From Daejeonella lutea (GTDB lineage Bacteria > Bacteroidota > Bacteroidia > Sphingobacteriales > Sphingobacteriaceae), in contig NZ_FUYR01000003.1 of NCBI RefSeq assembly GCF_900168015.1, positions 186,001 to 250,000 on the forward strand: a stretch of DNA of 64,000 bases, written 5' to 3'. Of this stretch, positions 1 to 64,000 are shown one piece after another. Position 1 is the stretch's first letter; the number at the start of each line of letters is the position of its first letter. Both the position numbers and the translations under genes were made by a program. The notes beneath the pieces were generated by a model, which made no database searches, was not told the DNA's origin, and worked only from the letters and a program-made list of their open reading frames with translations.

Positions 1-52
1 TTTATCGGAAGCGCGAAAAGAAGGCGCAAAAGTTCCTAAAAAGAAAAATTAG
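1..52 (+). CDS. C-terminal tail of an upstream gene (partial)
   Basis: An open frame enters from the left edge and ends at a TAG at 50-52, giving a lysine-rich tail (LSEARKEGAKVPKKKN). Its stop overlaps the stop of the convergent M56 peptidase gene by two bases, as expected for tightly packed tail-to-tail genes. Basic lysine-rich tails are common on RNA-binding or helicase proteins, but sixteen residues do not allow a family call. It could also be a chance open frame. Confidence 0.4.
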   Translation, partial: LSEARKEGAKVPKKKN

Positions 53-2175
53 TTTTTTCTATACGTGAAATCTATAGTGTGATCTTTTCTTTTAAGCATT
101 TTTGATAAGATTTGATCGCGTATTTCAGAACTCTGCTTAATTCCGTCGACAATAAGTTCATTGTTGTTAATTCTGTAGGAAAACTTCTTTGGATCTTTTA
201 CCAAACCCTCAGTGATCAGCTCTTTTGTAATCTGGTGTGTAAGATCATTTGGGTTTACTGCCTGGTTTGTATTCAGCTGCTGCGAGGAATAATTTCTCCT
301 GATCGGCCTGATTGGATCCGGAGAATTTAACCCTTTTCCTGTGATTTTTGCAGGCTTATATGCTGGTGTAGGTTTTATTTCGATATCAGTTTCAATTTTT
401 GGGGTAGTATTAATACCAGGCTTCACATCCGGCGTTGCTCGAATTTCCAGTTCTGGAACTACATTGATTTTTGGAGACTTTGCAGGTCTTGCTTTGATTG
501 CTTTTATTCCAGCACGAGGCTCCAGATTAGGCGCTGAAGGAGATTGTGGTGTGTAGGGGACTGGAGCAGTTAATGGCGATACTGACGGTGTAGGAGGTAC
601 AGATGGTGCCGCTGGTGCTGCCGGCGCGGCGGGAGCAGTAGGCGGCAAAGTATCTGCAAATGCAGACAATGGTTCCAGATTAGAAATATCAGAAAGAGCG
701 GTAAATTTCTCTATGGCAAAATCCTTGTTTAGCACTAATTTGCCAAGCAATTTTAATGGCTCTCCTTTAAAATGAAGTTCTTTCCGTGGATTTTCAAAAG
801 CTTCGAATGTTGTGAAATTTCCTCTGGGAACTGATTTATTATGACTGTTTTCAGTCGCGTTAACAGCCTCGTTGAACTGGACAATTTCTATTATAGTATT
901 GGTATAATCAGCAAGATTTTCTTTCGCAACCTTCCTGTTATTGACGTAGAGTTCGGTAACCTCATCATCCTGTATTACGATTTTATACGACTTTCCATTG
1001 TGATCGGCATTGAATGTAGTTGATCCACCATTTATGGTAATTTCATGAATTTTTGCAGCTGGAATGGTGTCAGGGATTAATGTAAAGGATTTAACGGCTG
1101 GGAATGCCTTTTCAAATGTTGAAACCACAGGGTTAAATGTTTTGCTGATGTGTTCTTTTGCTCCATCTGTAAAAGCAAGACTCAGCAGGCCGGAAAATAC
1201 CAGGCCAGATGTTAAAATAAATTTTTCCATTGGATTTAAGGTGTCGTTTTGGTTATAAATGATTCTTTTGGCTCGCTTTACCAAACTGTTTTCAGAACCG
1301 GTGAAGGCGATTGATAATTGATTGTGGTGATTACGGTATTCTTCAAATGATATCAGAGCGCGAACGTATTCTATTTTTCCGCTGCTGCTTGCAATAGCGA
1401 GGTCATCACAGCAGTTTTCACGTTCAATTCGAATACGTTTGGAGAGCCACCATATCGCCGGGTTAAAGAAGAAAACCACTTCAACCAGGCTTTGGAAGAT
1501 GTTGATAAAATAATCCTGCCGCTTAATGTGCGCCAGTTCATGGAGGATAATTGCCTCTACCTGCTCTGCAGGAATTGCAGCAAGCATACCCACAGGAACC
1601 AATATCATGGGCTTAAAATAGCCCACAGTCAGAGGTATGGCTGTTAAACCCGATTCGGCAAAAGTTACTATTGATTTAATGCCCATTCTTTTTGACCAGA
1701 TTTGGACAAGCGATGTCCATTTATCTCCCGGATTAAAAATTTCCTTGTTCTTAAGATTTGAGACACGGTAGATACCCAGCGACAATTGGACTCCATTGAA
1801 GCATATAATTATGAACCATGCCAGTACAATGCTATTTGAGTAAAGGTTTAGCGTTGAAAAAACCTGATCTAGTAAATCCGCTTGTGCAATTGTTTGAATT
1901 TGAGGTCCTTCAATAAGAAGACTTCCTTTTTCGAATGATATCTCCGCAGGAGTATCAGCAAACTTAAAAAATGTCAATAGTGAGCATAGTACAAACAGGA
2001 CCATGCCGCCGGCAAGAAAATTATAACGTACTGAAGGCGATAATTTTCCTGATCCGAGTAAGATCAATCCGGTAAATGCGGCTATAGCTGCCCCTTGCCA
2101 TAGTGAATGTAGAAGGGTGAGATACACGGCCCTTGTAAGAGCTTCTGAATCCATAAAATCAACTATTAAGTTCAT
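49..2175 (-). CDS. BlaR1-type M56 family membrane metallopeptidase
   Basis: Membrane-embedded zinc peptidase of the BlaR1/MecR1 family (M56), predicted to sense a signal and relieve repression by the adjacent BlaI-type repressor. The N-terminal 250 residues hold several hydrophobic segments around the zinc motif HELAH at residues 212-216, followed by a conserved region RIERENCCDDLA. The C-terminal half is not a penicillin-binding sensor domain. After a last membrane segment near residue 325 it carries a short extracytoplasmic domain, an alanine/proline-rich linker near residues 510-600, and a terminal 60-residue charged domain. The 708-residue length is typical of Bacteroidota members of the family. 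It starts 3 nt after the repressor gene stop, so the two are co-transcribed. The signal sensed is unknown; beta-lactam sensing is not supported. Confidence 0.9.
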   Translation of the reverse strand: MNLIVDFMDSEALTRAVYLTLLHSLWQGAAIAAFTGLILLGSGKLSPSVRYNFLAGGMVLFVLCSLLTFFKFADTPAEISFEKGSLLIEGPQIQTIAQADLLDQVFSTLNLYSNSIVLAWFIIICFNGVQLSLGIYRVSNLKNKEIFNPGDKWTSLVQIWSKRMGIKSIVTFAESGLTAIPLTVGYFKPMILVPVGMLAAIPAEQVEAIILHELAHIKRQDYFINIFQSLVEVVFFFNPAIWWLSKRIRIERENCCDDLAIASSSGKIEYVRALISFEEYRNHHNQLSIAFTGSENSLVKRAKRIIYNQNDTLNPMEKFILTSGLVFSGLLSLAFTDGAKEHISKTFNPVVSTFEKAFPAVKSFTLIPDTIPAAKIHEITINGGSTTFNADHNGKSYKIVIQDDEVTELYVNNRKVAKENLADYTNTIIEIVQFNEAVNATENSHNKSVPRGNFTTFEAFENPRKELHFKGEPLKLLGKLVLNKDFAIEKFTALSDISNLEPLSAFADTLPPTAPAAPAAPAAPSVPPTPSVSPLTAPVPYTPQSPSAPNLEPRAGIKAIKARPAKSPKINVVPELEIRATPDVKPGINTTPKIETDIEIKPTPAYKPAKITGKGLNSPDPIRPIRRNYSSQQLNTNQAVNPNDLTHQITKELITEGLVKDPKKFSYRINNNELIVDGIKQSSEIRDQILSKMLKRKDHTIDFTYRKN

Positions 2176-2178
2176 TTG

Positions 2179-2577
2179 TTATTTATTATTGTCCAGGTCT
2201 TTTAATATTTTTCTAAGTTCATCAAGCTCTTCCCGGGAAGTTTTTTTGCTTCCAACTAGCTGCATCACCAATTTCGATGGAGAACCATTGTAAAGAGTGT
2301 TAACAAAACGATCTAGTAAGTGACTCTTTGTTTTATACTCTTCCTCTGCCGGTCGGTAGATATGTTTCATGCTGCTTTCATCTCGAAGAAGCAAGTTCTT
2401 TTCGGCCATGATTTGCATTAATTTTAGTGTCGAGGTATAATTAACCTCCCGCTGCTCGTTGAGTTTATCATTAACAAGCCTGACTGTTGACGGGCCAAAC
2501 TCCCATAAAACCTGGAGGATCTCGAGCTCAGATTTTGTGGGTTCAGGTTTTTTGACTTTTTCTTCTTTCTCTTCCAT
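2179..2577 (-). CDS. BlaI/MecI/CopY family transcriptional repressor
   Basis: Small winged-helix repressor of 132 residues. The DNA-binding part is at residues 14-80 (SELEILQVLWEFGPSTVRLV and following), and the C-terminal part is the dimerisation region that M56 peptidases cleave in this family. It is the first gene of a two-gene operon with the M56 peptidase and lies 3 nt upstream of it. A perfect palindrome TTCGTACGAA sits 20-30 bases upstream of the start codon and could be its own operator (inference). Targets beyond its own operon cannot be read from the sequence. Confidence 0.92.
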   Translation of the reverse strand: MEEKEEKVKKPEPTKSELEILQVLWEFGPSTVRLVNDKLNEQREVNYTSTLKLMQIMAEKNLLLRDESSMKHIYRPAEEEYKTKSHLLDRFVNTLYNGSPSKLVMQLVGSKKTSREELDELRKILKDLDNNK

Positions 2578-2597
2578 ATAACTAAGGTAGGAAACTT

Positions 2598-2607
2598 TTC
2601 GTACGAA
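2598..2607. promoter_or_regulatory. Candidate operator upstream of the BlaI-type repressor
   Basis: Perfect 10-bp palindrome TTCGTACGAA, 20 bases upstream of the repressor start. BlaI-family repressors bind dyad sites overlapping their own promoter, so position and symmetry fit autoregulation. The exact sequence is not one I can match to a described site. Confidence 0.35.
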
Positions 2608-2853
2608 TTGTAATCTAGCTTAATTTTTTTTTGTTAAATTTTGTTAAATAGTTGTTAAGGCTATAGGATGGCAATAAAATGGTGGTTTTCCAGTATTGTT
2701 AATGGTTTATGATTTGCAATATTTGGTAGCCTAACAGATTATTATGACCCTGCATCTACCTATGCCATTACCATAATAACCTTAAGGAATTTCAAAATTG
2801 GTAGTGGAGTAAAAGACTGAAAGCAAGGCTGTATAGCTAACATACCATGTTGA

Positions 2854-3129
2854 ATGGAGATAATAATTAAAAGAGCATCATTTAGTGCTGACGACTTCAA
2901 TTCTGAGAATACTTATAGACAATTTGGTTCTGCGAAAAATCTAGACGGATTTGTAGCAATAGAAATAGCCGATCAGTCATTTGATGCATTTAAAGAAATA
3001 CTGCGTGAAACGTATGCAGGTCTGGATTCTGAATATGGGCGTCATGCGTTGGAGCAACAGCATTCGGAAACACTGGAAAAACGTCAGATGATGATCAGCC
3101 AGATTATTACGAAGATATTTAAACCCTGA
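2854..3129 (+). CDS. Small hypothetical protein, 91 aa
   Basis: Begins MEIIIKRASFSADDFNSENT and ends KIFKP. It has no signal peptide or membrane segment, is soluble and mildly acidic, and has a long predicted helix in its C-terminal half (ALEQQHSETLEKRQMMISQI). I do not recognise the family. It stands alone between the divergent BlaI-type gene and a TMEM220-like gene. Base composition matches the neighbours. It could be a lineage-specific cytoplasmic protein; the function is unknown. Confidence 0.6.
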   Translation: MEIIIKRASFSADDFNSENTYRQFGSAKNLDGFVAIEIADQSFDAFKEILRETYAGLDSEYGRHALEQQHSETLEKRQMMISQIITKIFKP

Positions 3130-3284
3130 GAAGGGCAAGGAACCATGTGGAAGGTATAAAGATTCTTTACAGCCTAAATTTTCAGTCCTTAATCTAATTA
3201 ACCGAAATATATGCTTTGCTAGTTAATCATTGCAAATTTATCCGGGAGAACATTCTATCTTCGGTTTATTAAAGGTCTAATTAA

Positions 3285-3659
3285 ATGTTTCTGATCATAC
3301 TTAATATCCTTTTCTGCCTATCATTTCTTCTTTTTGCGTGGTTTAATCTCAATGACGGAGATTCCTGGCTTTGGGTTCCCATTTATGTTGCCGCAGCCTT
3401 ATGTTGTGGTCTCGCAGCTTATGGACTGTATTACCCGGCGGTTTATATTGTCCTTATCACGTTTTATTTAGCCTATGCTTTGATGTTGTTTTTTGCAAAG
3501 GATGGTGTTAGAGACTGGGTAATTAAATACAAGCAGCCGAGTATCACCGAAAGCATGCAGGCAACCAAACCTTACATTGAGAAAACCAGGGAATTCTTCG
3601 GCCTGCTTATCGTTGCAGCAGCACTTGCTATCAATTTTTTTACAGTACCGGGTTTGTAG
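3285..3659 (+). CDS. TMEM220-family membrane protein
   Basis: A 124-residue integral membrane protein resembling the transmembrane protein 220 family. It has an N-terminal hydrophobic helix, the FAWFNLNDGDSWLWVP segment that resembles the family's N-L-N-D-x-D-x-x-W signature, two or three further helices, and a final helix near residues 102-120. Function is unknown throughout the family. It lies 220 bases upstream of the ebo cluster on the same strand, but the gap suggests separate transcription. Start chosen at the first ATG, which opens directly into the first hydrophobic helix. Confidence 0.75.
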   Translation: MFLIILNILFCLSFLLFAWFNLNDGDSWLWVPIYVAAALCCGLAAYGLYYPAVYIVLITFYLAYALMLFFAKDGVRDWVIKYKQPSITESMQATKPYIEKTREFFGLLIVAAALAINFFTVPGL

Positions 3660-3879
3660 GATTAATAAATCATTTTTGACAATTTCAAATTAAAACGGCC
3701 TTGAGTATGCTTATAATGGCCACTATTGGAATCTCTTAATCTGCGGTAAGCTCTTTTCCCGAGAGACCTAGTCATTCAAGTTTCGTTATCGAATCTGATT
3801 GAGCATCTTCCATTCAAATTGTAATTTGTTTTTGCTAATTTTCGCAAGTTAAAGCTGTAACCAGGGATAATTCAATAAC

Positions 3880-4737
3880 ATGTTTGATTACGATGCAGAA
3901 AGATTACGTGGTGTCATGGTGGAAATTGCCCGTTCAAATATTTCCTCCGACGCCTGGGATTGGCTTCATGAGAAAATTAGTTTAAGCGAAATTTCCAGTA
4001 TCAATTCGATATTTTCAAGGATGCCGAGAATGACTGGCAAAGATGCCGTGCGTGTCAGTCCATCTGACGCAGAAAGCTTGGAAGATTTGAAGCCAGGATT
4101 TGGGCTGGTGAATTGGACAGCAGACAGACTTGGGCGCGTATGTTTATTAATGCATATCGACCCATCAGACAAGGAAAGGTATTTGAAAACCGTTGAGGAT
4201 CTTTTTCTCGCTGCTGAAATGGGGGAGCTCGTAGCTCTGTACTCCGCCCTGCCCTTATTGGCTTACCCAGAACATTGGAAATTTCGATGTGCTGAAGGAA
4301 TTAGGAGTAATATGGCCAATGTGTTGGAAGCGATAATGTACGCAAATCCGTATCCTGCAAAGTATCTTGATGAAAGCGCCTGGAACCAATTGGTGATGAA
4401 AGCCTTTTTTACAGAAAAAGATATTAAACGTATAAACGGCTTTGATGAACGGGCTAATGCAGAGCTTGCCCGCATTCTTTCAGATTATGCTCATGAACGC
4501 TGGGCAGCTGGCCGGAGTGTGAATCCTCTTTTATGGAGAGCGACATCTGGATTTATAGATCAACAGATTAAAGATGATCTCGGAAAAGTTTTGTCGGATG
4601 GTGACCTCAGAGAAAGGAAAGCTGCTGCGCTCACAATTTTTAAATCAAATTCGCCTGAGGCAAAAGGGCTTTTGAAAAATTACGCCGACTTAGTATCAGA
4701 TATCGAGAATAAGAAATTAACCTGGGACACGCTGTGA
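3880..4737 (+). CDS. eboA: EboA-like protein, first gene of the ebo cluster
   Basis: A 285-residue soluble, largely helical protein identified mainly as the first gene of a six-gene array matching the ebo cluster (EboA, TatD-like EboB, UbiA-like EboC, dehydroquinate-synthase-like EboD, EboE, phosphatase-like EboF). It has no signal peptide and no catalytic motif I can identify. It contains alternating helices reminiscent of HEAT-like repeats (for example near residues 130-200). The ebo cluster is known from cyanobacteria, several bacterial phyla and eustigmatophyte plastids. In scytonemin-producing cyanobacteria it is needed for export of a scytonemin precursor to the periplasm. The role of EboA itself is unknown. 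It is followed by eboB after 85 bases. Confidence 0.75.
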   Translation: MFDYDAERLRGVMVEIARSNISSDAWDWLHEKISLSEISSINSIFSRMPRMTGKDAVRVSPSDAESLEDLKPGFGLVNWTADRLGRVCLLMHIDPSDKERYLKTVEDLFLAAEMGELVALYSALPLLAYPEHWKFRCAEGIRSNMANVLEAIMYANPYPAKYLDESAWNQLVMKAFFTEKDIKRINGFDERANAELARILSDYAHERWAAGRSVNPLLWRATSGFIDQQIKDDLGKVLSDGDLRERKAAALTIFKSNSPEAKGLLKNYADLVSDIENKKLTWDTL

Positions 4738-4822
4738 ACGAGATCTCGCAACTTGCCTCCCGATACCTGAGCAGGCAAAAAACAGTTATTATTAAGTTAA
4801 TTCGCCATTAGAAAATACGAGT

Positions 4823-5809
4823 ATGTGCTGCACTCACTCATTTGAAGATCGAAAACCAGCTACAGTTCCTGCTGAAAAGCTTGATCTGGAAGCTGTTCAG
4901 GGGATGAAATTTTTTGATCCTCATGTTCACATGACATCACGAACTACAGACGATTACCAGGCTATGGCAGATTCTGGTATAGTGGCTTTGATTGAACCAG
5001 CTTTCTGGCTCGGCCAGCCGCGAACGGGGATAGATAGTTTCAGGGACTATTACAGTAGTTTGATTGGTTGGGAACGATTCCGCTCCTCTCAATTTGGGAT
5101 TAAACACTATTGCACTATAGGACTTAACTCACGCGAAGCAAATAACGAGAAGCTGGCAGAAGAGGTAATGGAATTGCTTCCCCTTTTTATTTATAAAGAG
5201 GGTGTTGTAGGGATTGGAGAAATTGGTTTCGATGATCAGACTGCAGCTGAGGAGAAATACTACCGGGCACAACTGGAACTTGCTAAAGAATCTGGTTTAC
5301 CTGTTCAGATCCATACACCACACAGGGATAAGAAAAAAGGAACGCAGCGCAGCATGGACATAGCCATCGAGCATGGACTGGATCCTTATAAAGTTATTGT
5401 TGATCATAACAATGAGGAAACTGTTAAAGAAGTGCTTGACAAAGGGTTTTGGGCGGCATTTACAATTTATCCATTTACCAAAATGGGTAATGAGCGCATG
5501 GTTGAGGTCGCGAAACAGTATGGACCTGAAAGGATCATGATCAACTCTGCGGCTGATTGGGGGATAAGTGACCCATTGGCGGTACCAAAGACAGCAGCTT
5601 TAATGAAGATAAAAGGGATTGGTGATGAGGCAATAAAGTTGATCACCTACTCCAACGCGATAAAGGCGTTTGCACAAAGCGGGCAGATAGATGAGAAGGA
5701 TTTCGTTAATTCTGCATCCGTAGATCAAAGTCAGAAATTCGAGGGAAATACAGTGCTTCGCGGTGGACAGCAGCCACGTACTAATAAATCCTCTATTATC
5801 ATTAGTTAG
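4823..5809 (+). CDS. eboB: EboB, TatD-family metal-dependent hydrolase
   Basis: A 328-residue TIM-barrel amidohydrolase-like protein of the TatD family. Visible metal-site motifs are FDPHVHMTSR (H34 and H36), GIGEIGFDDQ (bridging Glu), PVQIHTPHRD and VIVDHNNEE. Together they make up the usual TatD metal ligands, and a late aspartate lies in the INSAADWG segment. No signal peptide, so cytoplasmic. It ends with TAG directly abutting the GTG start of eboC, indicating translational coupling. In ebo clusters this subunit is presumed to hydrolyse a metabolite intermediate; the substrate is unknown. The C-terminal 30 residues are polar and probably disordered. Confidence 0.85.
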   Translation: MCCTHSFEDRKPATVPAEKLDLEAVQGMKFFDPHVHMTSRTTDDYQAMADSGIVALIEPAFWLGQPRTGIDSFRDYYSSLIGWERFRSSQFGIKHYCTIGLNSREANNEKLAEEVMELLPLFIYKEGVVGIGEIGFDDQTAAEEKYYRAQLELAKESGLPVQIHTPHRDKKKGTQRSMDIAIEHGLDPYKVIVDHNNEETVKEVLDKGFWAAFTIYPFTKMGNERMVEVAKQYGPERIMINSAADWGISDPLAVPKTAALMKIKGIGDEAIKLITYSNAIKAFAQSGQIDEKDFVNSASVDQSQKFEGNTVLRGGQQPRTNKSSIIIS

Positions 5810-6691
5810 GTGGGCAAAATTCATACCTACCTGCGCTTAATGCGCCCGGCTAACGTCGTAACCTCTATTGCAGATGTACTTGCAGGGATCGCAATTTCCG
5901 GATATTTTTTGAATGGGAACATAAATTACATTTCAGTTTTTCTCTTATGTTTCTCAACAGCCTGCTTGTATGCTGGAGGAATAGTTTTTAATGATATTTT
6001 TGACGCCGACCTCGATAAAATCGAACGTCCTGAGCGTGCAATTCCAAGTGGTGCTATAACCATCAGAGAAGCTTGGCTCATTGGTTCATCACTTCTTGTC
6101 ATCGGCGTTTTTTCCGCCGTGGAATTCAGGTTGTTCTCAGGTATTATCGCTTTTGCGATTGCTGTTGCGGCATTGCTTTACAATAAGTTTACCAAGCATT
6201 CTTCGCTATTGGGACCTTTGAATATGGGTCTTTGCCGGGGATTGAATCTATGGCTTGGGTTAAGTATTCTATCATACAGTTTTAATCAATGGCAGATCCT
6301 GGGATTGATTCCGCTTATCTATATCTTTTCTATCACAATGATCAGTCAGGGCGAGGTTCATGGAGGAAATGTTAGAAAGCTTTATATCGGAGGGTTCTTG
6401 TATATTATTGTGATCTGTTTTATCCTGACGGCTTCACGCATCCAGGATAATATGCTTCTAACGCTTGTTTTTCTTCTGCCTTTTGCTTACATGATATTAA
6501 CTCCGTTGTTCAATGCGATCGAAGATCCAATTGCCAAGAACATTGGAAAGGCAGTTAAAGCTGGAGTAATCTCCCTGATATTAATGGATGCAGCCTGGGC
6601 GGCAGCTTTTGGGTCGTACGTTGCAGCGGTGGCTATTGCTTGTCTTTTGCCAATTTCCATTTGGCTGTCAAAGCGTTTTGCCGTTACTTAG
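5810..6691 (+). CDS. eboC: EboC, UbiA-like prenyltransferase
   Basis: An integral membrane protein of 293 residues with about eight or nine hydrophobic helices. It has the UbiA-superfamily first aspartate-rich motif NDIFDADLDKIERP at residues 61-74, which binds the prenyl diphosphate through magnesium. The second aspartate-rich motif of classical UbiA proteins is not obvious; the corresponding loop reads QGEVHGGNVRK, as in other EboC-like proteins. The start is GTG, directly after the eboB stop, and the next residues GKIHTYLRLMRPANVV are the typical UbiA N-terminus. It may attach a lipid to a soluble precursor or act as a membrane carrier; substrate unknown. Confidence 0.85.
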   Translation: MGKIHTYLRLMRPANVVTSIADVLAGIAISGYFLNGNINYISVFLLCFSTACLYAGGIVFNDIFDADLDKIERPERAIPSGAITIREAWLIGSSLLVIGVFSAVEFRLFSGIIAFAIAVAALLYNKFTKHSSLLGPLNMGLCRGLNLWLGLSILSYSFNQWQILGLIPLIYIFSITMISQGEVHGGNVRKLYIGGFLYIIVICFILTASRIQDNMLLTLVFLLPFAYMILTPLFNAIEDPIAKNIGKAVKAGVISLILMDAAWAAAFGSYVAAVAIACLLPISIWLSKRFAVT

Positions 6692-6757
6692 CATATAATT
6701 ATTTATCATTTAAATTACAGGCTCATCCGTAAATAACGGCTCTGGTCCGCTCTTGAT

Positions 6758-7903
6758 ATGGAACACCTACAGCAGTCATTTACAATAAAATTCGAATACA
6801 AAGTTTATTTCACTTCACACTTATTTGAGGTTTCCAATAACATATTCAATGCCTTTCTTAATAATACTGGTTCACCTGAGATTCCCCGGAAAATTCTTTT
6901 TGTTATAGATCAGGGCGTTATTACTGCAAATAATGATCTTATATCCCAAATAAAAAATTATTTCGACCGTCACCAGACCGTTCAGCTTGTCAACGATTTT
7001 ATTGTCATCCCAGGTGGTGAAATTGTAAAAAATGAAACCCGATATTTTGACGAGATTCTTGAGGCAGTTAACACGTATAAGATTGATCGTCAGTCCTACA
7101 TCGCGGCAATTGGCGGTGGATCCGTACTCGACCTGGTCGGATATGCAGCAGCAGTATCTCACAGAGGTATCAAGCATATTCGTATCCCGACAACGGTGCT
7201 TTCCCAGAATGATTCAGGTGTTGGGGTGAAAAACGGAATAAACTACTTCGAGAAAAAGAATTTCCTGGGAACTTTTGCTCCGCCAATAGCAGTTTTTAAT
7301 GATGACCAATATCTTAAAACATTGAGTTATCGCGATTGGCGTTCGGGTATTTCTGAAGCGATCAAAGTAGCTTTGATTAAGGATCCAGTCTTTTTTACAT
7401 GGCTCGAAGAAAATGCTGCTGCCCTTGTTTCCCGTGACCTTAAAACGATGAACTACTTGGTTCACCGATGCGCTGAGCTACATATGCAGCATATCGCGGG
7501 TCGTGACCCTTTCGAAACCGGATCATCAAGGCCCCTGGATTTTGGTCACTGGAGTGCACATAAGTTAGAACAACTTTCGAATTTCGAAGTTTTACATGGC
7601 GAAGCTGTAGCGATGGGCATGGCATTAGATACCGCGTATTCAAACATGTGCGGGCGTTTGTCAGGTGGCGAAACCGATCGTATCATTAGCTTGTTGAAGG
7701 TCCTCGGTTTTGAAATAACACATCCTTTAATGGAGGTCGATGCAGATGACAGTGCAATATTGCGCGGGCTTGAAGAATTTCGCGAACACCTTGGAGGTAG
7801 ACTAACCATCATGCTTCTTGATCGTATCGGTGTTGGAGCAGAGGTTCATGAAATAGATTACGAGTTGCTAAAACAAGCCGGGAAAAAACTTAAATCGTAT
7901 TAA
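6758..7903 (+). CDS. eboD: EboD, 3-dehydroquinate synthase-like sugar-phosphate cyclase
   Basis: A 381-residue member of the dehydroquinate synthase / sugar-phosphate cyclase superfamily. The NAD-binding motif is IGGGSVLDLVG (residues 118-128). The candidate zinc ligands are E200 in SGISEAIKVA, H264 in DFGHWSAHKLE and H280 in VLHGEAVAMG. The substrate loop reads IPTTVLSQNDSGVGVKNGIN, differing from true AroB (A-Q-V-D-S-S-V-G-G-K-T-G-I-N), so it probably uses a different sugar phosphate, as in EboD proteins elsewhere. A role in the shikimate pathway is unlikely given the context. Its TAA overlaps the eboE ATG by one base. Confidence 0.88.
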   Translation: MEHLQQSFTIKFEYKVYFTSHLFEVSNNIFNAFLNNTGSPEIPRKILFVIDQGVITANNDLISQIKNYFDRHQTVQLVNDFIVIPGGEIVKNETRYFDEILEAVNTYKIDRQSYIAAIGGGSVLDLVGYAAAVSHRGIKHIRIPTTVLSQNDSGVGVKNGINYFEKKNFLGTFAPPIAVFNDDQYLKTLSYRDWRSGISEAIKVALIKDPVFFTWLEENAAALVSRDLKTMNYLVHRCAELHMQHIAGRDPFETGSSRPLDFGHWSAHKLEQLSNFEVLHGEAVAMGMALDTAYSNMCGRLSGGETDRIISLLKVLGFEITHPLMEVDADDSAILRGLEEFREHLGGRLTIMLLDRIGVGAEVHEIDYELLKQAGKKLKSY

Positions 7904-9111
7904 TGAAACTGAGAGCTGGTCATCTAACTTATTGTACCAATATTCATGCTGGCGAATCATGGGGAAACCATTTTGAATCCCTCCGGGCTAATTTTCCGTT
8001 AATTAAGCAGCTGGTGTCACCGCATCAGCGGATGGGGATCGGTCTTAGGCTTTCAAATACTGCCAGCGTTGAGCTTCAAAATTCGGATAGACTGGCCGAG
8101 TTTAAGTCATGGCTTATAGAAAGCAATGCCTATGTTTTCACGATGAATGGATTTCCTTATGGCGACTTTCATCACGCAGTGGTAAAGGATCAGGTGCATG
8201 CCCCAGACTGGACTACCAAAGAAAGGGTTGATTATACACTCCGCATGTTTGATATCCTGGCTGAGCTGCTGCCTGAAGGTATCGATGGAGGGATATCCAC
8301 ATCACCTTTGAGCTATAGATATTGGCATCAGTCGTCTGAGAAATTGTCACGCGCTACGAGCACAGCCACAAGTAACATAATTTGCGTCCTGGAGAAATTA
8401 ATTCAATTTAAGACAACTCATGGTACGGTAATGCATCTGGATATTGAGCCAGAGCCAGATGGTTTATTGGAAACCGGGAGGGAATTCATTGACTGGTACC
8501 AGAATGTGCTTCTCCCGGAGGCAAAAAATACCCTGGGAGGTAAACTTAGTATGTCCGCGGATGCGATAGATGAAGCAGTTAGAGAACATATTTGCCTCTG
8601 CTATGATGTTTGCCATTTCGCAATTGGATATGAACCCCATCAGGAGATACTTAATGAACTTGCGTCGAAAGATATGCGAATTGGAAAAATCCAGATAAGT
8701 GCTGCCTTAAAATCGGATTTGCCGGTAGATGTATCTTCCCGGAAGGCAATTTCAGAGGCATTCGAAAAATTCAATGAACCAACATATTTACATCAGGTAG
8801 TTGCAAGTACGAAATATGAGGAGCTTATCCGCTATCGTGATTTGCCACAGGCGTTGGATGATATTGAAAATCCGGAAGTGAATGAATGGCGGGCACACTT
8901 TCATGTTCCGGTTTTCTTGGAAGACCTGGGTATTCTTAAATCTACACAGTCTGATATCATAGAAGTATTAAGAATTCAAAATGCGAAATCTTTTACAGAA
9001 CATCTTGAAGTGGAGACTTACACATGGGAGGTTTTGCCTGCATACTTAAAAGTCCCAATTCACCAGTGTATTGTCAGGGAACTAAATTGGGTGAAAGACG
9101 TTTTAGAATAA
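7903..9111 (+). CDS. eboE: EboE, metabolite traffic protein, TIM-barrel type
   Basis: A 402-residue cytoplasmic protein beginning MKLRAGHLTYCTNIHAGESW. The early H-L-T-Y-C-T-N-I-H segment is characteristic of EboE. The alternating strand/helix pattern, with acidic and histidine residues at strand ends (MHLDIEPEPDG, CYDVCHFAIG, FHVPVF), suggests a xylose-isomerase-like TIM barrel with a metal site. EboE proteins are described as metabolite traffic proteins on genetic grounds; no reaction is established. Start overlaps the eboD stop by one base, and eboF begins 1 nt after its stop, so all three are translationally linked. Confidence 0.85.
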   Translation: MKLRAGHLTYCTNIHAGESWGNHFESLRANFPLIKQLVSPHQRMGIGLRLSNTASVELQNSDRLAEFKSWLIESNAYVFTMNGFPYGDFHHAVVKDQVHAPDWTTKERVDYTLRMFDILAELLPEGIDGGISTSPLSYRYWHQSSEKLSRATSTATSNIICVLEKLIQFKTTHGTVMHLDIEPEPDGLLETGREFIDWYQNVLLPEAKNTLGGKLSMSADAIDEAVREHICLCYDVCHFAIGYEPHQEILNELASKDMRIGKIQISAALKSDLPVDVSSRKAISEAFEKFNEPTYLHQVVASTKYEELIRYRDLPQALDDIENPEVNEWRAHFHVPVFLEDLGILKSTQSDIIEVLRIQNAKSFTEHLEVETYTWEVLPAYLKVPIHQCIVRELNWVKDVLE

Positions 9112-9112
9112 G

Positions 9113-10468
9113 ATGAAAAAAACAGTTGTTATTGACGTTGTAGGTCTTTCTTCTTCAATAATTGGAGAACAGACCCCCTTCCTGAAAAAATACATGCACG
9201 GTAAATCTATGGTTAATATCGAGCCGGTATTGCCTGCGCTAACAACCACTGCGCAGTCTACATATGTAACCGGGAGATATCCGGATGCAACTGGGATTGT
9301 AGGCAATGGTTGGTATGACCACATTGATTGTGAGATCAAATTCTGGAAGCAGTCTAATAAACTTGTAGGTGCTGAAAAGATTTGGGAGAAGGCAAAGAAA
9401 GAAGATTCATCATTCACTTGCGCAAAAATGTTCTGGTGGTATAATATGTATTCATCAGCAGATTATGCCGTTACACCACGGCCTAATTATCTGGCCGATG
9501 GCCGTAAAATGCCAGACTGTTATTCACAACCTTCCGAGTTGCGGGATATCCTCCAGGAAAAGTTGGGCCAGTTCCCCTTGTTTCAATTCTGGGGACCCGG
9601 TGCTAACATTAAGTCGACGGAGTGGATAGCTGACGCTTCAGTACTTACTGATGAGTTATATGACCCAACGCTCACACTTATATACCTACCGCACCTTGAC
9701 TATTGCCTTCAGAAATTCGGGCCGGATCTCTTAAAAATTTCTAAAGAGTTGAACGAGATCGACGAAGTAATTAAGAAGCTGGTCTTATATTATGAAGAGC
9801 GGGGAGCCGAAATATTGATATTGTCAGAATATGGGATTTCACCGGTAAGCAAACCGATTCATATTAACCGGTTCTTGAGAGAAAATGATCTTCTGAATAT
9901 ACGAGTTGAGAGGGGGCTTGAGCTCTTAGACGCGGGCGCTTCCAAAGCATTTGCAGTAGCTGATCACCAAATCGCTCATGTGTACATAAATGATAAGTCT
10001 GTTTCGGAAAAAGTAAGGTCATTGCTCGACACCGTGCCGGGGATTGAGCTAGTTCTTGATAAGGAGGGTCAAAAATCCCATCACCTTAACCATGAGCGTT
10101 CGGGCGACCTGGTTTTAGTGGCGGACAAAGACAGCTGGTTTACATATTATTTCTGGCTGGATGACTCTAGGGCTCCCGATTATGCAAGATGTGTCGATAT
10201 TCATAAAAAGCCTGGCTATGACCCGGTGGAGATGTTCATGAGCTCCAAACTGCGGGCAGGATACAAGTTGTTAAAAAAGAAGACAGGATTTCGTTATGTA
10301 ATGGATGTGATTCCTCTTGATGCTACCCTGATCAAAGGATCACATGGACGTACTAACATTGAAAGTCATTATAAGCCTGTGTTGATATCAAATGCCCGGT
10401 CCTTGCCGGACCAAATTGCCCCGACTCAGGTATTCGACGTTATTTGGTCGGCTTTAACTGGTGATTAA
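9113..10468 (+). CDS. eboF: EboF, alkaline phosphatase superfamily (nucleotide pyrophosphatase-like)
   Basis: A 451-residue protein of the type I phosphodiesterase/nucleotide pyrophosphatase branch of the alkaline phosphatase superfamily. The nucleophile region ALTTTAQSTYVTGRYP is at residues 42-57. Metal-ligand segments include the early IDVVG, LPHLDYCLQKFGP (Asp/His pair), ILSEYGIS and, near the C-terminus, KGSHGR. It lacks a signal peptide, so it is predicted cytoplasmic. As last gene of the ebo cluster it may remove phosphate or a nucleotide from the pathway intermediate. It is followed by a 100-base gap before the ECF sigma gene. Confidence 0.85.
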   Translation: MKKTVVIDVVGLSSSIIGEQTPFLKKYMHGKSMVNIEPVLPALTTTAQSTYVTGRYPDATGIVGNGWYDHIDCEIKFWKQSNKLVGAEKIWEKAKKEDSSFTCAKMFWWYNMYSSADYAVTPRPNYLADGRKMPDCYSQPSELRDILQEKLGQFPLFQFWGPGANIKSTEWIADASVLTDELYDPTLTLIYLPHLDYCLQKFGPDLLKISKELNEIDEVIKKLVLYYEERGAEILILSEYGISPVSKPIHINRFLRENDLLNIRVERGLELLDAGASKAFAVADHQIAHVYINDKSVSEKVRSLLDTVPGIELVLDKEGQKSHHLNHERSGDLVLVADKDSWFTYYFWLDDSRAPDYARCVDIHKKPGYDPVEMFMSSKLRAGYKLLKKKTGFRYVMDVIPLDATLIKGSHGRTNIESHYKPVLISNARSLPDQIAPTQVFDVIWSALTGD

Positions 10469-10568
10469 TCATTAGTGAGAATCAACTTTTTTCAATTCTA
10501 CCTACCTTGATGAGTATAATAATATATTTATTTAATTTTTTTAAATTAGCATAGCATACTTCAATAAG

Positions 10569-11135
10569 GTGAAAAAACAGTTTAAGGAGCTTCCTGGTAT
10601 TGTTAAAAGGCTTGCCGAAGCAAGTTCGGAGGCTGCTTATCAGGAACTTTTTAATATTTTATATTCGCCGCTCAGAAAATTTGCATTTTGTATGCTTCAC
10701 TCCAATGAAGAAGCGGAGGAAGTTGCAGAAGATGTACTGGTGACATTATGGCGCAAGCGCAAAACGCTTTCGGATATCAATAATATTCACGTATACGCAC
10801 TGGTAATTGCTAAGAACTTATCTCTGAATATCCTTCAAAAAAGGTCCCGATACAATACGGCTTCATTGGATGAAATAGATGTCAGTTTTTGCTTTGATAA
10901 TTCTACCCCTGAACAGATCATCATAGACAACGAGCTTAAAAAGCGACTTGAAAATGCTATTCAGTCCTTGCCTCCCAAATGTCAGCTAGTATTTAAACTC
11001 GCCAAGGAAAATGATTTGAGTTATAAAGAAATTGGAGAGGTTTTATCAATTTCTGTCAAAACAGTCGATGCACACCTTGTAGCAGCTACCCAGAAGCTCG
11101 CAAAAATATTTAAGGAAGAATTTCAGATTAAATGA
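10569..11135 (+). CDS. ECF RNA polymerase sigma factor (FecI-type)
   Basis: A 188-residue ECF sigma factor. Sigma-70 region 2 lies at about residues 25-95 (NEEAEEVAEDVLVTLWRKRK), and region 4 at about 125-180 (LPPKCQLVFKLAKENDLSYK, then a helix-turn-helix with SISVKTVDAHL). The start is GTG; no ATG lies in frame before the conserved region. It precedes a FecR gene and a SusC/SusD pair whose SusC has an N-terminal signalling domain. This is the classical arrangement in which substrate binding outside the cell is relayed through SusC and FecR to release the sigma factor, which then transcribes the SusC/SusD genes. Confidence 0.93.
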   Translation: MKKQFKELPGIVKRLAEASSEAAYQELFNILYSPLRKFAFCMLHSNEEAEEVAEDVLVTLWRKRKTLSDINNIHVYALVIAKNLSLNILQKRSRYNTASLDEIDVSFCFDNSTPEQIIIDNELKKRLENAIQSLPPKCQLVFKLAKENDLSYKEIGEVLSISVKTVDAHLVAATQKLAKIFKEEFQIK

Positions 11136-11250
11136 GCTGGTAGTTCGGGAGCCGAATAACTTCTAAATAATTTACAGCTGCATTAAATTTTCAGATTGAC
11201 TAGGGAGTTCCTCTAAATCTCATGTCCTTTTATCAAATGCCTTATTTTTA

Positions 11251-12294
11251 ATGGACGAAAATAGAATCGTAGAATTATTAACCAGAAAGATTGCGGGTGA
11301 AGCCAGTGCCGAGGAGTTGGGGGAATTGTCATATCTCTTGACAAAATATCCGGATTCTGTGTATTATGAAGCCTTGCTGGAGCAAGTATGGGAAATTGGA
11401 AAGAAGGATGACATTGAGGATTTAGCCGGAGCATTCAAGAAGCATAAGTTTAAATTTAAGGATGACTTAAAGTTCAAATCATACAGTAATCTAAAGGAAC
11501 TATTTAACAGACCAGCAGTTTTTGCGATAGCATTTGCATTTCTTTTTTTTTCAGCGGCAGCATTTATTCTAAATAAATACGACCAGCGTGTTCCAAAACA
11601 AAGGATAGAGATCATAGCCGGGAAGGGCGTGCGAAAGGAGATCAAGTTACCTGATGGCACCCTGGTTAGGCTTAATAGCGATAGTAAAATATCCTATGAT
11701 CCGGATATGCTTAAGAATGATCAGCGTGAAGTAAAACTTACCGGCGAAGCATTCTTTAATGTTGCGCATGATGGAAATCATCCTTTCATAGCTACCACAA
11801 GCAAAGTTGCTGTAAGGGTTTTGGGCACTTCATTTAATGTTAAGGAGTATCCCGGAGAGCGGAAATCGGAAACAACACTTCTCCAAGGGTCAATTGAGTT
11901 GACCATTAATAATCGTTCCGATCAAAAGTTTCTTCTCAAGCCTTTAGAGAAATTTGCGCTGGTAGAAAAAAGCAGTAAGGCTGCTGCGACCAATAATAAT
12001 TCTGTTCTGATGATTGAACATATCTCCCCCGTTAAACTTGGAAGTACTGAGTATATCAGTGAAACCTCCTGGGCAGAAAACAAACTTGTGTTTCAGAATG
12101 AATCTTTCGAAGACCTACTGCCAAAACTTGAGAGATGGTACAATGTAAAGATCGAGTTGAACGATACGAAAATCAAGTCATTTCGTTTTACCGGAATTTT
12201 TATAGACGAGAATGTTGTTGAAGCTCTTGAAGCAATGAAATTGATTAAACCCTTTAACTATAAACTCACTGCTAATGAAATAAAGATTTACTAA
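11251..12294 (+). CDS. FecR-family anti-sigma factor
   Basis: A 347-residue inner-membrane anti-sigma regulator. The cytoplasmic N-terminus of about 85 residues, a single membrane helix at about residues 88-108 (AFAFLFFSAAAFILNKY), the periplasmic FecR domain with its RKEIKLPDGTLVRLNSDSK and REVKLTGEAFFNVAHD segments, and a C-terminal secretin-like domain (DUF4974-type; SFRFTGIFIDENVVEALEAM) are all visible. It lies between the sigma factor and SusC genes, 115 bases after the former. It is expected to hold the sigma factor inactive until the STN domain of the following SusC protein signals. Confidence 0.93.
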   Translation: MDENRIVELLTRKIAGEASAEELGELSYLLTKYPDSVYYEALLEQVWEIGKKDDIEDLAGAFKKHKFKFKDDLKFKSYSNLKELFNRPAVFAIAFAFLFFSAAAFILNKYDQRVPKQRIEIIAGKGVRKEIKLPDGTLVRLNSDSKISYDPDMLKNDQREVKLTGEAFFNVAHDGNHPFIATTSKVAVRVLGTSFNVKEYPGERKSETTLLQGSIELTINNRSDQKFLLKPLEKFALVEKSSKAAATNNNSVLMIEHISPVKLGSTEYISETSWAENKLVFQNESFEDLLPKLERWYNVKIELNDTKIKSFRFTGIFIDENVVEALEAMKLIKPFNYKLTANEIKIY

Positions 12295-12302
12295 GCAAAA
12301 AA

Positions 12303-12328
12303 GCAGGAAATGCGCCAACATTCCCTGC
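12303..12328. promoter_or_regulatory. Hairpin between fecR-like and susC-like genes
   Basis: Arms GCAGGAAATG and CATTCCCTGC pair over 10 positions with one mismatch around a 6-base loop. There is no T-run on the plus-strand side, so it is a poor plus-strand terminator. On the minus strand the stem is followed by a run of six T. It may act as a transcript-end or processing signal separating the regulator and transporter transcripts (inference). Confidence 0.4.
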
Positions 12329-12391
12329 CCTAAAAATCCAATCGTAGTTCGCACTACATATCAGATTATTAACCTTGTAATTCACAAAATT

Positions 12392-15300
12392 ATGAAAAAA
12401 AAAGAACTATGCTACAAAGTTCTATTTCCTGAAATCTCGCAAAAAAAGCTCTTATTAATGTTAAACTGGACAATCATACTTACTTTTCTGCTTGTCTTGA
12501 AAGTGTCAGCAAACGGATATTCACAGAATGTGAGAGTGGATATTGATCTGCATGACGTAAAGTTCAAAAAAGCTTTTGCCATTCTTGAACAAAAAGCCAA
12601 TATCCGGTTATTGTACAGCGAAGAGAATTTGCCGGAAGGGAAATACGTAAGCCTCTCCGTAAAGGATACCCCGGTTATGGATGTACTGGGAATGATCCTC
12701 AAAGATACTGATCTCAAGTATCGTGTGATGGAGAATGGCCTTGTGGTCATATCACCGCAGGGTAAAGAAGATAAAGACATAGTTATCCGCGGTCAGGTTA
12801 CCGACTCAAAAGGGGAAACGCTGCCTGGGGTGAGTGTAAAAATCAAAGGTACTGCGATAGGGACCTCTACGGATGCTGATGGCAGATATACGCTGAATGT
12901 TCCGGACAACAGCACAATCGTATTTACTTATATCGGATTTTTGACCAAAGAAATATCCATCACGAATCAGAGTACAGTGGATGTGCGTTTAGAAGCTGAC
13001 TCAAAATCCTTGGATGAGGTCGTAGTTATAGGATATGGCTCACAGAAAAGAAGTGAAATTACCGGAGCTATTTCTACTGTTGGTGGGAAGGATATTGCCA
13101 CCATTACATCGGGTGGTGTACAAGAGGCACTTCAGGGACGTGCTGCAGGGGTAAATATCACCCCCACAAGCGGTCAGCCTGGTGGTGCCCTCGATATGAA
13201 CATTCGGGGTGTTGCCACATTTGGAAACGGTAATCCTTTGTTTGTAATCGATGGTGTGCCCGTGCTTAGTGAAGGTACTAGCAGGAATTTCAACCCCATC
13301 GCTACGATATCTCCGGACAATATCGAGTCAATTCAGATCCTGAAGGATGCTTCAGCAGCTGCAATCTATGGTGCGAGAGCCGCAAACGGAGTAGTATTGA
13401 TAACCACAAACCGCGGGGCCGCAGGAGAGAACAGAACGCAGGTCAAGATTTCCAGGGGAGTTTCCAATGTGGTGAACAAAATACCGATGATGACCTCCGC
13501 TCAATATATCCCATATGCTACTGAAGCTTACGTAAACAGTGGCCGCGCAATACCAGTTTCTTTTATTGAGCCCAATCTTTCGAAGAACTTAGCCAGGAGT
13601 ACAGATTGGCAAAAGGAAGGGTTTAGTTCGGCCGTGTTGCAAAACTATTGGTTTGGCGTATCGGGCGGCAATGACAACGCAACCTATTCCTTTTCGTCTG
13701 GTTACCTGAATGAAGATGGAACTCTGCCGCAAAGCGGATTTGCACGTTATTCTGTCAATATTAACTCTGATTTTAAAATTGGAAAATTTCTGAAGATCGG
13801 GGAAACTCTCGGATTAAGCCGGGCAGTCTGGGATGGTACCTTTAACCAGGCTTCCTCACCAATGCGACAACTACTTCAGCAATCGCCAACTGTTCCTGTT
13901 TACCATCCGACGGATGACGGGGGCTTTGATGGTCCGCGGTTGGAGTATTCCCCAGTAGGCCGTGCTAATACGATCGGGGATTTTACCCTTTTTGAAAACT
14001 ACCGTAAGCAGAATAAAGTGCTGGGTAATGTCTATGCAAACATCGACATCTTACCAGGCCTTTCGAATCGAACAAGTGCCGGAGGTGAGTTTTCCCTGGA
14101 TCGCACTTTTTCATTTACGCCTACTTATGTCATGGGCGATCGGGTCAACGCACTGGCAATTCTTTCAGAAGGGCGTGGAGATGAAAATGTTTATCTACTT
14201 GAGAATATTACGACCTATAAGAAGACTTTTAATGAAGTTCATGCATTGACTGCACTGGTAGGATTTACCCAGCAGGAAGCCTGGTCTACAGGTACAAATG
14301 TGGGTGTAAGGACTTTCGCCAGTAACGATCTACGTACCGTTGCTGCGGGTTTCGAACAGAGAAGTATCGGTGGCAACGAAACAGGTTGGGCGATCCAATC
14401 TCAGATTGGACGATTAAACTACAGTTTCGATAATAAATATAACATCATGGCTGTTGTCCGTCGCGACGGTTCTTCCCGCTTCGGAAGTAATAACCGGTAT
14501 GGGGTATTTCCTTCGATTTCAGGAAGCTGGGTAGCAAGTAATGAATCTTTCATGCAAAAGTCTCCCGCATTTTCCAACCTGACCTTACGAGCCAGCTATG
14601 GACAGGTGGGCAGCCAGGATGTGAGTGATTTCGCTCAATACGCAACTATTGCTTCAGGAGTGAATTATATTTTTGGTACGGGGCAGGCACAGATACCCGG
14701 CTCAACTTATTTAAACAGCGGTAACTCAAATCTAAGATGGGAGGTTACGACGCAAACAAATGTCGGCCTTGATCTGGGATTCCTGGATAACCGACTGTCA
14801 TTTGTAATGGACTACTATATCAAAAATACTGATGACATCCTTGTACAACTTCCTATTCCAACAACTTCGGGGATCAGAAGGACAAATGGTCCGTTTGTAA
14901 ATGCGGGTTCATTGCAGAATAAAGGCTTTGAGTTTAGTGCGAACTACCAGAATAAGGCTCTCGGGGATTTCAGTTATAGTTTCTCAGGCAATATTTCGAC
15001 AAATGAGAATAAGATAACATCTCTGAATTCCGGTCTGCCAATTTTTGCTCAACTCAATAGCGGTAAGCAGTCTGCCATAACTGTTACCCAGGAAGGCGGT
15101 GAGATTGGGGCATTTTATGGTTATGTGATGGAAGGGATCTTCAAAGATGCTGCTGATGTTGCCGCACATGCTTCTCAGCCTGGATCTGGACCCGGTGATG
15201 TAAAATTCAAGGATCTCGACGGGAATAAAGTAATTAATGCCCTGGATCAGCAAGTGATTGGAAGCCCGTCGCCGGATTTTGCATATGGCTTAAACACAAA

Positions 15301-15781
15301 TCTCAAATACAAGAATCTGGACATGGTAATTTTCCTTCATGGGAAGCAGGGACAGGATCTATATAATTTAGTTTGGGCAGATTTGAATGAAGGAGAAGGC
15401 GATAATAATGCGACCACAGAAATGCTCCAGCGTTGGACTCCGACAAATCCGAGTTCTACTATTCCCAGGGCCGTTACGGGTAATCCAGGCCAAAATACCC
15501 GGCCATCTTCCAGGTTCATAGAAGATGGGTCATTCCTCCGGCTTCAGAACGTTCAGTTAGGTTATAATTTTTCTTCTTCCTTAGCGAAAAAGCTAAGTGC
15601 GCAACGAGTACGTGTTTATGTGTCAGGTCAAAACCTGCACACTTTCACCAAGTACAAAGGATTTAATCCGGAGATTGGAAAATTGACCGAAGGGTCCCGC
15701 AGTTCATTAACCAAGGGTATCGACTTCGCGATGTACCCACTTCCAAGAACATTTGAGGCGGGTATTCAGGTTGATTTTTAA
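12392..15781 (+). CDS. SusC/RagA-type TonB-linked outer membrane transporter with STN signalling domain
   Basis: An 1129-residue TonB-dependent outer-membrane transporter. In order: signal region (residues 1-45), STN domain (about 50-118) that transmits to FecR, carboxypeptidase-regulatory-like domain (about 130-200), plug beginning SLDEVVVIGYGSQKRSEITG at about residue 206, and a large beta-barrel ending in the aromatic strand TFEAGIQVDF. The STN domain and adjacent sigma/FecR genes mark it as a transducer that induces its own expression. With the SusD partner it forms a substrate-importing complex. The substrate is unknown; no glycoside hydrolase lies nearby, so the target may be a peptide or other small molecule rather than a polysaccharide. 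Confidence 0.96.
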   Translation: MKKKELCYKVLFPEISQKKLLLMLNWTIILTFLLVLKVSANGYSQNVRVDIDLHDVKFKKAFAILEQKANIRLLYSEENLPEGKYVSLSVKDTPVMDVLGMILKDTDLKYRVMENGLVVISPQGKEDKDIVIRGQVTDSKGETLPGVSVKIKGTAIGTSTDADGRYTLNVPDNSTIVFTYIGFLTKEISITNQSTVDVRLEADSKSLDEVVVIGYGSQKRSEITGAISTVGGKDIATITSGGVQEALQGRAAGVNITPTSGQPGGALDMNIRGVATFGNGNPLFVIDGVPVLSEGTSRNFNPIATISPDNIESIQILKDASAAAIYGARAANGVVLITTNRGAAGENRTQVKISRGVSNVVNKIPMMTSAQYIPYATEAYVNSGRAIPVSFIEPNLSKNLARSTDWQKEGFSSAVLQNYWFGVSGGNDNATYSFSSGYLNEDGTLPQSGFARYSVNINSDFKIGKFLKIGETLGLSRAVWDGTFNQASSPMRQLLQQSPTVPVYHPTDDGGFDGPRLEYSPVGRANTIGDFTLFENYRKQNKVLGNVYANIDILPGLSNRTSAGGEFSLDRTFSFTPTYVMGDRVNALAILSEGRGDENVYLLENITTYKKTFNEVHALTALVGFTQQEAWSTGTNVGVRTFASNDLRTVAAGFEQRSIGGNETGWAIQSQIGRLNYSFDNKYNIMAVVRRDGSSRFGSNNRYGVFPSISGSWVASNESFMQKSPAFSNLTLRASYGQVGSQDVSDFAQYATIASGVNYIFGTGQAQIPGSTYLNSGNSNLRWEVTTQTNVGLDLGFLDNRLSFVMDYYIKNTDDILVQLPIPTTSGIRRTNGPFVNAGSLQNKGFEFSANYQNKALGDFSYSFSGNISTNENKITSLNSGLPIFAQLNSGKQSAITVTQEGGEIGAFYGYVMEGIFKDAADVAAHASQPGSGPGDVKFKDLDGNKVINALDQQVIGSPSPDFAYGLNTNLKYKNLDMVIFLHGKQGQDLYNLVWADLNEGEGDNNATTEMLQRWTPTNPSSTIPRAVTGNPGQNTRPSSRFIEDGSFLRLQNVQLGYNFSSSLAKKLSAQRVRVYVSGQNLHTFTKYKGFNPEIGKLTEGSRSSLTKGIDFAMYPLPRTFEAGIQVDF

Positions 15782-15802
15782 TTATAAGAAAGGAGAAATT
15801 AC

Positions 15803-17251
15803 ATGAAAACCACTATAAAATCATTCATCGTATTATTATCAGTCCTGGCTCTTGCCGGATGCAACAAAGATTTTCTGGATGTTGAACCACCTAGTTCGCT
15901 TACCGGGAACTCATATTTCCGAAATGCTACGGACGCAGAAGCTTCAATCGCAGCAGCCTACAAGCCTCTTCAATCGACCGGTAATCTTGCAAAGATTACC
16001 GAAGCTCCGCTAGAGGATATAGTTATTTTTAATACACAAGGCTTAAACCTCGACTCGTGGAGCTTTGACGCCAATGATGCAATAATCGATGACGTATGGC
16101 AAAATGCGTATGAAGGAGTGTTCCGTGCAAATGTTGTTCTCGGGCAAGTGCCCAAGATCAGTATGCCTGATGCGCAGAAAAACAGGATACTGGGAGAAGC
16201 CAGGTTCTTGCGGGCTTATTATTACTTTCAATTAGTCACTAACTTTGGAGATGTGCCCCTGGTAAAGGAAGCTGATCCTGCTGATCCATCAAAAGCGGCA
16301 TTAGCAAGAAGCCCACAAACGGAGGTTTATACGTTTATTGTAGATGATCTCAAACAGGCTGAAACCCTATTGCCAGCACAGTCTGCTTATGCTGCGGCAG
16401 ATATTGGACGCGCTTCTAAAGGGGCAGCTCAGGCGTTATTGGGTAAGGTTTATCTCTATCAGAAAAATTACCCACTTGCCGAGTCAACTTTGAATACAGT
16501 GATTAACACTGGGGGGTATTCACTTGTGCCTAATTTCGCTGATCTGTTGATTAAGGATAATAATTCAGAATCAATCCTGGAGGTTCAATTTGCAGATCTG
16601 CCTGGTCAGGGTACGGCACGCATCACCAATGATTATCCTCAGGGACAGGGCGGCTTCGCTAATTTGTTGCCGTCTCAAAGCCTTGTAGACGCGTTTGAAA
16701 ACTATTCAGGTCCAACAGCTATCAACGGAAAAGACCCGAGATTATTCCACTCTATTTTTCGTGATCAGGATCCCTATGATGCGGTATCTCCACGGTTCCT
16801 GAAAGCATGGACCCCAACCGGCTACGCCCGCAGAAAGGGAATGTTTCCCGTGATCAGAACGAATAATGGGAATCTGGGGATTAATTTTCCTTTAATAAGA
16901 CTTGCTGATGTGCTGTTAATGTATGCTGAAGCGGCTAATGAAAATAATCATCCGGCAGATGCAATCAATGCAATTAATAAAGTCAGGGCCCGGCCTACCG
17001 TTGCCATGCCACCACTTCCTGCACCTGGATATCCGGTTGGAACGAAACAAGAGATTTTTAATGCAATAGTGCACGAAAGGAGAGTAGAACTGGCCTTCGA
17101 GTATCATCGCCTGAATGATCTTCGCCGGTGGGGACTTGCAGCTGCTACCCTGGGATCATTAGGGTACACTGATCCAAAGCACAAATATTTTCCGATACCG
17201 CAGCAGGAGATCAATACAAATCCCAAGCTGGTCCAGAATCAGGGATATTAA
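15803..17251 (+). CDS. SusD/RagB-family outer membrane substrate-binding lipoprotein
   Basis: A 482-residue surface lipoprotein. The signal peptide ends with the lipobox LAGC (Cys at about residue 20), followed by NKDFLDVEPPSSLTGNSYF, the typical SusD N-terminus. TPR-like helices follow, as does the C-terminal signature EIFNAIVHERRVELAFEYHR with LNDLRRWG. It caps the SusC barrel encoded 21 bases upstream and would bind the transported substrate. It is the last gene of the sigma-FecR-SusCD group; the next gene follows after 188 bases. Confidence 0.96.
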   Translation: MKTTIKSFIVLLSVLALAGCNKDFLDVEPPSSLTGNSYFRNATDAEASIAAAYKPLQSTGNLAKITEAPLEDIVIFNTQGLNLDSWSFDANDAIIDDVWQNAYEGVFRANVVLGQVPKISMPDAQKNRILGEARFLRAYYYFQLVTNFGDVPLVKEADPADPSKAALARSPQTEVYTFIVDDLKQAETLLPAQSAYAAADIGRASKGAAQALLGKVYLYQKNYPLAESTLNTVINTGGYSLVPNFADLLIKDNNSESILEVQFADLPGQGTARITNDYPQGQGGFANLLPSQSLVDAFENYSGPTAINGKDPRLFHSIFRDQDPYDAVSPRFLKAWTPTGYARRKGMFPVIRTNNGNLGINFPLIRLADVLLMYAEAANENNHPADAINAINKVRARPTVAMPPLPAPGYPVGTKQEIFNAIVHERRVELAFEYHRLNDLRRWGLAAATLGSLGYTDPKHKYFPIPQQEINTNPKLVQNQGY

Positions 17252-17439
17252 TTCTCTGCTTGATCATGAATCACCACAGGAACCTGTCCCGACGCCAGTC
17301 TGGATGGGTTTCTTAACTTTCCTGGTCAACTTATACCAGTGAAAAAATTACAGTCTAAAGCTCTAGTTTTTTCAAATTTTTTAATAACATTTAGACTTAA
17401 GAATTTAATGCTCAAATGTTATTTAACAGCCTTTAAATC

Positions 17440-18717
17440 ATGAAGATAAAGAACTTACTAATCCTTGCTTTCTGTTTGTTAAGCATCCATTCGATTGCGC
17501 AGGACGCCCAGCCTGCTTACGCCATAATTATAAAAGGTGGTCACGTGATGGATCCTAAAAATAATATTGATGGGGTTATGGATGTGGCAATCAACAAGGA
17601 AGGCAAAATTGCAGCCGTGTCAAAAAACATCGATGCTAAATCTGCTGCAAGGGTTCTGGATGCTAAGGGCCTCCTTGTTATTCCAGGAATAATAGATATG
17701 CATACACATAATTTTGCTGGAGTTGAACCCGACCGGTATTTGAGAAATAGCTACTATGCAAACATGCCTGATGGCTTTACATTTCGTGTTGGTGTTACCA
17801 CCGTGGTTGATGCTGGTAGCGCCGGATGGAAAACCTTTGAAAAATTTAAAGATCAGACCATCGACAGATCAAGAACGCGGGTCTTGTCTTTCTTGAATAT
17901 CGTGGGCGAGGGTATGCCTGGAGGTGCTTTTGAGCAAAGTAATGAAGACATGGATGCACGTAAATCTGCAGAGATGGCTACAAAATACCGCAACCTTATC
18001 GTTGGTTTCAAAGTGGCACACTATAACAAGCCAGACTGGGTGCCAATTGACCGGGCCATTGAGGCAGGAAAGATGGCAGGTAACCTGCCTGTGATTGTCG
18101 ACTTTGGGGGTGGAGGATTGTCGCTGGAGGAGTTAACAATGAAGAAATTCCGCCCAGGTGATATTTATACGCATACCTATGGCGGTGGCGGCTCAGGCCG
18201 TGAAGCAATTACAGATGAAGCTACTAAACAGCTGCGGCCTTTCGTATTTGAAGCACAGAAAAGGGGTGTGATCTGGGACGTTGGCCATGGTGCTGCGAGC
18301 TTCTCTTTCGCACACGCTATACCAGCGAGTAAAGCGGGTTTTTGGCCTGATGTCATCAGCACGGATCATCATGGGGGCAGTATGAACTCTGCGATGAAGG
18401 ATATCCTAAATGTTATGACTAAAATGAGAGCCCTGGGAATGAGTGTTCCTGCAATTATAAAGTCAGTTACCTGGAAGCCTGCTCAGGTTATACACCATGA
18501 AGAACTGGGTAATTTATCGGTTGGCTCAGAAGGCGACGTGACCGTTCTTCGGATTCGTAAGGGGAAATTCGGTGTATATGACCAGATGGGGCAGAAGGTG
18601 CCCGCTAAAGAGAAGTTTGAAGCCGAGGCTACAATTAAAGGCGGAAGAGTTTTCTACGACTTGAATGGGCTTACTACACCAATCCCGCGGGTGGCAAACG
18701 GGCTTCCAGCTCTCTAG
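17440..18717 (+). CDS. Secreted amidohydrolase/deacetylase-family metallohydrolase
   Basis: A 425-residue amidohydrolase-superfamily enzyme of the dihydroorotase/deacetylase-like branch. It has a cleavable signal peptide (residues 1-21, ending SIAQ), then the beta-sandwich start IIIKGGHVMDPKNN, the metal motif GIIDMHTHNF (H88 and H90), later histidines in GDIYTHTYGG and DVGHGAASF, and the conserved aspartate-containing STDHHGG segment. The reaction is probably hydrolysis of an amide or N-acyl bond in the periplasm. Location after the SusCD pair suggests it processes the imported compound, although the 188-base gap could hold its own promoter. It is not a true dihydroorotase, since those are cytoplasmic. 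Confidence 0.85.
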   Translation: MKIKNLLILAFCLLSIHSIAQDAQPAYAIIIKGGHVMDPKNNIDGVMDVAINKEGKIAAVSKNIDAKSAARVLDAKGLLVIPGIIDMHTHNFAGVEPDRYLRNSYYANMPDGFTFRVGVTTVVDAGSAGWKTFEKFKDQTIDRSRTRVLSFLNIVGEGMPGGAFEQSNEDMDARKSAEMATKYRNLIVGFKVAHYNKPDWVPIDRAIEAGKMAGNLPVIVDFGGGGLSLEELTMKKFRPGDIYTHTYGGGGSGREAITDEATKQLRPFVFEAQKRGVIWDVGHGAASFSFAHAIPASKAGFWPDVISTDHHGGSMNSAMKDILNVMTKMRALGMSVPAIIKSVTWKPAQVIHHEELGNLSVGSEGDVTVLRIRKGKFGVYDQMGQKVPAKEKFEAEATIKGGRVFYDLNGLTTPIPRVANGLPAL

Positions 18718-18753
18718 TAGTCTAAAATATTATTAAGGTATTATCAAACTGAA

Positions 18754-18789
18754 AAATAAGGGTGCAGAAAAATCTTCTGTACCCTATTT
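18754..18789. terminator. Hairpin terminator after amidohydrolase gene
   Basis: GGGTGCAGAA and TTCTGTACCC form a 10-position stem with one mismatch and a 5-base loop, extended by flanking AAATA and TATTT. It lies 40 bases after the amidohydrolase stop. The T-run is short, so confidence is moderate. Confidence 0.55.
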
Positions 18790-18829
18790 CGTTATTATCT
18801 TATGATCTGTTCCTCTAGAGTGGCCCTGG

Positions 18830-19276
18830 ATGTATAATCAGAAACTGTTGATAGTTTTGGCAGCCGGCTTATGTACTTTATCTTTTTCTATAAAGGATAT
18901 TAAGGTGCAGGAGCCGTGGATAGCTCCTGCTTATGCTGATACTCTTGTTAGCCCGTATCTTATCGAGCCATTGACTTTACCGCAGGGCCAGGAAGTCTAC
19001 ACCATTTACTGTGCCTCATGCCACGGCCACCAGGGCAATGCCGACGGATCTGCAACAAAGGATCTGAAAGTTAAGCCCCCCAAATTCCAGGATAAAAAAG
19101 TAAGCAGTCAGACTAATGGGGCTATATTTTGGAAGATTCGGGAAGGGCGAGGGGGAATGCCTTCGTTTAAGGACCGTCTTTCTGAAGAGCAAAAATGGCA
19201 GATGGTTGAATACATAAGAGACATTTCCAAGCCATTTGACCAGCAGCTTAATCCATTAAAGACCCGTCAACATTAA
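18830..19276 (+). CDS. Mono-heme cytochrome c
   Basis: A 148-residue exported class I-type cytochrome c. A signal peptide covers about the first 20 residues. The heme-attachment motif CASCH is at residues 61-65 within YTIYCASCHGHQGNADG, and the likely axial methionine is at residue 110 in GRGGMPSFKD. The order and spacing match small c-type cytochromes of Bacteroidota. It would be a periplasmic or membrane-tethered electron carrier. It follows the amidohydrolase on the same strand but a hairpin separates them, so a functional link is uncertain. Confidence 0.9.
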   Translation: MYNQKLLIVLAAGLCTLSFSIKDIKVQEPWIAPAYADTLVSPYLIEPLTLPQGQEVYTIYCASCHGHQGNADGSATKDLKVKPPKFQDKKVSSQTNGAIFWKIREGRGGMPSFKDRLSEEQKWQMVEYIRDISKPFDQQLNPLKTRQH

Positions 19277-19324
19277 TTTAAATCGATCCCTTTCGGAAGT
19301 TAATACTTGTTGCCTTCCCAGCCT

Positions 19325-20476
19325 TCAAAAGCGTAGACCAATTGTTGAAGCTAGCTTTACCGACTTTTCGCCAAAACGATTACGGATTTTGTCCATGGCC
19401 TGATATAAGTTGTATCGTTCTTCTGATGCACTGTAAAGGCCAATCTGCTCATGTCCGCTCACTAGATCTGAAAGGCGTACCCCAACCAATCTAAGTAAAG
19501 TTTTATGATCATAAGCTTTGTCAAAAAGTTCTTTTGCTCTGGTAATTAAAAGGGAATCGAGTGAGGTATATGGAATCTTTATTTGCTGTGTATGGGTTTC
19601 GAAATTTGAATATCGGATAGTAACCGTGATGCAGGATGTGAGTTTCTTCTGCGAACGCAGCTGATAGGTAAGTTCCGTTACCATTGACGTCAGCAGCTGC
19701 TTAATGCGTTCAGTGTCGATCGTGTCGGTATGAAACGTGCTTTGAGTGCCTATTGATTTCCGTTCACGGTAAGAACTGACCGGGGAATCATAAACACCAT
19801 TTGCTTTTTTCCAAAGCTCAGTCCCTACTACACCGAAGAAATCGTTTAGCTCATCCCTTGAGATCTGTGCCAGCTGACCAATAGTAAACACGCCGCGTTC
19901 AGTGAGTTTGCTAAATGCTGACTTCCCCAATCCAGGAATCTTTTTTATGGATAAGGGCTGAAGAAAGGCCGGTACATCAGCTCTTTTCACCTCCAGTTCC
20001 CCATTGGGTTTAGATTCATTTGTGGCCATTTTAGCCAGCGTCTTGTTGCAGGAGAGACCAAAGGAAAGGGGAAGGCCAGTTTCTTTTGTGACTGTCTGTC
20101 GTAGCTCCTGCGCAAATCGCATCGTATTATGAAAGCGGTCCATCCCCGTCATGTCAATGTAGTGTTCATCAATTGAAGCCTTTTCCAGGACAGGAACTCT
20201 CTCACGTAAAATATCCGTAACCATGTGAGAGTATTTGCTGTAATCTTCCATATTACCGCGTACAAATATTGCATGAGGGCATAAGCGTGCAGCGAGCCTT
20301 GATGGCATGGCAGAATGAACACCATATTTCCGCGCTTCGTAACTGCAGGAAGTAACAACACCCCGCCCAGAACTTCCGCCCACGATAACAGGTTTGCCTA
20401 CCAGGCTTGGATCTTTAAGAAGCTCTACAGAAACAAAAAAAGCATCCTGATCGATGTGAATGATCTGTTTGTCCAT
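19325..20476 (-). CDS. dinB: DNA polymerase IV (Y-family translesion polymerase)
   Basis: A Y-family translesion DNA polymerase of 383 residues from the ATG at 20476. An in-frame GTG three codons upstream gives 386 residues. Catalytic motifs are intact: IHIDQDAFFVSVE at the N-terminus and ASIDEHYIDMTG with the two catalytic acidic residues. Finger and thumb signatures (GVVTSCSYEARKYGV; KTLAKMATNESKPNG; IPGLGKSAFSKL helix-hairpin-helix) are all present. It ends TIGLRF. A 17-bp palindrome upstream may control it. Confidence 0.96.
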   Translation of the reverse strand: MDKQIIHIDQDAFFVSVELLKDPSLVGKPVIVGGSSGRGVVTSCSYEARKYGVHSAMPSRLAARLCPHAIFVRGNMEDYSKYSHMVTDILRERVPVLEKASIDEHYIDMTGMDRFHNTMRFAQELRQTVTKETGLPLSFGLSCNKTLAKMATNESKPNGELEVKRADVPAFLQPLSIKKIPGLGKSAFSKLTERGVFTIGQLAQISRDELNDFFGVVGTELWKKANGVYDSPVSSYRERKSIGTQSTFHTDTIDTERIKQLLTSMVTELTYQLRSQKKLTSCITVTIRYSNFETHTQQIKIPYTSLDSLLITRAKELFDKAYDHKTLLRLVGVRLSDLVSGHEQIGLYSASEERYNLYQAMDKIRNRFGEKSVKLASTIGLRF

Positions 20477-20505
20477 TGTGTGCACAATACTTGACTGTAA
20501 ATATA

Positions 20506-20522
20506 TACTAATAATATTAGTA
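20506..20522. promoter_or_regulatory. 17-bp palindrome upstream of dinB
   Basis: TACTAATA-A-TATTAGTA forms a dyad with 8-bp arms, 30 bases upstream of the dinB ATG in the promoter region. Since dinB is commonly damage-inducible, this is a candidate repressor site, but it is AT-rich and may be chance. Confidence 0.3.
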
Positions 20523-20721
20523 ACTTGGCTTTCTTCTCAAAATCTTTACCGAGATGATAGGGGGGACGAGTACTTTAGGATCAGATTTCTATGTGCTTGT
20601 CTCAATCAGAAAAGTGGGTAATCAACACAATGCTACAGCCCCAGGCAGTACTTTCTTAAAATAAATTCCCTCCATTTCGAAAAACTTGCCTATAATTGCC
20701 GACTATTTCTATAGACTTTAT

Positions 20722-21702
20722 ATGACCAAGGTGACAGAGCCTGATTTCAAACCTATTGTAATACAGCCAGCAACAAAAGCAGAGCTGATCAAAAAGAATA
20801 CGGATAAATCCCAGGAGAAGCGGTGGAAGAAAATCGCTTACCTGTCCCTGCTCACCCTGGCTGTTTTATTTATTGGTTTTGCGGTCTATTCATACGTAAC
20901 GTATGATTCACTCATCTCTATTAGTAAAGATCTGTATGCTCAGATGGATGAGAAATTCCTTTGGATGCTTGTTGTTGGATTTTGTGCGCAGTTGGTTGAT
21001 GGCGCATTGGGTATGGGTTATGGTGTGATCTCAACAACCCTTTTACTCTCAGGCGGGCTGAACCCTGCAGTGATATCCGGAAGCATCCATACGGCGGAGA
21101 TGTTTTCAAGCGGTGCTTCAGGCTTTAGTCACTATCGCTTTGGGAACGTCAATATGAAGCTTTTCAAAACCCTGCTTTTCCCTGGTATTGCTGGTGCAGT
21201 GATAGGAGCCTTGCTGCTTGGATATGCCGGCGAGAACTATTCAACGTGGATACGGCCCGTAATATCCATTTATACGCTGCTCCTTGGGATAAAGATCCTG
21301 ATGAATGCATTTAAGGAAAAGCAAAAGGCCCAAAAGGTAAAAAGGGCAGGATGGCTGGCCGGAGCCGGAGGATTTCTGGATTCATTTGGTGGCGGCGGCT
21401 GGGGACCACTGGTTACCAGTACCCTGATTTCTAAAGGCCGAACCCCGAAATATGTTATCGGCTCGGTGAGCTTGACCGAGTTCTTCGTGACTATGGCAAG
21501 CGCACTCACATTCTTCGTGATACTCGGAGTTAGTCACTGGCAATCGATTATTGGCCTTATCGCCGGTGGAATTCTTGCCGCACCTCTTGCTGCACGACTG
21601 GTTGGCAAACTCCCCCTGAAGAAGATGTTTATTGGTGTAGCTACGATCGTTATTATATCCAGTATCAGGATAATCTGGAATTCGATTGATAAGCTTTTCT
21701 AA
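20722..21702 (+). CDS. TauE/SafE-family sulfite/organosulfur exporter
   Basis: An integral membrane protein of 326 residues of the TauE/SafE anion-exporter family. After a cytoplasmic N-terminus and one helix at about residues 42-64, it has the duplicated family signature: VDGALGMGYGVISTTLLLSG in the first half and GGFLDSFGGGGWGPLVTS in the second. The ATG at 20722 is preferred over an in-frame TTG at 20686. Proteins of this type move sulfite, sulfoacetate or similar anions. It is divergent from dinB and ends immediately before a long inverted repeat. No sulfur-metabolism gene is adjacent, so the substrate is not determined. Confidence 0.88.
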   Translation: MTKVTEPDFKPIVIQPATKAELIKKNTDKSQEKRWKKIAYLSLLTLAVLFIGFAVYSYVTYDSLISISKDLYAQMDEKFLWMLVVGFCAQLVDGALGMGYGVISTTLLLSGGLNPAVISGSIHTAEMFSSGASGFSHYRFGNVNMKLFKTLLFPGIAGAVIGALLLGYAGENYSTWIRPVISIYTLLLGIKILMNAFKEKQKAQKVKRAGWLAGAGGFLDSFGGGGWGPLVTSTLISKGRTPKYVIGSVSLTEFFVTMASALTFFVILGVSHWQSIIGLIAGGILAAPLAARLVGKLPLKKMFIGVATIVIISSIRIIWNSIDKLF

Positions 21703-21705
21703 GGA

Positions 21706-21803
21706 GTATCAAGTAGCAAGTATCAGGTATCAAGATACTAAACGCTGCAGCAAGTCGCCTGCTCTCCGCCAAGTCTTCATACTTGATACCTGACACCTGA
21801 TAC
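21706..21803. repeat. 98-base imperfect inverted repeat built of GTATCARGTA-like units
   Basis: Arms of 30 bases (21706-21735 and 21774-21803) match at about 24 positions when one is reverse-complemented. Each arm is itself a tandem of about 10-base units resembling GTATCAAGTA / GTATCAGGTA. The 38-base loop contains CTGCAGCAAGTCGCCTGCTC. The element begins three bases after the TauE/SafE stop and lies between convergent genes, so its transcript could fold into a long hairpin and end transcription from both sides. It resembles dispersed intergenic palindromic elements. Confidence 0.7.
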
Positions 21804-21849
21804 CTGGCTCTTCGTTCAATGTAAGTTCCCACTTTACACTAAACCTGCC

Positions 21850-22137
21850 TTATCTTTTAAAGTAATCCGCAATAGCAGTATGATAAACAGTCTTTCCTTC
21901 TGCCACCCTTGACTTACACTCCGCATACTTCAGCGGATCCTTCAGCACCTGCTTCGCATAGAGCACCGCTTTGCGAAAGACCTCGTTACTTGCCTGCTGT
22001 TTATCACTCAGAATGACTTTGCTTCTATCCGGAATCTTTGATACTACCGTTCCGTAACTGTACTGCTTAAACAGCAGCTGTCCGTTAACCTTCCCGCTTA
22101 ATCCGTACATCACAACATTTCGTTTTTGTTTTGCCAT
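21850..22137 (-). CDS. Small basic hypothetical protein, 95 aa
   Basis: Starts MAKQKRNVVMYGLSGKVNGQ and ends AIADYFKR. Soluble and rich in lysine and arginine (predicted pI high), with no signal or membrane segment. The N-terminal part looks like beta strands (VVMYGLSGKVNGQLLFKQY) and the middle is helical (ASNEVFRKAVLYAKQVL). I recognise the general pattern of short Bacteroidota-specific proteins of unknown function, but not a named family. An 11-bp tandem repeat lies 46 bases upstream. Function not assignable. Confidence 0.7.
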   Translation of the reverse strand: MAKQKRNVVMYGLSGKVNGQLLFKQYSYGTVVSKIPDRSKVILSDKQQASNEVFRKAVLYAKQVLKDPLKYAECKSRVAEGKTVYHTAIADYFKR

Positions 22138-22182
22138 GGTGTGTCGAGTTTTTTCCTATCACGCAGGCAGTTCTAAGGAAGT

Positions 22183-22215
22183 TTCATTTGCCGTTCATTT
22201 GCCGTTCATTTGCCG
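22183..22215. repeat. Three tandem copies of an 11-bp repeat
   Basis: Three perfect head-to-tail copies of TTCATTTGCCG at 22183, 22194 and 22205, followed by TTGAAAGGC. The reverse complement, with the same CTTTCAA lead-in, recurs in four copies at 62286-62329. The array is in the space between divergent genes (21850-22137 minus; 22383 plus). Confidence 0.95.
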
Positions 22216-22382
22216 TTGAAAGGCATGTGAGCAAAAGGCCTGAACTTGGATATCATCGTTATGATCGTTAACTTTAAAATTAAATCCACGACCATGAAAC
22301 CTGCATGAGCTTCCCGCTCACCCAACGAAATGAATATCTGCTCATGCAAGCTTCATTACCATTAAAAACAAATTTTATACAG

Positions 22383-23117
22383 ATGAAAAATTATATCAAA
22401 ATACTAGGTTTAAGCCTGTCTGCTATTATGCTGATAGGTGTGTTAAGCTTCACGTATAAAGCACAGAATAATAGTATCATTAATGGCGCATGGAAATTTC
22501 AAAACGGGCCGGTGGAGCAGGTCCTGGTCATTAACGATGGCTACTTCATGCACACCACTTTTGATAAATCGAAGAAGCAGCTGATTGCTACCCGGGGCGG
22601 GGCATATAAGTTTGCTAACAGTCAGCTCGAGGCAACAATAGAGTTCAGCCCTAACTTTAAAGAAGAAATTGGACAGACGAAAAAGTATTCTTTCTCGACA
22701 AATAAAGACCGCCTAGCCTCCGACATAAATGGCAAAAAGGAAATTTGGACCATGCTGGATAATGGTAAAGGTCCGATGGTAGGCACATGGAGAAGTTCCG
22801 GCCGTATGGTGGATGGCAAGGTTGTATTAAGTCCGCCGCGGGCAAGAAAAACCTTTAAATTAGTGACCGGTTCAAGATTCCAATGGGCAGCCATCAATGC
22901 TGAAACAAAAGAGTTCTTTGGTACCGGCGGAGGCAGCTACACCTATGCCGATGGTAAATACACTGAAACTCTGGATTTCTTCACGAAGGATAGTACCCGC
23001 GTTGGTGCCTCACTAACGTTTGACGGTAAAATTGAAGGTGATCTCTGGCATCATTCCGGATTAAGCTCTCAGGGAGCTAAGATGTATGAGATCTGGAAAA
23101 TGGAGCCCAAGCAATAG
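22383..23117 (+). CDS. Secreted protein with two similar beta-rich domains
   Basis: From the ATG at 22383 the product has 244 residues and opens with a signal peptide (MKNYIKILGLSLSAIMLIGV). An upstream in-frame ATG at 22305 would add 26 residues ahead of the signal and is less likely. The mature part shows an internal duplication. NGAWKFQNGPVEQVLVINDG, with GGAYKFANSQLEATIEF, parallels VGTWRSSGRMVDG, with GGGSYTYADGKYTETLDFF. Each half resembles a small lipocalin-like (DUF4488-type) beta domain. Probably periplasmic. No catalytic motif is visible and function is unknown. Confidence 0.75.
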   Translation: MKNYIKILGLSLSAIMLIGVLSFTYKAQNNSIINGAWKFQNGPVEQVLVINDGYFMHTTFDKSKKQLIATRGGAYKFANSQLEATIEFSPNFKEEIGQTKKYSFSTNKDRLASDINGKKEIWTMLDNGKGPMVGTWRSSGRMVDGKVVLSPPRARKTFKLVTGSRFQWAAINAETKEFFGTGGGSYTYADGKYTETLDFFTKDSTRVGASLTFDGKIEGDLWHHSGLSSQGAKMYEIWKMEPKQ

Positions 23118-23135
23118 GTTACCACCGCATTCGCT

Positions 23136-24314
23136 TTAATTGTTGCCTGATTTGCGGATCGCTTTCTCCCAGACGGCGCTTTGCCGATTGCTGAGATACC
23201 TGCCGATTCCCCTTATTACGGCATAATTCATTACACAAAAGTAGTAGGGGATGAAAAAAACTTTTATGCGCATCTGCCGGTTCTCCAGAGCCATCCCAGC
23301 CACAGCAGCCGCATAAAATAATACCTGCCCGAAAAGCAATGACCAGTAGATGGGGTGAATCCTTTCAACTACTAGCTGGATATTGAGGATCACTAAAATG
23401 ATCAATAGGAATGGGACGATAGTCCACCGTAGCACGCGATGGCTAATGTATTGAAAGCTCAGCAGGCCATATTTAAAGATATTCAATAAAGGCAATAACC
23501 TCATGATCGACTGGATACCTCCCGCAGCGATGCGGATCTTTCGTTTCAGTTCCTCTTTGATATTGTGGGATGCGTATTCTAGTGCATATGACTCTGGCTC
23601 ATAAACGATCCGGTATTTCTGCTGAGCGATGAGCATGGAGATCATAAAGTCATCGAGTATGGTATCGTCGGGCACGGGCTTATATAATTCTCGGCGCACA
23701 CTGAAAAGCTCGCCTGCAGCGCCCACCACCGTATTAAGTTCCGAATCCCACTTCTTCAATGCTGATTCATATTTCCAGTAAAAGCCTTCACCAGCCGTGC
23801 CCGCGTCTGCAGATTCCTCTACTCGTATTCTCTTTTCCCCCGCAACAGCGCCAATCGTTTTATCAGAATAGTGCCGTGCGATATTTACCAAAGCCTGTTT
23901 GTTCAGAATGGTATTGGCGTCGGTGAAGATGACTATTTCGGAAGATAATGTATCAAATGCCCGGTGCATGGCAGCTACTTTACCCAATCGCTCAGTCCGG
24001 TGCATCAGCCTGATCTGAGGATATTCGGAAATGATATCAGGTGTATTGTCGCTGGAACCGTCAGTTATAAATAAGCTCTCAAGCTTGCCAGATTCATAAT
24101 CGAGCTCCAGGGTATTGGCTATCTTCTCACGTATAAAAAGTTCCTCGTTATAGGCAGCGATTACAAGGGTGCATGAAGGCAGATTTTCAATCAGCGGCAG
24201 CGGTCGTTTACCCCTGAGCATCCGCCTGAGGCGAACCAGCAAAAACAGGAGGGCACCATAGCCCACGAAGGTATAAACGATTAGAGCAAAGGTTATCCAG
24301 AAGGTGATGATCAT
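23136..24314 (-). CDS. Membrane-bound family 2 glycosyltransferase
   Basis: A processive-type GT2 enzyme of 392 residues. The N-terminal membrane helix is followed by a GT-A domain with VIAAYNEELFIREK, FITDGSSDNTPD (nucleotide-binding Asp), IFTDANT (metal-binding motif) and TILDDFMISM (acceptor Asp region). Two to three C-terminal membrane helices follow. The canonical QxxRW is not clear; the equivalent region reads KRKIRIAAGGIQS. It would transfer sugars at the cytoplasmic face of the inner membrane. It shares strand and a 57-base gap with the next GT2 gene, so both may serve one surface glycan. Confidence 0.9.
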   Translation of the reverse strand: MIITFWITFALIVYTFVGYGALLFLLVRLRRMLRGKRPLPLIENLPSCTLVIAAYNEELFIREKIANTLELDYESGKLESLFITDGSSDNTPDIISEYPQIRLMHRTERLGKVAAMHRAFDTLSSEIVIFTDANTILNKQALVNIARHYSDKTIGAVAGEKRIRVEESADAGTAGEGFYWKYESALKKWDSELNTVVGAAGELFSVRRELYKPVPDDTILDDFMISMLIAQQKYRIVYEPESYALEYASHNIKEELKRKIRIAAGGIQSIMRLLPLLNIFKYGLLSFQYISHRVLRWTIVPFLLIILVILNIQLVVERIHPIYWSLLFGQVLFYAAAVAGMALENRQMRIKVFFIPYYFCVMNYAVIRGIGRYLSNRQSAVWEKAIRKSGNN

Positions 24315-24371
24315 AGAGACCAGTTTGTGTATTTGCCCGTTAAGGTATAAAATTTCTGGCCAGGGTTAATT

Positions 24372-25271
24372 TTATAGCTCATAGCTATCTGTTTTATGGG
24401 TAAGGTTCCACCATATGGCTTTGAAAAAGGATGATGCAAGATCAAGCCTTTTACTGATTAAATAGCCAATTAAATTCCGTGGAGTAACCACAAATAAGTA
24501 ATAAATGCAGAATATCAAGACAGATAACGCCGGTGCATTTCTGCGGATAAAAAGAATCCGGTTACGTGTCATAAAGTATTCTTTCAACGGACTGGCAGCA
24601 CCCACCGACAATGATTCCTTATGCCTTATCTGAGTTTTTGGTGCCAGCCAGATGGTGTAACCCGCCCTTCTGATCTTCTCACACCAGTCCATCTCTTCAA
24701 AGTATAGAAAATAGTTTTCAGGCATAGGGCCGGGTTTGTCGAGGGCTTCCACTCTGACCATCATAGCCGCACCGTGGGCATAGGATGTGGGTCCCAAATG
24801 TGCGTCGTACTGCCCCTGATCAAGCTCAAATTGCCCAATGCACTTATTACGGCCGGTATTGTAATTCATGGCAGTAAATCCGGCGTATTGTATAATTTCT
24901 GGACGATCGAAGTAAACAATCTTCGGACTTACAGCACCAATTGACGGGTCTTTATCCAAAATATCAACCAGTGCTGATATCGTATCTTCAAAAAACTCGG
25001 TATCGTTGTTTACAAAGAATAGGTAGTCGCCCTCAGCTTGTTTTATGCCCAGATTATTACCGCCGGCAAAGCCGAGATTTTTAACAGATCGGATATACTT
25101 GGCGTCCGGATAGTGATCCCGCATCCACCCGGTCTGGTCGGTTTTACTCCCATTGTCGACAACTACAATCTCCAGATTACTGTATCTGATCGATCGCTTT
25201 ACTGAACGCAGGAGCTCCAGTGTAACATCCGCATGGTTGTAATTTACTGTAATGATGGATACTCTTTTCAA
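24372..25271 (-). CDS. Family 2 glycosyltransferase (rhamnosyltransferase-like)
   Basis: A GT2 enzyme of 299 residues. N-terminal ITVNYNHADVTLELLRSV and VVVDNGSKTDQ bind the nucleotide sugar, FFVNNDTEF gives the metal-binding acidic site and YFLYFEEMDWCEKIRRAGY is the acceptor/catalytic region of the WbbL-like branch. A single C-terminal hydrophobic segment (SVLIFCIYYLFVV) suggests membrane association. It is transcribed ahead of the neighbouring GT2 gene. Confidence 0.9.
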   Translation of the reverse strand: MKRVSIITVNYNHADVTLELLRSVKRSIRYSNLEIVVVDNGSKTDQTGWMRDHYPDAKYIRSVKNLGFAGGNNLGIKQAEGDYLFFVNNDTEFFEDTISALVDILDKDPSIGAVSPKIVYFDRPEIIQYAGFTAMNYNTGRNKCIGQFELDQGQYDAHLGPTSYAHGAAMMVRVEALDKPGPMPENYFLYFEEMDWCEKIRRAGYTIWLAPKTQIRHKESLSVGAASPLKEYFMTRNRILFIRRNAPALSVLIFCIYYLFVVTPRNLIGYLISKRLDLASSFFKAIWWNLTHKTDSYEL

Positions 25272-25417
25272 TCTTGGCGCATGCTAGGGGGGTAAATTAA
25301 CAAAAAATAATGCGGAATTGCGTGCGGTGATTTATTATGCCAGGGAGCTGGTAATTAATCAATTATTACATCTTTCAGCAAATATGTAATATTATTATCT
25401 TTACCCTTCAGGCGCCT

Positions 25418-25954
25418 GTGGTCAGTTCTCTAACCTATTGCCTGCTACTACTTTTAACAAGGATTATTTTGGAAAACACAAGCGAACAAGGCACAGGCCT
25501 GGCCCGTTTTAACGGCAATCATGCATCGAAAGAAACTGTAGAAAGCCATCTTGACAAGCTTATTGACATGCTTTTAGAGGAACCATTGGAGTATAAACAA
25601 TCCCTGCTATTGCAGGACAAGATCAATACCCTGACGGATCTTTTGAATAATGAGACGAATCATTCCAGCGGCATGTATAGCATCAAAATAGAGAGTGCAA
25701 CAGCTAGGCGACATAACCTTGCTACCAGGTTTTCAAGGATCATAAGAATGATCATTGCTGTGCTGCTGATATTACTTGGTTTCGGGATGATCATTATGCC
25801 TGCGCCGCCATATTTTGAGATGTTCACCCTTTTTTACCTGAACCCCAATGATGGAGTGACAATAATGGACGTAATTTCATTAATTGTGGCATTCACAGGT
25901 GTTTCCTTGCTGATTTCATCCATTCTGAAATTCAATTCGGGGCTTGTAAAATGA
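25418..25954 (+). CDS. Hypothetical membrane protein with two C-terminal helices
   Basis: The open frame begins at a GTG (178 residues). A TTG at 25469 starting ENTSEQG would give 161 residues and removes an unlikely hydrophobic lead, so the start is uncertain. Residues 40-80 form a charged helix with coiled-coil character, and two membrane helices follow at about 110-128 (IIAVLLILLGFGMIIM) and 150-170 (ISLIVAFTGVSLLISSI). No recognised family. Standing alone between divergent glycosyltransferase genes and the adhesin gene, it gives no functional clue. Confidence 0.6.
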   Translation: MVSSLTYCLLLLLTRIILENTSEQGTGLARFNGNHASKETVESHLDKLIDMLLEEPLEYKQSLLLQDKINTLTDLLNNETNHSSGMYSIKIESATARRHNLATRFSRIIRMIIAVLLILLGFGMIIMPAPPYFEMFTLFYLNPNDGVTIMDVISLIVAFTGVSLLISSILKFNSGLVK

Positions 25955-26191
25955 GGAATGATTTCCCCGCATCGGGGTGCCACTTCTACATGTACACTGT
26001 TGATTTTCTATGTAGTATCAAATAATCGCCTTTGATAGCTAATGAGCGACGAATTATCCTCCTCAGGAACCATGGCTTAATATTTGGATATTAGGGGGCG
26101 TGAATTGCCTTTTAGCTGCTCTCAAACAGAAAAAATTAGGTATATTGAAATGGTATTTTTTTGGGGAACAGATAAGGTTGTAATAGGTTAA

Positions 26192-29100
26192 ATGAAGGTT
26201 TTTTTTACTTTTTTACTGGGGTTAATAATTCTTACTGCTGAGAGTACGTTTGCTCAGTTTCCATATACGGATAGTTTCAAAAATTCTACTGCAACAGGAA
26301 CTGTGGTAGGTGGCGGTGCTAAATTGACTGCCGGAACTATTGACCCGGAAGGTAATGGTTACCTACGGTTAACGGAGAATACAGCAGAGCAAAGTGGATT
26401 CGCCCGAAATACCACTGTTTTCCCATCGGATAAAGGTCTGCTGGTAACTTTTGAATATTACTCATACGGTGGGCAAACAACGGAAACCGCCGACGGGATC
26501 TGTTTCTTTCTTTTTGATGCCACTGTACTCAATGATCCAGCTGATCCAGCAAACGGATATAATAATCCGGGTTTTCAAATTGGAGGTATTGGCGGTTCCT
26601 TAGGGTATGCCGGGTATAATGGTGCGCCAGGTTTAAGAAAGGGATTTCTAGGTATTGGATTTGATGAGTTTGGGAACTTCGCTACGAATGATGGTGGAAA
26701 AAAGGAGGGAAGCTTAGGGGTTGTTGATAAAATTCGGCAAAACGTTACGTTGCGAGGCGATGGATATGGTACAAGTAATGGTGCAGGCAATTATGAGTTT
26801 TTAAAGCGTATCATTACTACAACTGAACTTACCCCCGGTTTTAATGTGGAAGGAAAGGTTGATGGTCGGACACCGGGATTCAATTCATCTAATCCTGGCT
26901 ACCGAAAAGCTACAATTGAAATTCTTCCAAATGGTGCTAATTCTTATAAGATTAACGTCTGGATTGTAGAAGGAGGTGTTGCAACTCCTCATCACCCGGT
27001 GGTTGATTTTATTTACAACGCGACAATACCACCAAATTTGAGCTATGGCTTGGCCGCATCAACCGGGGGATTCACAAATTTGCACGAAGTAAGGAATATT
27101 GATATCGTAATACCTCCTTCTTCCGCAGTGAAACCCGTTGCAGTCGCAGATGTTTCCACAACGTCTGAGGATACGCCAGTTACATTTAGTATTATCTCAA
27201 ATGATTACGATGCGAATGGTAATTACACACTTAACCTGGGCAGTATAGACTTAAACCCAAGTGTTGCTGGAGAGCAAAAAACATTGACAACTACTGATGG
27301 AACGTATACGGTTAATAATTCGGGGATTGTCACATTTACACCAGCATTGCATTTTAGCGGAGCTGCTGCAGCCATTTCATATACAATAAAAGACAATGGC
27401 TCAGGCGGGGTTGTTCCAATCGAGGAAAGTTTGTCAGCAACGATCAACGTAACTGTTACGGCTGTTAACGATGCCCCTGTTGCCACTGTGCCGACGGTAA
27501 TTGAAATCACTGAAGATACTCCGAAAGCTATAACCGGCATTTCTTTTTCTGACCCGGATGCCGCTGGTGCTACAGTTGTTGCTAGCTTTTCGGTAGAAGC
27601 AGGGGCTCTTACCGCAGCATCAGGCGGTGGGGTTACTGTTAGTGGTGCTGCTACCGCAATAACTTTGACAGGAACGCTTGCTAATATTAATGCGTTCATA
27701 GCGGGCGGCGGGGTGAATTATGCACCCGTAACCAATTCAAATGTTGACGTAATTTTAACTGTAGGAATAAACGATAACGGAAATGTAGGTGCAGGTGGAG
27801 CTTTATCTAGTACTAAAACATTGATTTTAGACATTCAGCCAGTAAACGATCCACCCATTCTGACAAGTATAACTAAGTCGGGTAACGAAGATTCGATCAT
27901 ACCTTTTTCAGCAGCTGATTTTACATCGAAGTTCTCAGATGTTGATGGTAATTCTATCACCAAAGTTAAGATAGTGGGCCTGCCACCGGCTGCTGAGGGT
28001 GTTTTGAAAAAAGGAGATGTGCCTATTACTGCAGGAGAAGAGATCTCATTCGCCGACCTTCCTTCCATTACATTTACTCCGGCACTAAACTTTAATGGAA
28101 CCGTCGCCCCGTTTAGCTGGAATGCGTTTGATGGCACTGTATACGCCGCGGTAGATGCAACAATCAATATCACAGTCAACCCGGTAAATGACCCGCCGAT
28201 AGTTAATAATATAGATAAAACCGTCGCTGAAGATGTGACCATGACTTTTACGGCAGCTGATTTTACAGGTAAGTACACCGACGTAGAAAATAATCCCCTA
28301 GTTAATATCACTATAGTAAGTCTGCCCTTGAATGGTTCCCTGAGAAAAAGTGGAAGCCCGCTTATAGCAGGGGCAGTGGTTCTTGCTTCAGAACTTGCTA
28401 GCCTGACGTTTGTTCCCACGACTAATTTCAATGGTAACACCAGTTTCCTTTGGAAGGCATCTGATGGTAATAGTGATGCCGTTTCCAACGCAGCAGTTAA
28501 CATAGTGGTTACTCCTGTTGACGATCCCCCTGTAGCAGTCAATGACGCAGCTTCCACTGAATCCGGCACCGCCGTAACCTTTAGCGTTGTTGCAAATGAT
28601 ACGGATCCGGATGGACCTGGTACTATTGATATTACTACGGTTGATATAGATCCTGCGACCGCCGGAATTCAAACAACATTCGTTGTAGCGGGCCAGGGGA
28701 CTTACATAGCAAATAACAATGGGACAGTAACGTTTACCCCACTGTCAAATTATGATAGTGGCGTTGGTACAGCAACACCTGTTTTGTATACAGTGAAAGA
28801 TAATACCGGACTCACAAGCAACTCCGCTTCAATTGCCGTGAAAGTAACTCCTAAAGTTGCCCCAGTTGCAAACGCTGATGAAGCCACAACTGCTGAAAAT
28901 GTAGCGGTAACTGTGAATATTTTGGCTAACGATACAGATGCCAACGGGAATAATACGATCAACACTGCGACTGTTGATTTGGATCCGTCTACCGGCGGCA
29001 GACAAAATAGCTTCACGGTTGCGGGCCAGGGCAGCTATACCGTTAATAATGCTGGCGTTGTCACCTTTACACCGGTGCAATATTACAATAGCGCTCCGGG

Positions 29101-31276
29101 TACTGCTACGCCTATTTCCTACACCGTTAATGATAATAGTGGGTTAACAAGTAATGCCGCTACAATTACCATCACGGTTACTTCGGTACCGGACGCACCC
29201 GTGGCAGTAGCAGACGCAGTAACAACTAATGAGGATAATTCGGTTACGTTCAGCGTTATTGCCAATGATTTCGACCGGGATGGCAATAGCACCATCGACC
29301 CAACAAGTGTTGATTTTGATCCGGGAGCTGGAGTAAAAACGAGTCTTGTTGTCGCGGGTGAAGGGACTTACACTGCAAACCCAAATGGCACAGTTACCTT
29401 TGTACCTGTTGCGAATTACAATAGTGGTGTAACTACGGCAACACCGATCAGCTATACTATCAAAGATAATACTGGTCTCACGAGTAACGCTGCTACAATT
29501 ACGGTAACTGTAAATTCAGTAAACGATTTACCAGTAGTTTCAAATGTTCCAAAAAGCGGAACCCAGGGACAGACTGTTACTTTCACCGAAGCTGATTTTA
29601 AGAGTAAATACACGGATCCTGAGAATTCTCCTTTAACCAAAATCAGGGTGGTAAGTCTTCCTCAAAATGGCACCTTGCGATTATATGGCGCAAGCATTAC
29701 CGCTGGACAGGAAATTCAGGTAACCGACCTCGAAGGAATTACTTTTGTTCCTGTCGCGAGTTTTAATGGAATCACCAGCTTTTCGTGGAACGGAAACGAT
29801 GGAGCTGGCTATGCAGCAGTAAATGCTAACGTTGTAATTACTCTCAGTGCGGTCAACCAGCCGCCTGTTTTAACACCTGTTATAAGGAATTACACCGGGA
29901 ATTCAGTGGTAACCTTTGCAGCTAGTGATTTCACTAATCAGTTCACTGATCCGGAAGGGAATACGTTAACAAAGATCAAGATTGAAACTCTTCCTACTTC
30001 TGGTAAACTGAAATTATTCGGAGTAGATGTTATTCCTGGACAAGAGATCCCTGTGGGTGATATTTCCGGACTAACCTATGTTCCTGAACCAGGTACCAGT
30101 GGGACTTACAACTTTACATGGAATGGTTCAGATGGAACAACTTACGCAGCTGCAACATCTACAGTATCGATAAATGTCACGCCAACAAACGTACCCCCTG
30201 TTGTAAGTGATATTGCAAAAAGCGGAACTGGCTTCGCGGATATCACATTTACCACAACAGATTTCACTTCAAAATTCACTGATGCGGATAATAACAGCCT
30301 CGTCAAAGTAAAGGTGATTAACCTTCCCCTTAATGGTACGCTGCGACTCAATGGAGTAAATGTTATTGCCGGTCAGGAAATACCTCTGCTGGATTTGCCT
30401 AAGCTGAGTTTCCAGTCGGCGCTTAACTGGAGTGGTACTACAAGCTTTGCCTGGAATGGTTTTGATGGACAGGTGTACGCTGTTAATAATGCAAATGTGA
30501 CGATGACCGTTATCCTGCCGGTAGATCCAAATGCAAAGATCGGTGTTGCAAAGAGCCTAACCTCAATTAGTGATGGTGTAAATGGGACGTATGATGTCAA
30601 ATTCACCTTTACCCTGGCTAATTACGGGCCTAATGCTCTGGAAAATATAAGTCTCAAGGATAATCTGGCGCTTGCATTTGCAGGAACCGAGTTTACAGTA
30701 AAGACTATTACTGCAACTGGAAATTTAAGGGTCAATACTTCATTTAACGGAAATGGCGATACGGAACTGTTATTGCCTGCAAGCCGTCTAACAGGTGGTG
30801 AAGAGAGAAAGGTGGAGCTGGAAATAAATGTAAGACTGGTATCCAAATCTGGATCTTTCTTTAACTATGCAATTGGCGAAGGTACATCAGCAATTACCGG
30901 AGCTAAGGTTCAGGACAGATCAACAAACGGCCTCAAAGCTGACCCTGTAGTAAATGGCGATGTCAGTTTATCGGAAGTTACATCGATAGACCTGGCCCCG
31001 CGGCCAACGTTTATTCCTGATGGGTTTACTCCTAACGGTGATGGAATAAATGATAATCTGATCATTCAAAATACCTTGAATCAGAAAATATCACTGGAGG
31101 TGTTTAACCGTTGGGGAAACCGCGTCTTCAGATCGGTTGACTATAAAAACGATTGGTCCGGACGCTGTACGGAAGGAATATATCTTGGTCAAGATATCCC
31201 TGATGGTACGTATTTCTACGTCGTCATGGTCGATAATAAGAGTAAATATGTTGGAAGCTTAACGGTGCAGAGGTAA
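26192..31276 (+). CDS. Giant type IX-secreted adhesin: lectin-like, cadherin/Ig-like repeats, DUF11, type B sorting domain
   Basis: A 1694-residue surface protein. In order: signal peptide (1-21); an L-type-lectin-like beta-sandwich domain (about 22-310, TADGICFFLFDA and GFLGIGFDEFGNF); about ten cadherin/Ig-like repeats (about 315-1470); a DUF11-like domain (about 1475-1590, FTLANYGPNALENISLKDNL); and a C-terminal gliding-motility type B sorting domain (FIPDGFTPNGDGINDNL and EVFNRWGNRVF, ending SKYVGSLTVQR). Two repeat classes are visible. One has VANDTDPDG and SYTVKDNTGLTSNAA. The other has EADFKSKYTDPEN and LPLNGTLRLNG. The sorting domain directs export by the type IX system, and a PorP/SprF gene overlaps its stop. 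Likely adhesion or gliding. Acidic DxD-rich loops suggest calcium binding. Confidence 0.92.
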   Translation: MKVFFTFLLGLIILTAESTFAQFPYTDSFKNSTATGTVVGGGAKLTAGTIDPEGNGYLRLTENTAEQSGFARNTTVFPSDKGLLVTFEYYSYGGQTTETADGICFFLFDATVLNDPADPANGYNNPGFQIGGIGGSLGYAGYNGAPGLRKGFLGIGFDEFGNFATNDGGKKEGSLGVVDKIRQNVTLRGDGYGTSNGAGNYEFLKRIITTTELTPGFNVEGKVDGRTPGFNSSNPGYRKATIEILPNGANSYKINVWIVEGGVATPHHPVVDFIYNATIPPNLSYGLAASTGGFTNLHEVRNIDIVIPPSSAVKPVAVADVSTTSEDTPVTFSIISNDYDANGNYTLNLGSIDLNPSVAGEQKTLTTTDGTYTVNNSGIVTFTPALHFSGAAAAISYTIKDNGSGGVVPIEESLSATINVTVTAVNDAPVATVPTVIEITEDTPKAITGISFSDPDAAGATVVASFSVEAGALTAASGGGVTVSGAATAITLTGTLANINAFIAGGGVNYAPVTNSNVDVILTVGINDNGNVGAGGALSSTKTLILDIQPVNDPPILTSITKSGNEDSIIPFSAADFTSKFSDVDGNSITKVKIVGLPPAAEGVLKKGDVPITAGEEISFADLPSITFTPALNFNGTVAPFSWNAFDGTVYAAVDATINITVNPVNDPPIVNNIDKTVAEDVTMTFTAADFTGKYTDVENNPLVNITIVSLPLNGSLRKSGSPLIAGAVVLASELASLTFVPTTNFNGNTSFLWKASDGNSDAVSNAAVNIVVTPVDDPPVAVNDAASTESGTAVTFSVVANDTDPDGPGTIDITTVDIDPATAGIQTTFVVAGQGTYIANNNGTVTFTPLSNYDSGVGTATPVLYTVKDNTGLTSNSASIAVKVTPKVAPVANADEATTAENVAVTVNILANDTDANGNNTINTATVDLDPSTGGRQNSFTVAGQGSYTVNNAGVVTFTPVQYYNSAPGTATPISYTVNDNSGLTSNAATITITVTSVPDAPVAVADAVTTNEDNSVTFSVIANDFDRDGNSTIDPTSVDFDPGAGVKTSLVVAGEGTYTANPNGTVTFVPVANYNSGVTTATPISYTIKDNTGLTSNAATITVTVNSVNDLPVVSNVPKSGTQGQTVTFTEADFKSKYTDPENSPLTKIRVVSLPQNGTLRLYGASITAGQEIQVTDLEGITFVPVASFNGITSFSWNGNDGAGYAAVNANVVITLSAVNQPPVLTPVIRNYTGNSVVTFAASDFTNQFTDPEGNTLTKIKIETLPTSGKLKLFGVDVIPGQEIPVGDISGLTYVPEPGTSGTYNFTWNGSDGTTYAAATSTVSINVTPTNVPPVVSDIAKSGTGFADITFTTTDFTSKFTDADNNSLVKVKVINLPLNGTLRLNGVNVIAGQEIPLLDLPKLSFQSALNWSGTTSFAWNGFDGQVYAVNNANVTMTVILPVDPNAKIGVAKSLTSISDGVNGTYDVKFTFTLANYGPNALENISLKDNLALAFAGTEFTVKTITATGNLRVNTSFNGNGDTELLLPASRLTGGEERKVELEINVRLVSKSGSFFNYAIGEGTSAITGAKVQDRSTNGLKADPVVNGDVSLSEVTSIDLAPRPTFIPDGFTPNGDGINDNLIIQNTLNQKISLEVFNRWGNRVFRSVDYKNDWSGRCTEGIYLGQDIPDGTYFYVVMVDNKSKYVGSLTVQR

Positions 31277-32199
31277 TGGTGAGATTTCTAAGAGCGATAA
31301 TTTTTAGTTTGGGGCTGCTTACAATTGCTGCTGATGCCGCTAATGCGCAGCAGAATGCTATGTATTCTCAGTATGTTTTTAACACTCTGGCCTATAATCC
31401 TGCATATGCTGGCAGCAGGAACGTGTTTTCAGCAACCGCGCTATACCGAAACCAATGGTCGGGAATTAAAGGTGCCCCAACCACAGCAACTTTAACTGCT
31501 GATGCACCTTTCAAAGGCGATAAGATTGGATTAGGCATCCAGCTAATTAATGATGAGCTGGGTGTTACAAAGACTACTGGTGCAGCCTTGAGTGGTGCAT
31601 ACAGAATTACGATGCAAAACGATGCGAAGCTGTCGTTTGGCTTGCAGGGTAGTATCAGCAAGTTCGCCGCTAATTTCACTTCTCTGGATCTGGGAAGCGG
31701 CGGGAATGATCCGATCTACCAGCAGGACATTAACAAGGTGCTTTACAATTTTGGTTCAGGGATCTATTATTCAACTGAACGGCTTTACATCGGGGTGTCA
31801 GTTTTAGACATGCTGAATAATCGGCTGGGCGAAGATGCATCTGAAGCGAGACAATCTGGGCATGCATATGTAGCGACAGGGTACGTATTTCCGCTTAGCG
31901 AAGATTTTAACTTAAAAACTGCGGTCCTGTTGAAAGGTGTTAAAGGCGCTCCAGTACAGGCAGATCTTAATTTGACTTTATGGATTAAGGATATTTTAGC
32001 AATTGGGGGTGAATATCGTACTAGTGCTGATATTTCAGGATCGATGGAGGTGCGTGTTACACCACAGGTGCGCTTAGGTTATGCGTACGACCGTAGTACA
32101 ACAAGCCTGAAAAGCTTTAACACTGGCAGTCATGAATTTATGATCAGATATGTATTTTCATTTGATCAAAGTAATGCTTTATCACCGCGATATTTTTAA
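31276..32199 (+). CDS. PorP/SprF-family type IX secretion outer membrane protein
   Basis: A 307-residue outer-membrane beta-barrel of the PorP/SprF family. The signal peptide ends ANAQ, followed by the family start QNAMYSQYVFNTLAYNPAYAGS and many short amphipathic strands ending in FMIRYVFSFD. Its ATG overlaps the adhesin TAA by one base, so the proteins are made together. SprF is known to be required for delivery of SprB, a type B sorting-domain adhesin, in Flavobacterium. By analogy this protein would serve as dedicated outer-membrane receptor or anchor for the large upstream adhesin. Confidence 0.95.
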   Translation: MVRFLRAIIFSLGLLTIAADAANAQQNAMYSQYVFNTLAYNPAYAGSRNVFSATALYRNQWSGIKGAPTTATLTADAPFKGDKIGLGIQLINDELGVTKTTGAALSGAYRITMQNDAKLSFGLQGSISKFAANFTSLDLGSGGNDPIYQQDINKVLYNFGSGIYYSTERLYIGVSVLDMLNNRLGEDASEARQSGHAYVATGYVFPLSEDFNLKTAVLLKGVKGAPVQADLNLTLWIKDILAIGGEYRTSADISGSMEVRVTPQVRLGYAYDRSTTSLKSFNTGSHEFMIRYVFSFDQSNALSPRYF

Positions 32200-32207
32200 A
32201 GACATCA

Positions 32208-34277
32208 ATGAACAGACTCATCGCACTACTTTTAGTTTTAGTACTACACCTTGGCGGAGGTAGCTGCTTTGCTTTTTTTCAGGAAGACGATGGGCCGTTA
32301 ATGCAGAAGGCAATCAGGGAGTATAATGCGCTCAGATTTGTATCGGCTATTAAGGAATTAACCAAGGTTATAAAGAAAGATCCTCTTAATATCAAAGCGC
32401 AGGAGCTGCTGGCATCAAGTTATCGTAACACCAAGGTATATGATGAGGCTCTCCATTGGTACGCTGAGCTTACCAATCAAAAACATATCAAGCCTGAATG
32501 GGCATTGTATTACGCAGAAGCGCTGGCAAATAAAGAGCGATATGAAGAATCTGAAAAATGGTACAGGAAATATTTAGCACTGCAGCCAACTGATAGAAGA
32601 GCAGCGGCTTTCAGCAAAGCTAATCTTGGTGCTTTGAGCAAAGACGAGGGAAACTGGGACATTGAGTTTTTGAATATCAATAGTGATGCGTCTGAATATT
32701 CACCTATGTTTTACAAGGACGGACTGATATTTATCAGCAACCGGAATGAAAAATCTCGCTACATGTTTGCATGGGATCAGACCCCTTATACAGATATGTT
32801 TATAGTTGATGATCTGGAGGATATCCGTGAAAGCGACGAGTCATCTATCGAACGCCGTTTGAGCGGAAAAAGTGATAAACCTAATTCCCTGGTAAGCCTC
32901 TTGTTTGGACATGGCAAAGCTGATAGTGCCGGTGCCAGTGAAATTGCACGACTCCTGCAAGGGAAAGTGAGGTCGAGTTACCACGAAGGCCCGGCGGTAA
33001 GATTACCTGAGGGCTCCTTGATGTTTACAAGAAATAATTACAATAATAAGAAAGCCGGCAGCAGCAGTGCAGGGATAAATAAACTTAAGCTGTATACCGC
33101 TTTGGGGGATAATTGGGACGAAATTGTTGAATTTCCTTATAACAATGATGAATACTCAACCGGCCACCCGGCAATAACTCCTGACGGTAGGGTATTGATA
33201 TTTGCATCTGACTCACCTCGCGGTTATGGTGGCACAGATCTGTATTACTGTGTAAGAACTTCAGAGCGGGGTAACTGGGGAAGACCGGTAAATCTTGGTC
33301 CTAAAATTAATACTGAAGGCAACGAACAATTCCCCTATGTAGACAAGAATGGGAAATTATACTTCTCTTCCACTGGTTATCCGGGACTTGGCGGTCTTGA
33401 TATTTTTGAGGTGATGCTAAAAGATATGAAGCCTGTTGGTAAACCACAGAATCTGGGTGCGGGCATTAACTCTCCTGCTGATGACTTCGGCTTGATAAAA
33501 GAAGATGGGACTGACAATGGCTACTTCAGTTCAAACCGTCGCGGTAATGATGATATCTACAAATTTAAGAAGCTTGCCTTCGCTGTTAAAGTTCAAGGTT
33601 TAGTTCTTGACTCCAGAACAAATACACCAATTGCAGGTAGCAAGGTTTTGGTTAAGCATAATGGAATTATTGATACCCTGCAAACCAATCCGTTTGGAGA
33701 GTTCACAATGCCTCTCGGGAAATCTGATGATTACGAGCTGAGCGGTAGGGCTCTCGCCTATGTTAGTAAGGAAGAGTTCATAAGTACCAGAGGTATCGAC
33801 AAAGATTCTACCATTAGAATGGTTTTGAGGCTGAATAAGGCAGAGAATGTTCAAAAATGGGTTTTAACTAATTGTGATTCCTTGAAAACTGCTTTTGCAT
33901 TTGAGAACGTCCATTACGAATTGGATAATGCTGAGCTGCGCAGTGAAGACTTCGACAAACTTAACCGTGTAGCGGATGTGATGAAAAAGAATCCACAGAT
34001 CAGTGTCATCACATCAAGTCATACAGACAGCCGCGCGTCTGATAGCTATAACAAGGATTTATCGCTCAGAAGAGGTCAGTCGGTTAGGAGCTATCTTGTA
34101 AGCCGGGGTATTAGCGCTGATAGAATAGAAGTAAAATATTACGGTAAGAGTCGACTCGTCAATTCGTGCGAAGACGAAATGAATTGTTCTGAGGCGGATC
34201 AGGCCTTGAACCGTAGAACCGAATTTGAAGTAATTATAAATAACGTGAATCTGGCACAGCTAGATTGCAAAAAATGA
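32208..34277 (+). CDS. TPR / PD40 beta-propeller / OmpA-domain outer membrane protein
   Basis: A 689-residue protein. It has a signal peptide, TPR helices (about residues 30-140), PD40-type beta-propeller repeats (about 150-450, including GHPAITPDGRVLIFASDSP and EQFPYVDKNGKLYFSSTG), a carboxypeptidase-regulatory-like domain (about 465-540) and a C-terminal OmpA domain (about 565-685, NRVADVMKKNPQISVITSSH and NRRTEFEVII) that binds peptidoglycan. This resembles PorE-type components of type IX secretion. It lies 8 bases after the PorP/SprF gene and would tie the secretion or anchoring assembly to the cell wall. A paralogue role separate from the core apparatus is likely, given the local adhesin. 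Confidence 0.92.
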   Translation: MNRLIALLLVLVLHLGGGSCFAFFQEDDGPLMQKAIREYNALRFVSAIKELTKVIKKDPLNIKAQELLASSYRNTKVYDEALHWYAELTNQKHIKPEWALYYAEALANKERYEESEKWYRKYLALQPTDRRAAAFSKANLGALSKDEGNWDIEFLNINSDASEYSPMFYKDGLIFISNRNEKSRYMFAWDQTPYTDMFIVDDLEDIRESDESSIERRLSGKSDKPNSLVSLLFGHGKADSAGASEIARLLQGKVRSSYHEGPAVRLPEGSLMFTRNNYNNKKAGSSSAGINKLKLYTALGDNWDEIVEFPYNNDEYSTGHPAITPDGRVLIFASDSPRGYGGTDLYYCVRTSERGNWGRPVNLGPKINTEGNEQFPYVDKNGKLYFSSTGYPGLGGLDIFEVMLKDMKPVGKPQNLGAGINSPADDFGLIKEDGTDNGYFSSNRRGNDDIYKFKKLAFAVKVQGLVLDSRTNTPIAGSKVLVKHNGIIDTLQTNPFGEFTMPLGKSDDYELSGRALAYVSKEEFISTRGIDKDSTIRMVLRLNKAENVQKWVLTNCDSLKTAFAFENVHYELDNAELRSEDFDKLNRVADVMKKNPQISVITSSHTDSRASDSYNKDLSLRRGQSVRSYLVSRGISADRIEVKYYGKSRLVNSCEDEMNCSEADQALNRRTEFEVIINNVNLAQLDCKK

Positions 34278-34319
34278 TATTAGAAAAAAAACATTTGAAT
34301 AACGCTTAAACTCACAATC

Positions 34320-36485
34320 ATGATTAAAAATCGACTCGTCCTTCTTTCAGTTTTAGGACTTTTCTTTTTCTCCTGCAAAAAGGTTGATCAAGAAACCGCA
34401 GAAACCGGTAACATTAATAAATTGGTAATTCCTGAAGGCTTTACCTGGGAAAGTTCAAGAGATATAAACTTCGAAGTAAAGATCACGGACACGCGGTTCC
34501 AAAGCGCTGTGCATGTGGTGTCGATTTATGATGGAGACCCTTCACAAGGTGGCAGGTTGCTTTCTAAAGGCTCGGGTTCAATAAGCGACCCTTTCACTAC
34601 GCTAATCTACCTGGCTAATACGATTAAAGAGGTATTTGTAGAAAAGGTCGCACCTGATGGTACAACTACGATACAAAAAGTAGCGGTCGGTTCTGATCCG
34701 AAGGTTAGTTTGTCATTAAGCGCTGTTAGTCCTAAAAACACAACTGCTGACAGTGGAGCTAAAATTTCTGGATTGGATGATAGCCCGGACTGCAATACAG
34801 GTTGTACTCAGACGGTTACTACCTCAAATACAAACCTTAATGTGAACAACGGCGACGTAGTTTGTGTAACCGGTAATAATATTACTATAGGATTTAATGG
34901 TAACGGCGGCACGGTGAGAATTTGTGGTACCAATGTAACTGTGCAAAATGCGAGCCTGAACGGGAGCGCCAAACTTATTATCACACGCACCGCTAGCGTA
35001 GTATTCAGTAATTTGAATACTAATGGTAACTCTTCTGAATTCACCAATTATGGAACTACAACCATCAACGGCTCGTTTTCTCCTAAAAACATCTTCACCA
35101 ATGAAGGGACACTAACAACGACTGGCGATTTTGATTTGAACACTAGCACTGTATTTTTAAATAATGGTGTGATCAATGTCGGCGCAACAATGAATGTGAA
35201 TACTAGCAGTGTAGCCACAAATAATGGATCAATTACCACAGCACAACACTTTCAGTTAAATAGTCAAAGTGACTTCATTAACAAATGTTTCATTTGGGCG
35301 AAAGGCGATTATAACCATAATAGCGATATGTTCAATTACGGACTTATCAAGGTTAATAATACCACTACTGTGAATGGAAACGACATTCTGACTATGTATA
35401 ATGGTGCCATGCTTTCTACTAAGGATATGAAACTCAACGGACAATCAATCGGTGTTGGCACCAGATCACTTATAAAGGTCTCTGGAGTTTCCACCCTGAA
35501 TGGTGGCAGCAGCGTACAGAATTCCCTTCAATACTGTGATGCCAATGGTATCGAAACTAATAACACAATTTTCAGTGGTGGTGCAACACAGGCATGTAAC
35601 CTATACATTCCTGTCACTAACTGTAATGCAGAGGGAAATGGCACACCTCCACCAGTGGATACTGATGGAGATGGGGTGCTGGATTCACAAGACGAGTATC
35701 CAAGCGACGCTACTAAGGCTTACAATAACTATTACCCTTCAGCAAGTCTTGAAACTGGTGCAACCCTTGCATTCGAAGATCAATGGCCAAAGAAGGGCGA
35801 TTATGATATGAATGACCTTGTCATGAACTACCGTTATAAGATTGTAACAAATGCTCAAAACAAAGTAGTACAAGTAGTTGGTAACTACAATCTAATGGCT
35901 GTAGGGGGAGATTTCAAGAATGGTTTCGGTATTGAGTTCCCGGTAAGTCGTTCCAGTGTCACCGGCTTGACAGGAGGAACGCTTGAAACTGGGCAGTCGA
36001 AAGCAGTAGTTATCTTCTTCTCAGATATGCATACCCAATTAGCAAACTATAATACTAAGCCTGGAGAACCTGTTTCTGCTCCTAAGAGTTATACGGTTAG
36101 CTTCAATATTACGAATGGTCCCTTACTCAGCACTTTTGGTTTAGGGGCGTATAATCCATTCACCTGGAATAGTGGAATTGCCGGCGGAAGAGGTTATGAA
36201 GTTCACCTTCCTGGGAAGACGCCAACAACCCTTGCGAATACAGCGTTGTTTGGTACTCTGGATGACAGGACTAATGTGTCTCAGTCTAAATATTACGTCA
36301 CATCTACTGGTTTGCCTTGGGCAATAAATGTTCCAATCAAGCCGTTCAAATATCCAATTGAGGCTGCAGAAATTGGTAGTGGTTATCTCAAATTTGAGAC
36401 ATGGGCCACATCTGGCGGCACTCAGTTTCTGGATTGGTATTCCAATACGGAGACTGGTTATCGTAACACCAGTAAATTGTTTTAA
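34320..36485 (+). CDS. LruC-domain surface lipoprotein with beta-solenoid-like middle
   Basis: A 721-residue lipoprotein. Lipobox FFFSC places the lipid on C19. The middle (about residues 165-430) is a low-complexity stretch rich in Asn, Thr and Gly with repeating short strands (for example NTSTVFLNNGVINVGATMN), suggesting a beta-solenoid. A calcium-type motif DTDGDGVLDSQDEYP starts at about residue 450. It is followed by the LruC signature AFEDQWPKKGDYDMNDLVMN and the rest of that domain. It follows the OmpA-domain gene by 42 bases and is probably co-transcribed with the adhesin group, forming another surface or biofilm component. Ligand unknown. Confidence 0.9.
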   Translation: MIKNRLVLLSVLGLFFFSCKKVDQETAETGNINKLVIPEGFTWESSRDINFEVKITDTRFQSAVHVVSIYDGDPSQGGRLLSKGSGSISDPFTTLIYLANTIKEVFVEKVAPDGTTTIQKVAVGSDPKVSLSLSAVSPKNTTADSGAKISGLDDSPDCNTGCTQTVTTSNTNLNVNNGDVVCVTGNNITIGFNGNGGTVRICGTNVTVQNASLNGSAKLIITRTASVVFSNLNTNGNSSEFTNYGTTTINGSFSPKNIFTNEGTLTTTGDFDLNTSTVFLNNGVINVGATMNVNTSSVATNNGSITTAQHFQLNSQSDFINKCFIWAKGDYNHNSDMFNYGLIKVNNTTTVNGNDILTMYNGAMLSTKDMKLNGQSIGVGTRSLIKVSGVSTLNGGSSVQNSLQYCDANGIETNNTIFSGGATQACNLYIPVTNCNAEGNGTPPPVDTDGDGVLDSQDEYPSDATKAYNNYYPSASLETGATLAFEDQWPKKGDYDMNDLVMNYRYKIVTNAQNKVVQVVGNYNLMAVGGDFKNGFGIEFPVSRSSVTGLTGGTLETGQSKAVVIFFSDMHTQLANYNTKPGEPVSAPKSYTVSFNITNGPLLSTFGLGAYNPFTWNSGIAGGRGYEVHLPGKTPTTLANTALFGTLDDRTNVSQSKYYVTSTGLPWAINVPIKPFKYPIEAAEIGSGYLKFETWATSGGTQFLDWYSNTETGYRNTSKLF

Positions 36486-36509
36486 TAAGATTCTGTAAAG
36501 TTAAGCATG

Positions 36510-36543
36510 TATGTCAGGCCTTTTTAAAGAGGGGCCTGACATA
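36510..36543. terminator. Perfect 11-bp stem-loop between convergent genes
   Basis: TATGTCAGGCC and GGCCTGACATA pair perfectly around a 12-base loop. The stem overlaps the last codons and the stop of the flippase gene on the minus strand and lies 25 bases after the LruC gene stop on the plus strand. There is no strong T-run. It can serve both convergent transcripts. Confidence 0.6.
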
Positions 36544-37854
36544 TTTGTTATAAAACTCCGGATAAAACTCCCATGCGTATTTCAAGGTATTAAACGTTTG
36601 TACATTTAATTCCCGTTTAAGAATAAACTGACTTAAGAAGAAACCCACAATACTTGAGCATAAAGTGGCATACGCTGCACCCATTACACCCCACCTGCTA
36701 ATAAATAAATAATTAAGAGCAATATTGATGGCGGCTGTTATTACCACCATATAAAAGTTGAGTTTTGGCTTACCTATAGAGTCCAGGATATTTCCAAACT
36801 GTCTCGCGTATGGGATAAACAGACAGTAAAGGAGAACAATTTTGAGTAGCGGAACTGCGTCGTCGTACTTGTCTCCGGCGACAATAAGCACAACAATATC
36901 TGCGAAGCAAAAGATTAGGAAAACTCCGGGTATAAGGATGGCCATCAACACTCCTACAGATTTTTCGTACAAATACTTTACGGCATGTTTACCCTCGGTT
37001 TCACTTCGTCTGGCACTCTGAGGGAACACAATTATTGCAATTGCATTAGTAGGAATGTCGATCAAATTAGTGATCCTAACCGCAATATTAAAGGCCCCAG
37101 ATGCAACCGGCGATAAAATCGCTCCTAGCATCATCTGATCAATTGTTGTCGAAAGGATCGAACTTAAGGAAGTTCCGAACGCATATTTCCCATAATTGAA
37201 GAGCTTCTTTGCCCAGCCGTAACTAAATTGAAAGGCCAGATCAAAATATTTCCTTGAGAAAAAGTATGAAACTATCGCGCTGATGAAGAATGAGGCAAAT
37301 TGCGCATAAACAAGGTTTTTAAGGATAATACCCGGGCTGAAAAAATAACAATAAAAAATATATAGAAAGAAGATTCCTTGTCGGACAAAAGCACCCACAA
37401 ATACACCTTTGAATTCCAGATTGGCCTGTTCAATTGAGTTGAACATGGTAAGTATGCCCGACACGACGAATACCCAACTATATAAGTGAAATATTTCTAG
37501 TAGCTCCGGTGCATCCCATACCTCTGTAAGTATGCGGGCAAGTAAAAAGTTTAAAAGGATACATAACAACGTAAGTATAGCACTGATACTAAATGAAGCA
37601 GAGATTATTTTTGTATGTTCTTCCTTTTTTTCGAATGCAAGGTACTTAATGAGTGCATTTTGAATGAGCCCGCCTCTCATAAATTCAAGGATCGTGACCG
37701 TTGACATATAAAGAGCCCAGACACCAAACTGATGTTTATTTAACAGACGCACCAGAAAATAAAATCCGCCAAATGTAAATGCCACACCTGTTAGATTTTG
37801 TAAAACAGTGTAGAATGCGGAACTCATCCAATATTCTTCCTTTGGGCGTTTCAT
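36514..37854 (-). CDS. Polysaccharide flippase (Wzx/MATE-like)
   Basis: A 446-residue integral membrane protein with 12 or so hydrophobic helices. It belongs to the polysaccharide-flippase (Wzx/RfbX, MOP exporter) superfamily, as shown by the charged N-terminal helix leading into SAFYTVLQNLTGVAFTFGGF, the GVWALYMSTVTILEFMRGG segment, and later GKPKLNFYMVVITAAINIAL with WGVMGAAYATLCSSIVG. It would move lipid-linked oligosaccharide units across the inner membrane for the polymerase encoded at 42.8-44.2 kb. It is separately transcribed from the main operon, with a glycosyltransferase on the opposite strand between them. Confidence 0.92.
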   Translation of the reverse strand: MKRPKEEYWMSSAFYTVLQNLTGVAFTFGGFYFLVRLLNKHQFGVWALYMSTVTILEFMRGGLIQNALIKYLAFEKKEEHTKIISASFSISAILTLLCILLNFLLARILTEVWDAPELLEIFHLYSWVFVVSGILTMFNSIEQANLEFKGVFVGAFVRQGIFFLYIFYCYFFSPGIILKNLVYAQFASFFISAIVSYFFSRKYFDLAFQFSYGWAKKLFNYGKYAFGTSLSSILSTTIDQMMLGAILSPVASGAFNIAVRITNLIDIPTNAIAIIVFPQSARRSETEGKHAVKYLYEKSVGVLMAILIPGVFLIFCFADIVVLIVAGDKYDDAVPLLKIVLLYCLFIPYARQFGNILDSIGKPKLNFYMVVITAAINIALNYLFISRWGVMGAAYATLCSSIVGFFLSQFILKRELNVQTFNTLKYAWEFYPEFYNKYVRPLFKKA

Positions 37855-37998
37855 ACCTTAATCAACAAGTTTAGGATAACTTGAAATAGACGTACATTCT
37901 GGAATCATTACATTCTTATCTTTTACGATTAGGGGATTGAGTTGTCTCCATTGGCGTGAATATAGCCATTTCTTGGATTGATTCCCCCGATTCGATAA

Positions 37999-38077
37999 GT
38001 GTCGCTAAATTAAATTGCCTGAATTATTAATATCTTAGAAACGATTTCTAAACCGCAGTCTCTGATTTCAGCGACAC
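37999..38077. promoter_or_regulatory. Nested inverted repeats upstream of GT4 gene
   Basis: An outer 8-bp inverted repeat (GTGTCGCT at 37999-38006, AGCGACAC at 38070-38077) encloses an inner perfect hairpin TTAGAAA-CGA-TTTCTAA (38035-38051). The right outer arm ends 15 bases before the ATG at 38093. This could be a folded leader RNA that hides the start, or a regulator-binding site. No known riboswitch class is recognised. Confidence 0.4.
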
Positions 38078-38092
38078 ATAAAAATCTGATAA

Positions 38093-39253
38093 ATGAACAA
38101 TAGGTTAACGATTTATATCGTAGGTGATTTTAAATCAGAAGCCGCTGACGGACTTGCAGAATTTAGCTATCAGAATGTAAAACTGCTGAGAGACGAGTTC
38201 ATATTTGAATTCGTAGAGTTCGATGCACTTCAACCAGAGGAGTATTATAAACTTGAAGTCAGAGAGGGAATAGATGTTCATCGTTTTGGGGTTAAAGGAT
38301 TGACATTTTTCACTCTTCCCACTAATTACTCAAAATGGATTAAGGGGCTTAACAAATCGGCAGGTTTATTTCATTTGCATCACATATGGAATATTAGAAA
38401 CTACCTGATAGCAAGACACCTTATAAAAAATAATATTCCGTATTTGATTACCCCCCATGATTCCTACGTCTATAGTAAAAGTTATAATTTGAGCCGGCCT
38501 TTATTCAAGAGGTTATACCGTCGTGCGTTCGTGCTGATATTTGATAAATATGTGCTCGATCATGCCCGGGTGGTCCACGCATTAACAAATCATTGTGTAC
38601 CTTCTTTGCAATTGATCACCCATTCTAGGATAGAAGTCGTTGAGAATCAAATTTCGGATCCACATATTCCTCTTTCTATTGCCTCGGTTAAAATGCAAGT
38701 TTGTTTCATTGGGCGGTTTAATGTGTTTCAGAAAGGAATAGACTTGGCTCTCCGCGCCTTCGGTCTTTTTAAGAATAATGGAACGAATCCAGGGGTTCAA
38801 TTTGTATTAGTAGGACCGGGCGACAAACACGCAATTAATTTGGTAAAGTCGTTATGTGAAGATTTACGACTTGAGATTGACCGTGATGTTTTTTTTCCTG
38901 GAAAGGTTTCTGAAGTTGAAAGAAATTCCTTTTTACAGGAATCAATGGTTTATATGCAATTATCCAGGCATGAGGGGTTTGGACTTAGTGTGGTACAGGC
39001 ATTGGCCAGTTATAAGCCAGTTATTGTTTCTGAAGGAATTCCAATCGGCGAAACTATTGAAAAATACAATGCTGGCTATGTTGTTGAAAATACTCAGGAG
39101 GCTGCTGAAGCTCTTCATAAGATTTTCACTATGCCCACAGAAGAATATTTGCAAATGGCAAATAACGCCCGCCGATGTTACTTGCAAGAATTCCATTCAA
39201 CTGTAATTAAGCCCAAGTTAATCTCACTTTATACTTTGGCAGCAGTTAAATAG
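38093..39253 (+). CDS. GT4-type glycosyltransferase
   Basis: A 386-residue GT-B fold enzyme. The C-terminal nucleotide-sugar domain is clear: FIGRFNVFQKGIDLALRAF, FVLVGPGDKH, and SRHEGFGLSVVQALASYKPV, which contains the E-x7-E-like retaining GT4 motif. The N-terminal acceptor domain includes HLHHIWNIRNY and LITPHDSYVYS. It is the only gene of the exopolysaccharide region on the plus strand, transcribed alone and divergent from the flippase gene. It would add one sugar to the repeat unit on the cytoplasmic side. Confidence 0.92.
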   Translation: MNNRLTIYIVGDFKSEAADGLAEFSYQNVKLLRDEFIFEFVEFDALQPEEYYKLEVREGIDVHRFGVKGLTFFTLPTNYSKWIKGLNKSAGLFHLHHIWNIRNYLIARHLIKNNIPYLITPHDSYVYSKSYNLSRPLFKRLYRRAFVLIFDKYVLDHARVVHALTNHCVPSLQLITHSRIEVVENQISDPHIPLSIASVKMQVCFIGRFNVFQKGIDLALRAFGLFKNNGTNPGVQFVLVGPGDKHAINLVKSLCEDLRLEIDRDVFFPGKVSEVERNSFLQESMVYMQLSRHEGFGLSVVQALASYKPVIVSEGIPIGETIEKYNAGYVVENTQEAAEALHKIFTMPTEEYLQMANNARRCYLQEFHSTVIKPKLISLYTLAAVK

Positions 39254-39278
39254 GTCAGCTATCAGAAAATAAACCTGA

Positions 39279-40061
39279 TCAGTTTTTCTGTTTGGAGAAG
39301 CGGATATCAAAATTGTATTTGAACTGCCTGTAAAAATACCTTAGTGCACTCACTACGGCATTCGAGCTTAGTGTCCAGCTTTTCCGGGTCACCGTACTTG
39401 GCTCCGAAGAAGGATTATATTGTTCAAACAACGTTTTGAATTTATCATAAATCAAACCTTTCCCCTGATTCTGGATAAATGATAGACACATTTTGTACTC
39501 GGCTTTGTCAGATGGAATTTTCTCCCTATAGCGACCAAATTTAGTGAGGAAATCAGAACGACGAAGGTGCGGGTGGTCGCTATAAAGGTATATTTTAGTG
39601 TAATCTAACCCTAGTGGCTTGAACAACATCTCCGAAAAACCCTTTTTATATGGTATGGTGTATGGGTATGGGAGATAAGAATAAAATCGGATTGTATCCA
39701 ACTCGGAACGCTCTTCCATCATTACTAGCGCGTCATGGAATGAACCGGGAAAGTTTCGTAAGGGAATAAAATCTTCCTGAACATAAAGAGTATATTTGGT
39801 AATCACGGCGTCCTGACCCTTGTTCAGATTGTGAGCCAGGCCTTTATTCTTCGAAGTTCCAATTAATCTGAAATTATATTCGGTACTTAATTGCTTTAAT
39901 AATGCTTGGTGAGAATGATTGCTGCAATCGTCTGAAACTACAATTTCCCCAAAACTGCAATTCAGCCCGCGAAATCCCGATAATAGTCGCTCCAGCGATT
40001 CACTTCTATTATAGTGAGTCACTAAAAGAGTAACATCATGAAATTTGTGAACTGCATTCAT
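39279..40061 (-). CDS. Family 2 glycosyltransferase
   Basis: A 260-residue GT-A enzyme. N-terminal LLVTHYNRSESLERLLSGF and IVVSDDCSNHSHQ bind the nucleotide, and YVQEDFIPLRNFP supplies an acidic metal-site segment. No membrane helices. It is last in the minus-strand exopolysaccharide operon, 12 bases after the preceding glycosyltransferase. The C-terminus is basic (KYNFDIRFSKQKN), possibly membrane-associated. Donor and acceptor cannot be read from the sequence. Confidence 0.85.
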   Translation of the reverse strand: MNAVHKFHDVTLLVTHYNRSESLERLLSGFRGLNCSFGEIVVSDDCSNHSHQALLKQLSTEYNFRLIGTSKNKGLAHNLNKGQDAVITKYTLYVQEDFIPLRNFPGSFHDALVMMEERSELDTIRFYSYLPYPYTIPYKKGFSEMLFKPLGLDYTKIYLYSDHPHLRRSDFLTKFGRYREKIPSDKAEYKMCLSFIQNQGKGLIYDKFKTLFEQYNPSSEPSTVTRKSWTLSSNAVVSALRYFYRQFKYNFDIRFSKQKN

Positions 40062-40073
40062 CTTAATTTAAAT

Positions 40074-40928
40074 CTACTTGCCGAAATCTTGATCTTTGGG
40101 AAGTTTGGAATGCAAATTAAAAGTAAATCGTTTAAGTTCTTTTATCAACCTGCTTCTGAGAGCCTGCCCAAATCCGCCATCGCGTTGCAATGTTCTGGGG
40201 CTTGTCCATGCTCTGGCTTTATTCGATCTAACCTGTTTTACTTTGCCATACTTCATTAAAGCCAAACAAAGCTGTCCGTCATCTCCCCAAAATCCGGTTT
40301 GAATAAAGCCCACTCGCAGTCCCAGTTCTTTGATAAAACCCATACTTATTCCATACGCATTAAAGTAGGGCCGGTTGATATGACGATATTCAGCAACTAC
40401 ATCTTTCATTTTTTCAAAGATTGCAAGTTGCCATCTTGGGTAATGTACTTCGTTAAGAAATGAATATCTTCCATAAACACAAACAACATCTTGCTTCGAT
40501 AGAACTTTAATCATTTCATCCACCCAGCAGTCCGGGTAAAGACAATCGGCATCCGCAAGCAAAATATATTTGCCTGCTGCATTTTCCTGGCCTAGTTGAC
40601 GGGCTGGACCGCAACCTTGTTTTATTTCAAACAGTGATTTTACATGAAGCTGATCGAGTGTTTTTTGCGTGTTATCCTTTGAATTATTATTAATCACAAT
40701 AATTTCTAATGGAATTTCAGTCCGCATTTTTGATAAGCTTGCAACACATTTCAGAATATTTATTTCCTCATTCCAAGCTGCAATAACGATACTGACTAAA
40801 GGATCCGGCTTTTGAATTTTATCTAAGTCACAGTTTATTTGATCAAATACCTCATTTGGAATCTGGTCGAAGGATTCAAATGGGAATTGAAATTGGTCCA
40901 GCCAGGATGGTGTTTTGAAGAAGTTCAT
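40074..40928 (-). CDS. Family 2 glycosyltransferase
   Basis: A 284-residue GT2 enzyme. VSIVIAAWNEEINILKCVAS and IVINNNSKDNTQ (nucleotide-binding), LLADADCLYPDCWV (metal-binding DxD-like) and FWGDDGQLCLALMKYG (catalytic acidic region) are in the usual order. It has an N-terminal extension of about 45 residues before the GT-A domain. It sits between the acyltransferase and the last glycosyltransferase of the operon, with gaps of 24 and 12 bases. Confidence 0.88.
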   Translation of the reverse strand: MNFFKTPSWLDQFQFPFESFDQIPNEVFDQINCDLDKIQKPDPLVSIVIAAWNEEINILKCVASLSKMRTEIPLEIIVINNNSKDNTQKTLDQLHVKSLFEIKQGCGPARQLGQENAAGKYILLADADCLYPDCWVDEMIKVLSKQDVVCVYGRYSFLNEVHYPRWQLAIFEKMKDVVAEYRHINRPYFNAYGISMGFIKELGLRVGFIQTGFWGDDGQLCLALMKYGKVKQVRSNKARAWTSPRTLQRDGGFGQALRSRLIKELKRFTFNLHSKLPKDQDFGK

Positions 40929-40952
40929 TTAAGGGAATCTATTCACAGAAAA

Positions 40953-41567
40953 TCAGGTTTTCTCCCATTTTCCAAGTTCAAAATTATATTTTTTTATAAC
41001 CTTCGCTGGGTTCCCAACAGCAACTGCATAGGCCGGAACATCTTTGGTAACCACACTACCAGCACCAATTATTGCATGATTTCCAATTTGGACCCCAGCC
41101 GTGATTGTTACGTTAGCAGCAATCCACACATTGTCACCAACAGTAATTTGTTTGGTTGATATTTCCTGCCTAATTGGAGGAACTTTGATATCTTCATAGC
41201 CATGATTCATACCTGACAATACAACATTCTGGGCAAGCATTGTGTAAGACCCTATTTGTACAGGGCCGATAATTACATTTCCAACTCCAACGATAGTATC
41301 ATTCCCGATTATGATGTCGCCAACAGCATTATTCAACGTTGAAAAACTTTCAATGAGAGACCTGCAGCCTAGCGAAAAATTTCGAAAAGGGAACAAGTCG
41401 GTTTTAGTGACAGAACGTATAACAGAGCCCCTGCCACGATGGTGTTTAAAGGGATTTAAAAAGGCTTTAACCCACCACCTCGGCCGATATTCATTCGAAG
41501 GGATCAACATCCACAAAACGACTTTCTTTAACTTCGGATCAGACTTAATCTTGGAAATCAAACTCAT
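40953..41567 (-). CDS. Hexapeptide-repeat acyltransferase (WcaF/LbetaH type)
   Basis: A 204-residue left-handed beta-helix acyltransferase. Hexapeptide repeats run from about residue 75 to 190 (for example [20 protein letters not shown] and [20 protein letters not shown]). The catalytic histidine is probably in [10 protein letters not shown]. The end [18 protein letters not shown] is the typical C-terminal signature. It would acetylate (or otherwise acylate) a sugar in the exopolysaccharide repeat. Its ATG overlaps the preceding glycosyltransferase stop by one base. Confidence 0.93.
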
Positions 41568-42775
41568 TATTTTGCGGTTGTTTTATTTATTGCATTGTAG
41601 ATTTCATTTGCACTGTTTTCCCATGTGTGAGTCAGTGCGAATTGTCGGCGGCTAATCTGAAGTTCTTCAGAGTCGTCATTGAGTGCCTTATCAATTAACT
41701 CGACATATTCAATAGCATTTTCAGCAAGATAGGTGTAATTGCTAAATATCTGCATAGCCTCTGTCCGGGTAGCCACCACGGGTTTTCCCATCGCGAGGTA
41801 TTCGTCTATTTTTCGAGGGTAATTCCCTTGTGTAACCTGGTTAACTAATTGGGGATTTAAACATACTGCAAATGCATTGATGTAGGACGGCAACAGTTCC
41901 ATGGGTTTCGGACCTGTGAATAAGATATTCTTATAACTGTGGAGCATAGACTGTTTAAAAGTTTCATCTTCAGGGCCGACAAGTACAATTGTCCAGTCTG
42001 GCCGGCAAGTTGCTAGGTGTTCAATTATCGAAATGTCGATTCGAATACTTTGCAATGCTCCCACATAGCCTACAATTTGTCCGGCTAATGATCGAAGTTC
42101 TGCCGGTATCACCTGTGCAGACTTTGGATTGAAAATGCTGAAATCACATCCTTGTCCAACATAGAAAGAGTTTCCATTAAATTGTTGACAGTATCGGGCG
42201 AGAAAAACCGAATTTGCAACGCAAAGATCACTTTTTGCAATTAGTTTTGGTTCAATTCGTTTACCGTGTTTTGCCCAGTAGTCCACTCCGAGTAAAAAAT
42301 CCCTGGAGTAATATACGCTGCATGAGGGATTTAAAAAGTCTTTAAGATAAAAGCTTCTGAATATATCGTTGTCATTAAACAAAACAATCTGTTCAAAATT
42401 CAGCTCTTGAACTGCTTTTCTTATGGAATTAGAAATGATAAGATTATTTCTTTTGTTCAGCCAATCAAAGACCCATGGGATTTTAATCCAGTTAATGGAT
42501 TCAATCATGGAGTCGGGATATAGTTCCCAAATATTGGTGTCAACTTTTCTCAATCCTTTTTCTCGGCCCCGTATGACATTGATCCGCTTTTTAACTTTTG
42601 GATCATTGGATTTTGTCCAATACGTTTTTCGGTCAAGCGGAGAGTTTACATACAAAACCCGATTTGATTTTGAGAACTCAATAGCGAGATTTTTGCAATT
42701 GCTGCCAAGATCAACATCCCAGGGTTGAAGCCCGACAATAACAATATCTCTATTTTTGATGGTATAATCAGGCAT
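41567..42775 (-). CDS. Glycosyltransferase, TuaH-like GT-B fold
   Basis: A 402-residue GT-B enzyme. N-terminal [20 protein letters not shown] and a later [30 protein letters not shown], and [20 protein letters not shown] match the TuaH / GT4-like group, where the last segment holds the sugar-nucleotide-binding glutamate. No membrane segments. The first 8 bases overlap the end of the polymerase gene and its stop overlaps the acyltransferase start, so expression is coupled. Confidence 0.88.
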
Positions 42776-44195
42776 TCAGAAGGTGATTATTTTCCTGGTC
42801 AAGCCGGAGGGTGACATTTATAAGTGCTACAACCAAATAAAAATATACGTTAGTTGGGAATTGGACCAGAGCTTCCTGAGGATAATTTCCCACGTTTAAA
42901 GCAAATACTATCAGTGTCATTGCTAAACAGTAACTTTTAAGTTCCGGATCCTTGATTTTATAATAGTTGTTAATGCCTGTTTTGAGGATTACGAATATTA
43001 AAGTGCAAAAGATTAGAAGTCCTATCCATCCTAGTTCTACAGCAACGCGTACATATCCGCTATCTGGAGGAAACGATGCTAAAAAAGATCCGGGTGAGAA
43101 TTTTTGCCCCCACACTCCTGTTGAGCCGAGACCTCCACCCATTGGGTGGCTCTGAATATAGGGCTGTATCATCTTCTGATTTATTGCCCGTACATTAAAC
43201 GACGCATCTTCGGAAGGCTTGAATGCCGATTGAAACCGGAACAATGCTGGATTGCTTGTGGGTATATTAATTAATATCAATACGATTATGCCCCCAAGGG
43301 CGGTTAACATTAAAACTTTCTTATTGAATACCAATATTGACAATAAAATCATGGCCGCTGGAAATAAAACATAGGCTCCCCGGGTCCCTGAATAGATCAT
43401 ATTTAAAAGAAAAAATGCGATCATGAATCCTAGAATCCATTTTTTTGCCCTGGAAACAGGTCCGAACATTAAGCCAACACACAATAATGAACTAACCACC
43501 ATGTTGTATGAAAATGCCACCGGATCAGAAAAGATTGAAAATTTTCTCCAGACGCCCCCAATAAAAAGTAAGTTCATGATCAACGGATCAGAATTTAAGT
43601 ACTCTTCTTCAAACTGGAAAAATCCAAAATGGTGCTGCTTAAAACCATACAATGCAGCAAACATACTTAAGCTTAGCCATACCTTAATTATCAGTTTCAA
43701 AAAGTCACGTGAGCGAATATGGTAACTGAAAATAAAGTATGATAACATAACTATTGCCACACTACGAATGGTGTACATCCAGGCCATTCGTGATGTACTG
43801 CTGGGATTTATTATCTCAAGAAAGTTATAACCTATCCAAATTAAAATTAATGTACTTATTGGGCCCTTCAGAATGGTCCAATCTGGATTGTATTTCTGTT
43901 TGATAAATAATCCTAAAATCAACAATGCAAGAAGCCCATCCATTAACGTACCTAATGGAAAACTCGTAAGTCCCATCCGCATAATCCACATGATAAGGTA
44001 AGCCGCAATAAGCATTACAAGAATTCCAACTTTTGGATGTGCAATGACTCCATAAATCAAGGGAATAGCAACAGTTCCTACCAGGATTAGTGCACTAGTT
44101 TTCACCCCTCCTTGGTAAATGAGATAACCAGCTCCAATAGATACGGTGAGGAGCACAATGATTAGCGTAAGAAGTCGATTGTTTTTCAAATCCAA
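42768..44195 (-). CDS. O-antigen ligase/polymerase-like membrane protein (Wzy-type)
   Basis: An integral membrane protein with about 11-12 hydrophobic helices and a large periplasmic loop (about residues 330-380). The loop contains the QSHPMGGGLGSTGVWG segment typical of the O-antigen ligase / Wzy superfamily. It would polymerise or ligate the repeat unit outside the inner membrane. The open frame extends to a TTG at 44258, but that extension overlaps a likely 42-residue gene. I chose the TTG at 44195, which begins LDLKNNRLLTLIIVLLTV in good register with the first helix. The exact start is uncertain. Confidence 0.88.
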   Translation of the reverse strand: MDLKNNRLLTLIIVLLTVSIGAGYLIYQGGVKTSALILVGTVAIPLIYGVIAHPKVGILVMLIAAYLIMWIMRMGLTSFPLGTLMDGLLALLILGLFIKQKYNPDWTILKGPISTLILIWIGYNFLEIINPSSTSRMAWMYTIRSVAIVMLSYFIFSYHIRSRDFLKLIIKVWLSLSMFAALYGFKQHHFGFFQFEEEYLNSDPLIMNLLFIGGVWRKFSIFSDPVAFSYNMVVSSLLCVGLMFGPVSRAKKWILGFMIAFFLLNMIYSGTRGAYVLFPAAMILLSILVFNKKVLMLTALGGIIVLILINIPTSNPALFRFQSAFKPSEDASFNVRAINQKMIQPYIQSHPMGGGLGSTGVWGQKFSPGSFLASFPPDSGYVRVAVELGWIGLLIFCTLIFVILKTGINNYYKIKDPELKSYCLAMTLIVFALNVGNYPQEALVQFPTNVYFYLVVALINVTLRLDQENNHLLNA

Positions 44196-44214
44196 TTCAG
44201 TTATTGAGTTGCCA

Positions 44215-44343
44215 TCACAAAAACAATATCTTGACGAAAAAAACAAAAACGCTAACAAATGCGGTGACTATAGCGGCGATCCGTGTTGTGTTTTGTAACC
44301 GTTCAGCTGAAGTCTTCCTTTCTCTAAGGTCTTCGATTTTCAT
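44215..44343 (-). CDS. Small membrane peptide, 42 aa, in the exopolysaccharide operon
   Basis: ATG at 44341-44343 to TGA at 44215-44217 encodes MKIEDLRERKTSAERLQNTT followed by a single hydrophobic helix (about residues 22-42) ending IKILFL-like with no tail. It is placed 29 bases after the preceding glycosyltransferase and 19 bases before the chosen polymerase start. It has a charged N-terminus and one membrane-spanning helix, as many small membrane regulators do. No homologue recognised. Without it the interval would be an unusually long gap in an otherwise tightly packed operon. Confidence 0.6.
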   Translation of the reverse strand: MKIEDLRERKTSAERLQNTTRIAAIVTAFVSVFVFFVKILFL

Positions 44344-44372
44344 AATATAATAATAATGTTAATCATACTTCA

Positions 44373-45560
44373 TTATTCGACAGGCAGTTCGGACGAGTGT
44401 GTATGGCGTGTGCTAATTGGTTGCTTATTCAAATTCGATAGTTTAACCAAAGAAAGAACCTGATAGTAAATGAATTTAGGGATACTTACGAGCGAACGAT
44501 AAATCCGCCGATCCACATTTGAACTCATCAAAGCCAGGGCGAATCCTATTATAAAACACAAGAGTCCGGCAGACCAGTAAAACATAAAATTGGATCCAAT
44601 CACAACATTTATGCTGAAGAAACATACAGAGAATATCAGGAAAAGAAAAAGTGGAGGACGAAGTAGGATAATTCCAAATAGGGTTTGATTCCAGTTAAAT
44701 GAGGTTACACCTGATCCGATAAGCCGGAAGCCGTAGGAAAAATATTTGAACCATGTATTGATCCATCGGGAACGTTGATTTACAAGTTGATCAGTCTGCG
44801 CCGTTTTTTCGTCGTATACAACAGCTTTCTCCGCGTAAGCAATCCGAAAGCCTTGTTTCACAATTTCATATTGAAGAACTTTATCAAATCCCGCCCCTTT
44901 AATATCATTTTTTTCAAGAAACGATTTATATAGAGTTGTTGTAAATGCCATTCCTGATCCGGCCAATGTAGCAGACGACCCTAGGGCGAAAAGTACCTTT
45001 CCGTCATAAAAATGATAATAAATATCTCTTGCAGCATCAAGGCAGGCATAAGTTGTATCTAAATTCTTAGGTGATCTGAGGCCCTGAACAGCATGGAATC
45101 CCATCTTAAACACATGTTCCAGCTCGTTGATAAATTCTGCATCTACAAGATTGTCGCTATCGATGATTGTAACTCTATTGTGTTGGCGTCTGAATCTATT
45201 CAGAGCATAAAGATGAGATCTGGTATTACTTGCAAGGACAGTTTCAGGTTTGAGTAGAATAACTCGGGAGTCGTTGAAGTGAAGATTTGAAACATTGCTG
45301 CAATTATCCGCAACTACATAAACGAGATAATTCTGGGAGTTAATATTGAGTATTGAATCGATCGTTTTCTGAAGATGATGAGTATATTGATATGCAGTGA
45401 CGATGATCGCATAGTCTCCTGCTTCCCAAGATTCATTTTCTTTTGTTGGTACGTACTTAAAAGCACAATAAAAGACAAAAAGGAGTAATGGCAATAATAG
45501 ATTATAGCCAATGGACAACTGAATGAAAATCCAGGTGTAATGTAATAATCCCTCTATCAT
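44373..45560 (-). CDS. Membrane-bound family 2 glycosyltransferase
   Basis: A 395-residue membrane GT2. An N-terminal helix, then AIIVTAYQYTHHLQKTIDS and VYVVADNCSN (nucleotide site), VTIIDSDNLVDAEFI (metal-binding DxD) and NQRSRWINTWFKYFSYG, which contains the QxxRW motif of processive or lipid-linked glycosyltransferases, followed by two or three C-terminal helices. The stop and start abut the Wzc-like gene with no gap. It probably extends the lipid-linked repeat unit. Confidence 0.92.
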   Translation of the reverse strand: MIEGLLHYTWIFIQLSIGYNLLLPLLLFVFYCAFKYVPTKENESWEAGDYAIIVTAYQYTHHLQKTIDSILNINSQNYLVYVVADNCSNVSNLHFNDSRVILLKPETVLASNTRSHLYALNRFRRQHNRVTIIDSDNLVDAEFINELEHVFKMGFHAVQGLRSPKNLDTTYACLDAARDIYYHFYDGKVLFALGSSATLAGSGMAFTTTLYKSFLEKNDIKGAGFDKVLQYEIVKQGFRIAYAEKAVVYDEKTAQTDQLVNQRSRWINTWFKYFSYGFRLIGSGVTSFNWNQTLFGIILLRPPLFLFLIFSVCFFSINVVIGSNFMFYWSAGLLCFIIGFALALMSSNVDRRIYRSLVSIPKFIYYQVLSLVKLSNLNKQPISTRHTHSSELPVE

Positions 45561-47756
45561 TTATTCAACAACAGTTGCTAGCTCGATCTGCTCGGTTACT
45601 TTTCCTTCAGGTTTCACCTTGTTTAGCACCCATCCTATAAATTTCCCATTTATAGTGGAAAGGTAATGTATATGTTGTTTTTTCGCTGCAGTTATTGATT
45701 GATCAGCCTGAAACACACTTAAGGTTTTGTCTGAAAATAGAATCCACTCTTTAGCTTTATTAAGAGATTCAAGTGGCGGTGTCTCAACAATTATTACATC
45801 AAAGATAGTTTTCAATTCATCCAAACGTTCCTTGATGATCTTTTCATCGGCTAATTCAAACAATGATTTATCCCCGCCGCGATTTCCCATAACCATTATC
45901 CCCGCATTAAAGTCGGCACCGGGAATTTCTCCGGTTTTTAGGTAATCTTCAATAAACAATTTGGTGTTCGAATTTTCCGTTACTGATGAATGGTCAAAGT
46001 TGCCATCTACTAGTAAAACCTTTTTACTAACCATCACGTAAGTATAAGCAATACATGCTGCTATTAGGGTTTTGCCTTCACCCTCGCCTATGCTTGTGAT
46101 GTTGAGAATGCTTCCCCGGTTACCCGACAATGCAAGCTCTTTGTTTACTTCAAATCGCGTAGAACGTAGTTGTTTTTTAAACTCTTTCATTTCCGCGGTT
46201 CCATGTAAGTTTTTCCAAATACCCTTCAGATCCAACGTCCTTTTGCCAACAAGATTTAAATATCCTAAAACGGGAATTTGGGTTGCTGCAGCCAATTCCA
46301 TAGGACGCCGGATTCGATCGTCCAGGTAAAAAATGACGAAGAAAACCAGCAGGCAAAATGCACCACTTATAATCCCGCTCAAGAGTACTAACAACATCTT
46401 TTTAGATGGCTGAGCCAATCCAGGCATAGCCACGAGTGTCTGGCGAAGCTTAATAGGGAACTCAGATTCCATTTTAATCTGATTATACTGAGTTAAAAGG
46501 TCCTGATATTCTTTACTTACCGTCTCGATATTTCGATCAAAAGATTGGATTACCGCTTCATGCGGTACTAGATTGTCAAACTTTCTTCCGATAAAGTTCA
46601 GGTGTCTTTTTAGTGAATTAAGACCATAGGTTGCGAGGTCCAGTTGCAGTTGCAGGTTTAACTTTTGCTGCACAAGGTCTTGTTTTGTATTAAGTGGGTT
46701 ATAAATGTACTTATCAGACTGACTATTAATTTGCGACGTTATCACCCTTTGAAGAGAATCAATAGATTTCTTATATGATTCATCGAAGTCATTTTGTACA
46801 TATTTATCATATAATGAATGTATTTCTGCTCGGGTTGATAATATATTCTGATTGATATCTGTCAAAGTAGATTCAAAATACTTTCGATCCTGAGGATCAA
46901 ACCGTTTGTCAATATTAGCAATGGCACCTCGATAAGATATTATGTCTTTTTCTGCCTGCTGAATGCGAAATTCATAATCAGCAGACTGTGTCATTATTTG
47001 TGATGACTGCTCATTCAAATTAAGAATCCTGTTATTGATCTTATATGACCTTAAATTGGCAATACGATTCTGAAGAGTATCTGATTTTTGATTCAAAAGA
47101 TTTTCCAGAAACTTAACAGATGATCGCTGATTCGCCTTAACGAGGGTTGTATAATAGTTAGTGAATTCATCACTTAACGTATTTACGACAAATGCTGAAA
47201 GGTCAGGACTTTCTGATGTATAATCCAGGTTGATAAAATCTGTGGCGCCTAGACGATATACACCCAAAGAGGATTTAATGGATTCGTCGTCATATTCCAT
47301 TGACCTAAGAACCGAATAAAGTCCATTTTGATCAGGGTCTCTTAAATTGAGACTTTCCTTTTTTTGATATTTATCACGGAAAACATCAATCGCATGTTTA
47401 ATCGCATCCTCATTTAACTCTTTTAATAAAGGGCTTTTAGGTTTGAAGGGTTTTGCCGTAAGATCATGGATTATTAATTTGTATGAAACCAAAGTAAGCA
47501 TGCTTTTTGAGCGCATTACTTCAATCATATTGATAAATTTTTGGTTAATCCGTGAATCCTGCAACATCGCATCATCGGTAAATGACATCTGCTGGGTTTC
47601 ATCCACAATACCCGTTGCTATTTGAGCTTCGGACCAGTAAACATCCGGCAAATTCCGAACGATAAAAAACGTCACCATTATGGTCAAAAGTGGGACAATA
47701 ACTACAACCAGGCGATATTTCCAGATGAGAAGAAAGAATTTTTTTAACTCATCCAT
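45561..47756 (-). CDS. Wzc-like polysaccharide co-polymerase with altered kinase domain
   Basis: A 731-residue protein combining a Wzz-type chain-length domain and a BY-kinase-like C-terminal domain. First membrane helix at about 14-33, periplasmic coiled coil at about 205-440, second helix at about 453-477, nucleotide-binding domain from about 540. The P-loop is SIGEGEGKTLIAA (K562, T563). The Walker A' position reads VLLVDGNFDHSS (D584) rather than the usual LLxDxDxR. The Walker B position reads VIIVETPPL with Glu at 658 in place of Asp. The end EQIELATVVE lacks the tyrosine cluster of autokinases. Chain-length control is likely; autokinase activity is doubtful. Confidence 0.88.
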   Translation of the reverse strand: MDELKKFFLLIWKYRLVVVIVPLLTIMVTFFIVRNLPDVYWSEAQIATGIVDETQQMSFTDDAMLQDSRINQKFINMIEVMRSKSMLTLVSYKLIIHDLTAKPFKPKSPLLKELNEDAIKHAIDVFRDKYQKKESLNLRDPDQNGLYSVLRSMEYDDESIKSSLGVYRLGATDFINLDYTSESPDLSAFVVNTLSDEFTNYYTTLVKANQRSSVKFLENLLNQKSDTLQNRIANLRSYKINNRILNLNEQSSQIMTQSADYEFRIQQAEKDIISYRGAIANIDKRFDPQDRKYFESTLTDINQNILSTRAEIHSLYDKYVQNDFDESYKKSIDSLQRVITSQINSQSDKYIYNPLNTKQDLVQQKLNLQLQLDLATYGLNSLKRHLNFIGRKFDNLVPHEAVIQSFDRNIETVSKEYQDLLTQYNQIKMESEFPIKLRQTLVAMPGLAQPSKKMLLVLLSGIISGAFCLLVFFVIFYLDDRIRRPMELAAATQIPVLGYLNLVGKRTLDLKGIWKNLHGTAEMKEFKKQLRSTRFEVNKELALSGNRGSILNITSIGEGEGKTLIAACIAYTYVMVSKKVLLVDGNFDHSSVTENSNTKLFIEDYLKTGEIPGADFNAGIMVMGNRGGDKSLFELADEKIIKERLDELKTIFDVIIVETPPLESLNKAKEWILFSDKTLSVFQADQSITAAKKQHIHYLSTINGKFIGWVLNKVKPEGKVTEQIELATVVE

Positions 47757-47758
47757 AA

Positions 47759-48433
47759 CTACAGAACTTCTTCAAGCTTTTTATTAAGGAGTTCTTCAAG
47801 CAGAGCCTTTGCAGAGAGAAAATTTGATTCTATAGCAATTTTATTCTGCATTGCTGTAGATAATGAATTTTGACCTAGAGTGTAAGAGTCAAAATTAATC
47901 TCGCCTTTTTCATATTTTGTTCTGATGTCACGACTAACATTTTGAATGTCAGATACCAGCTTCGATTGAAGCTTTAGTGCGTTTAACTGCTGTAAGTACG
48001 CGAAATATCTTCGTTTTACTTCGCTCTCGATAGTGAGATAATATTCCTGCTGATCATATTCAGCTATCTTACGTTCAAGTTTTGCCTGTTTAACGTTTGC
48101 AGGCTTCTGTAGTACAGAGCTAAGATTAAAGGAGACACCGGCCTGATAGCCATCGAAAATTATGGGATTATTTAAGTCCAGTGTGTTTTTAGGCTTATAA
48201 ACATAAGTGAAACTGAAAGCGTCCAGCCAGGAAAGTTGTTCTTTCGAAATGTTTGCGTTCGCAATATCAATGCGAGCTTTGTAGGCATTTATACGAGGAT
48301 AATTTTCTTTGGCAGTCGCTATTAATTTCTCGAGATAAACGGTAGAGTAATCAGTGATCGTTTCCTGTGCTTTACAAACGTTGGAAGAGTATAGTACGAA
48401 AAGGATCAATAGTAAAGTATAGTGTTTGCTCAT
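47759..48433 (-). CDS. Half-length TolC-like outer membrane protein
   Basis: A 224-residue secreted protein with a signal peptide (ends CKAQ) and the helix-strand-helix pattern of a single TolC structural repeat: NYPRINAYKARIDIANANIS, then a beta section (FSFTYVYKPKN and YQAGVSFNLSSV), then long helices to the end. Normal TolC proteins are about 430-470 residues with two such repeats, so this is half size. Its ATG overlaps the preceding TGA. In an exopolysaccharide operon it occupies the place where a Wza-type exporter is usual, so it may form the outer-membrane channel as a larger oligomer (inference). Confidence 0.8.
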   Translation of the reverse strand: MSKHYTLLLILFVLYSSNVCKAQETITDYSTVYLEKLIATAKENYPRINAYKARIDIANANISKEQLSWLDAFSFTYVYKPKNTLDLNNPIIFDGYQAGVSFNLSSVLQKPANVKQAKLERKIAEYDQQEYYLTIESEVKRRYFAYLQQLNALKLQSKLVSDIQNVSRDIRTKYEKGEINFDSYTLGQNSLSTAMQNKIAIESNFLSAKALLEELLNKKLEEVL

Positions 48434-49521
48434 TCTTCTTTATGTAAGATTACAGGAATTGTTTGCAATAATATTTGTACGTCAAACCAAAACGAATGCT
48501 TGAGTGCGTAGAAGTTATCGAATTTTTTCCGCTCTCGTTCTGATACGTCTTTCGCTCTGCTCTTAATTTGCCATAATCCCGTAACTCCCGCTGGTCCCAT
48601 AAACCGTAGTGACCATTCATTTGATGTCAGCATTTCAGCCTCATATAAGGGTAGCGGCCGGTTACCCACCAGTGACATTTCTCCCCTTAAGACGTTAAAC
48701 AGTTGCGGGAGTTCATCGATACTAGTTTTCCTGATAAATTTACCAACTAAAGTCGTCCGGGGGTCATCGCCCAATTTGACAAAAACAGGCCGACGTTTAT
48801 CTGTTTCAGCGGAAGAAACATATTTGTTAAGATTAGATAAATCAGTCAGTTGCTTGTCTGCATCAACTCGCATCGACCGAAATTTGTAGAAATTGAATAT
48901 GTTATAACCTGTGCCTACCCGTTTGCTTTTATAAATTACGGGTCCCTTCGAATTCAATTTAATTGCAATTGCAGTTAAAATAAGAATTGGCGAAACTAAA
49001 AGGATTAGAAAAAATGAAACTACAATGTCAAAAACCTTTTTTCCTAAAGGGAATTTATAAGAAATCTCAGCCTCTTTAAGTACTGACAACTGAGGTTTTA
49101 CCAGCTTAAATTTTATTAGAAAATTAATCCGCTCTATTAAATGTTCAGTGGGAAATGGCAGCACATAATAGTCATGGATCTTCAACTGGAGAGCTTTAAG
49201 TTTCCACTCTTTTTTTCGACTACTTGAAAGGAGTACAATTATCAGGTCCTTCCACAGTGGATTCTTCTTTAACTTTTTTATGAATTCAAAGCACTCACCA
49301 TTCGCATCGGTTTCAATTAGTATGACATCCGGCAAGGTCATAATCGACTGGTTGCTCAAATATTCATGTAAGTCATTTAGAACCGAGAACCTGTGTATAT
49401 AAAAGAAATCCGGGAAATCATTTATGATTGGAGCGCATTTGTCAGTCCCCGCATAGAGTAAACTACGCTGAAGATTCTCAACCCGTCTTACAGTAGCTGG
49501 ATTAGTTATTTGCGAGATCAT
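48430..49521 (-). CDS. Polyprenyl glycosylphosphotransferase fused to a degenerate receiver domain
   Basis: A 363-residue initiating sugar transferase. Residues 165-187 form a membrane helix. The catalytic part follows with PVIYKSKRVG, FYKFRSMRVDAD, RKTSIDELPQLFNVLRGEMS and GNRPLPLYE, standard for the WcaJ / CpsE family. The first 140 residues look like a response-regulator receiver fold (LPDVILIETDANG, LIIVLLSSSRKK, YYVLPFP). The phospho-acceptor position is E70, the N-terminal acidic pair is absent and the conserved Lys of K-P-F is L121. It would start synthesis of the lipid-linked repeat unit, perhaps under control of the fused domain. Confidence 0.9.
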   Translation of the reverse strand: MISQITNPATVRRVENLQRSLLYAGTDKCAPIINDFPDFFYIHRFSVLNDLHEYLSNQSIMTLPDVILIETDANGECFEFIKKLKKNPLWKDLIIVLLSSSRKKEWKLKALQLKIHDYYVLPFPTEHLIERINFLIKFKLVKPQLSVLKEAEISYKFPLGKKVFDIVVSFFLILLVSPILILTAIAIKLNSKGPVIYKSKRVGTGYNIFNFYKFRSMRVDADKQLTDLSNLNKYVSSAETDKRRPVFVKLGDDPRTTLVGKFIRKTSIDELPQLFNVLRGEMSLVGNRPLPLYEAEMLTSNEWSLRFMGPAGVTGLWQIKSRAKDVSERERKKFDNFYALKHSFWFDVQILLQTIPVILHKEE

Positions 49522-49888
49522 ATTGGTAAAGCGCTGTGCTGATTGATAGCTTTAGTTCTGTCGGATTGAATGGCTTCTTAAAAAAGTAATCCGCCCGATA
49601 TGGCATCTGTTCCACAATTGTCTCCAGGTTATCTGCTCCAGAGAGTAAAATCACTGGAGTATCTCGGTAAAAACCACTTATTTTAAGATTACGAATGAAC
49701 GACCCGCCGTCTATATAAGGCATCTCCAGGTCCGAGATAATTAAGTCAGGATCGTTACCATCTTCAAGCCATGAAATTGCATCGGCACCATTCTGTTTTA
49801 TGATGAGATTGTATTCCTTGGACAGTATAAAATTGAGCAGTTTCAGGATACTTAGTTCATCATCAACAACCAGAATTTGTCTTTTCAT
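49502..49888 (-). CDS. Stand-alone response regulator receiver at head of the exopolysaccharide operon
   Basis: A single receiver domain of 128 residues with all active-site residues: D9/D10 in VVDDE, phospho-acceptor D53 in LIISDLEMP, S83 in LLSGAD and K105 in FFKKPF. No output domain. Its 3' end overlaps the following sugar transferase gene by 20 bases, and that protein starts with a receiver-like domain of its own. It is the first gene of the operon, so it may control the pathway by protein contact rather than DNA binding. No histidine kinase is nearby. Confidence 0.93.
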   Translation of the reverse strand: MKRQILVVDDELSILKLLNFILSKEYNLIIKQNGADAISWLEDGNDPDLIISDLEMPYIDGGSFIRNLKISGFYRDTPVILLSGADNLETIVEQMPYRADYFFKKPFNPTELKLSISTALYQYDLANN

Positions 49889-50204
49889 AGAATTCGAAAA
49901 ATAGAGATCCTTATATCAAATGAAAGAAGTTATTACCTTACAGCTATCAACCAGTGCACGTTTTGTTTGCACTAAATAGGTATAAAATCCAGTCCCTTAA
50001 AAATACTATTTTTTTGAAACCTAAACCAACTAATCCCAATTTATTACGACAGGATAGACAAGGGGAATGCCAGAGATAAAAATGCCCTTTAGGTTATGTA
50101 TATTGACATTTTCGATTAGCGGAATCTCAGTTCGAGGAAAATATTCCACAAATGTGGTAAAATATTTACCACATATTTTTGAGCCTGAATTTAGGGGGTA
50201 AAAA
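49889..50204. promoter_or_regulatory. Intergenic region ahead of the exopolysaccharide operon
   Basis: A 316-base AT-rich gap between the rhodanese gene and the response regulator gene (both minus strand), so it should hold the terminator of the first and promoter of the second. Visible dyads are AGTGCA/TGCACT (49953-49973) and the CCACA-type cluster listed separately. No open frame of note and no recognised riboswitch. Confidence 0.5.
50146..50173. promoter_or_regulatory. Cluster of inverted CCACA/TGTGG half-sites
   Basis: CCACA-AA-TGTGG (50146-50157) overlaps TGTGGTAAA-ATA-TTTACCACA (50153-50173), giving three alternating CCACA half-sites and one perfect 9-bp inverted repeat. It lies about 30 bases after the rhodanese stop and 260 bases upstream of the response regulator start. 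It could be a terminator hairpin of the rhodanese gene or a protein-binding site for the operon. Confidence 0.5.
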
Positions 50205-50699
50205 CTAGTTGTTCGAGAGCATTGGATAGCCTTTCGCGATCCAGTTTTGCTTGATATTTACAGGTATATTAAGGAGCTTTCCATTATGAAAACCCATTTG
50301 TTTCATCATGCTGAATGCAGGCCGAATGTTAGGACATTTGTCGAAAGGACAACACCCGCAATAGATGACTACTTTGGTATTTTTTGGGACCGACTTTAAT
50401 TGTGCCTGCAGCTTATCTACATTCTCTTTTTTACTTGCTGCACCCATAGACTTAGCGCCCTGAATGTTTTCTACTACACCAATGTTTAAGATAAGGGGAT
50501 GGGAACTCTTTTTACCTTTTAAAATTGAGGCTAACTCGGCAGGCTCAATAAGATCTTTGGATGTCCAAAGGTTGGGTTTATCAAGTGACACTGCAGATCC
50601 CTGAGATATCTGTGCTTTTGCAATGTTTGAAACCGCCATGGTACAAAACAGCACGATCAAGGAAAAGTATTTTATCACGGAAATCGATTTATTTTTCAT
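50205..50699 (-). CDS. Exported rhodanese-like protein
   Basis: A 164-residue protein with an N-terminal signal peptide (about 1-29) and a rhodanese-like domain. The candidate active-site loop is VVIYCGCCPFDKCPN, with four cysteines where single-Cys rhodaneses have C-x5-R/T. IRPAFSMMKQMGFHNGKLL is the usual continuation. It may transfer sulfur or bind a metal or thiol ligand in the periplasm. A TauE/SafE-type permease gene lies 139 bases upstream on the same strand, suggesting a shared role in sulfur compound handling. Confidence 0.8.
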   Translation of the reverse strand: MKNKSISVIKYFSLIVLFCTMAVSNIAKAQISQGSAVSLDKPNLWTSKDLIEPAELASILKGKKSSHPLILNIGVVENIQGAKSMGAASKKENVDKLQAQLKSVPKNTKVVIYCGCCPFDKCPNIRPAFSMMKQMGFHNGKLLNIPVNIKQNWIAKGYPMLSNN

Positions 50700-50838
50700 G
50701 TCGGTTCAGTATTGGGAAATCAAACGCTGTTATTTAGGTAGATATTGCCGCTAGTGCCTTAATTCTTAAAACTCATAGTGTTCGGACATTCAAAAATACA
50801 TAGAAAATCATTTTATAAATTACCTTGACTCGATACTG

Positions 50839-51618
50839 CTAAAATATAATCTCCTTTGCGAGGATAAACACTCCGGTGAGTAGAAGGAACCATCCAAATA
50901 TTTTCTTAATTCTGGAACCGGGCAATCTCCCTGAAAGCCAGTTGCCCAGAAAGGTGCCGGAAATACTCAAGGATGTTATGGATAATAATGTGACCCAATT
51001 GATAGGATGGTGAAACAGATCTCCTGCAAATCCTACGAGGGAGTTCAAAGCAATGATCAATAATGAGGATCCGACAGCAATTTTAATGTCGAGGGAGGCA
51101 TAGAAAATAAGTGCCGGAATAATTATGAAACCTCCGCCCGCACCAAGTAAGCCCGACACAACTCCTACCAATATACCCAAAAGTATAAGGCCCTGGGTCT
51201 GCGGCAATACTGGCCGCCTGATCTCCTGGGGTTTTAATATGCCAATGGCCGCTGCGATCATTAAAATCGCGAATAAGATGAGTGTTACAATTCCCCGGTA
51301 AATTACGATATCACCGTACTGAAAGATAACCTCTGGGATGGATGGTATCAGGAATTTCCTGATCAAATAAACTGTTAGCAGTGAAGGCAGGCCAAATGTG
51401 AAAGCTACCTTAAAATTAATTTCGTGCTTCATCCATTTTTGTACCGCACCGACCGCGCTGGTTGAACCTACTATAAAGAGGGAATATGCTGTTGCCAGAA
51501 CGGGTTCGATGTGAAAAAAGTAAACCAGAATAGGAACTGTCAATACAGAACCGCCTCCGCCAATCATTCCCAGGGAGATGCCGATAAACAATGACGCAAA
51601 ATAACCAGCGATCTCCAT
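50839..51618 (-). CDS. TauE/SafE-family permease
   Basis: A 259-residue integral membrane protein with about eight helices in two similar halves: SLFIGISLGMIGGGGSVLTV at the start and GILVGVVSGLLGAGGGFIII in the second half, both matching the TauE/SafE signature. It would export sulfite or another small sulfur anion. It is a shorter and different paralogue of the protein at 20.7-21.7 kb. The neighbouring rhodanese gene supports a sulfur-related role. Confidence 0.92.
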   Translation of the reverse strand: MEIAGYFASLFIGISLGMIGGGGSVLTVPILVYFFHIEPVLATAYSLFIVGSTSAVGAVQKWMKHEINFKVAFTFGLPSLLTVYLIRKFLIPSIPEVIFQYGDIVIYRGIVTLILFAILMIAAAIGILKPQEIRRPVLPQTQGLILLGILVGVVSGLLGAGGGFIIIPALIFYASLDIKIAVGSSLLIIALNSLVGFAGDLFHHPINWVTLLSITSLSISGTFLGNWLSGRLPGSRIKKIFGWFLLLTGVFILAKEIIF

Positions 51619-51839
51619 AACAGAATTTTAAATCAAATATGAGAAAGAATTGTGTGACTACTCGATTTAAAAAACGGGTCGCCATGAAATCCGTATTGTA
51701 GACTATTTAGAAATGGTGTGTTTATTTTCTGACACATCTAAGTAGCTGGTTAATAGTGCTATTGAAAAATGAAAAAATAAATACCCATTTTGATATCGTG
51801 GTGCTTATTTTCCACGAAACAGGTTCTTGCCCGTTAATC

Positions 51840-51870
51840 TTTGGCTTGGTTTTCGAGGATGATAGATTAC
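51840..51870 (+). promoter_or_regulatory. Candidate Bacteroidota-type promoter
   Basis: TTTG at 51840-51843 and TAGATTAC at 51863-51870, separated by 19 bases, approximate the -33 TTTG / -7 TAnnTTTG consensus of this phylum. The second element matches imperfectly. The downstream ATG is at 51888. Confidence 0.35.
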
Positions 51871-51887
51871 ACAAAAACTAATTCGCC

Positions 51888-52187
51888 ATGGCAAGAAGTA
51901 AAATCACTGCTATAAAAGACTGGATGAAAGGTATGGGCTTTAAACTAATTAAGTCTCATGTCATCAATGGCAGATCAACCAAAATTAACTACTATAGTTT
52001 AGGCAGCTTCGGCATTTACGAAGAAATCTCTAAAGGTATTAAGGGCGGGAAGAAAATAGCAGGAGATAAGCTTCGTTTTATTTCATGGACACCATGGGGC
52101 GTAGATTTTGAGGTGAATTCAGTGAACGACCTCAGTAAAGCTTATCAGGATTCCATCAGCTATAATCCTGACGTGGTATTTGGTTGA
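51888..52187 (+). CDS. Small hypothetical protein, 99 aa
   Basis: Begins MARSKITAIKDWMKGMGFKL. It is soluble and basic at the N-terminus, with beta-strand-like centre (YYSLGSFGIYEEI, LRFISWTPWGVDFEV) and no signal peptide or membrane segment. No family recognised. Its stop lies six bases before the convergent N-acetylglucosamine kinase stop. It is followed and preceded by unrelated genes. A possible promoter lies just upstream, which supports expression. Function unknown. Confidence 0.65.
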   Translation: MARSKITAIKDWMKGMGFKLIKSHVINGRSTKINYYSLGSFGIYEEISKGIKGGKKIAGDKLRFISWTPWGVDFEVNSVNDLSKAYQDSISYNPDVVFG

Positions 52188-52192
52188 TCATT

Positions 52193-53050
52193 CTACAGAC
52201 TCTTTACTTCATTGTTGAGAATAAAACTGGAAAGTTCCTCGATAGGGTGCTTTAGGATTTTCCCTACCCGCACACCTTTTTCTTCGCAAACTTTGGTGAG
52301 TATCTCCTTGAAATGAAATGCTATTGACCCGACGAAATGGCAAACTTGCTTGTCATAGTCAGGGTAGGATTTTATGTTGGTCTCGACGAACTCATCAAAG
52401 CCAACAGTCAGCATTTTAATGATAAAAGGGTGATCTACATGGTCACTCATAAATGGCGCAAATGATGCCAGAAATGAGTTAGGTGCTGGTTGCTGGTAAA
52501 TACGCTTGATAACGGATTCCTTATCTACGTTGTACTTTTTCTTAAACGATACAGATAACTCTTCCGGCATCGTACCATAGAGATAGGAAGTTAAGAGCTT
52601 TCTGCCAAAATTGGTCCCTGATCCTTCATCACCCAGGATATATCCTAAGCCGTGTTTGCTTTCATGGATCTTAGTACCATCGAAATATGAGATATTGGAT
52701 CCCGTGCCTAAAATACAGCATATACCTTCAGAAGCACCGCATGTTGCGTATATCGACGCAATGATATCAATATCGACACTGACAAACGCATTCTTAAAGA
52801 CTTTGGAAAGTGCATTTGAGATTATTTCCCTCCTGTCCGGGCTGGAACATCCCGCACCAAAGAAATAGATCTCCTTAACCTCGTCAACATACGGCTGAAT
52901 TTCACTTGCATTCTGGAAAACCTGCGTAATTTCTTTCTCTGATAGAAAAAATGGATTTATTCCTTTTGTCCTGAAGTGAATGGTTTGGTTGTCCGGACGT
53001 GTTAATATCCAGTCGGCTTTCGTCGAGCCGCTGTCAGCAACTAATAACAT
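52193..53050 (-). CDS. N-acetylglucosamine kinase, BadF/BadG family
   Basis: A 285-residue ASKHA-fold kinase. LLVADSGSTKADW (phosphate loop) opens the protein. ICCILGTGSNISYFDG is the second nucleotide-binding motif, and HGLGYILGDEGSGTNFGRKL is the sugar-kinase signature with catalytic Asp region. Proteins of this length and motif set in Bacteroidota are annotated as N-acetylglucosamine kinases, phosphorylating GlcNAc from cell-wall or chitin breakdown. It follows a lone response regulator gene by 9 bases. Confidence 0.9.
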   Translation of the reverse strand: MLLVADSGSTKADWILTRPDNQTIHFRTKGINPFFLSEKEITQVFQNASEIQPYVDEVKEIYFFGAGCSSPDRREIISNALSKVFKNAFVSVDIDIIASIYATCGASEGICCILGTGSNISYFDGTKIHESKHGLGYILGDEGSGTNFGRKLLTSYLYGTMPEELSVSFKKKYNVDKESVIKRIYQQPAPNSFLASFAPFMSDHVDHPFIIKMLTVGFDEFVETNIKSYPDYDKQVCHFVGSIAFHFKEILTKVCEEKGVRVGKILKHPIEELSSFILNNEVKSL

Positions 53051-53059
53051 AGTAAATCT

Positions 53060-53452
53060 TTAAATTTCTTCAAGTATCTGGTTGGTTAAAGGCTTACCTA
53101 TAAACCTAGATACAAGATGATTTTCATTTATCCTTTTTATATCCTTAGGGTCAAGTGATGAAGAAAGGACAAAAATCTTAATTAAATCTGGTTTCAAGTT
53201 CGGGAGTTCGATAAGGGATCTCAAAAATTCAAATCCATTCATTATCGGCATCCTCAAATCAAGGAATATTACTTCGGGAACATCGTTTCCGGTAACTAAT
53301 GAGTTACGGACGAATTCGAAAGCCTCTTCAGGGGAATCAATGACAGTGATCGTTTCTGCGTAATGGGCGTTGTCCAATATTTTACGATTGATCAAATTGT
53401 CTATATGATTATCGTCAATGAGAAGAACATTTTTATATCGGTACGAATTCAT
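53060..53452 (-). CDS. Stand-alone response regulator receiver
   Basis: A 130-residue receiver domain from the ATG at 53452; an in-frame GTG at 53479 would add nine residues. VLLIDDNHIDNLINRKIL holds D13/D14, VIFLDLRMPIMNGFEFL holds phospho-acceptor D65, and FVLSSS and FIGKPL provide the conserved Ser and Lys. This is the RcpA-like receiver group common in Bacteroidota. No output domain. It lies downstream of the TolC gene of the efflux operon and directly upstream of the GlcNAc kinase. No histidine kinase nearby. Confidence 0.92.
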   Translation of the reverse strand: MNSYRYKNVLLIDDNHIDNLINRKILDNAHYAETITVIDSPEEAFEFVRNSLVTGNDVPEVIFLDLRMPIMNGFEFLRSLIELPNLKPDLIKIFVLSSSLDPKDIKRINENHLVSRFIGKPLTNQILEEI

Positions 53453-53506
53453 CCAACCAAAAATACTAAATCTTTGCACTTTAGCAAATAATCCACTGCT
53501 ATGGGC

Positions 53507-54820
53507 CTACTCAAGAGACAAGGTTCCGGATAGTTGCTGAAGAGAAACTTCGGCAAGTTTAGCCTGATACTGGGCATTTGTATAACGCGCACTGGCGTCG
53601 ATATAATTCCGTTGTGCTTCCCTGAATTCAAGGGGAGCGACACTTCCCAGCCGGAATTTCTCCATCGTTATGTCCAGATTCTGTCGGGCCACCTCCAGGT
53701 TTTGCTGTTCAAGCCTTACCAGTTCAAGGTTTGTTTGAAATGTTTGATAAATAGAAGTCAGCTGGGCTGAAATATTCTGATTAATCTTCTCATATTCCAA
53801 CTTCGCATTGTCAATTTCAATCGACGCATTCTTTTCATTTCTTTTCTGCAAAAACCCATTAAAGATATTCACAGATGCCGTCATCCCATAATTGAAGCCA
53901 CGGCCCACAGAACTACGGGCAAAGCCCAGTTCGGAGGTAGATTTATTGAAGTTATAACCGGAATTTAAAGAAACCGTAGGATAACGACCTGCTTTAACCT
54001 GCTTCAGGTTGAGTTCAGCAATACGTTTGTTTATGAGAGCAACCTGCAGATCCGGGCTTTGTTCATTTGCTGAAGTTTGAAGATCAGCAAGCAGGAGCCT
54101 GTTTTGAATAATGATCGTATCCGACACCGTAAAATCGGTATTGATATCTCTTGCCATCAATTCATTCAGCCGTATTTTCGTGCCACGGTAGATGTCAATT
54201 TGTCTTAAGAGATTAGTTGTATCGGTGTTCAGGTCGACCGATGCAGCCAGCACCTCAAGTTTGGCTGCCCTGCCAATCAGGTATCGATTCTGCGAGTTTT
54301 TTAGCCTGAGACGGGAAATGTCCACCGCACCATTCAAGGCTTTTATTTGCTGCTGCTGCTGCACGAGGTCATAGTAGTTGTTAACCACATCAGCAAGTGT
54401 AGTTTGCACAGTAAGCTTAAAGTTGGTTTCTCCGAGCTTTTGGAGTTCTTTAAGCCTGTCATACCGGGCGAACATACCGAACCCATCAAACACCTGCCAA
54501 TTAAAGGCCGGACCATAAGATAAATTGGAGTTCCGGGCACCGTTTCGTTCCTGAGTGACACCACTGGAGAGCGTTTGAGTAGTGTTGGAGCTGGTGTTAT
54601 TCGTACTGAAATTCCCGGTAACGATTGGGAACATCCCGGCATTGGCCCTACTCACATTCGTTTTGGCAATCTCAATGTCATTGCGGGTTAGCCTGATATC
54701 GTAGTTGTTCTCCAGGGCAAGTTGTACAGCTCTTTCCAGTGTCAGCCGCTCCTGCGCCCTGGAAAAGGGAGATGCGAGTACACCGACAACCAGATATAAA
54801 ATTATTGTTTTCCACTTCAT
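53507..54820 (-). CDS. TolC-family outer membrane efflux protein
   Basis: A full-length 437-residue TolC-type protein: signal peptide (ends RAQ), duplicated helix/strand repeats with LERAVQLALENNYDIRLTRN in the first half and RQNLDITMEKFRLGSVAPLE in the second, ending QQLSGTLSLE. It forms the trimeric outer-membrane channel of the RND pump encoded immediately upstream (37-base gap). Compare the half-length relative at 47.8-48.4 kb. Confidence 0.93.
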   Translation of the reverse strand: MKWKTIILYLVVGVLASPFSRAQERLTLERAVQLALENNYDIRLTRNDIEIAKTNVSRANAGMFPIVTGNFSTNNTSSNTTQTLSSGVTQERNGARNSNLSYGPAFNWQVFDGFGMFARYDRLKELQKLGETNFKLTVQTTLADVVNNYYDLVQQQQQIKALNGAVDISRLRLKNSQNRYLIGRAAKLEVLAASVDLNTDTTNLLRQIDIYRGTKIRLNELMARDINTDFTVSDTIIIQNRLLLADLQTSANEQSPDLQVALINKRIAELNLKQVKAGRYPTVSLNSGYNFNKSTSELGFARSSVGRGFNYGMTASVNIFNGFLQKRNEKNASIEIDNAKLEYEKINQNISAQLTSIYQTFQTNLELVRLEQQNLEVARQNLDITMEKFRLGSVAPLEFREAQRNYIDASARYTNAQYQAKLAEVSLQQLSGTLSLE

Positions 54821-54857
54821 TGGTAAATTGGATAGTCTTCAGCTTAAATTGAATCAG

Positions 54858-57800
54858 TTAGTTGTGCGCGAGTTCAAGCTTTTCTTCTTTCGTCTTATTT
54901 TCATCAGGAATCTCCGGAAGTGCTTTATGCTTCTTCGACCACATCGAGTAGATCGCCGGGATCACGTAAAGAGTAAGCACCAGAGAGAATAATGTTCCGC
55001 CAATAATTACTATACCCATACTCATCCTGCTTTTTGCGGCGGCACCGAGAGCCAAAGCAATTGGCAATGCACCGAGCGCGATGGCCAAGCTAGTCATCAG
55101 GATTGGCCTTAGCCGCGCCACCGATGCTTCAACGATTGCTTCGTGTAGCGGTAAACCGCGCTCCTTCAACTGGTTCGCAAACTCCACAATCAAGATCCCG
55201 TTCTTCGTCACCAACCCAATAAGCATAATCGTTCCGATCTGGCTGAAGATATTCCAGGTCTGACCGAATAGCCAGAGCGACAGAAATGCACCAGCCACAG
55301 CCATAGGTACAGTGATTATAATGATCAACGGATCGATAAAGCTTTCAAACTGCGCTGCAAGAATCAAATAAACAAGTAGGAGGGCAAGACCGAAGGCAAA
55401 AAGCGTATTTGATGAACTTTCCTGGAAGTCGCGCGATTCTCCGCCCAGACTTGTAGAGAATGTATCGTCGAGCACTTTTGCTTTTATAGCTTCCATAGCT
55501 GCAATTCCATCCCCAATACTTTTACCAGGGGCCAGTCCCGCAGAAACAGTTGCCGACAGGAACCTGTTATTGTGGTATAATTGCGGCGGACTACTGCGTT
55601 CTTCAACAGTAACCAGGTTGTCCAGCTGGATCAATTCTCCCTGATTGTTTCTTACAAAGGTCGAAGTTAGGTCCATCGGGTCATCACGGTCTGATTTGGC
55701 ATACTGTCCCATTACCTGGTATTGCTTTCCGTTCATAATGAAGTAGCCAAATCGCTGGCCACTGAGTGCTAATTGAAGCGACTGTGCAACATCAAGCACT
55801 GACACGCCCAAACTTTGCGCCTTATCCCGGTCAATGGTTACATTAATCTCAGGCTTGTTAAACTTCAGGTTGACATCAGTACTGGAGAAGGTAGGATCCT
55901 GTGATGCCTGATTCATAAACTCAGGGATTTTCTCCTGCAGCTTAGCAAAATTAGGTGCCTGAATAATAAATTGAATTGGTAGACCTCCCCGTCTGTTTAC
56001 AGCAATAGTTGGCTGCTCAGTCACGAGAGTCCTGCCTGTAGTAAACTTCTTGGTTATTTTGCTCAGTGCAGTTACAACCTCCTTTTGGCTTCTTTCACGG
56101 TCGCCCGGATCCACTAGCGCCAGACGCATAAAGCCCGAATTGGCTGATCCGGAACCTCCAAAGCCCGGGGCGGTATAGATGATATTTACTTTCTTTTCAG
56201 GGATAGAATCGTTGACAACTTTTGCAAGTTCCAGCATAAACCTGTCCATATACTCAAAGGTGGTTCCTTCGGGGGCACTGGCCTGGACACTAACAAAGCT
56301 TCGATCGTCGTAAGGTGCGGTTTCTTTTTGAAGCAGAGTCCAGAACAGGGCGATCATACCGATACACACCACGATGATCGGGAAGCTTACCCAGCGCCTG
56401 GTCATGAAATTCTGTAATGATTCAGCGTAGCCAGTCGTCATCTTCACGAAGTAGGGCTCCGTCATCGTATAGAACTTTGATTTCTTCTGCACCCCGCCTT
56501 TCATCAGGTAGGCGTTAAGCATAGGAGTAAGGGTCAGCGATACGAAAGCCGAAATAAGTACAGCCGCCCCGATGACTATCCCAAATTCCCTGAAGAGCCG
56601 CCCTACAAATCCTTCGAGGAATATTACCGGCAGGAATACCGCAGCAAGTGTTATAGAGATGGAAATAACTGCCCAGAAGATCTCATTAGACCCCTTGATT
56701 GCGGCCTCAAAGGGCGACATCCCTTCCTCGACCTTTTTATAGATATTCTCCGTTACCACAATTCCGTCATCCACCACTAATCCTGTAGCAAGTACGATTG
56801 CAAGCAATGTGAGTACATTCACAGAGAAGCCGAAAATGTACATAATGAAGAACGTCGCGATAAGCGATACCGGAATGTCGATCAGCGGCCTGAATGCTAT
56901 ACTCCAATCCCTGAAGAACAAATAAATAATCAGAATTACCAGTACCAGTGAAATAAGAATGGTTTCAGAAACCTCGATTACTGATTGTTTAATAAATACT
57001 GTATTATCAATAACCAGCTCCATTTTAATGTCTTTCGGAAGCTCTTTCAGGATCTGCTGATACCTTTCGTTAACAAGCTTGGAGATCTCCAGATAATTGG
57101 TTCCCGGTTGCGGTGTAATGGCAAGTCCGATCATCGGTGTTCCAGACTCACGCATAACACTCTCCATATTCTCAGGAGCAAGAATTGCTTCGCCAACATC
57201 ACTAAAACGGGTTATGCGGTTTGAATCTGTTTTTAGAATCAGGTTATTAAAACCCTCAACGGTATTGAGATTACCAATTGTCTTAATTCCCAGCTCTGTG
57301 TTATCTCCGGTAAGTTTACCAGATGGAAGGTCAACATTCTCCCTGGCGAGAGCATTACGAACATCCAAAGGGGTAAGGCCATAAGCTGATAACTTATTAG
57401 GATCGATCCACAAGCGCATCGCGTAGCGCTTTTCGCCGTAAATATTGAGACTGCTGACACCAGGTACGGTCTGGAAACGGGGTACAATTACGTTATCCGC
57501 ATAATCACTTAATGACAGCGAACTACGGGTATTACTTTGCAGCGTAAACGTCATGATAGGCTGTGAATCCGCGTCCTGCTTAGAAACTACCGGCGGTGCA
57601 CTGATATCCTGAGGCAGACTTCTGGCGGCCTGAGAAACTTTATCCCTGATATCATTAGCCGCTTCCTCCAGGTTTTTATCCAGAGTAAACTCAACTGTAA
57701 TATTGCTCGATCCCTGGCTGCTTGAAGAGGTTATATTACGAATACCATCTATGGAATTAATCGCCTTTTCGAGAGGCTCCGTTATCTGAGATTCAATTAC

Positions 57801-57971
57801 ATCGGAGTTTGCACCGGCATAACTTGTCCTCACAGAAATTACAGGGGGATCAATCGACGGAAATTCCCTGATGCCCAAAAAAGTAAATCCAATAATTCCG
57901 AATAACACAAGAACCAGGTTCATGACGATAGTCAGGACCGGCCTTTTTATGCTGGTGGATGATAAACTCAT
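54858..57971 (-). CDS. RND-family efflux permease (HAE1 type)
   Basis: An inner-membrane proton-driven efflux pump of 1037 residues, the normal length for AcrB/MexB-type proteins. Typical start ending FLGIREFPSIDPPVISV, two large periplasmic domains, and the proton-relay aspartates D401/D402 in ATGLVVDDGIVVTENIYKKV. SIGDGIAAMEAIKAKVLDD and SQIGTIMLIGLVTKNGILIV mark the second half. It follows the adaptor gene by 4 bases. Substrates cannot be told from the sequence. Confidence 0.96.
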   Translation of the reverse strand: MSLSSTSIKRPVLTIVMNLVLVLFGIIGFTFLGIREFPSIDPPVISVRTSYAGANSDVIESQITEPLEKAINSIDGIRNITSSSSQGSSNITVEFTLDKNLEEAANDIRDKVSQAARSLPQDISAPPVVSKQDADSQPIMTFTLQSNTRSSLSLSDYADNVIVPRFQTVPGVSSLNIYGEKRYAMRLWIDPNKLSAYGLTPLDVRNALARENVDLPSGKLTGDNTELGIKTIGNLNTVEGFNNLILKTDSNRITRFSDVGEAILAPENMESVMRESGTPMIGLAITPQPGTNYLEISKLVNERYQQILKELPKDIKMELVIDNTVFIKQSVIEVSETILISLVLVILIIYLFFRDWSIAFRPLIDIPVSLIATFFIMYIFGFSVNVLTLLAIVLATGLVVDDGIVVTENIYKKVEEGMSPFEAAIKGSNEIFWAVISISITLAAVFLPVIFLEGFVGRLFREFGIVIGAAVLISAFVSLTLTPMLNAYLMKGGVQKKSKFYTMTEPYFVKMTTGYAESLQNFMTRRWVSFPIIVVCIGMIALFWTLLQKETAPYDDRSFVSVQASAPEGTTFEYMDRFMLELAKVVNDSIPEKKVNIIYTAPGFGGSGSANSGFMRLALVDPGDRERSQKEVVTALSKITKKFTTGRTLVTEQPTIAVNRRGGLPIQFIIQAPNFAKLQEKIPEFMNQASQDPTFSSTDVNLKFNKPEINVTIDRDKAQSLGVSVLDVAQSLQLALSGQRFGYFIMNGKQYQVMGQYAKSDRDDPMDLTSTFVRNNQGELIQLDNLVTVEERSSPPQLYHNNRFLSATVSAGLAPGKSIGDGIAAMEAIKAKVLDDTFSTSLGGESRDFQESSSNTLFAFGLALLLVYLILAAQFESFIDPLIIIITVPMAVAGAFLSLWLFGQTWNIFSQIGTIMLIGLVTKNGILIVEFANQLKERGLPLHEAIVEASVARLRPILMTSLAIALGALPIALALGAAAKSRMSMGIVIIGGTLFSLVLTLYVIPAIYSMWSKKHKALPEIPDENKTKEEKLELAHN

Positions 57972-57975
57972 ACGA

Positions 57976-59085
57976 TTAATTTTTAGTGATCTTTACCTTT
58001 ACCGGACTGTCTGGCTTCAGAGCCATGATTCCTGTTGTTAAAAGAGTGTCACCTGCGCTCAGGCCTGATATTACTAAAACTTCTTTTTCTGTACGGGTAC
58101 TGGTTTCAATCAGTACTTCGGTAGCCTTGCCATTCTTACTTACAAACACCTTTTTCCCGCGTTCTACTGGTACGACAGCTTCAGATGGAATCAGGATAGC
58201 GTTAGTTATCTGTGCAAGCGGTAAATCAACTTTAGTGAACGAGCCCGGAAGTAAAAGTCCTCCAGGGTTGGCCGCCCTCGCTGCAATCTTCAAGGTTCTG
58301 GATGTTTCATTAATGCCCGGGTCAATTGCATAGACGGTAGCAGTATTTCTTCTTTCGCTGCCTGATACGGTAAAGTGAATATCCGATCCGGTACGAATCT
58401 GCTGGGCATACTTTTCAGGAACTGAGAATATGATCTTCACAGGGTCTGTGCTGCTCAGACTTGCCACCACCGTTGCAGGAGTTATGTATCCGCCTACAGA
58501 AACCGTTTTTAATCCGATGCGACCACTAAATGGAGCTACTACAACAGTTCTTGAAATTTGTGCCCGGATTAGGCGCGTTGCTGCCTGTAGTGATCGTTTA
58601 TCAGCAAGAGCGATATCATATTCTTCCTTACTTATCGCTTCTTTTTTAAGAAGCATGTTCGCACGCAGCTCTGTTTCCGACGCTAGTTTTTCTCTGGTTA
58701 ATGCCTGAGATAACTGTGCCTGCAGCTCAATATCATTTATCTTGAGCAGCGTCTGGCCCCTTCTTACATTGCTGCCTTCACGGAAATAGATGCCTTTGAT
58801 CAGGCCGGACACTTCTGATCTGATCTCAATCTGCTCATTAGCCTCGATCGAGCCAGTCACAGAAAGTGAATTTGAGAAGCTTTTAGGGGTAACAATAACG
58901 CCATTAACAGGAACTGGGGGACCACCTGGTCCACCCGGTCCGCCTCCCGGCCCCCCGGCGCCACGACCTGCACCGCCGCCTCTTCCTCCTGCATCTCCCT
59001 TTTGACTGTTAGCTTTTATCCGATAGGCAACAAAAGCACCGAACAGAATTACGAGCAGGGCGTAAACAATATATTTAGTCTTCAT
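57976..59085 (-). CDS. RND efflux periplasmic adaptor
   Basis: A 369-residue membrane-fusion protein. An N-terminal helix (MKTKYIVYALLVILFGAFVA), then an unusual Gly/Pro-rich linker (about residues 33-60, GGRGGGAGRGAGGPGG), biotinyl-lipoyl halves (EQIEIRSEVSGLIKGIYFRE and VVAPFSGRIGLKTVSVGGYI) flanking the alpha-hairpin, and beta-barrel and proximal domains to the end. It bridges the permease and TolC protein. The adaptor ATG overlaps the end of the MarR gene by 11 bases, so it is translationally linked with its regulator. Confidence 0.94.
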   Translation of the reverse strand: MKTKYIVYALLVILFGAFVAYRIKANSQKGDAGGRGGGAGRGAGGPGGGPGGPGGPPVPVNGVIVTPKSFSNSLSVTGSIEANEQIEIRSEVSGLIKGIYFREGSNVRRGQTLLKINDIELQAQLSQALTREKLASETELRANMLLKKEAISKEEYDIALADKRSLQAATRLIRAQISRTVVVAPFSGRIGLKTVSVGGYITPATVVASLSSTDPVKIIFSVPEKYAQQIRTGSDIHFTVSGSERRNTATVYAIDPGINETSRTLKIAARAANPGGLLLPGSFTKVDLPLAQITNAILIPSEAVVPVERGKKVFVSKNGKATEVLIETSTRTEKEVLVISGLSAGDTLLTTGIMALKPDSPVKVKITKN

Positions 59086-59545
59086 AGGTCTTGATCATAG
59101 GGTTTATCTCAGAAGAGGGAGTTGGTACAATATCTGATAAATTATCCTGAATGCTGCGGAGCACTTGCATGAAAATTAACTTGTCAGCAGTATTGATATT
59201 TCTAAGTGAACGGTTATTTAATTCTTCAATGGCTCCTTTAATTACCGGCAAATCTGTTCTGGCCTTTAATGTAAGCTTAATCAGCTGTTCACGCCGATCG
59301 TTCGGATTTTTTTCACGGATGATATAGCCGTTCTCACCCAAATAATCCAGCATGCTTACCATATATGACTTATCAATATGTAATAATTCTGCCAGTGCTT
59401 TTTGTGATAAGGCTTCATGGTGCGTATCAATTAAAACTAAAACGTAGTGATACCTGTCTATAGATAAATGAAGTAAGCTTTTAGACAGCCCGTACAAGTA
59501 TCTCTTGGTAACAGTGGTTAGTGCTTGGGCAAGAGGCTCTTCCAT
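59075..59545 (-). CDS. MarR-family transcriptional regulator of the efflux operon
   Basis: A 156-residue winged-helix regulator from ATG 59545; an in-frame TTG four codons upstream is possible. Helix-turn-helix ALAELLHIDKSYMVSMLDYL and wing GYIIREKNPNDRREQLIKLT are typical. As first gene of the operon it likely represses the downstream adaptor-permease-TolC genes and responds to a pump substrate. A TAGTTG-N7-CAACTA dyad 35 bases upstream is a candidate operator. Confidence 0.92.
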   Translation of the reverse strand: MEEPLAQALTTVTKRYLYGLSKSLLHLSIDRYHYVLVLIDTHHEALSQKALAELLHIDKSYMVSMLDYLGENGYIIREKNPNDRREQLIKLTLKARTDLPVIKGAIEELNNRSLRNINTADKLIFMQVLRSIQDNLSDIVPTPSSEINPMIKTYED

Positions 59546-59579
59546 AATCCTACACAAAGCTATTTGTATACTTGCAAAT

Positions 59580-59598
59580 TAGTTGGTTGTAGCAACTA
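59580..59598. promoter_or_regulatory. Candidate MarR operator
   Basis: TAGTTG-GTTGTAG-CAACTA is a perfect 6-bp inverted repeat with a 7-base spacer. It lies between the divergent MarR and M61 peptidase genes. A second, imperfect dyad (ATTTGTA...TGCAAAT) overlaps its left side. MarR proteins commonly bind such dyads over their own promoter. Confidence 0.45.
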
Positions 59599-59661
59599 TT
59601 TTACAGCGAGAGATTGTAATCAGACTTTGAAAGAAGATAACAAAACTTAATTTTGACACCT

Positions 59662-61476
59662 ATGCATATACTTAAATCGACGTCCCTTATTATTTTTATG
59701 GTAATTATTTCAACCACGTTAAGCGCCCAGGAGAAAATAGCTTTTAAAGTTTCTTTCCTGGAACCGAAGGCTCATTACGCAGATGTCGAAATGGACATTT
59801 CAGGCCTTAAGGATGATCAGATAGATCTGAAGATGCCTGTCTGGACACCAGGCTCATATCTTATACGTGAGTTTGCAAAAAATGTAGAGGGTTTCCAGGT
59901 ATCGGGGGCTTCGGGTGGAGCGCTGAGCTTTAGCAAGGTAAATAAGAACACCTGGAGGATTAATACTGCGAAGAATTCTGCTATCAAAGTAAAATACCGT
60001 GTCTACTCCTTTGAGATCTCGGTACGGACAAGTTTTGTGGATGAATCGCATGCTTTTCTTTCACCCGCAGGATTGTTTCTTTACCCAGCAGGAAAACTGA
60101 AAATGCCATCTACGGTAACAATCATTCCACATGCGAACTGGACTAAAATATCAACCGGTCTAGATAAAGTCGCGGGTAAGGAAAACACCTTTGCTGCCAG
60201 TGATTTCGATATTCTGTATGATTCGCCGATAGAAGTAGGCAACCAGGATATCTTTGAGTTTACTGCTGCAGGGGTGAACCATGAAGTTGCCATGTATGGC
60301 GGAGGCAACTATGACAAGGAGGTTTTGAAGCGTGATATAGCCAAGATCGTTCATGAGCAAACCAAAGTCTTTGGAGTGAATCCGAATAAACGATATGTCT
60401 TTATTGTACACAACTTCAATTCTGGCGGCGGCGGATTAGAGCATTTAAACTCTACTGTTTTAGGCGCTACCAGGAATGCCTACAATACTGAAGTCGGACT
60501 GCTCCGCTTTTTAGGTTTGGTTTCGCACGAATATTTCCATCTCTGGAATGTAAAACGGCTGCGGCCTATCGCCCTCGGCCCGTTCAACTATGATGAGGAA
60601 AACTATACCACTAATTTATGGATAGCCGAGGGTTTCACGGCCTATTACCAGGATGTGTTTACGCAACGCGCCGGGCTGCAAACCCCGGAACGTTTCATTG
60701 CCAGCCTGGCATCAGCTATTAGTACAGTAGAAAATACACCGGGTAATAGGGTAGAAACTGTTGCGGATGCAAGTTTTGATGCGTGGATCAAGCAATATCG
60801 CCCGAATGAGAATTCGCCAAATTCAACGATCTCATATTACAGTAAAGGTTCGCTGATCGCTTTAATAATGGATCTGGAGATCATACATTCTACACAGGGA
60901 AAAGCTGGACTGGACGAAGTGATGAAGGCTATGTATGATGAATATTACGTGAAAAAGAAACGCGGTTATACCGATGCGGAGTTCAAAGCTATGGCGGAAA
61001 AAATAGCCGGGCATTCATTAACGAATATTTACAACGATTACATAAACGGCCTCAAGACGATTGACTATAACAAATACTTCGATTATGCAGGTCTTGCAAT
61101 TACAAATGAAGCCGCCCAAAGCAATGAGCCCTACCTGGGTATTGCTACCGCCTTAAGGGAAGGTAAAATGATCATCTCGCAGGTTGCACGCGGAAGCGGT
61201 GCCTGGAATGATGGACTGAATGTGAATGATGAGATCATCTCCATCGATAATTACACAATAGCCAAGACTAAGACAGGGAATACCGAGATGCTGAAATACG
61301 TGGCTGGCAGGAGTGTTGGCGAGAAAGCCCGGGTGACAGTAATTCGGGATGGCCAGGAAAAGGTTATTGATGTAAACTTAGGAAGAAATCCTGCAGTGAA
61401 GTACAGCATCTCTGCACTTCAAAATCCTTCCGCAGCTCAGATGGCTGTACGGAAGCGATGGTTAAAACTAGAATAA
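59662..61476 (+). CDS. M61-family (glycyl aminopeptidase-like) metallopeptidase with PDZ domain
   Basis: A 604-residue exported zinc peptidase from ATG 59662; the open frame extends to a TTG nine bases upstream. Signal peptide ends LSAQ. An N-terminal beta domain (MPVWTPGSYLIREFAKN) is followed by the catalytic domain with GLVSHEYFHLWNVKRLRP (zinc ligands H289 and H293) and WIAEGFTAYYQD with the third ligand Glu. The C-terminal part (about 490-580) is a PDZ domain with YLGIATALREGK and LNVNDEIISIDNYTIAK. Periplasmic. It ends just before a strong terminator. Confidence 0.93.
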   Translation: MHILKSTSLIIFMVIISTTLSAQEKIAFKVSFLEPKAHYADVEMDISGLKDDQIDLKMPVWTPGSYLIREFAKNVEGFQVSGASGGALSFSKVNKNTWRINTAKNSAIKVKYRVYSFEISVRTSFVDESHAFLSPAGLFLYPAGKLKMPSTVTIIPHANWTKISTGLDKVAGKENTFAASDFDILYDSPIEVGNQDIFEFTAAGVNHEVAMYGGGNYDKEVLKRDIAKIVHEQTKVFGVNPNKRYVFIVHNFNSGGGGLEHLNSTVLGATRNAYNTEVGLLRFLGLVSHEYFHLWNVKRLRPIALGPFNYDEENYTTNLWIAEGFTAYYQDVFTQRAGLQTPERFIASLASAISTVENTPGNRVETVADASFDAWIKQYRPNENSPNSTISYYSKGSLIALIMDLEIIHSTQGKAGLDEVMKAMYDEYYVKKKRGYTDAEFKAMAEKIAGHSLTNIYNDYINGLKTIDYNKYFDYAGLAITNEAAQSNEPYLGIATALREGKMIISQVARGSGAWNDGLNVNDEIISIDNYTIAKTKTGNTEMLKYVAGRSVGEKARVTVIRDGQEKVIDVNLGRNPAVKYSISALQNPSAAQMAVRKRWLKLE

Positions 61477-61478
61477 AC

Positions 61479-61507
61479 AAAAAAGCAGCTTCACAGCTGC
61501 TTTTTTT
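61479..61507. terminator. Bidirectional rho-independent terminator
   Basis: AAAAAAGCAGCT-TCAC-AGCTGCTTTTTTT is a perfect 6-bp GC-containing stem flanked by A-run and T-run on both sides, so it works on both strands. It lies exactly between the convergent stops at 61476 and 61510. Confidence 0.92.
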
Positions 61508-61509
61508 AT

Positions 61510-61983
61510 TTAAAACGTTAAGCGTATAGCCAGGCCGACATCTCCTGTCCCGAAATTTGTATCGGGAGTCAGCTCAAGTCTTGGTCTCCAGTCGACAGCC
61601 AGGTTCAAGGGAACTCCGTCAAATTTATAGTCAAGGCCAAGAACGCCGTCAGCGCTCAGGAACAGATCGCCCTCAAAGTTCTTCACCTTGTATGAGCCTA
61701 TACTACCACCACCTCCGTAATACCATAACAGCCCCGGAGCTCCGCCAATCGGATTGTGAACCTCATACAAGCCTGTTAACAGGAATCTTTTAAAATTATC
61801 ATTACTCCTTACCGAAAGGTTAAGGTCCAATGCTTTATTCGTATTGAGGAAAGTTTTGAAGTTAACGCCATTGTAGGGTCCGATCCTTACACCAATAGCA
61901 TTTTCATAAGATTGTGCATTTGCATTCGATCCGCCAATTAGGAACAGACCGGCAGTTAAACATAGTAATAGTAGCTTCTTCAT
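61510..61983 (-). CDS. Outer-membrane beta-barrel-like small protein
   Basis: A 157-residue protein from ATG 61983; an upstream in-frame GTG would add six residues. The signal peptide ends NANAQ. The rest consists of alternating short amphipathic strands (VRIGPYNGVNFKTF, LDLNLSVRSNDNFKRF, WYYGGGGSIGSYKVKNF, PLNLAVDWRPRLELTP) ending in AIRLTF, a C-terminal aromatic signature of outer-membrane barrels. No named family recognised. Function unknown. Confidence 0.8.
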   Translation of the reverse strand: MKKLLLLCLTAGLFLIGGSNANAQSYENAIGVRIGPYNGVNFKTFLNTNKALDLNLSVRSNDNFKRFLLTGLYEVHNPIGGAPGLLWYYGGGGSIGSYKVKNFEGDLFLSADGVLGLDYKFDGVPLNLAVDWRPRLELTPDTNFGTGDVGLAIRLTF

Positions 61984-62001
61984 AATGTGTGTTTTTTGCA
62001 C

Positions 62002-62447
62002 TGGCTTTTCAAATACAGTGCCAGTTACTCGGGTTTAGATTGAAAATTTTCGTTATAGATAATAATTGTATAACGGCGGTTAAGTCATTAACGTATATCG
62101 ATTTATTTTAAATCGAAATTACCAAGCTACATTCTGTGAGGGTTCAATTAAAATTTACGATGAAATAGGGCGGGGACAGGACCGCTGGAACTAAATGTGT
62201 GGCTGCGCTTTACTAAAGCTGCGAACAAACTTATCGGAGGCCAATAATAAGGTTTGCCAAAGCCCCTTTTAGGCAATACTTTCAACGGCAAATGAACGGC
62301 AAATGAACGGCAAATGAACGGCAAATGAAATTGCCTTAATCAATGGGAAATACAGGCTTTTACAAGGCCTCTTCGAATTTTCTTATTTCGAATGCTTATT
62401 TTCATTAAATTGCTAAATTTCCATTATCAAGTATTCTACTAGAAATT
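62002..62447. other. Intergenic region between divergent genes
   Basis: A gap of about 450 bases holding the upstream regions of the barrel-like gene (minus) and the acyl-CoA synthetase gene (plus). It contains the 11-bp tandem repeat listed separately and a weak AT-rich hairpin near 62100. The repeat block is bracketed by GGCAAT and ATTGCC. No supported open frame or RNA gene. Confidence 0.6.
62286..62329. repeat. Four tandem copies of an 11-bp repeat
   Basis: Four perfect head-to-tail copies of CGGCAAATGAA starting at 62286, 62297, 62308 and 62319, preceded by CTTTCAA. The reverse complement occurs in three copies at 22183-22215 with the same CTTTCAA neighbour. The array lies 119 bases upstream of the acyl-CoA synthetase start. 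Confidence 0.95.
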
Positions 62448-64000
62448 ATGGCCGAAATAACCCGGGTTTTTGATCTTCTGAAGCACTCACTGGACAAGTT
62501 CAAGAAGGACGATCTGGTAGCGGCGAAAAGGAACGGCGAGTGGATAAAGTATTCAACTGAATATTTTGTTAAGCAAGTTGATGCGTTGAGCCTCGGCCTG
62601 ATTGCAAAGGGAATTAAGAAAGGCGATAAGGTAGCTATCATGTCGCCCAACCGGCCGGAATGGAATATCTGTGATTTCGGGATCATGCAGATCGGGGCTA
62701 CCCAGGTTCCCATGTATCCGACGCTGGCGGAAAATGATATCAAGTTTATCGCGAAAGATGCGGATATACGGATTGTCTTTGTGTCAGATAAGACCCTGTA
62801 TGAAAAACTAAACACGGTAAAAACCCGCGACGCAGCGAATTTTGAGATCTATACTTTTGATGAAGTTCCAGGTCTTCCTAATTGGGAGGATGTAATTGCC
62901 CTGGGCAAGGAAAAGGAATCGGTGGACCTGGAAGAATATCGCAGAGAAATAAAGCCAGAAGACCTTTTAACATTAATTTATACTTCAGGTACAACCGGAA
63001 CTCCAAAAGGAGTCATGCTGACACATAATAACCTGGTGAGTAATATTCGGGAGTCGTCAAAGCTCTATCCCGCAGGGTTTACCAAAGCCATCAGTTTTCT
63101 GCCCCTATCACACGTGTTTGAGCGGATGGTCATTTATATGTACCTGTACCTTGGAATATCAATTTACTATGCGCAGAGCATGGAAACTATTGCTGCCGAT
63201 ATAGCAGATGTTAAACCGCATGGATTTACTACTGTTCCAAGGCTCCTTGAAAAAGTATACGACCGGATTGTGGAAAAGGGATCGCAACTGACGGGGGTTA
63301 AGAGGAAGTTGTTTTACTGGGCATTGGATTTAGGACTTAATTATGAAATGGATGGTGCAAATGGCCCATGGTATGAGTGTCAGTTAAAGATTGCCAACAA
63401 GCTGGTGTTTAGCAAATGGCGGGAAGCATTGGGCGGAAATATTATGGCTATTGTCTCGGGCGGTGCGGCCTTGCAGCCAAGGCTTGCCCGGGTATTCTGG
63501 GCAGCAGGCATGCCGGTGCTGGAGGGTTATGGCCTTACCGAAACTTCTCCGGTTATCAATGTAAACGGACTGCGGAAAGGAGAGGCCAAATTCACTACGG
63601 TTGGCCGGACTATAAAAGACGTAGAGGTAAAGATTGCTGAGGACGGGGAGATCCTGTGTAAAGGTCCGAATGTAATGAAGGGTTACTATAATCGCCCAGA
63701 TCTGAGTGCCGAAGTCATTGATAAGGATGGGTTTTTCCATACTGGTGATATCGGAGAGATTGTTGATGGGCAGTACCTTCGAATCACGGATAGGAAGAAG
63801 GAAATATTCAAGACTGCGGGGGGCAAGTATATCGCACCGCAAATGCTCGAGAATAAGTTTAAAGAATCTATTTTCATCGAGCAGGTAATGGTTATCGGAG
63901 AAAACCAACGGTTTCCGGCAGCCCTTGTTTTACCATCATTTGCAACATTAGAGAAGTGGTGCGAAAGAAAGGAGATTCCATATACTACCAACGAGGAAAT
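62448..64000 (+). CDS. Long-chain acyl-CoA synthetase, AMP-forming (3' end outside window)
   Basis: An open frame from ATG 62448 runs off the right edge, giving 517 residues so far. It starts MAEITRVFDLLKHSLDKFKK. The AMP-binding P-loop LLTLIYTSGTTGTPKGVMLT, VLEGYGLTETSPV, and the hinge FFHTGDIGEIVDGQYLRITD followed by RKKEIFKTAGGKY are diagnostic of the ANL superfamily, long-chain fatty-acid ligase branch. It activates fatty acids as CoA thioesters. Full-length members are about 590-640 residues, so the missing part is about 80-120 residues. A tandem 11-bp repeat lies in its upstream region. Confidence 0.94.
   Translation, partial: MAEITRVFDLLKHSLDKFKKDDLVAAKRNGEWIKYSTEYFVKQVDALSLGLIAKGIKKGDKVAIMSPNRPEWNICDFGIMQIGATQVPMYPTLAENDIKFIAKDADIRIVFVSDKTLYEKLNTVKTRDAANFEIYTFDEVPGLPNWEDVIALGKEKESVDLEEYRREIKPEDLLTLIYTSGTTGTPKGVMLTHNNLVSNIRESSKLYPAGFTKAISFLPLSHVFERMVIYMYLYLGISIYYAQSMETIAADIADVKPHGFTTVPRLLEKVYDRIVEKGSQLTGVKRKLFYWALDLGLNYEMDGANGPWYECQLKIANKLVFSKWREALGGNIMAIVSGGAALQPRLARVFWAAGMPVLEGYGLTETSPVINVNGLRKGEAKFTTVGRTIKDVEVKIAEDGEILCKGPNVMKGYYNRPDLSAEVIDKDGFFHTGDIGEIVDGQYLRITDRKKEIFKTAGGKYIAPQMLENKFKESIFIEQVMVIGENQRFPAALVLPSFATLEKWCERKEIPYTTNEE

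Follow-up and report, generated by a model that had tools for sequence, protein, structure and literature searches.

A long-standing question is how cells divide their undecaprenyl phosphate and nucleotide sugars between polysaccharides and peptidoglycan. A gene pair in Daejeonella lutea, in which the gene for a complete receiver overlaps that for a sugar transferase with a degenerate receiver of its own, raises the question whether a two-component signal could act directly on the enzyme that starts polysaccharide synthesis. The window, that is, the whole stretch of 64,000 nucleotides that was analyzed (positions 186,001–250,000 of contig NZ_FUYR01000003.1), belongs to a genome of 4.03 Mb in 10 contigs. 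We found one system in which receiver control of the first transferase has been shown, EpsW-EpsZ: according to the main text of a 2025 study of M. xanthus, phosphorylated EpsW activates the initiating transferase EpsZ, phosphorylation of EpsW enhances its proximity to EpsZ in proximity labelling, and EpsW raises EpsZ activity in a heterologous host (PMC12802240). The authors suggest that this control reaches beyond myxobacteria, and the main text holds no word starting with "Bacteroid" (PMC12802240). According to PMC12802240, a network analysis by O'Toole et al. (2021) had noted receiver-type domains on small monotopic phosphoglycosyl transferases (PGTs), a feature that the transferase described here shares. 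As far as the available text of these sources goes, EpsW-EpsZ control and receiver domains on small PGTs were already known, and what may be new here is a degenerate receiver on a small PGT paired with a separate receiver in Bacteroidota. We recognized no earlier description of such a pair in Bacteroidota among the titles and abstracts searched, and most subscription papers lay outside this search.

The Gene Pair and Its Surroundings

Both genes of the pair lie on the minus strand and start with ATG. The first (49502–49888) encodes a stand-alone receiver (single-domain response regulator) of 128 aa that matches Pfam Response_reg with E = 4×10−20; its active-site columns are all filled, with D9 and D10 as the acidic pair, D53 as the phospho-acceptor (codon 49730–49732, by alignment), S83 as Ser/Thr, and K105 as Lys. 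The 3′ end of this gene shares 20 nt (49502–49521) with the start of the second gene (48430–49521), exactly the overlap with a complete receiver gene that the original prediction described. The second gene encodes a small monotopic PGT of 363 aa with a fused pseudo-receiver, identified by Pfam, AlphaFold2, and VIA. In a joint alignment, D9/D10, D53, S83, and K105 of the stand-alone receiver correspond to Y23/A24, E70, S99, and L121 of the fused domain (residues 18–148, 49078–49470, best modelled to about residue 140). Glu70 (codon GAA, 49312–49314) thus occupies the acceptor position by alignment and is invariant in 39 of 39 rows of the window's clade, and Leu121 (codon 49159–49161) stands in place of the conserved Lys of receivers. 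Sequence profiles barely detect the fused domain, since its match to Pfam Response_reg (residues 64–133, E = 0.0066) scores 17.1 bits and does not reach the gathering cut-off of 30.2. The Bac_transf (PGT) domain that follows (residues 161–359, 48445–49041; Pfam E = 1×10−58, PglC fold) includes the pair Asp269-Glu270, which we take to be catalytic. Both residues are invariant in 18 aligned rows, and the Asp-Glu motif pattern is present in 139 of 145 fused transferases.

The receiver and the fused transferase form the head of a run of polysaccharide genes on the same strand. The transferase stop overlaps by 4 nt the start of a gene for a half-length outer-membrane efflux protein (OEP, PF02321; 47759–48433), which is followed by a Wzz-type co-polymerase with a BY-kinase-like ATPase (45561–47756; weak profile matches) and by the rest of the cluster (39279–45560), in which Pfam identifies a GT2, a Wzy-type polymerase, a GT1, an acetyltransferase, and two GT2. 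A Wzx-type flippase (36514–37854, minus strand; Polysacc_synt_3, E = 2×10−30) is separated from the cluster by a glycosyltransferase gene on the opposite strand (38093–39253).

The arrangement is like EpsW-EpsZ in combining a single-domain receiver with a monotopic PGT that initiates exopolysaccharide synthesis by a Wzx/Wzy pathway; EpsW acts on its PGT post-translationally, and the receiver of the window may do so by analogy. The two systems differ in that the receiver and PGT genes overlap in the window, and in that EpsZ belongs to the large PGTs and carries a transmembrane bundle plus a DUF, whereas the PGT of the window is small and has the pseudo-receiver in that place.

Predicted Fold of the Fused Domain

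An AlphaFold2 model of the fused protein, built on an 18-row alignment, has a mean pLDDT of 80.4 and a pTM of 0.54. Over residues 21–140 the 10-residue blocks average a pLDDT of 82–92 and alternate as (beta-alpha)5, with beta3 at residues 66–70 closed by E70. In VIA comparisons of this predicted model, residues 18–137 align with the receiver 3dgf (Z = 17.3, rmsd 1.5 Å, 116 residues) and residues 156–361 with PglC (Z = 22.1, rmsd 2.3 Å, 176 residues). The Bac_transf domain and the PglC-like fold together identify a monotopic PGT; the model has no N-terminal helical bundle, the pseudo-receiver being followed by a helix at 159–191, and this sets the protein apart from the large PGTs with their transmembrane bundle and DUF. 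The degeneracy claimed at first (Glu at the acceptor, Tyr/Ala for the acidic pair, Leu for the Lys of KPF) is confirmed on a domain that AlphaFold2 and VIA both give as a receiver fold rather than another one, and only its extent needs correction, from residues 1–140 to about 18–140 (17–148 by VIA matches). A fused protein from a second clade, L173 of Sediminibacterium ginsengisoli, has Gln at the acceptor site and models as a receiver too (mean pLDDT 74.2; VIA Z = 16.8, rmsd 1.9 Å, 118 residues).

Four PleD entries align with the fused domain in VIA through their residues 144/147–286 (Z = 16.0–16.7, rmsd 3.8–4.6, 136–139 residues), which by their numbering are presumably the second receiver of PleD. 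By sequence the picture is mixed: the NCBIfam PleD model matches at 190–281, but phmmer aligns the fused domain to PleD chains at about 43–130, that is, to the first receiver and not the second. The gene pair is like PleD of Caulobacter crescentus in combining a phosphorylatable receiver, a pseudo-receiver, and an enzyme; it differs in that PleD is one protein with a diguanylate cyclase, whereas in the window the first receiver has a gene of its own and a PGT takes the place of the cyclase. BldM/WhiI and CmrRST, by comparison, are transcriptional regulators, unlike the fused transferase. The fused domain is like the bacterial pseudo-receivers that the available text of PMC12632262 describes, BldM/WhiI and CmrRST among them, in that key receiver residues are missing, and by the definition given there it is, on its predicted structure, a pseudo-receiver: a receiver by fold, weakly so by sequence, in which residues required for phosphotransfer are absent. 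The same text states that phosphorylation of the PleD receiver alters how it contacts the pseudo-receiver, with dimerization as the result, and that receiver/pseudo-receiver heterodimers have been proposed and could depend on phosphorylation (PMC12632262). No word starting with "transferase" occurs in its main text.

Active-Site Residues across Homologs

Across 145 fused domains, the acceptor column holds E in 96, Q in 17, D in 9, N and Y in 6 each, V, K, H, and G in 2 each, and M, A, and S in 1 each; the paired stand-alone receivers (n = 145) hold D in 132, S in 8, E in 4, and V in 1. The Lys column has K in 4 of 145 fused domains and in all 145 stand-alone receivers, in which K, P, and F are kept throughout (145/145). 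A full site (both acids, D, S/T, and K) is present in 0 of 145 fused domains versus 129 of 145 stand-alone receivers, one of whose rows is cut by a contig end. The tally of acceptor residues that had been proposed as a check thus finds Asp in 9 of 145 fused domains, 0 of 9 of which also have Ser/Thr and Lys. These counts are per locus and over-weight well-sampled genera; counted by genus, among the 38 with a fused domain, Glu occurs in at least one copy in 24 and Asp in at least one copy in 7. The window's family, counted without genus g17, supplies 114 fused domains. Glu is found in 86 of them (85 proteins shorter than 390 aa and L039); of the remaining 28 (Q 14, Y 6, N 3, V 2, H 2, K 1), all but L024 (341 aa, Q) have the longer form.

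In the window's clade (39 aligned rows), only 14 fused domains match the Pfam receiver model at E ≤ 0.1; the invariant positions are P64, E70, D117, Y119, P122, R131, and F134, which indicates that the domain is not drifting. The invariance of P64 and E70 (39/39) also leaves no intact Asp in another alignment register within this clade. Because Glu is strictly kept there, it would have some role. Glu is the commonest replacement of Asp in bacterial pseudo-receivers and may exert its effect through the conserved T and K, according to the available text of PMC12632262. With Lys retained in only 4 of 145 fused domains, the suggestion that Glu70 mimics a permanently phosphorylated state in this classical way, through Thr/Lys, is doubtful. 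At L129 and L132, from the phylum-level search, Glu at the acceptor is found with Lys retained, so the change from Asp to Glu need not come after the loss of Lys.

Genetic Linkage of Receiver and Transferase

A search profile made from 18 fused proteins (E ≤ 1×10−60) found matches in 118 of 201 genomes of the window's family, in 16 of its 25 genera, and in 54 of 395 genomes of the phylum, large transferases at the threshold being among the latter. Left out were matches in G197, G191, G176 (two), and G157 from the family search, and in the phylum search G243 and ten matches with E of 3×10−61 to 3×10−64 that start at profile position 79 or later. We examined 160 loci (159 distinct places), 140 of them retrieved for the survey. 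The 145 with more than 95 residues ahead of the transferase domain make up the fused-domain set; it includes L165 (a broken second copy in G135 that adjoins a receiver in two frames), L138 (N-terminus cut, no receiver by tblastn), L034 (receiver elsewhere), and L097 (one stop in the match).

A receiver gene lies at −100 to +300 nt of the fused-domain transferase in 142 of 145 loci, whereas transferases without an N-terminal domain have an adjacent receiver in 3 of 11 (P = 3.6×10−9, Fisher's exact test, which ignores ancestry). This table drops 4 of the 160 rows: the remnants L021, L022, and L166, of which L021 and L166 are one place, and L096, whose start is truncated and whose receiver is 326 nt away. 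The correlation rests on 1–3 independent changes on the tree, too few for an ancestry-aware test. Altogether, 145 of the 160 loci have a receiver gene immediately next to the transferase, and in these the gap is below 0 nt in 75 of 145 and at most 30 nt in 130 of 145. As a control we took 63 loci of other transferases, drawn from many phyla; 0 of 63 has a same-strand receiver within 500 nt upstream, so the linkage at 142 of 145 loci is above chance. Among Bacteroidota loci of the fused transferase's own subfamily (L167–L183), a receiver lies within 500 nt upstream in 16 of 17, and the exception, L183, is also without the N-terminal domain. Fused domains occur in 38 genera, 37 of which have an adjacent pair.

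It is also evident that the arrangement varies. L150, L156, and L157 have an adjacent receiver and a transferase without a pseudo-receiver, so some pairs do without this domain, and 13 of 145 stand-alone receivers are without Asp, so the pair persists there without a phosphorylatable partner. Neither phosphate nor the pseudo-receiver is therefore universal, and this counts against a single rigid model. No single ORF with receiver, pseudo-receiver, and PGT was found in 395 genomes, among the best three candidates scored per genome; nine matches in these genomes span receiver and pseudo-receiver, each with one or two stops.

Phylogeny, Co-inheritance, and Coevolution

In the transferase-domain tree, the clade with the window comprises 38 rows, all with Glu (SH-aLRT 99). 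We counted at least six changes between Glu and non-Glu and at least five between Asp and no Asp in the stand-alone receiver, on a tree with several long branches and 41 of 98 forks weak, in which gain and loss are not separable. Outside the window's clade the fused acceptor residue is labile, with at least 24 changes when absence of the domain is counted as a state.

Among 60 genomes (the window's and its relatives), the receiver (E ≤ 1×10−20) occurs in 18 and the transferase (E ≤ 1×10−40) in 19, 17 of them shared. The transferase of the 18th receiver-bearing genome, G016, was found in the family profile search (locus L126), so all 18 have the transferase. G008 and G012 have only transferase remnants with stops and no receiver of the pair's type at E ≤ 1×10−25. 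Five relatives without the transferase (G001, G002, G005, G006, and G013) lack a receiver of the pair's type, apart from one that is part of a 993-aa frame in G006. The two genes have come apart in G066, where a receiver is retained on another contig (E = 2.8×10−59) with one stop inside the match.

Mean-field DCA on 142 pairs (Neff 110) gives a top-20 inter-protein mean of 1.10, versus 0.76–0.85 in ten within-genus shuffles and 0.65–0.75 in ten full shuffles, an excess that shared ancestry can produce; no contact surface is seen among the top inter-protein pairs of these 142. For the alpha4-beta5-alpha5 face we followed the salt bridges that we take to be R91-E111, D100-R115, and D101-R122 in PhoB. 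Outside the window's clade (58 pairs), the stand-alone receivers keep all six residues by charge (R91 in 51, E111 in 50, D100 in 45, R115 in 48, D101 in 53, R122 in 42). The fused domains of these pairs keep basic 107 (40), basic 131 (51), and acid 117 (53) and mostly lose acid 127 (7 kept), acid 116 (13), and basic 138 (5). This loss of one member per bridge, a suggestive pattern in the alignment, would favor receiver/pseudo-receiver over pseudo/pseudo pairing; if any three of the six were lost, it would arise by chance in 8 of 20 cases. In the window's clade (84 pairs), the fused domains have R131 and D117 in all 84, acid 127 in 64, and basic 107 in 49, and the diverged stand-alone receivers have acid 100 in 59, acid 111 in 13, and basic 122 in 10.

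Kinase Input

A same-strand hybrid kinase (HisKA-HATPase-REC-Hpt) lies 18–331 nt upstream of the receiver at L134, L156, L157, and L174, a sign that some lineages have kinase input. By raw count, 15 of 161 loci have a kinase of any kind no more than 700 nt upstream of the receiver; nine of these 15 kinases are divergent, in two genera (g14 and g15). The window has no kinase within that distance. A search of the window's genome at E ≤ 0.001 gives 55 matches to HisKA and a single one to Hpt, a stand-alone Hpt. Hpt was considered as a specific donor and rejected: it is present in 18 of 18 receiver-bearing genomes but also in 27 of 42 others.

Proposed Mechanism and Alternatives

The occurrence of the pair in many Bacteroidota suggests that the first step of polysaccharide synthesis is reached by a two-component signal through direct contact. 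Our preferred reading, to which we give slightly better than an even chance, is that the two genes form a post-translational switch for the first committed step in polysaccharide synthesis of the Wzx/Wzy type. The stand-alone receiver would be phosphorylated by a phosphorelay and would then dock on the pseudo-receiver of the transferase and most likely turn the enzyme on (off is less likely), probably through an altered oligomeric state or placement of the catalytic domain. The fused domain may have been made unphosphorylatable so that the signal is read by the separate receiver only, and Glu70 may be kept to fix the docking domain in one conformation, probably an active-like one. The arrangement would then be PleD split into two overlapping genes, and would also be like EpsW-EpsZ of M. 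xanthus. We count in favor of this switch the linkage at 142 of 145 loci with co-inheritance in the 60 genomes, the division of labor between fused and stand-alone active sites (0/145 vs 129/145), the invariant positions of the fused domain in the window's clade, the hybrid kinases upstream in four loci, and the VIA alignment to PleD residues 144/147–286 together with the EpsW-EpsZ precedent; we count against it the 13 stand-alone receivers without Asp, the three transferases that have a receiver but no pseudo-receiver, the 1–3 independent changes behind the correlation of domain and receiver, the absence of a three-domain ORF among the candidates scored, the DCA result without a contact pattern, the absence of a kinase beside the window's pair, and the phmmer alignment to the first receiver of PleD. 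The control model of the original prediction is partly supported, by the pseudo-receiver status, the near-constant receiver companion, and the precedent; binding, the need for phosphate, the on/off direction, and the role of Glu70 are inferred. More tentatively, and at somewhat short of an even chance, such a split PleD may be widespread in Bacteroidota as a receiver/pseudo-receiver heterodimer on the initiating PGT, with a phosphorelay setting initiation directly, without transcription or c-di-GMP, and with some lineages later phosphate-free, both receivers being degenerate. The compact two-gene pair, present in some 37 genera of Bacteroidota, would make such control and the function of pseudo-receivers directly testable in vitro, and the natural series of Asp, Glu, Gln, and Ser at the acceptor sites lets the need for phosphate be asked.

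The two proteins may instead bind with the stand-alone receiver as an inhibitor or assembly partner, with or without phosphate, the fixed-Glu pseudo-receiver making the transferase default-active or the partner being needed only for folding. The 13 stand-alone receivers that have lost Asp in a retained pair, the invariant Glu of the window's clade, and the overlapping genes at 75 of 145 loci, which would suit co-translational assembly, are consistent with this; however, an unphosphorylated scaffold would not need the whole active sites of 129 of 145 stand-alone receivers or their K, P, and F in 145 of 145, and the sole tested precedent, as given in its main text, is activation by the phosphorylated form. 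We regard this explanation as rather unlikely. VIA aligns WbaP 146–471 with fused residues 18–360 (233 residues) at an rmsd of 16.1, hence a domain-by-domain match, which places the pseudo-receiver at the position of the DUF of WbaP, and the available text of the WbaP paper suggests a UMP-regulated DUF. The pseudo-receiver could thus be purely structural, dimerizing or ligand-sensing, taking the place of the cytoplasmic DUF that large transferases have and that may bind UMP, with the stand-alone receiver controlling another protein of the cluster. L150, L156, and L157, with a receiver and without a pseudo-receiver, would fit, but we consider this unlikely given that 145 of 160 loci have the receiver gene immediately next to the transferase, and given the co-occurrence of N-terminal domain and adjacent receiver (142/145 vs 3/11, four rows dropped), a correlation that reflects few independent changes.

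Plain operon linkage without functional contact, in which a decayed remnant of a once phosphorylatable fusion stands beside a duplicate receiver, would account for the weak or absent Pfam receiver matches in the window's clade (14/39 at E ≤ 0.1) and for the lability of the acceptor residue elsewhere (at least 24 changes). It appears very improbable, because E70, D117, R131, and other residues are strictly conserved in the window's clade, models from two separate clades have the receiver fold, and all but one of the 38 genera that have a fused domain also have the adjacent pair.

Stand-alone receivers lacking the acceptor Asp

The phospho-acceptor Asp is replaced by Ser in the stand-alone receivers of loci L017, L065, L068, L071-L074 and L076, by Glu in those of L066, L086, L158 and L161, and by Val in that of L152; all these Asp-less receivers retain the Lys, Pro and Phe of the KPF motif and the position adjoining the transferase. 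The fused domains (the pseudo-receiver parts of the transferases) of L129 and L132 carry Glu at the acceptor site, yet they retain the Lys and some of the acidic pocket, and these two domains possibly represent an early stage of degeneration. The sole Hpt match in the window's own genome is a stand-alone Hpt protein (locus L251, 1396-1782, minus strand), which is a candidate donor for orphan receivers. It was also observed that L156 and L157 encode small transferases without a pseudo-receiver, in a row with a receiver and a hybrid kinase-Hpt, and the kinase-to-receiver spacing there is 18-34 nt.

Neighboring genes in the window

Directly after the transferase lies a half-length OEP of 224 aa with a single PF02321 domain (47759-48433, minus strand), and ORFs of 225-228 aa resembling it also follow the transferase in L006, L009 and L011. 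Among the scanned proteins of the window's polysaccharide cluster, no OPX/Wza-type match was found with Pfam. The co-polymerase/BY-kinase-like fusion (45561-47756, minus strand) contains a Walker A motif (GEGEGKT), but its C-terminal 40 residues include just a single Tyr, and hence no Tyr cluster; the fusion is perhaps a pseudokinase, the term applied to EcpK of M. xanthus.

A second, weaker short receiver-like ORF (53060-53479, minus strand; Pfam E = 3.7e-11, GTG start) adjoins a BcrAD_BadFG-like ORF that scores under the Pfam cut-off. A small protein with the motif CGCCPFxxCPNIRPA (50205-50699, minus strand) has no Pfam match at 1e-3, and it is also found upstream in L006, L009, L021 and L022.
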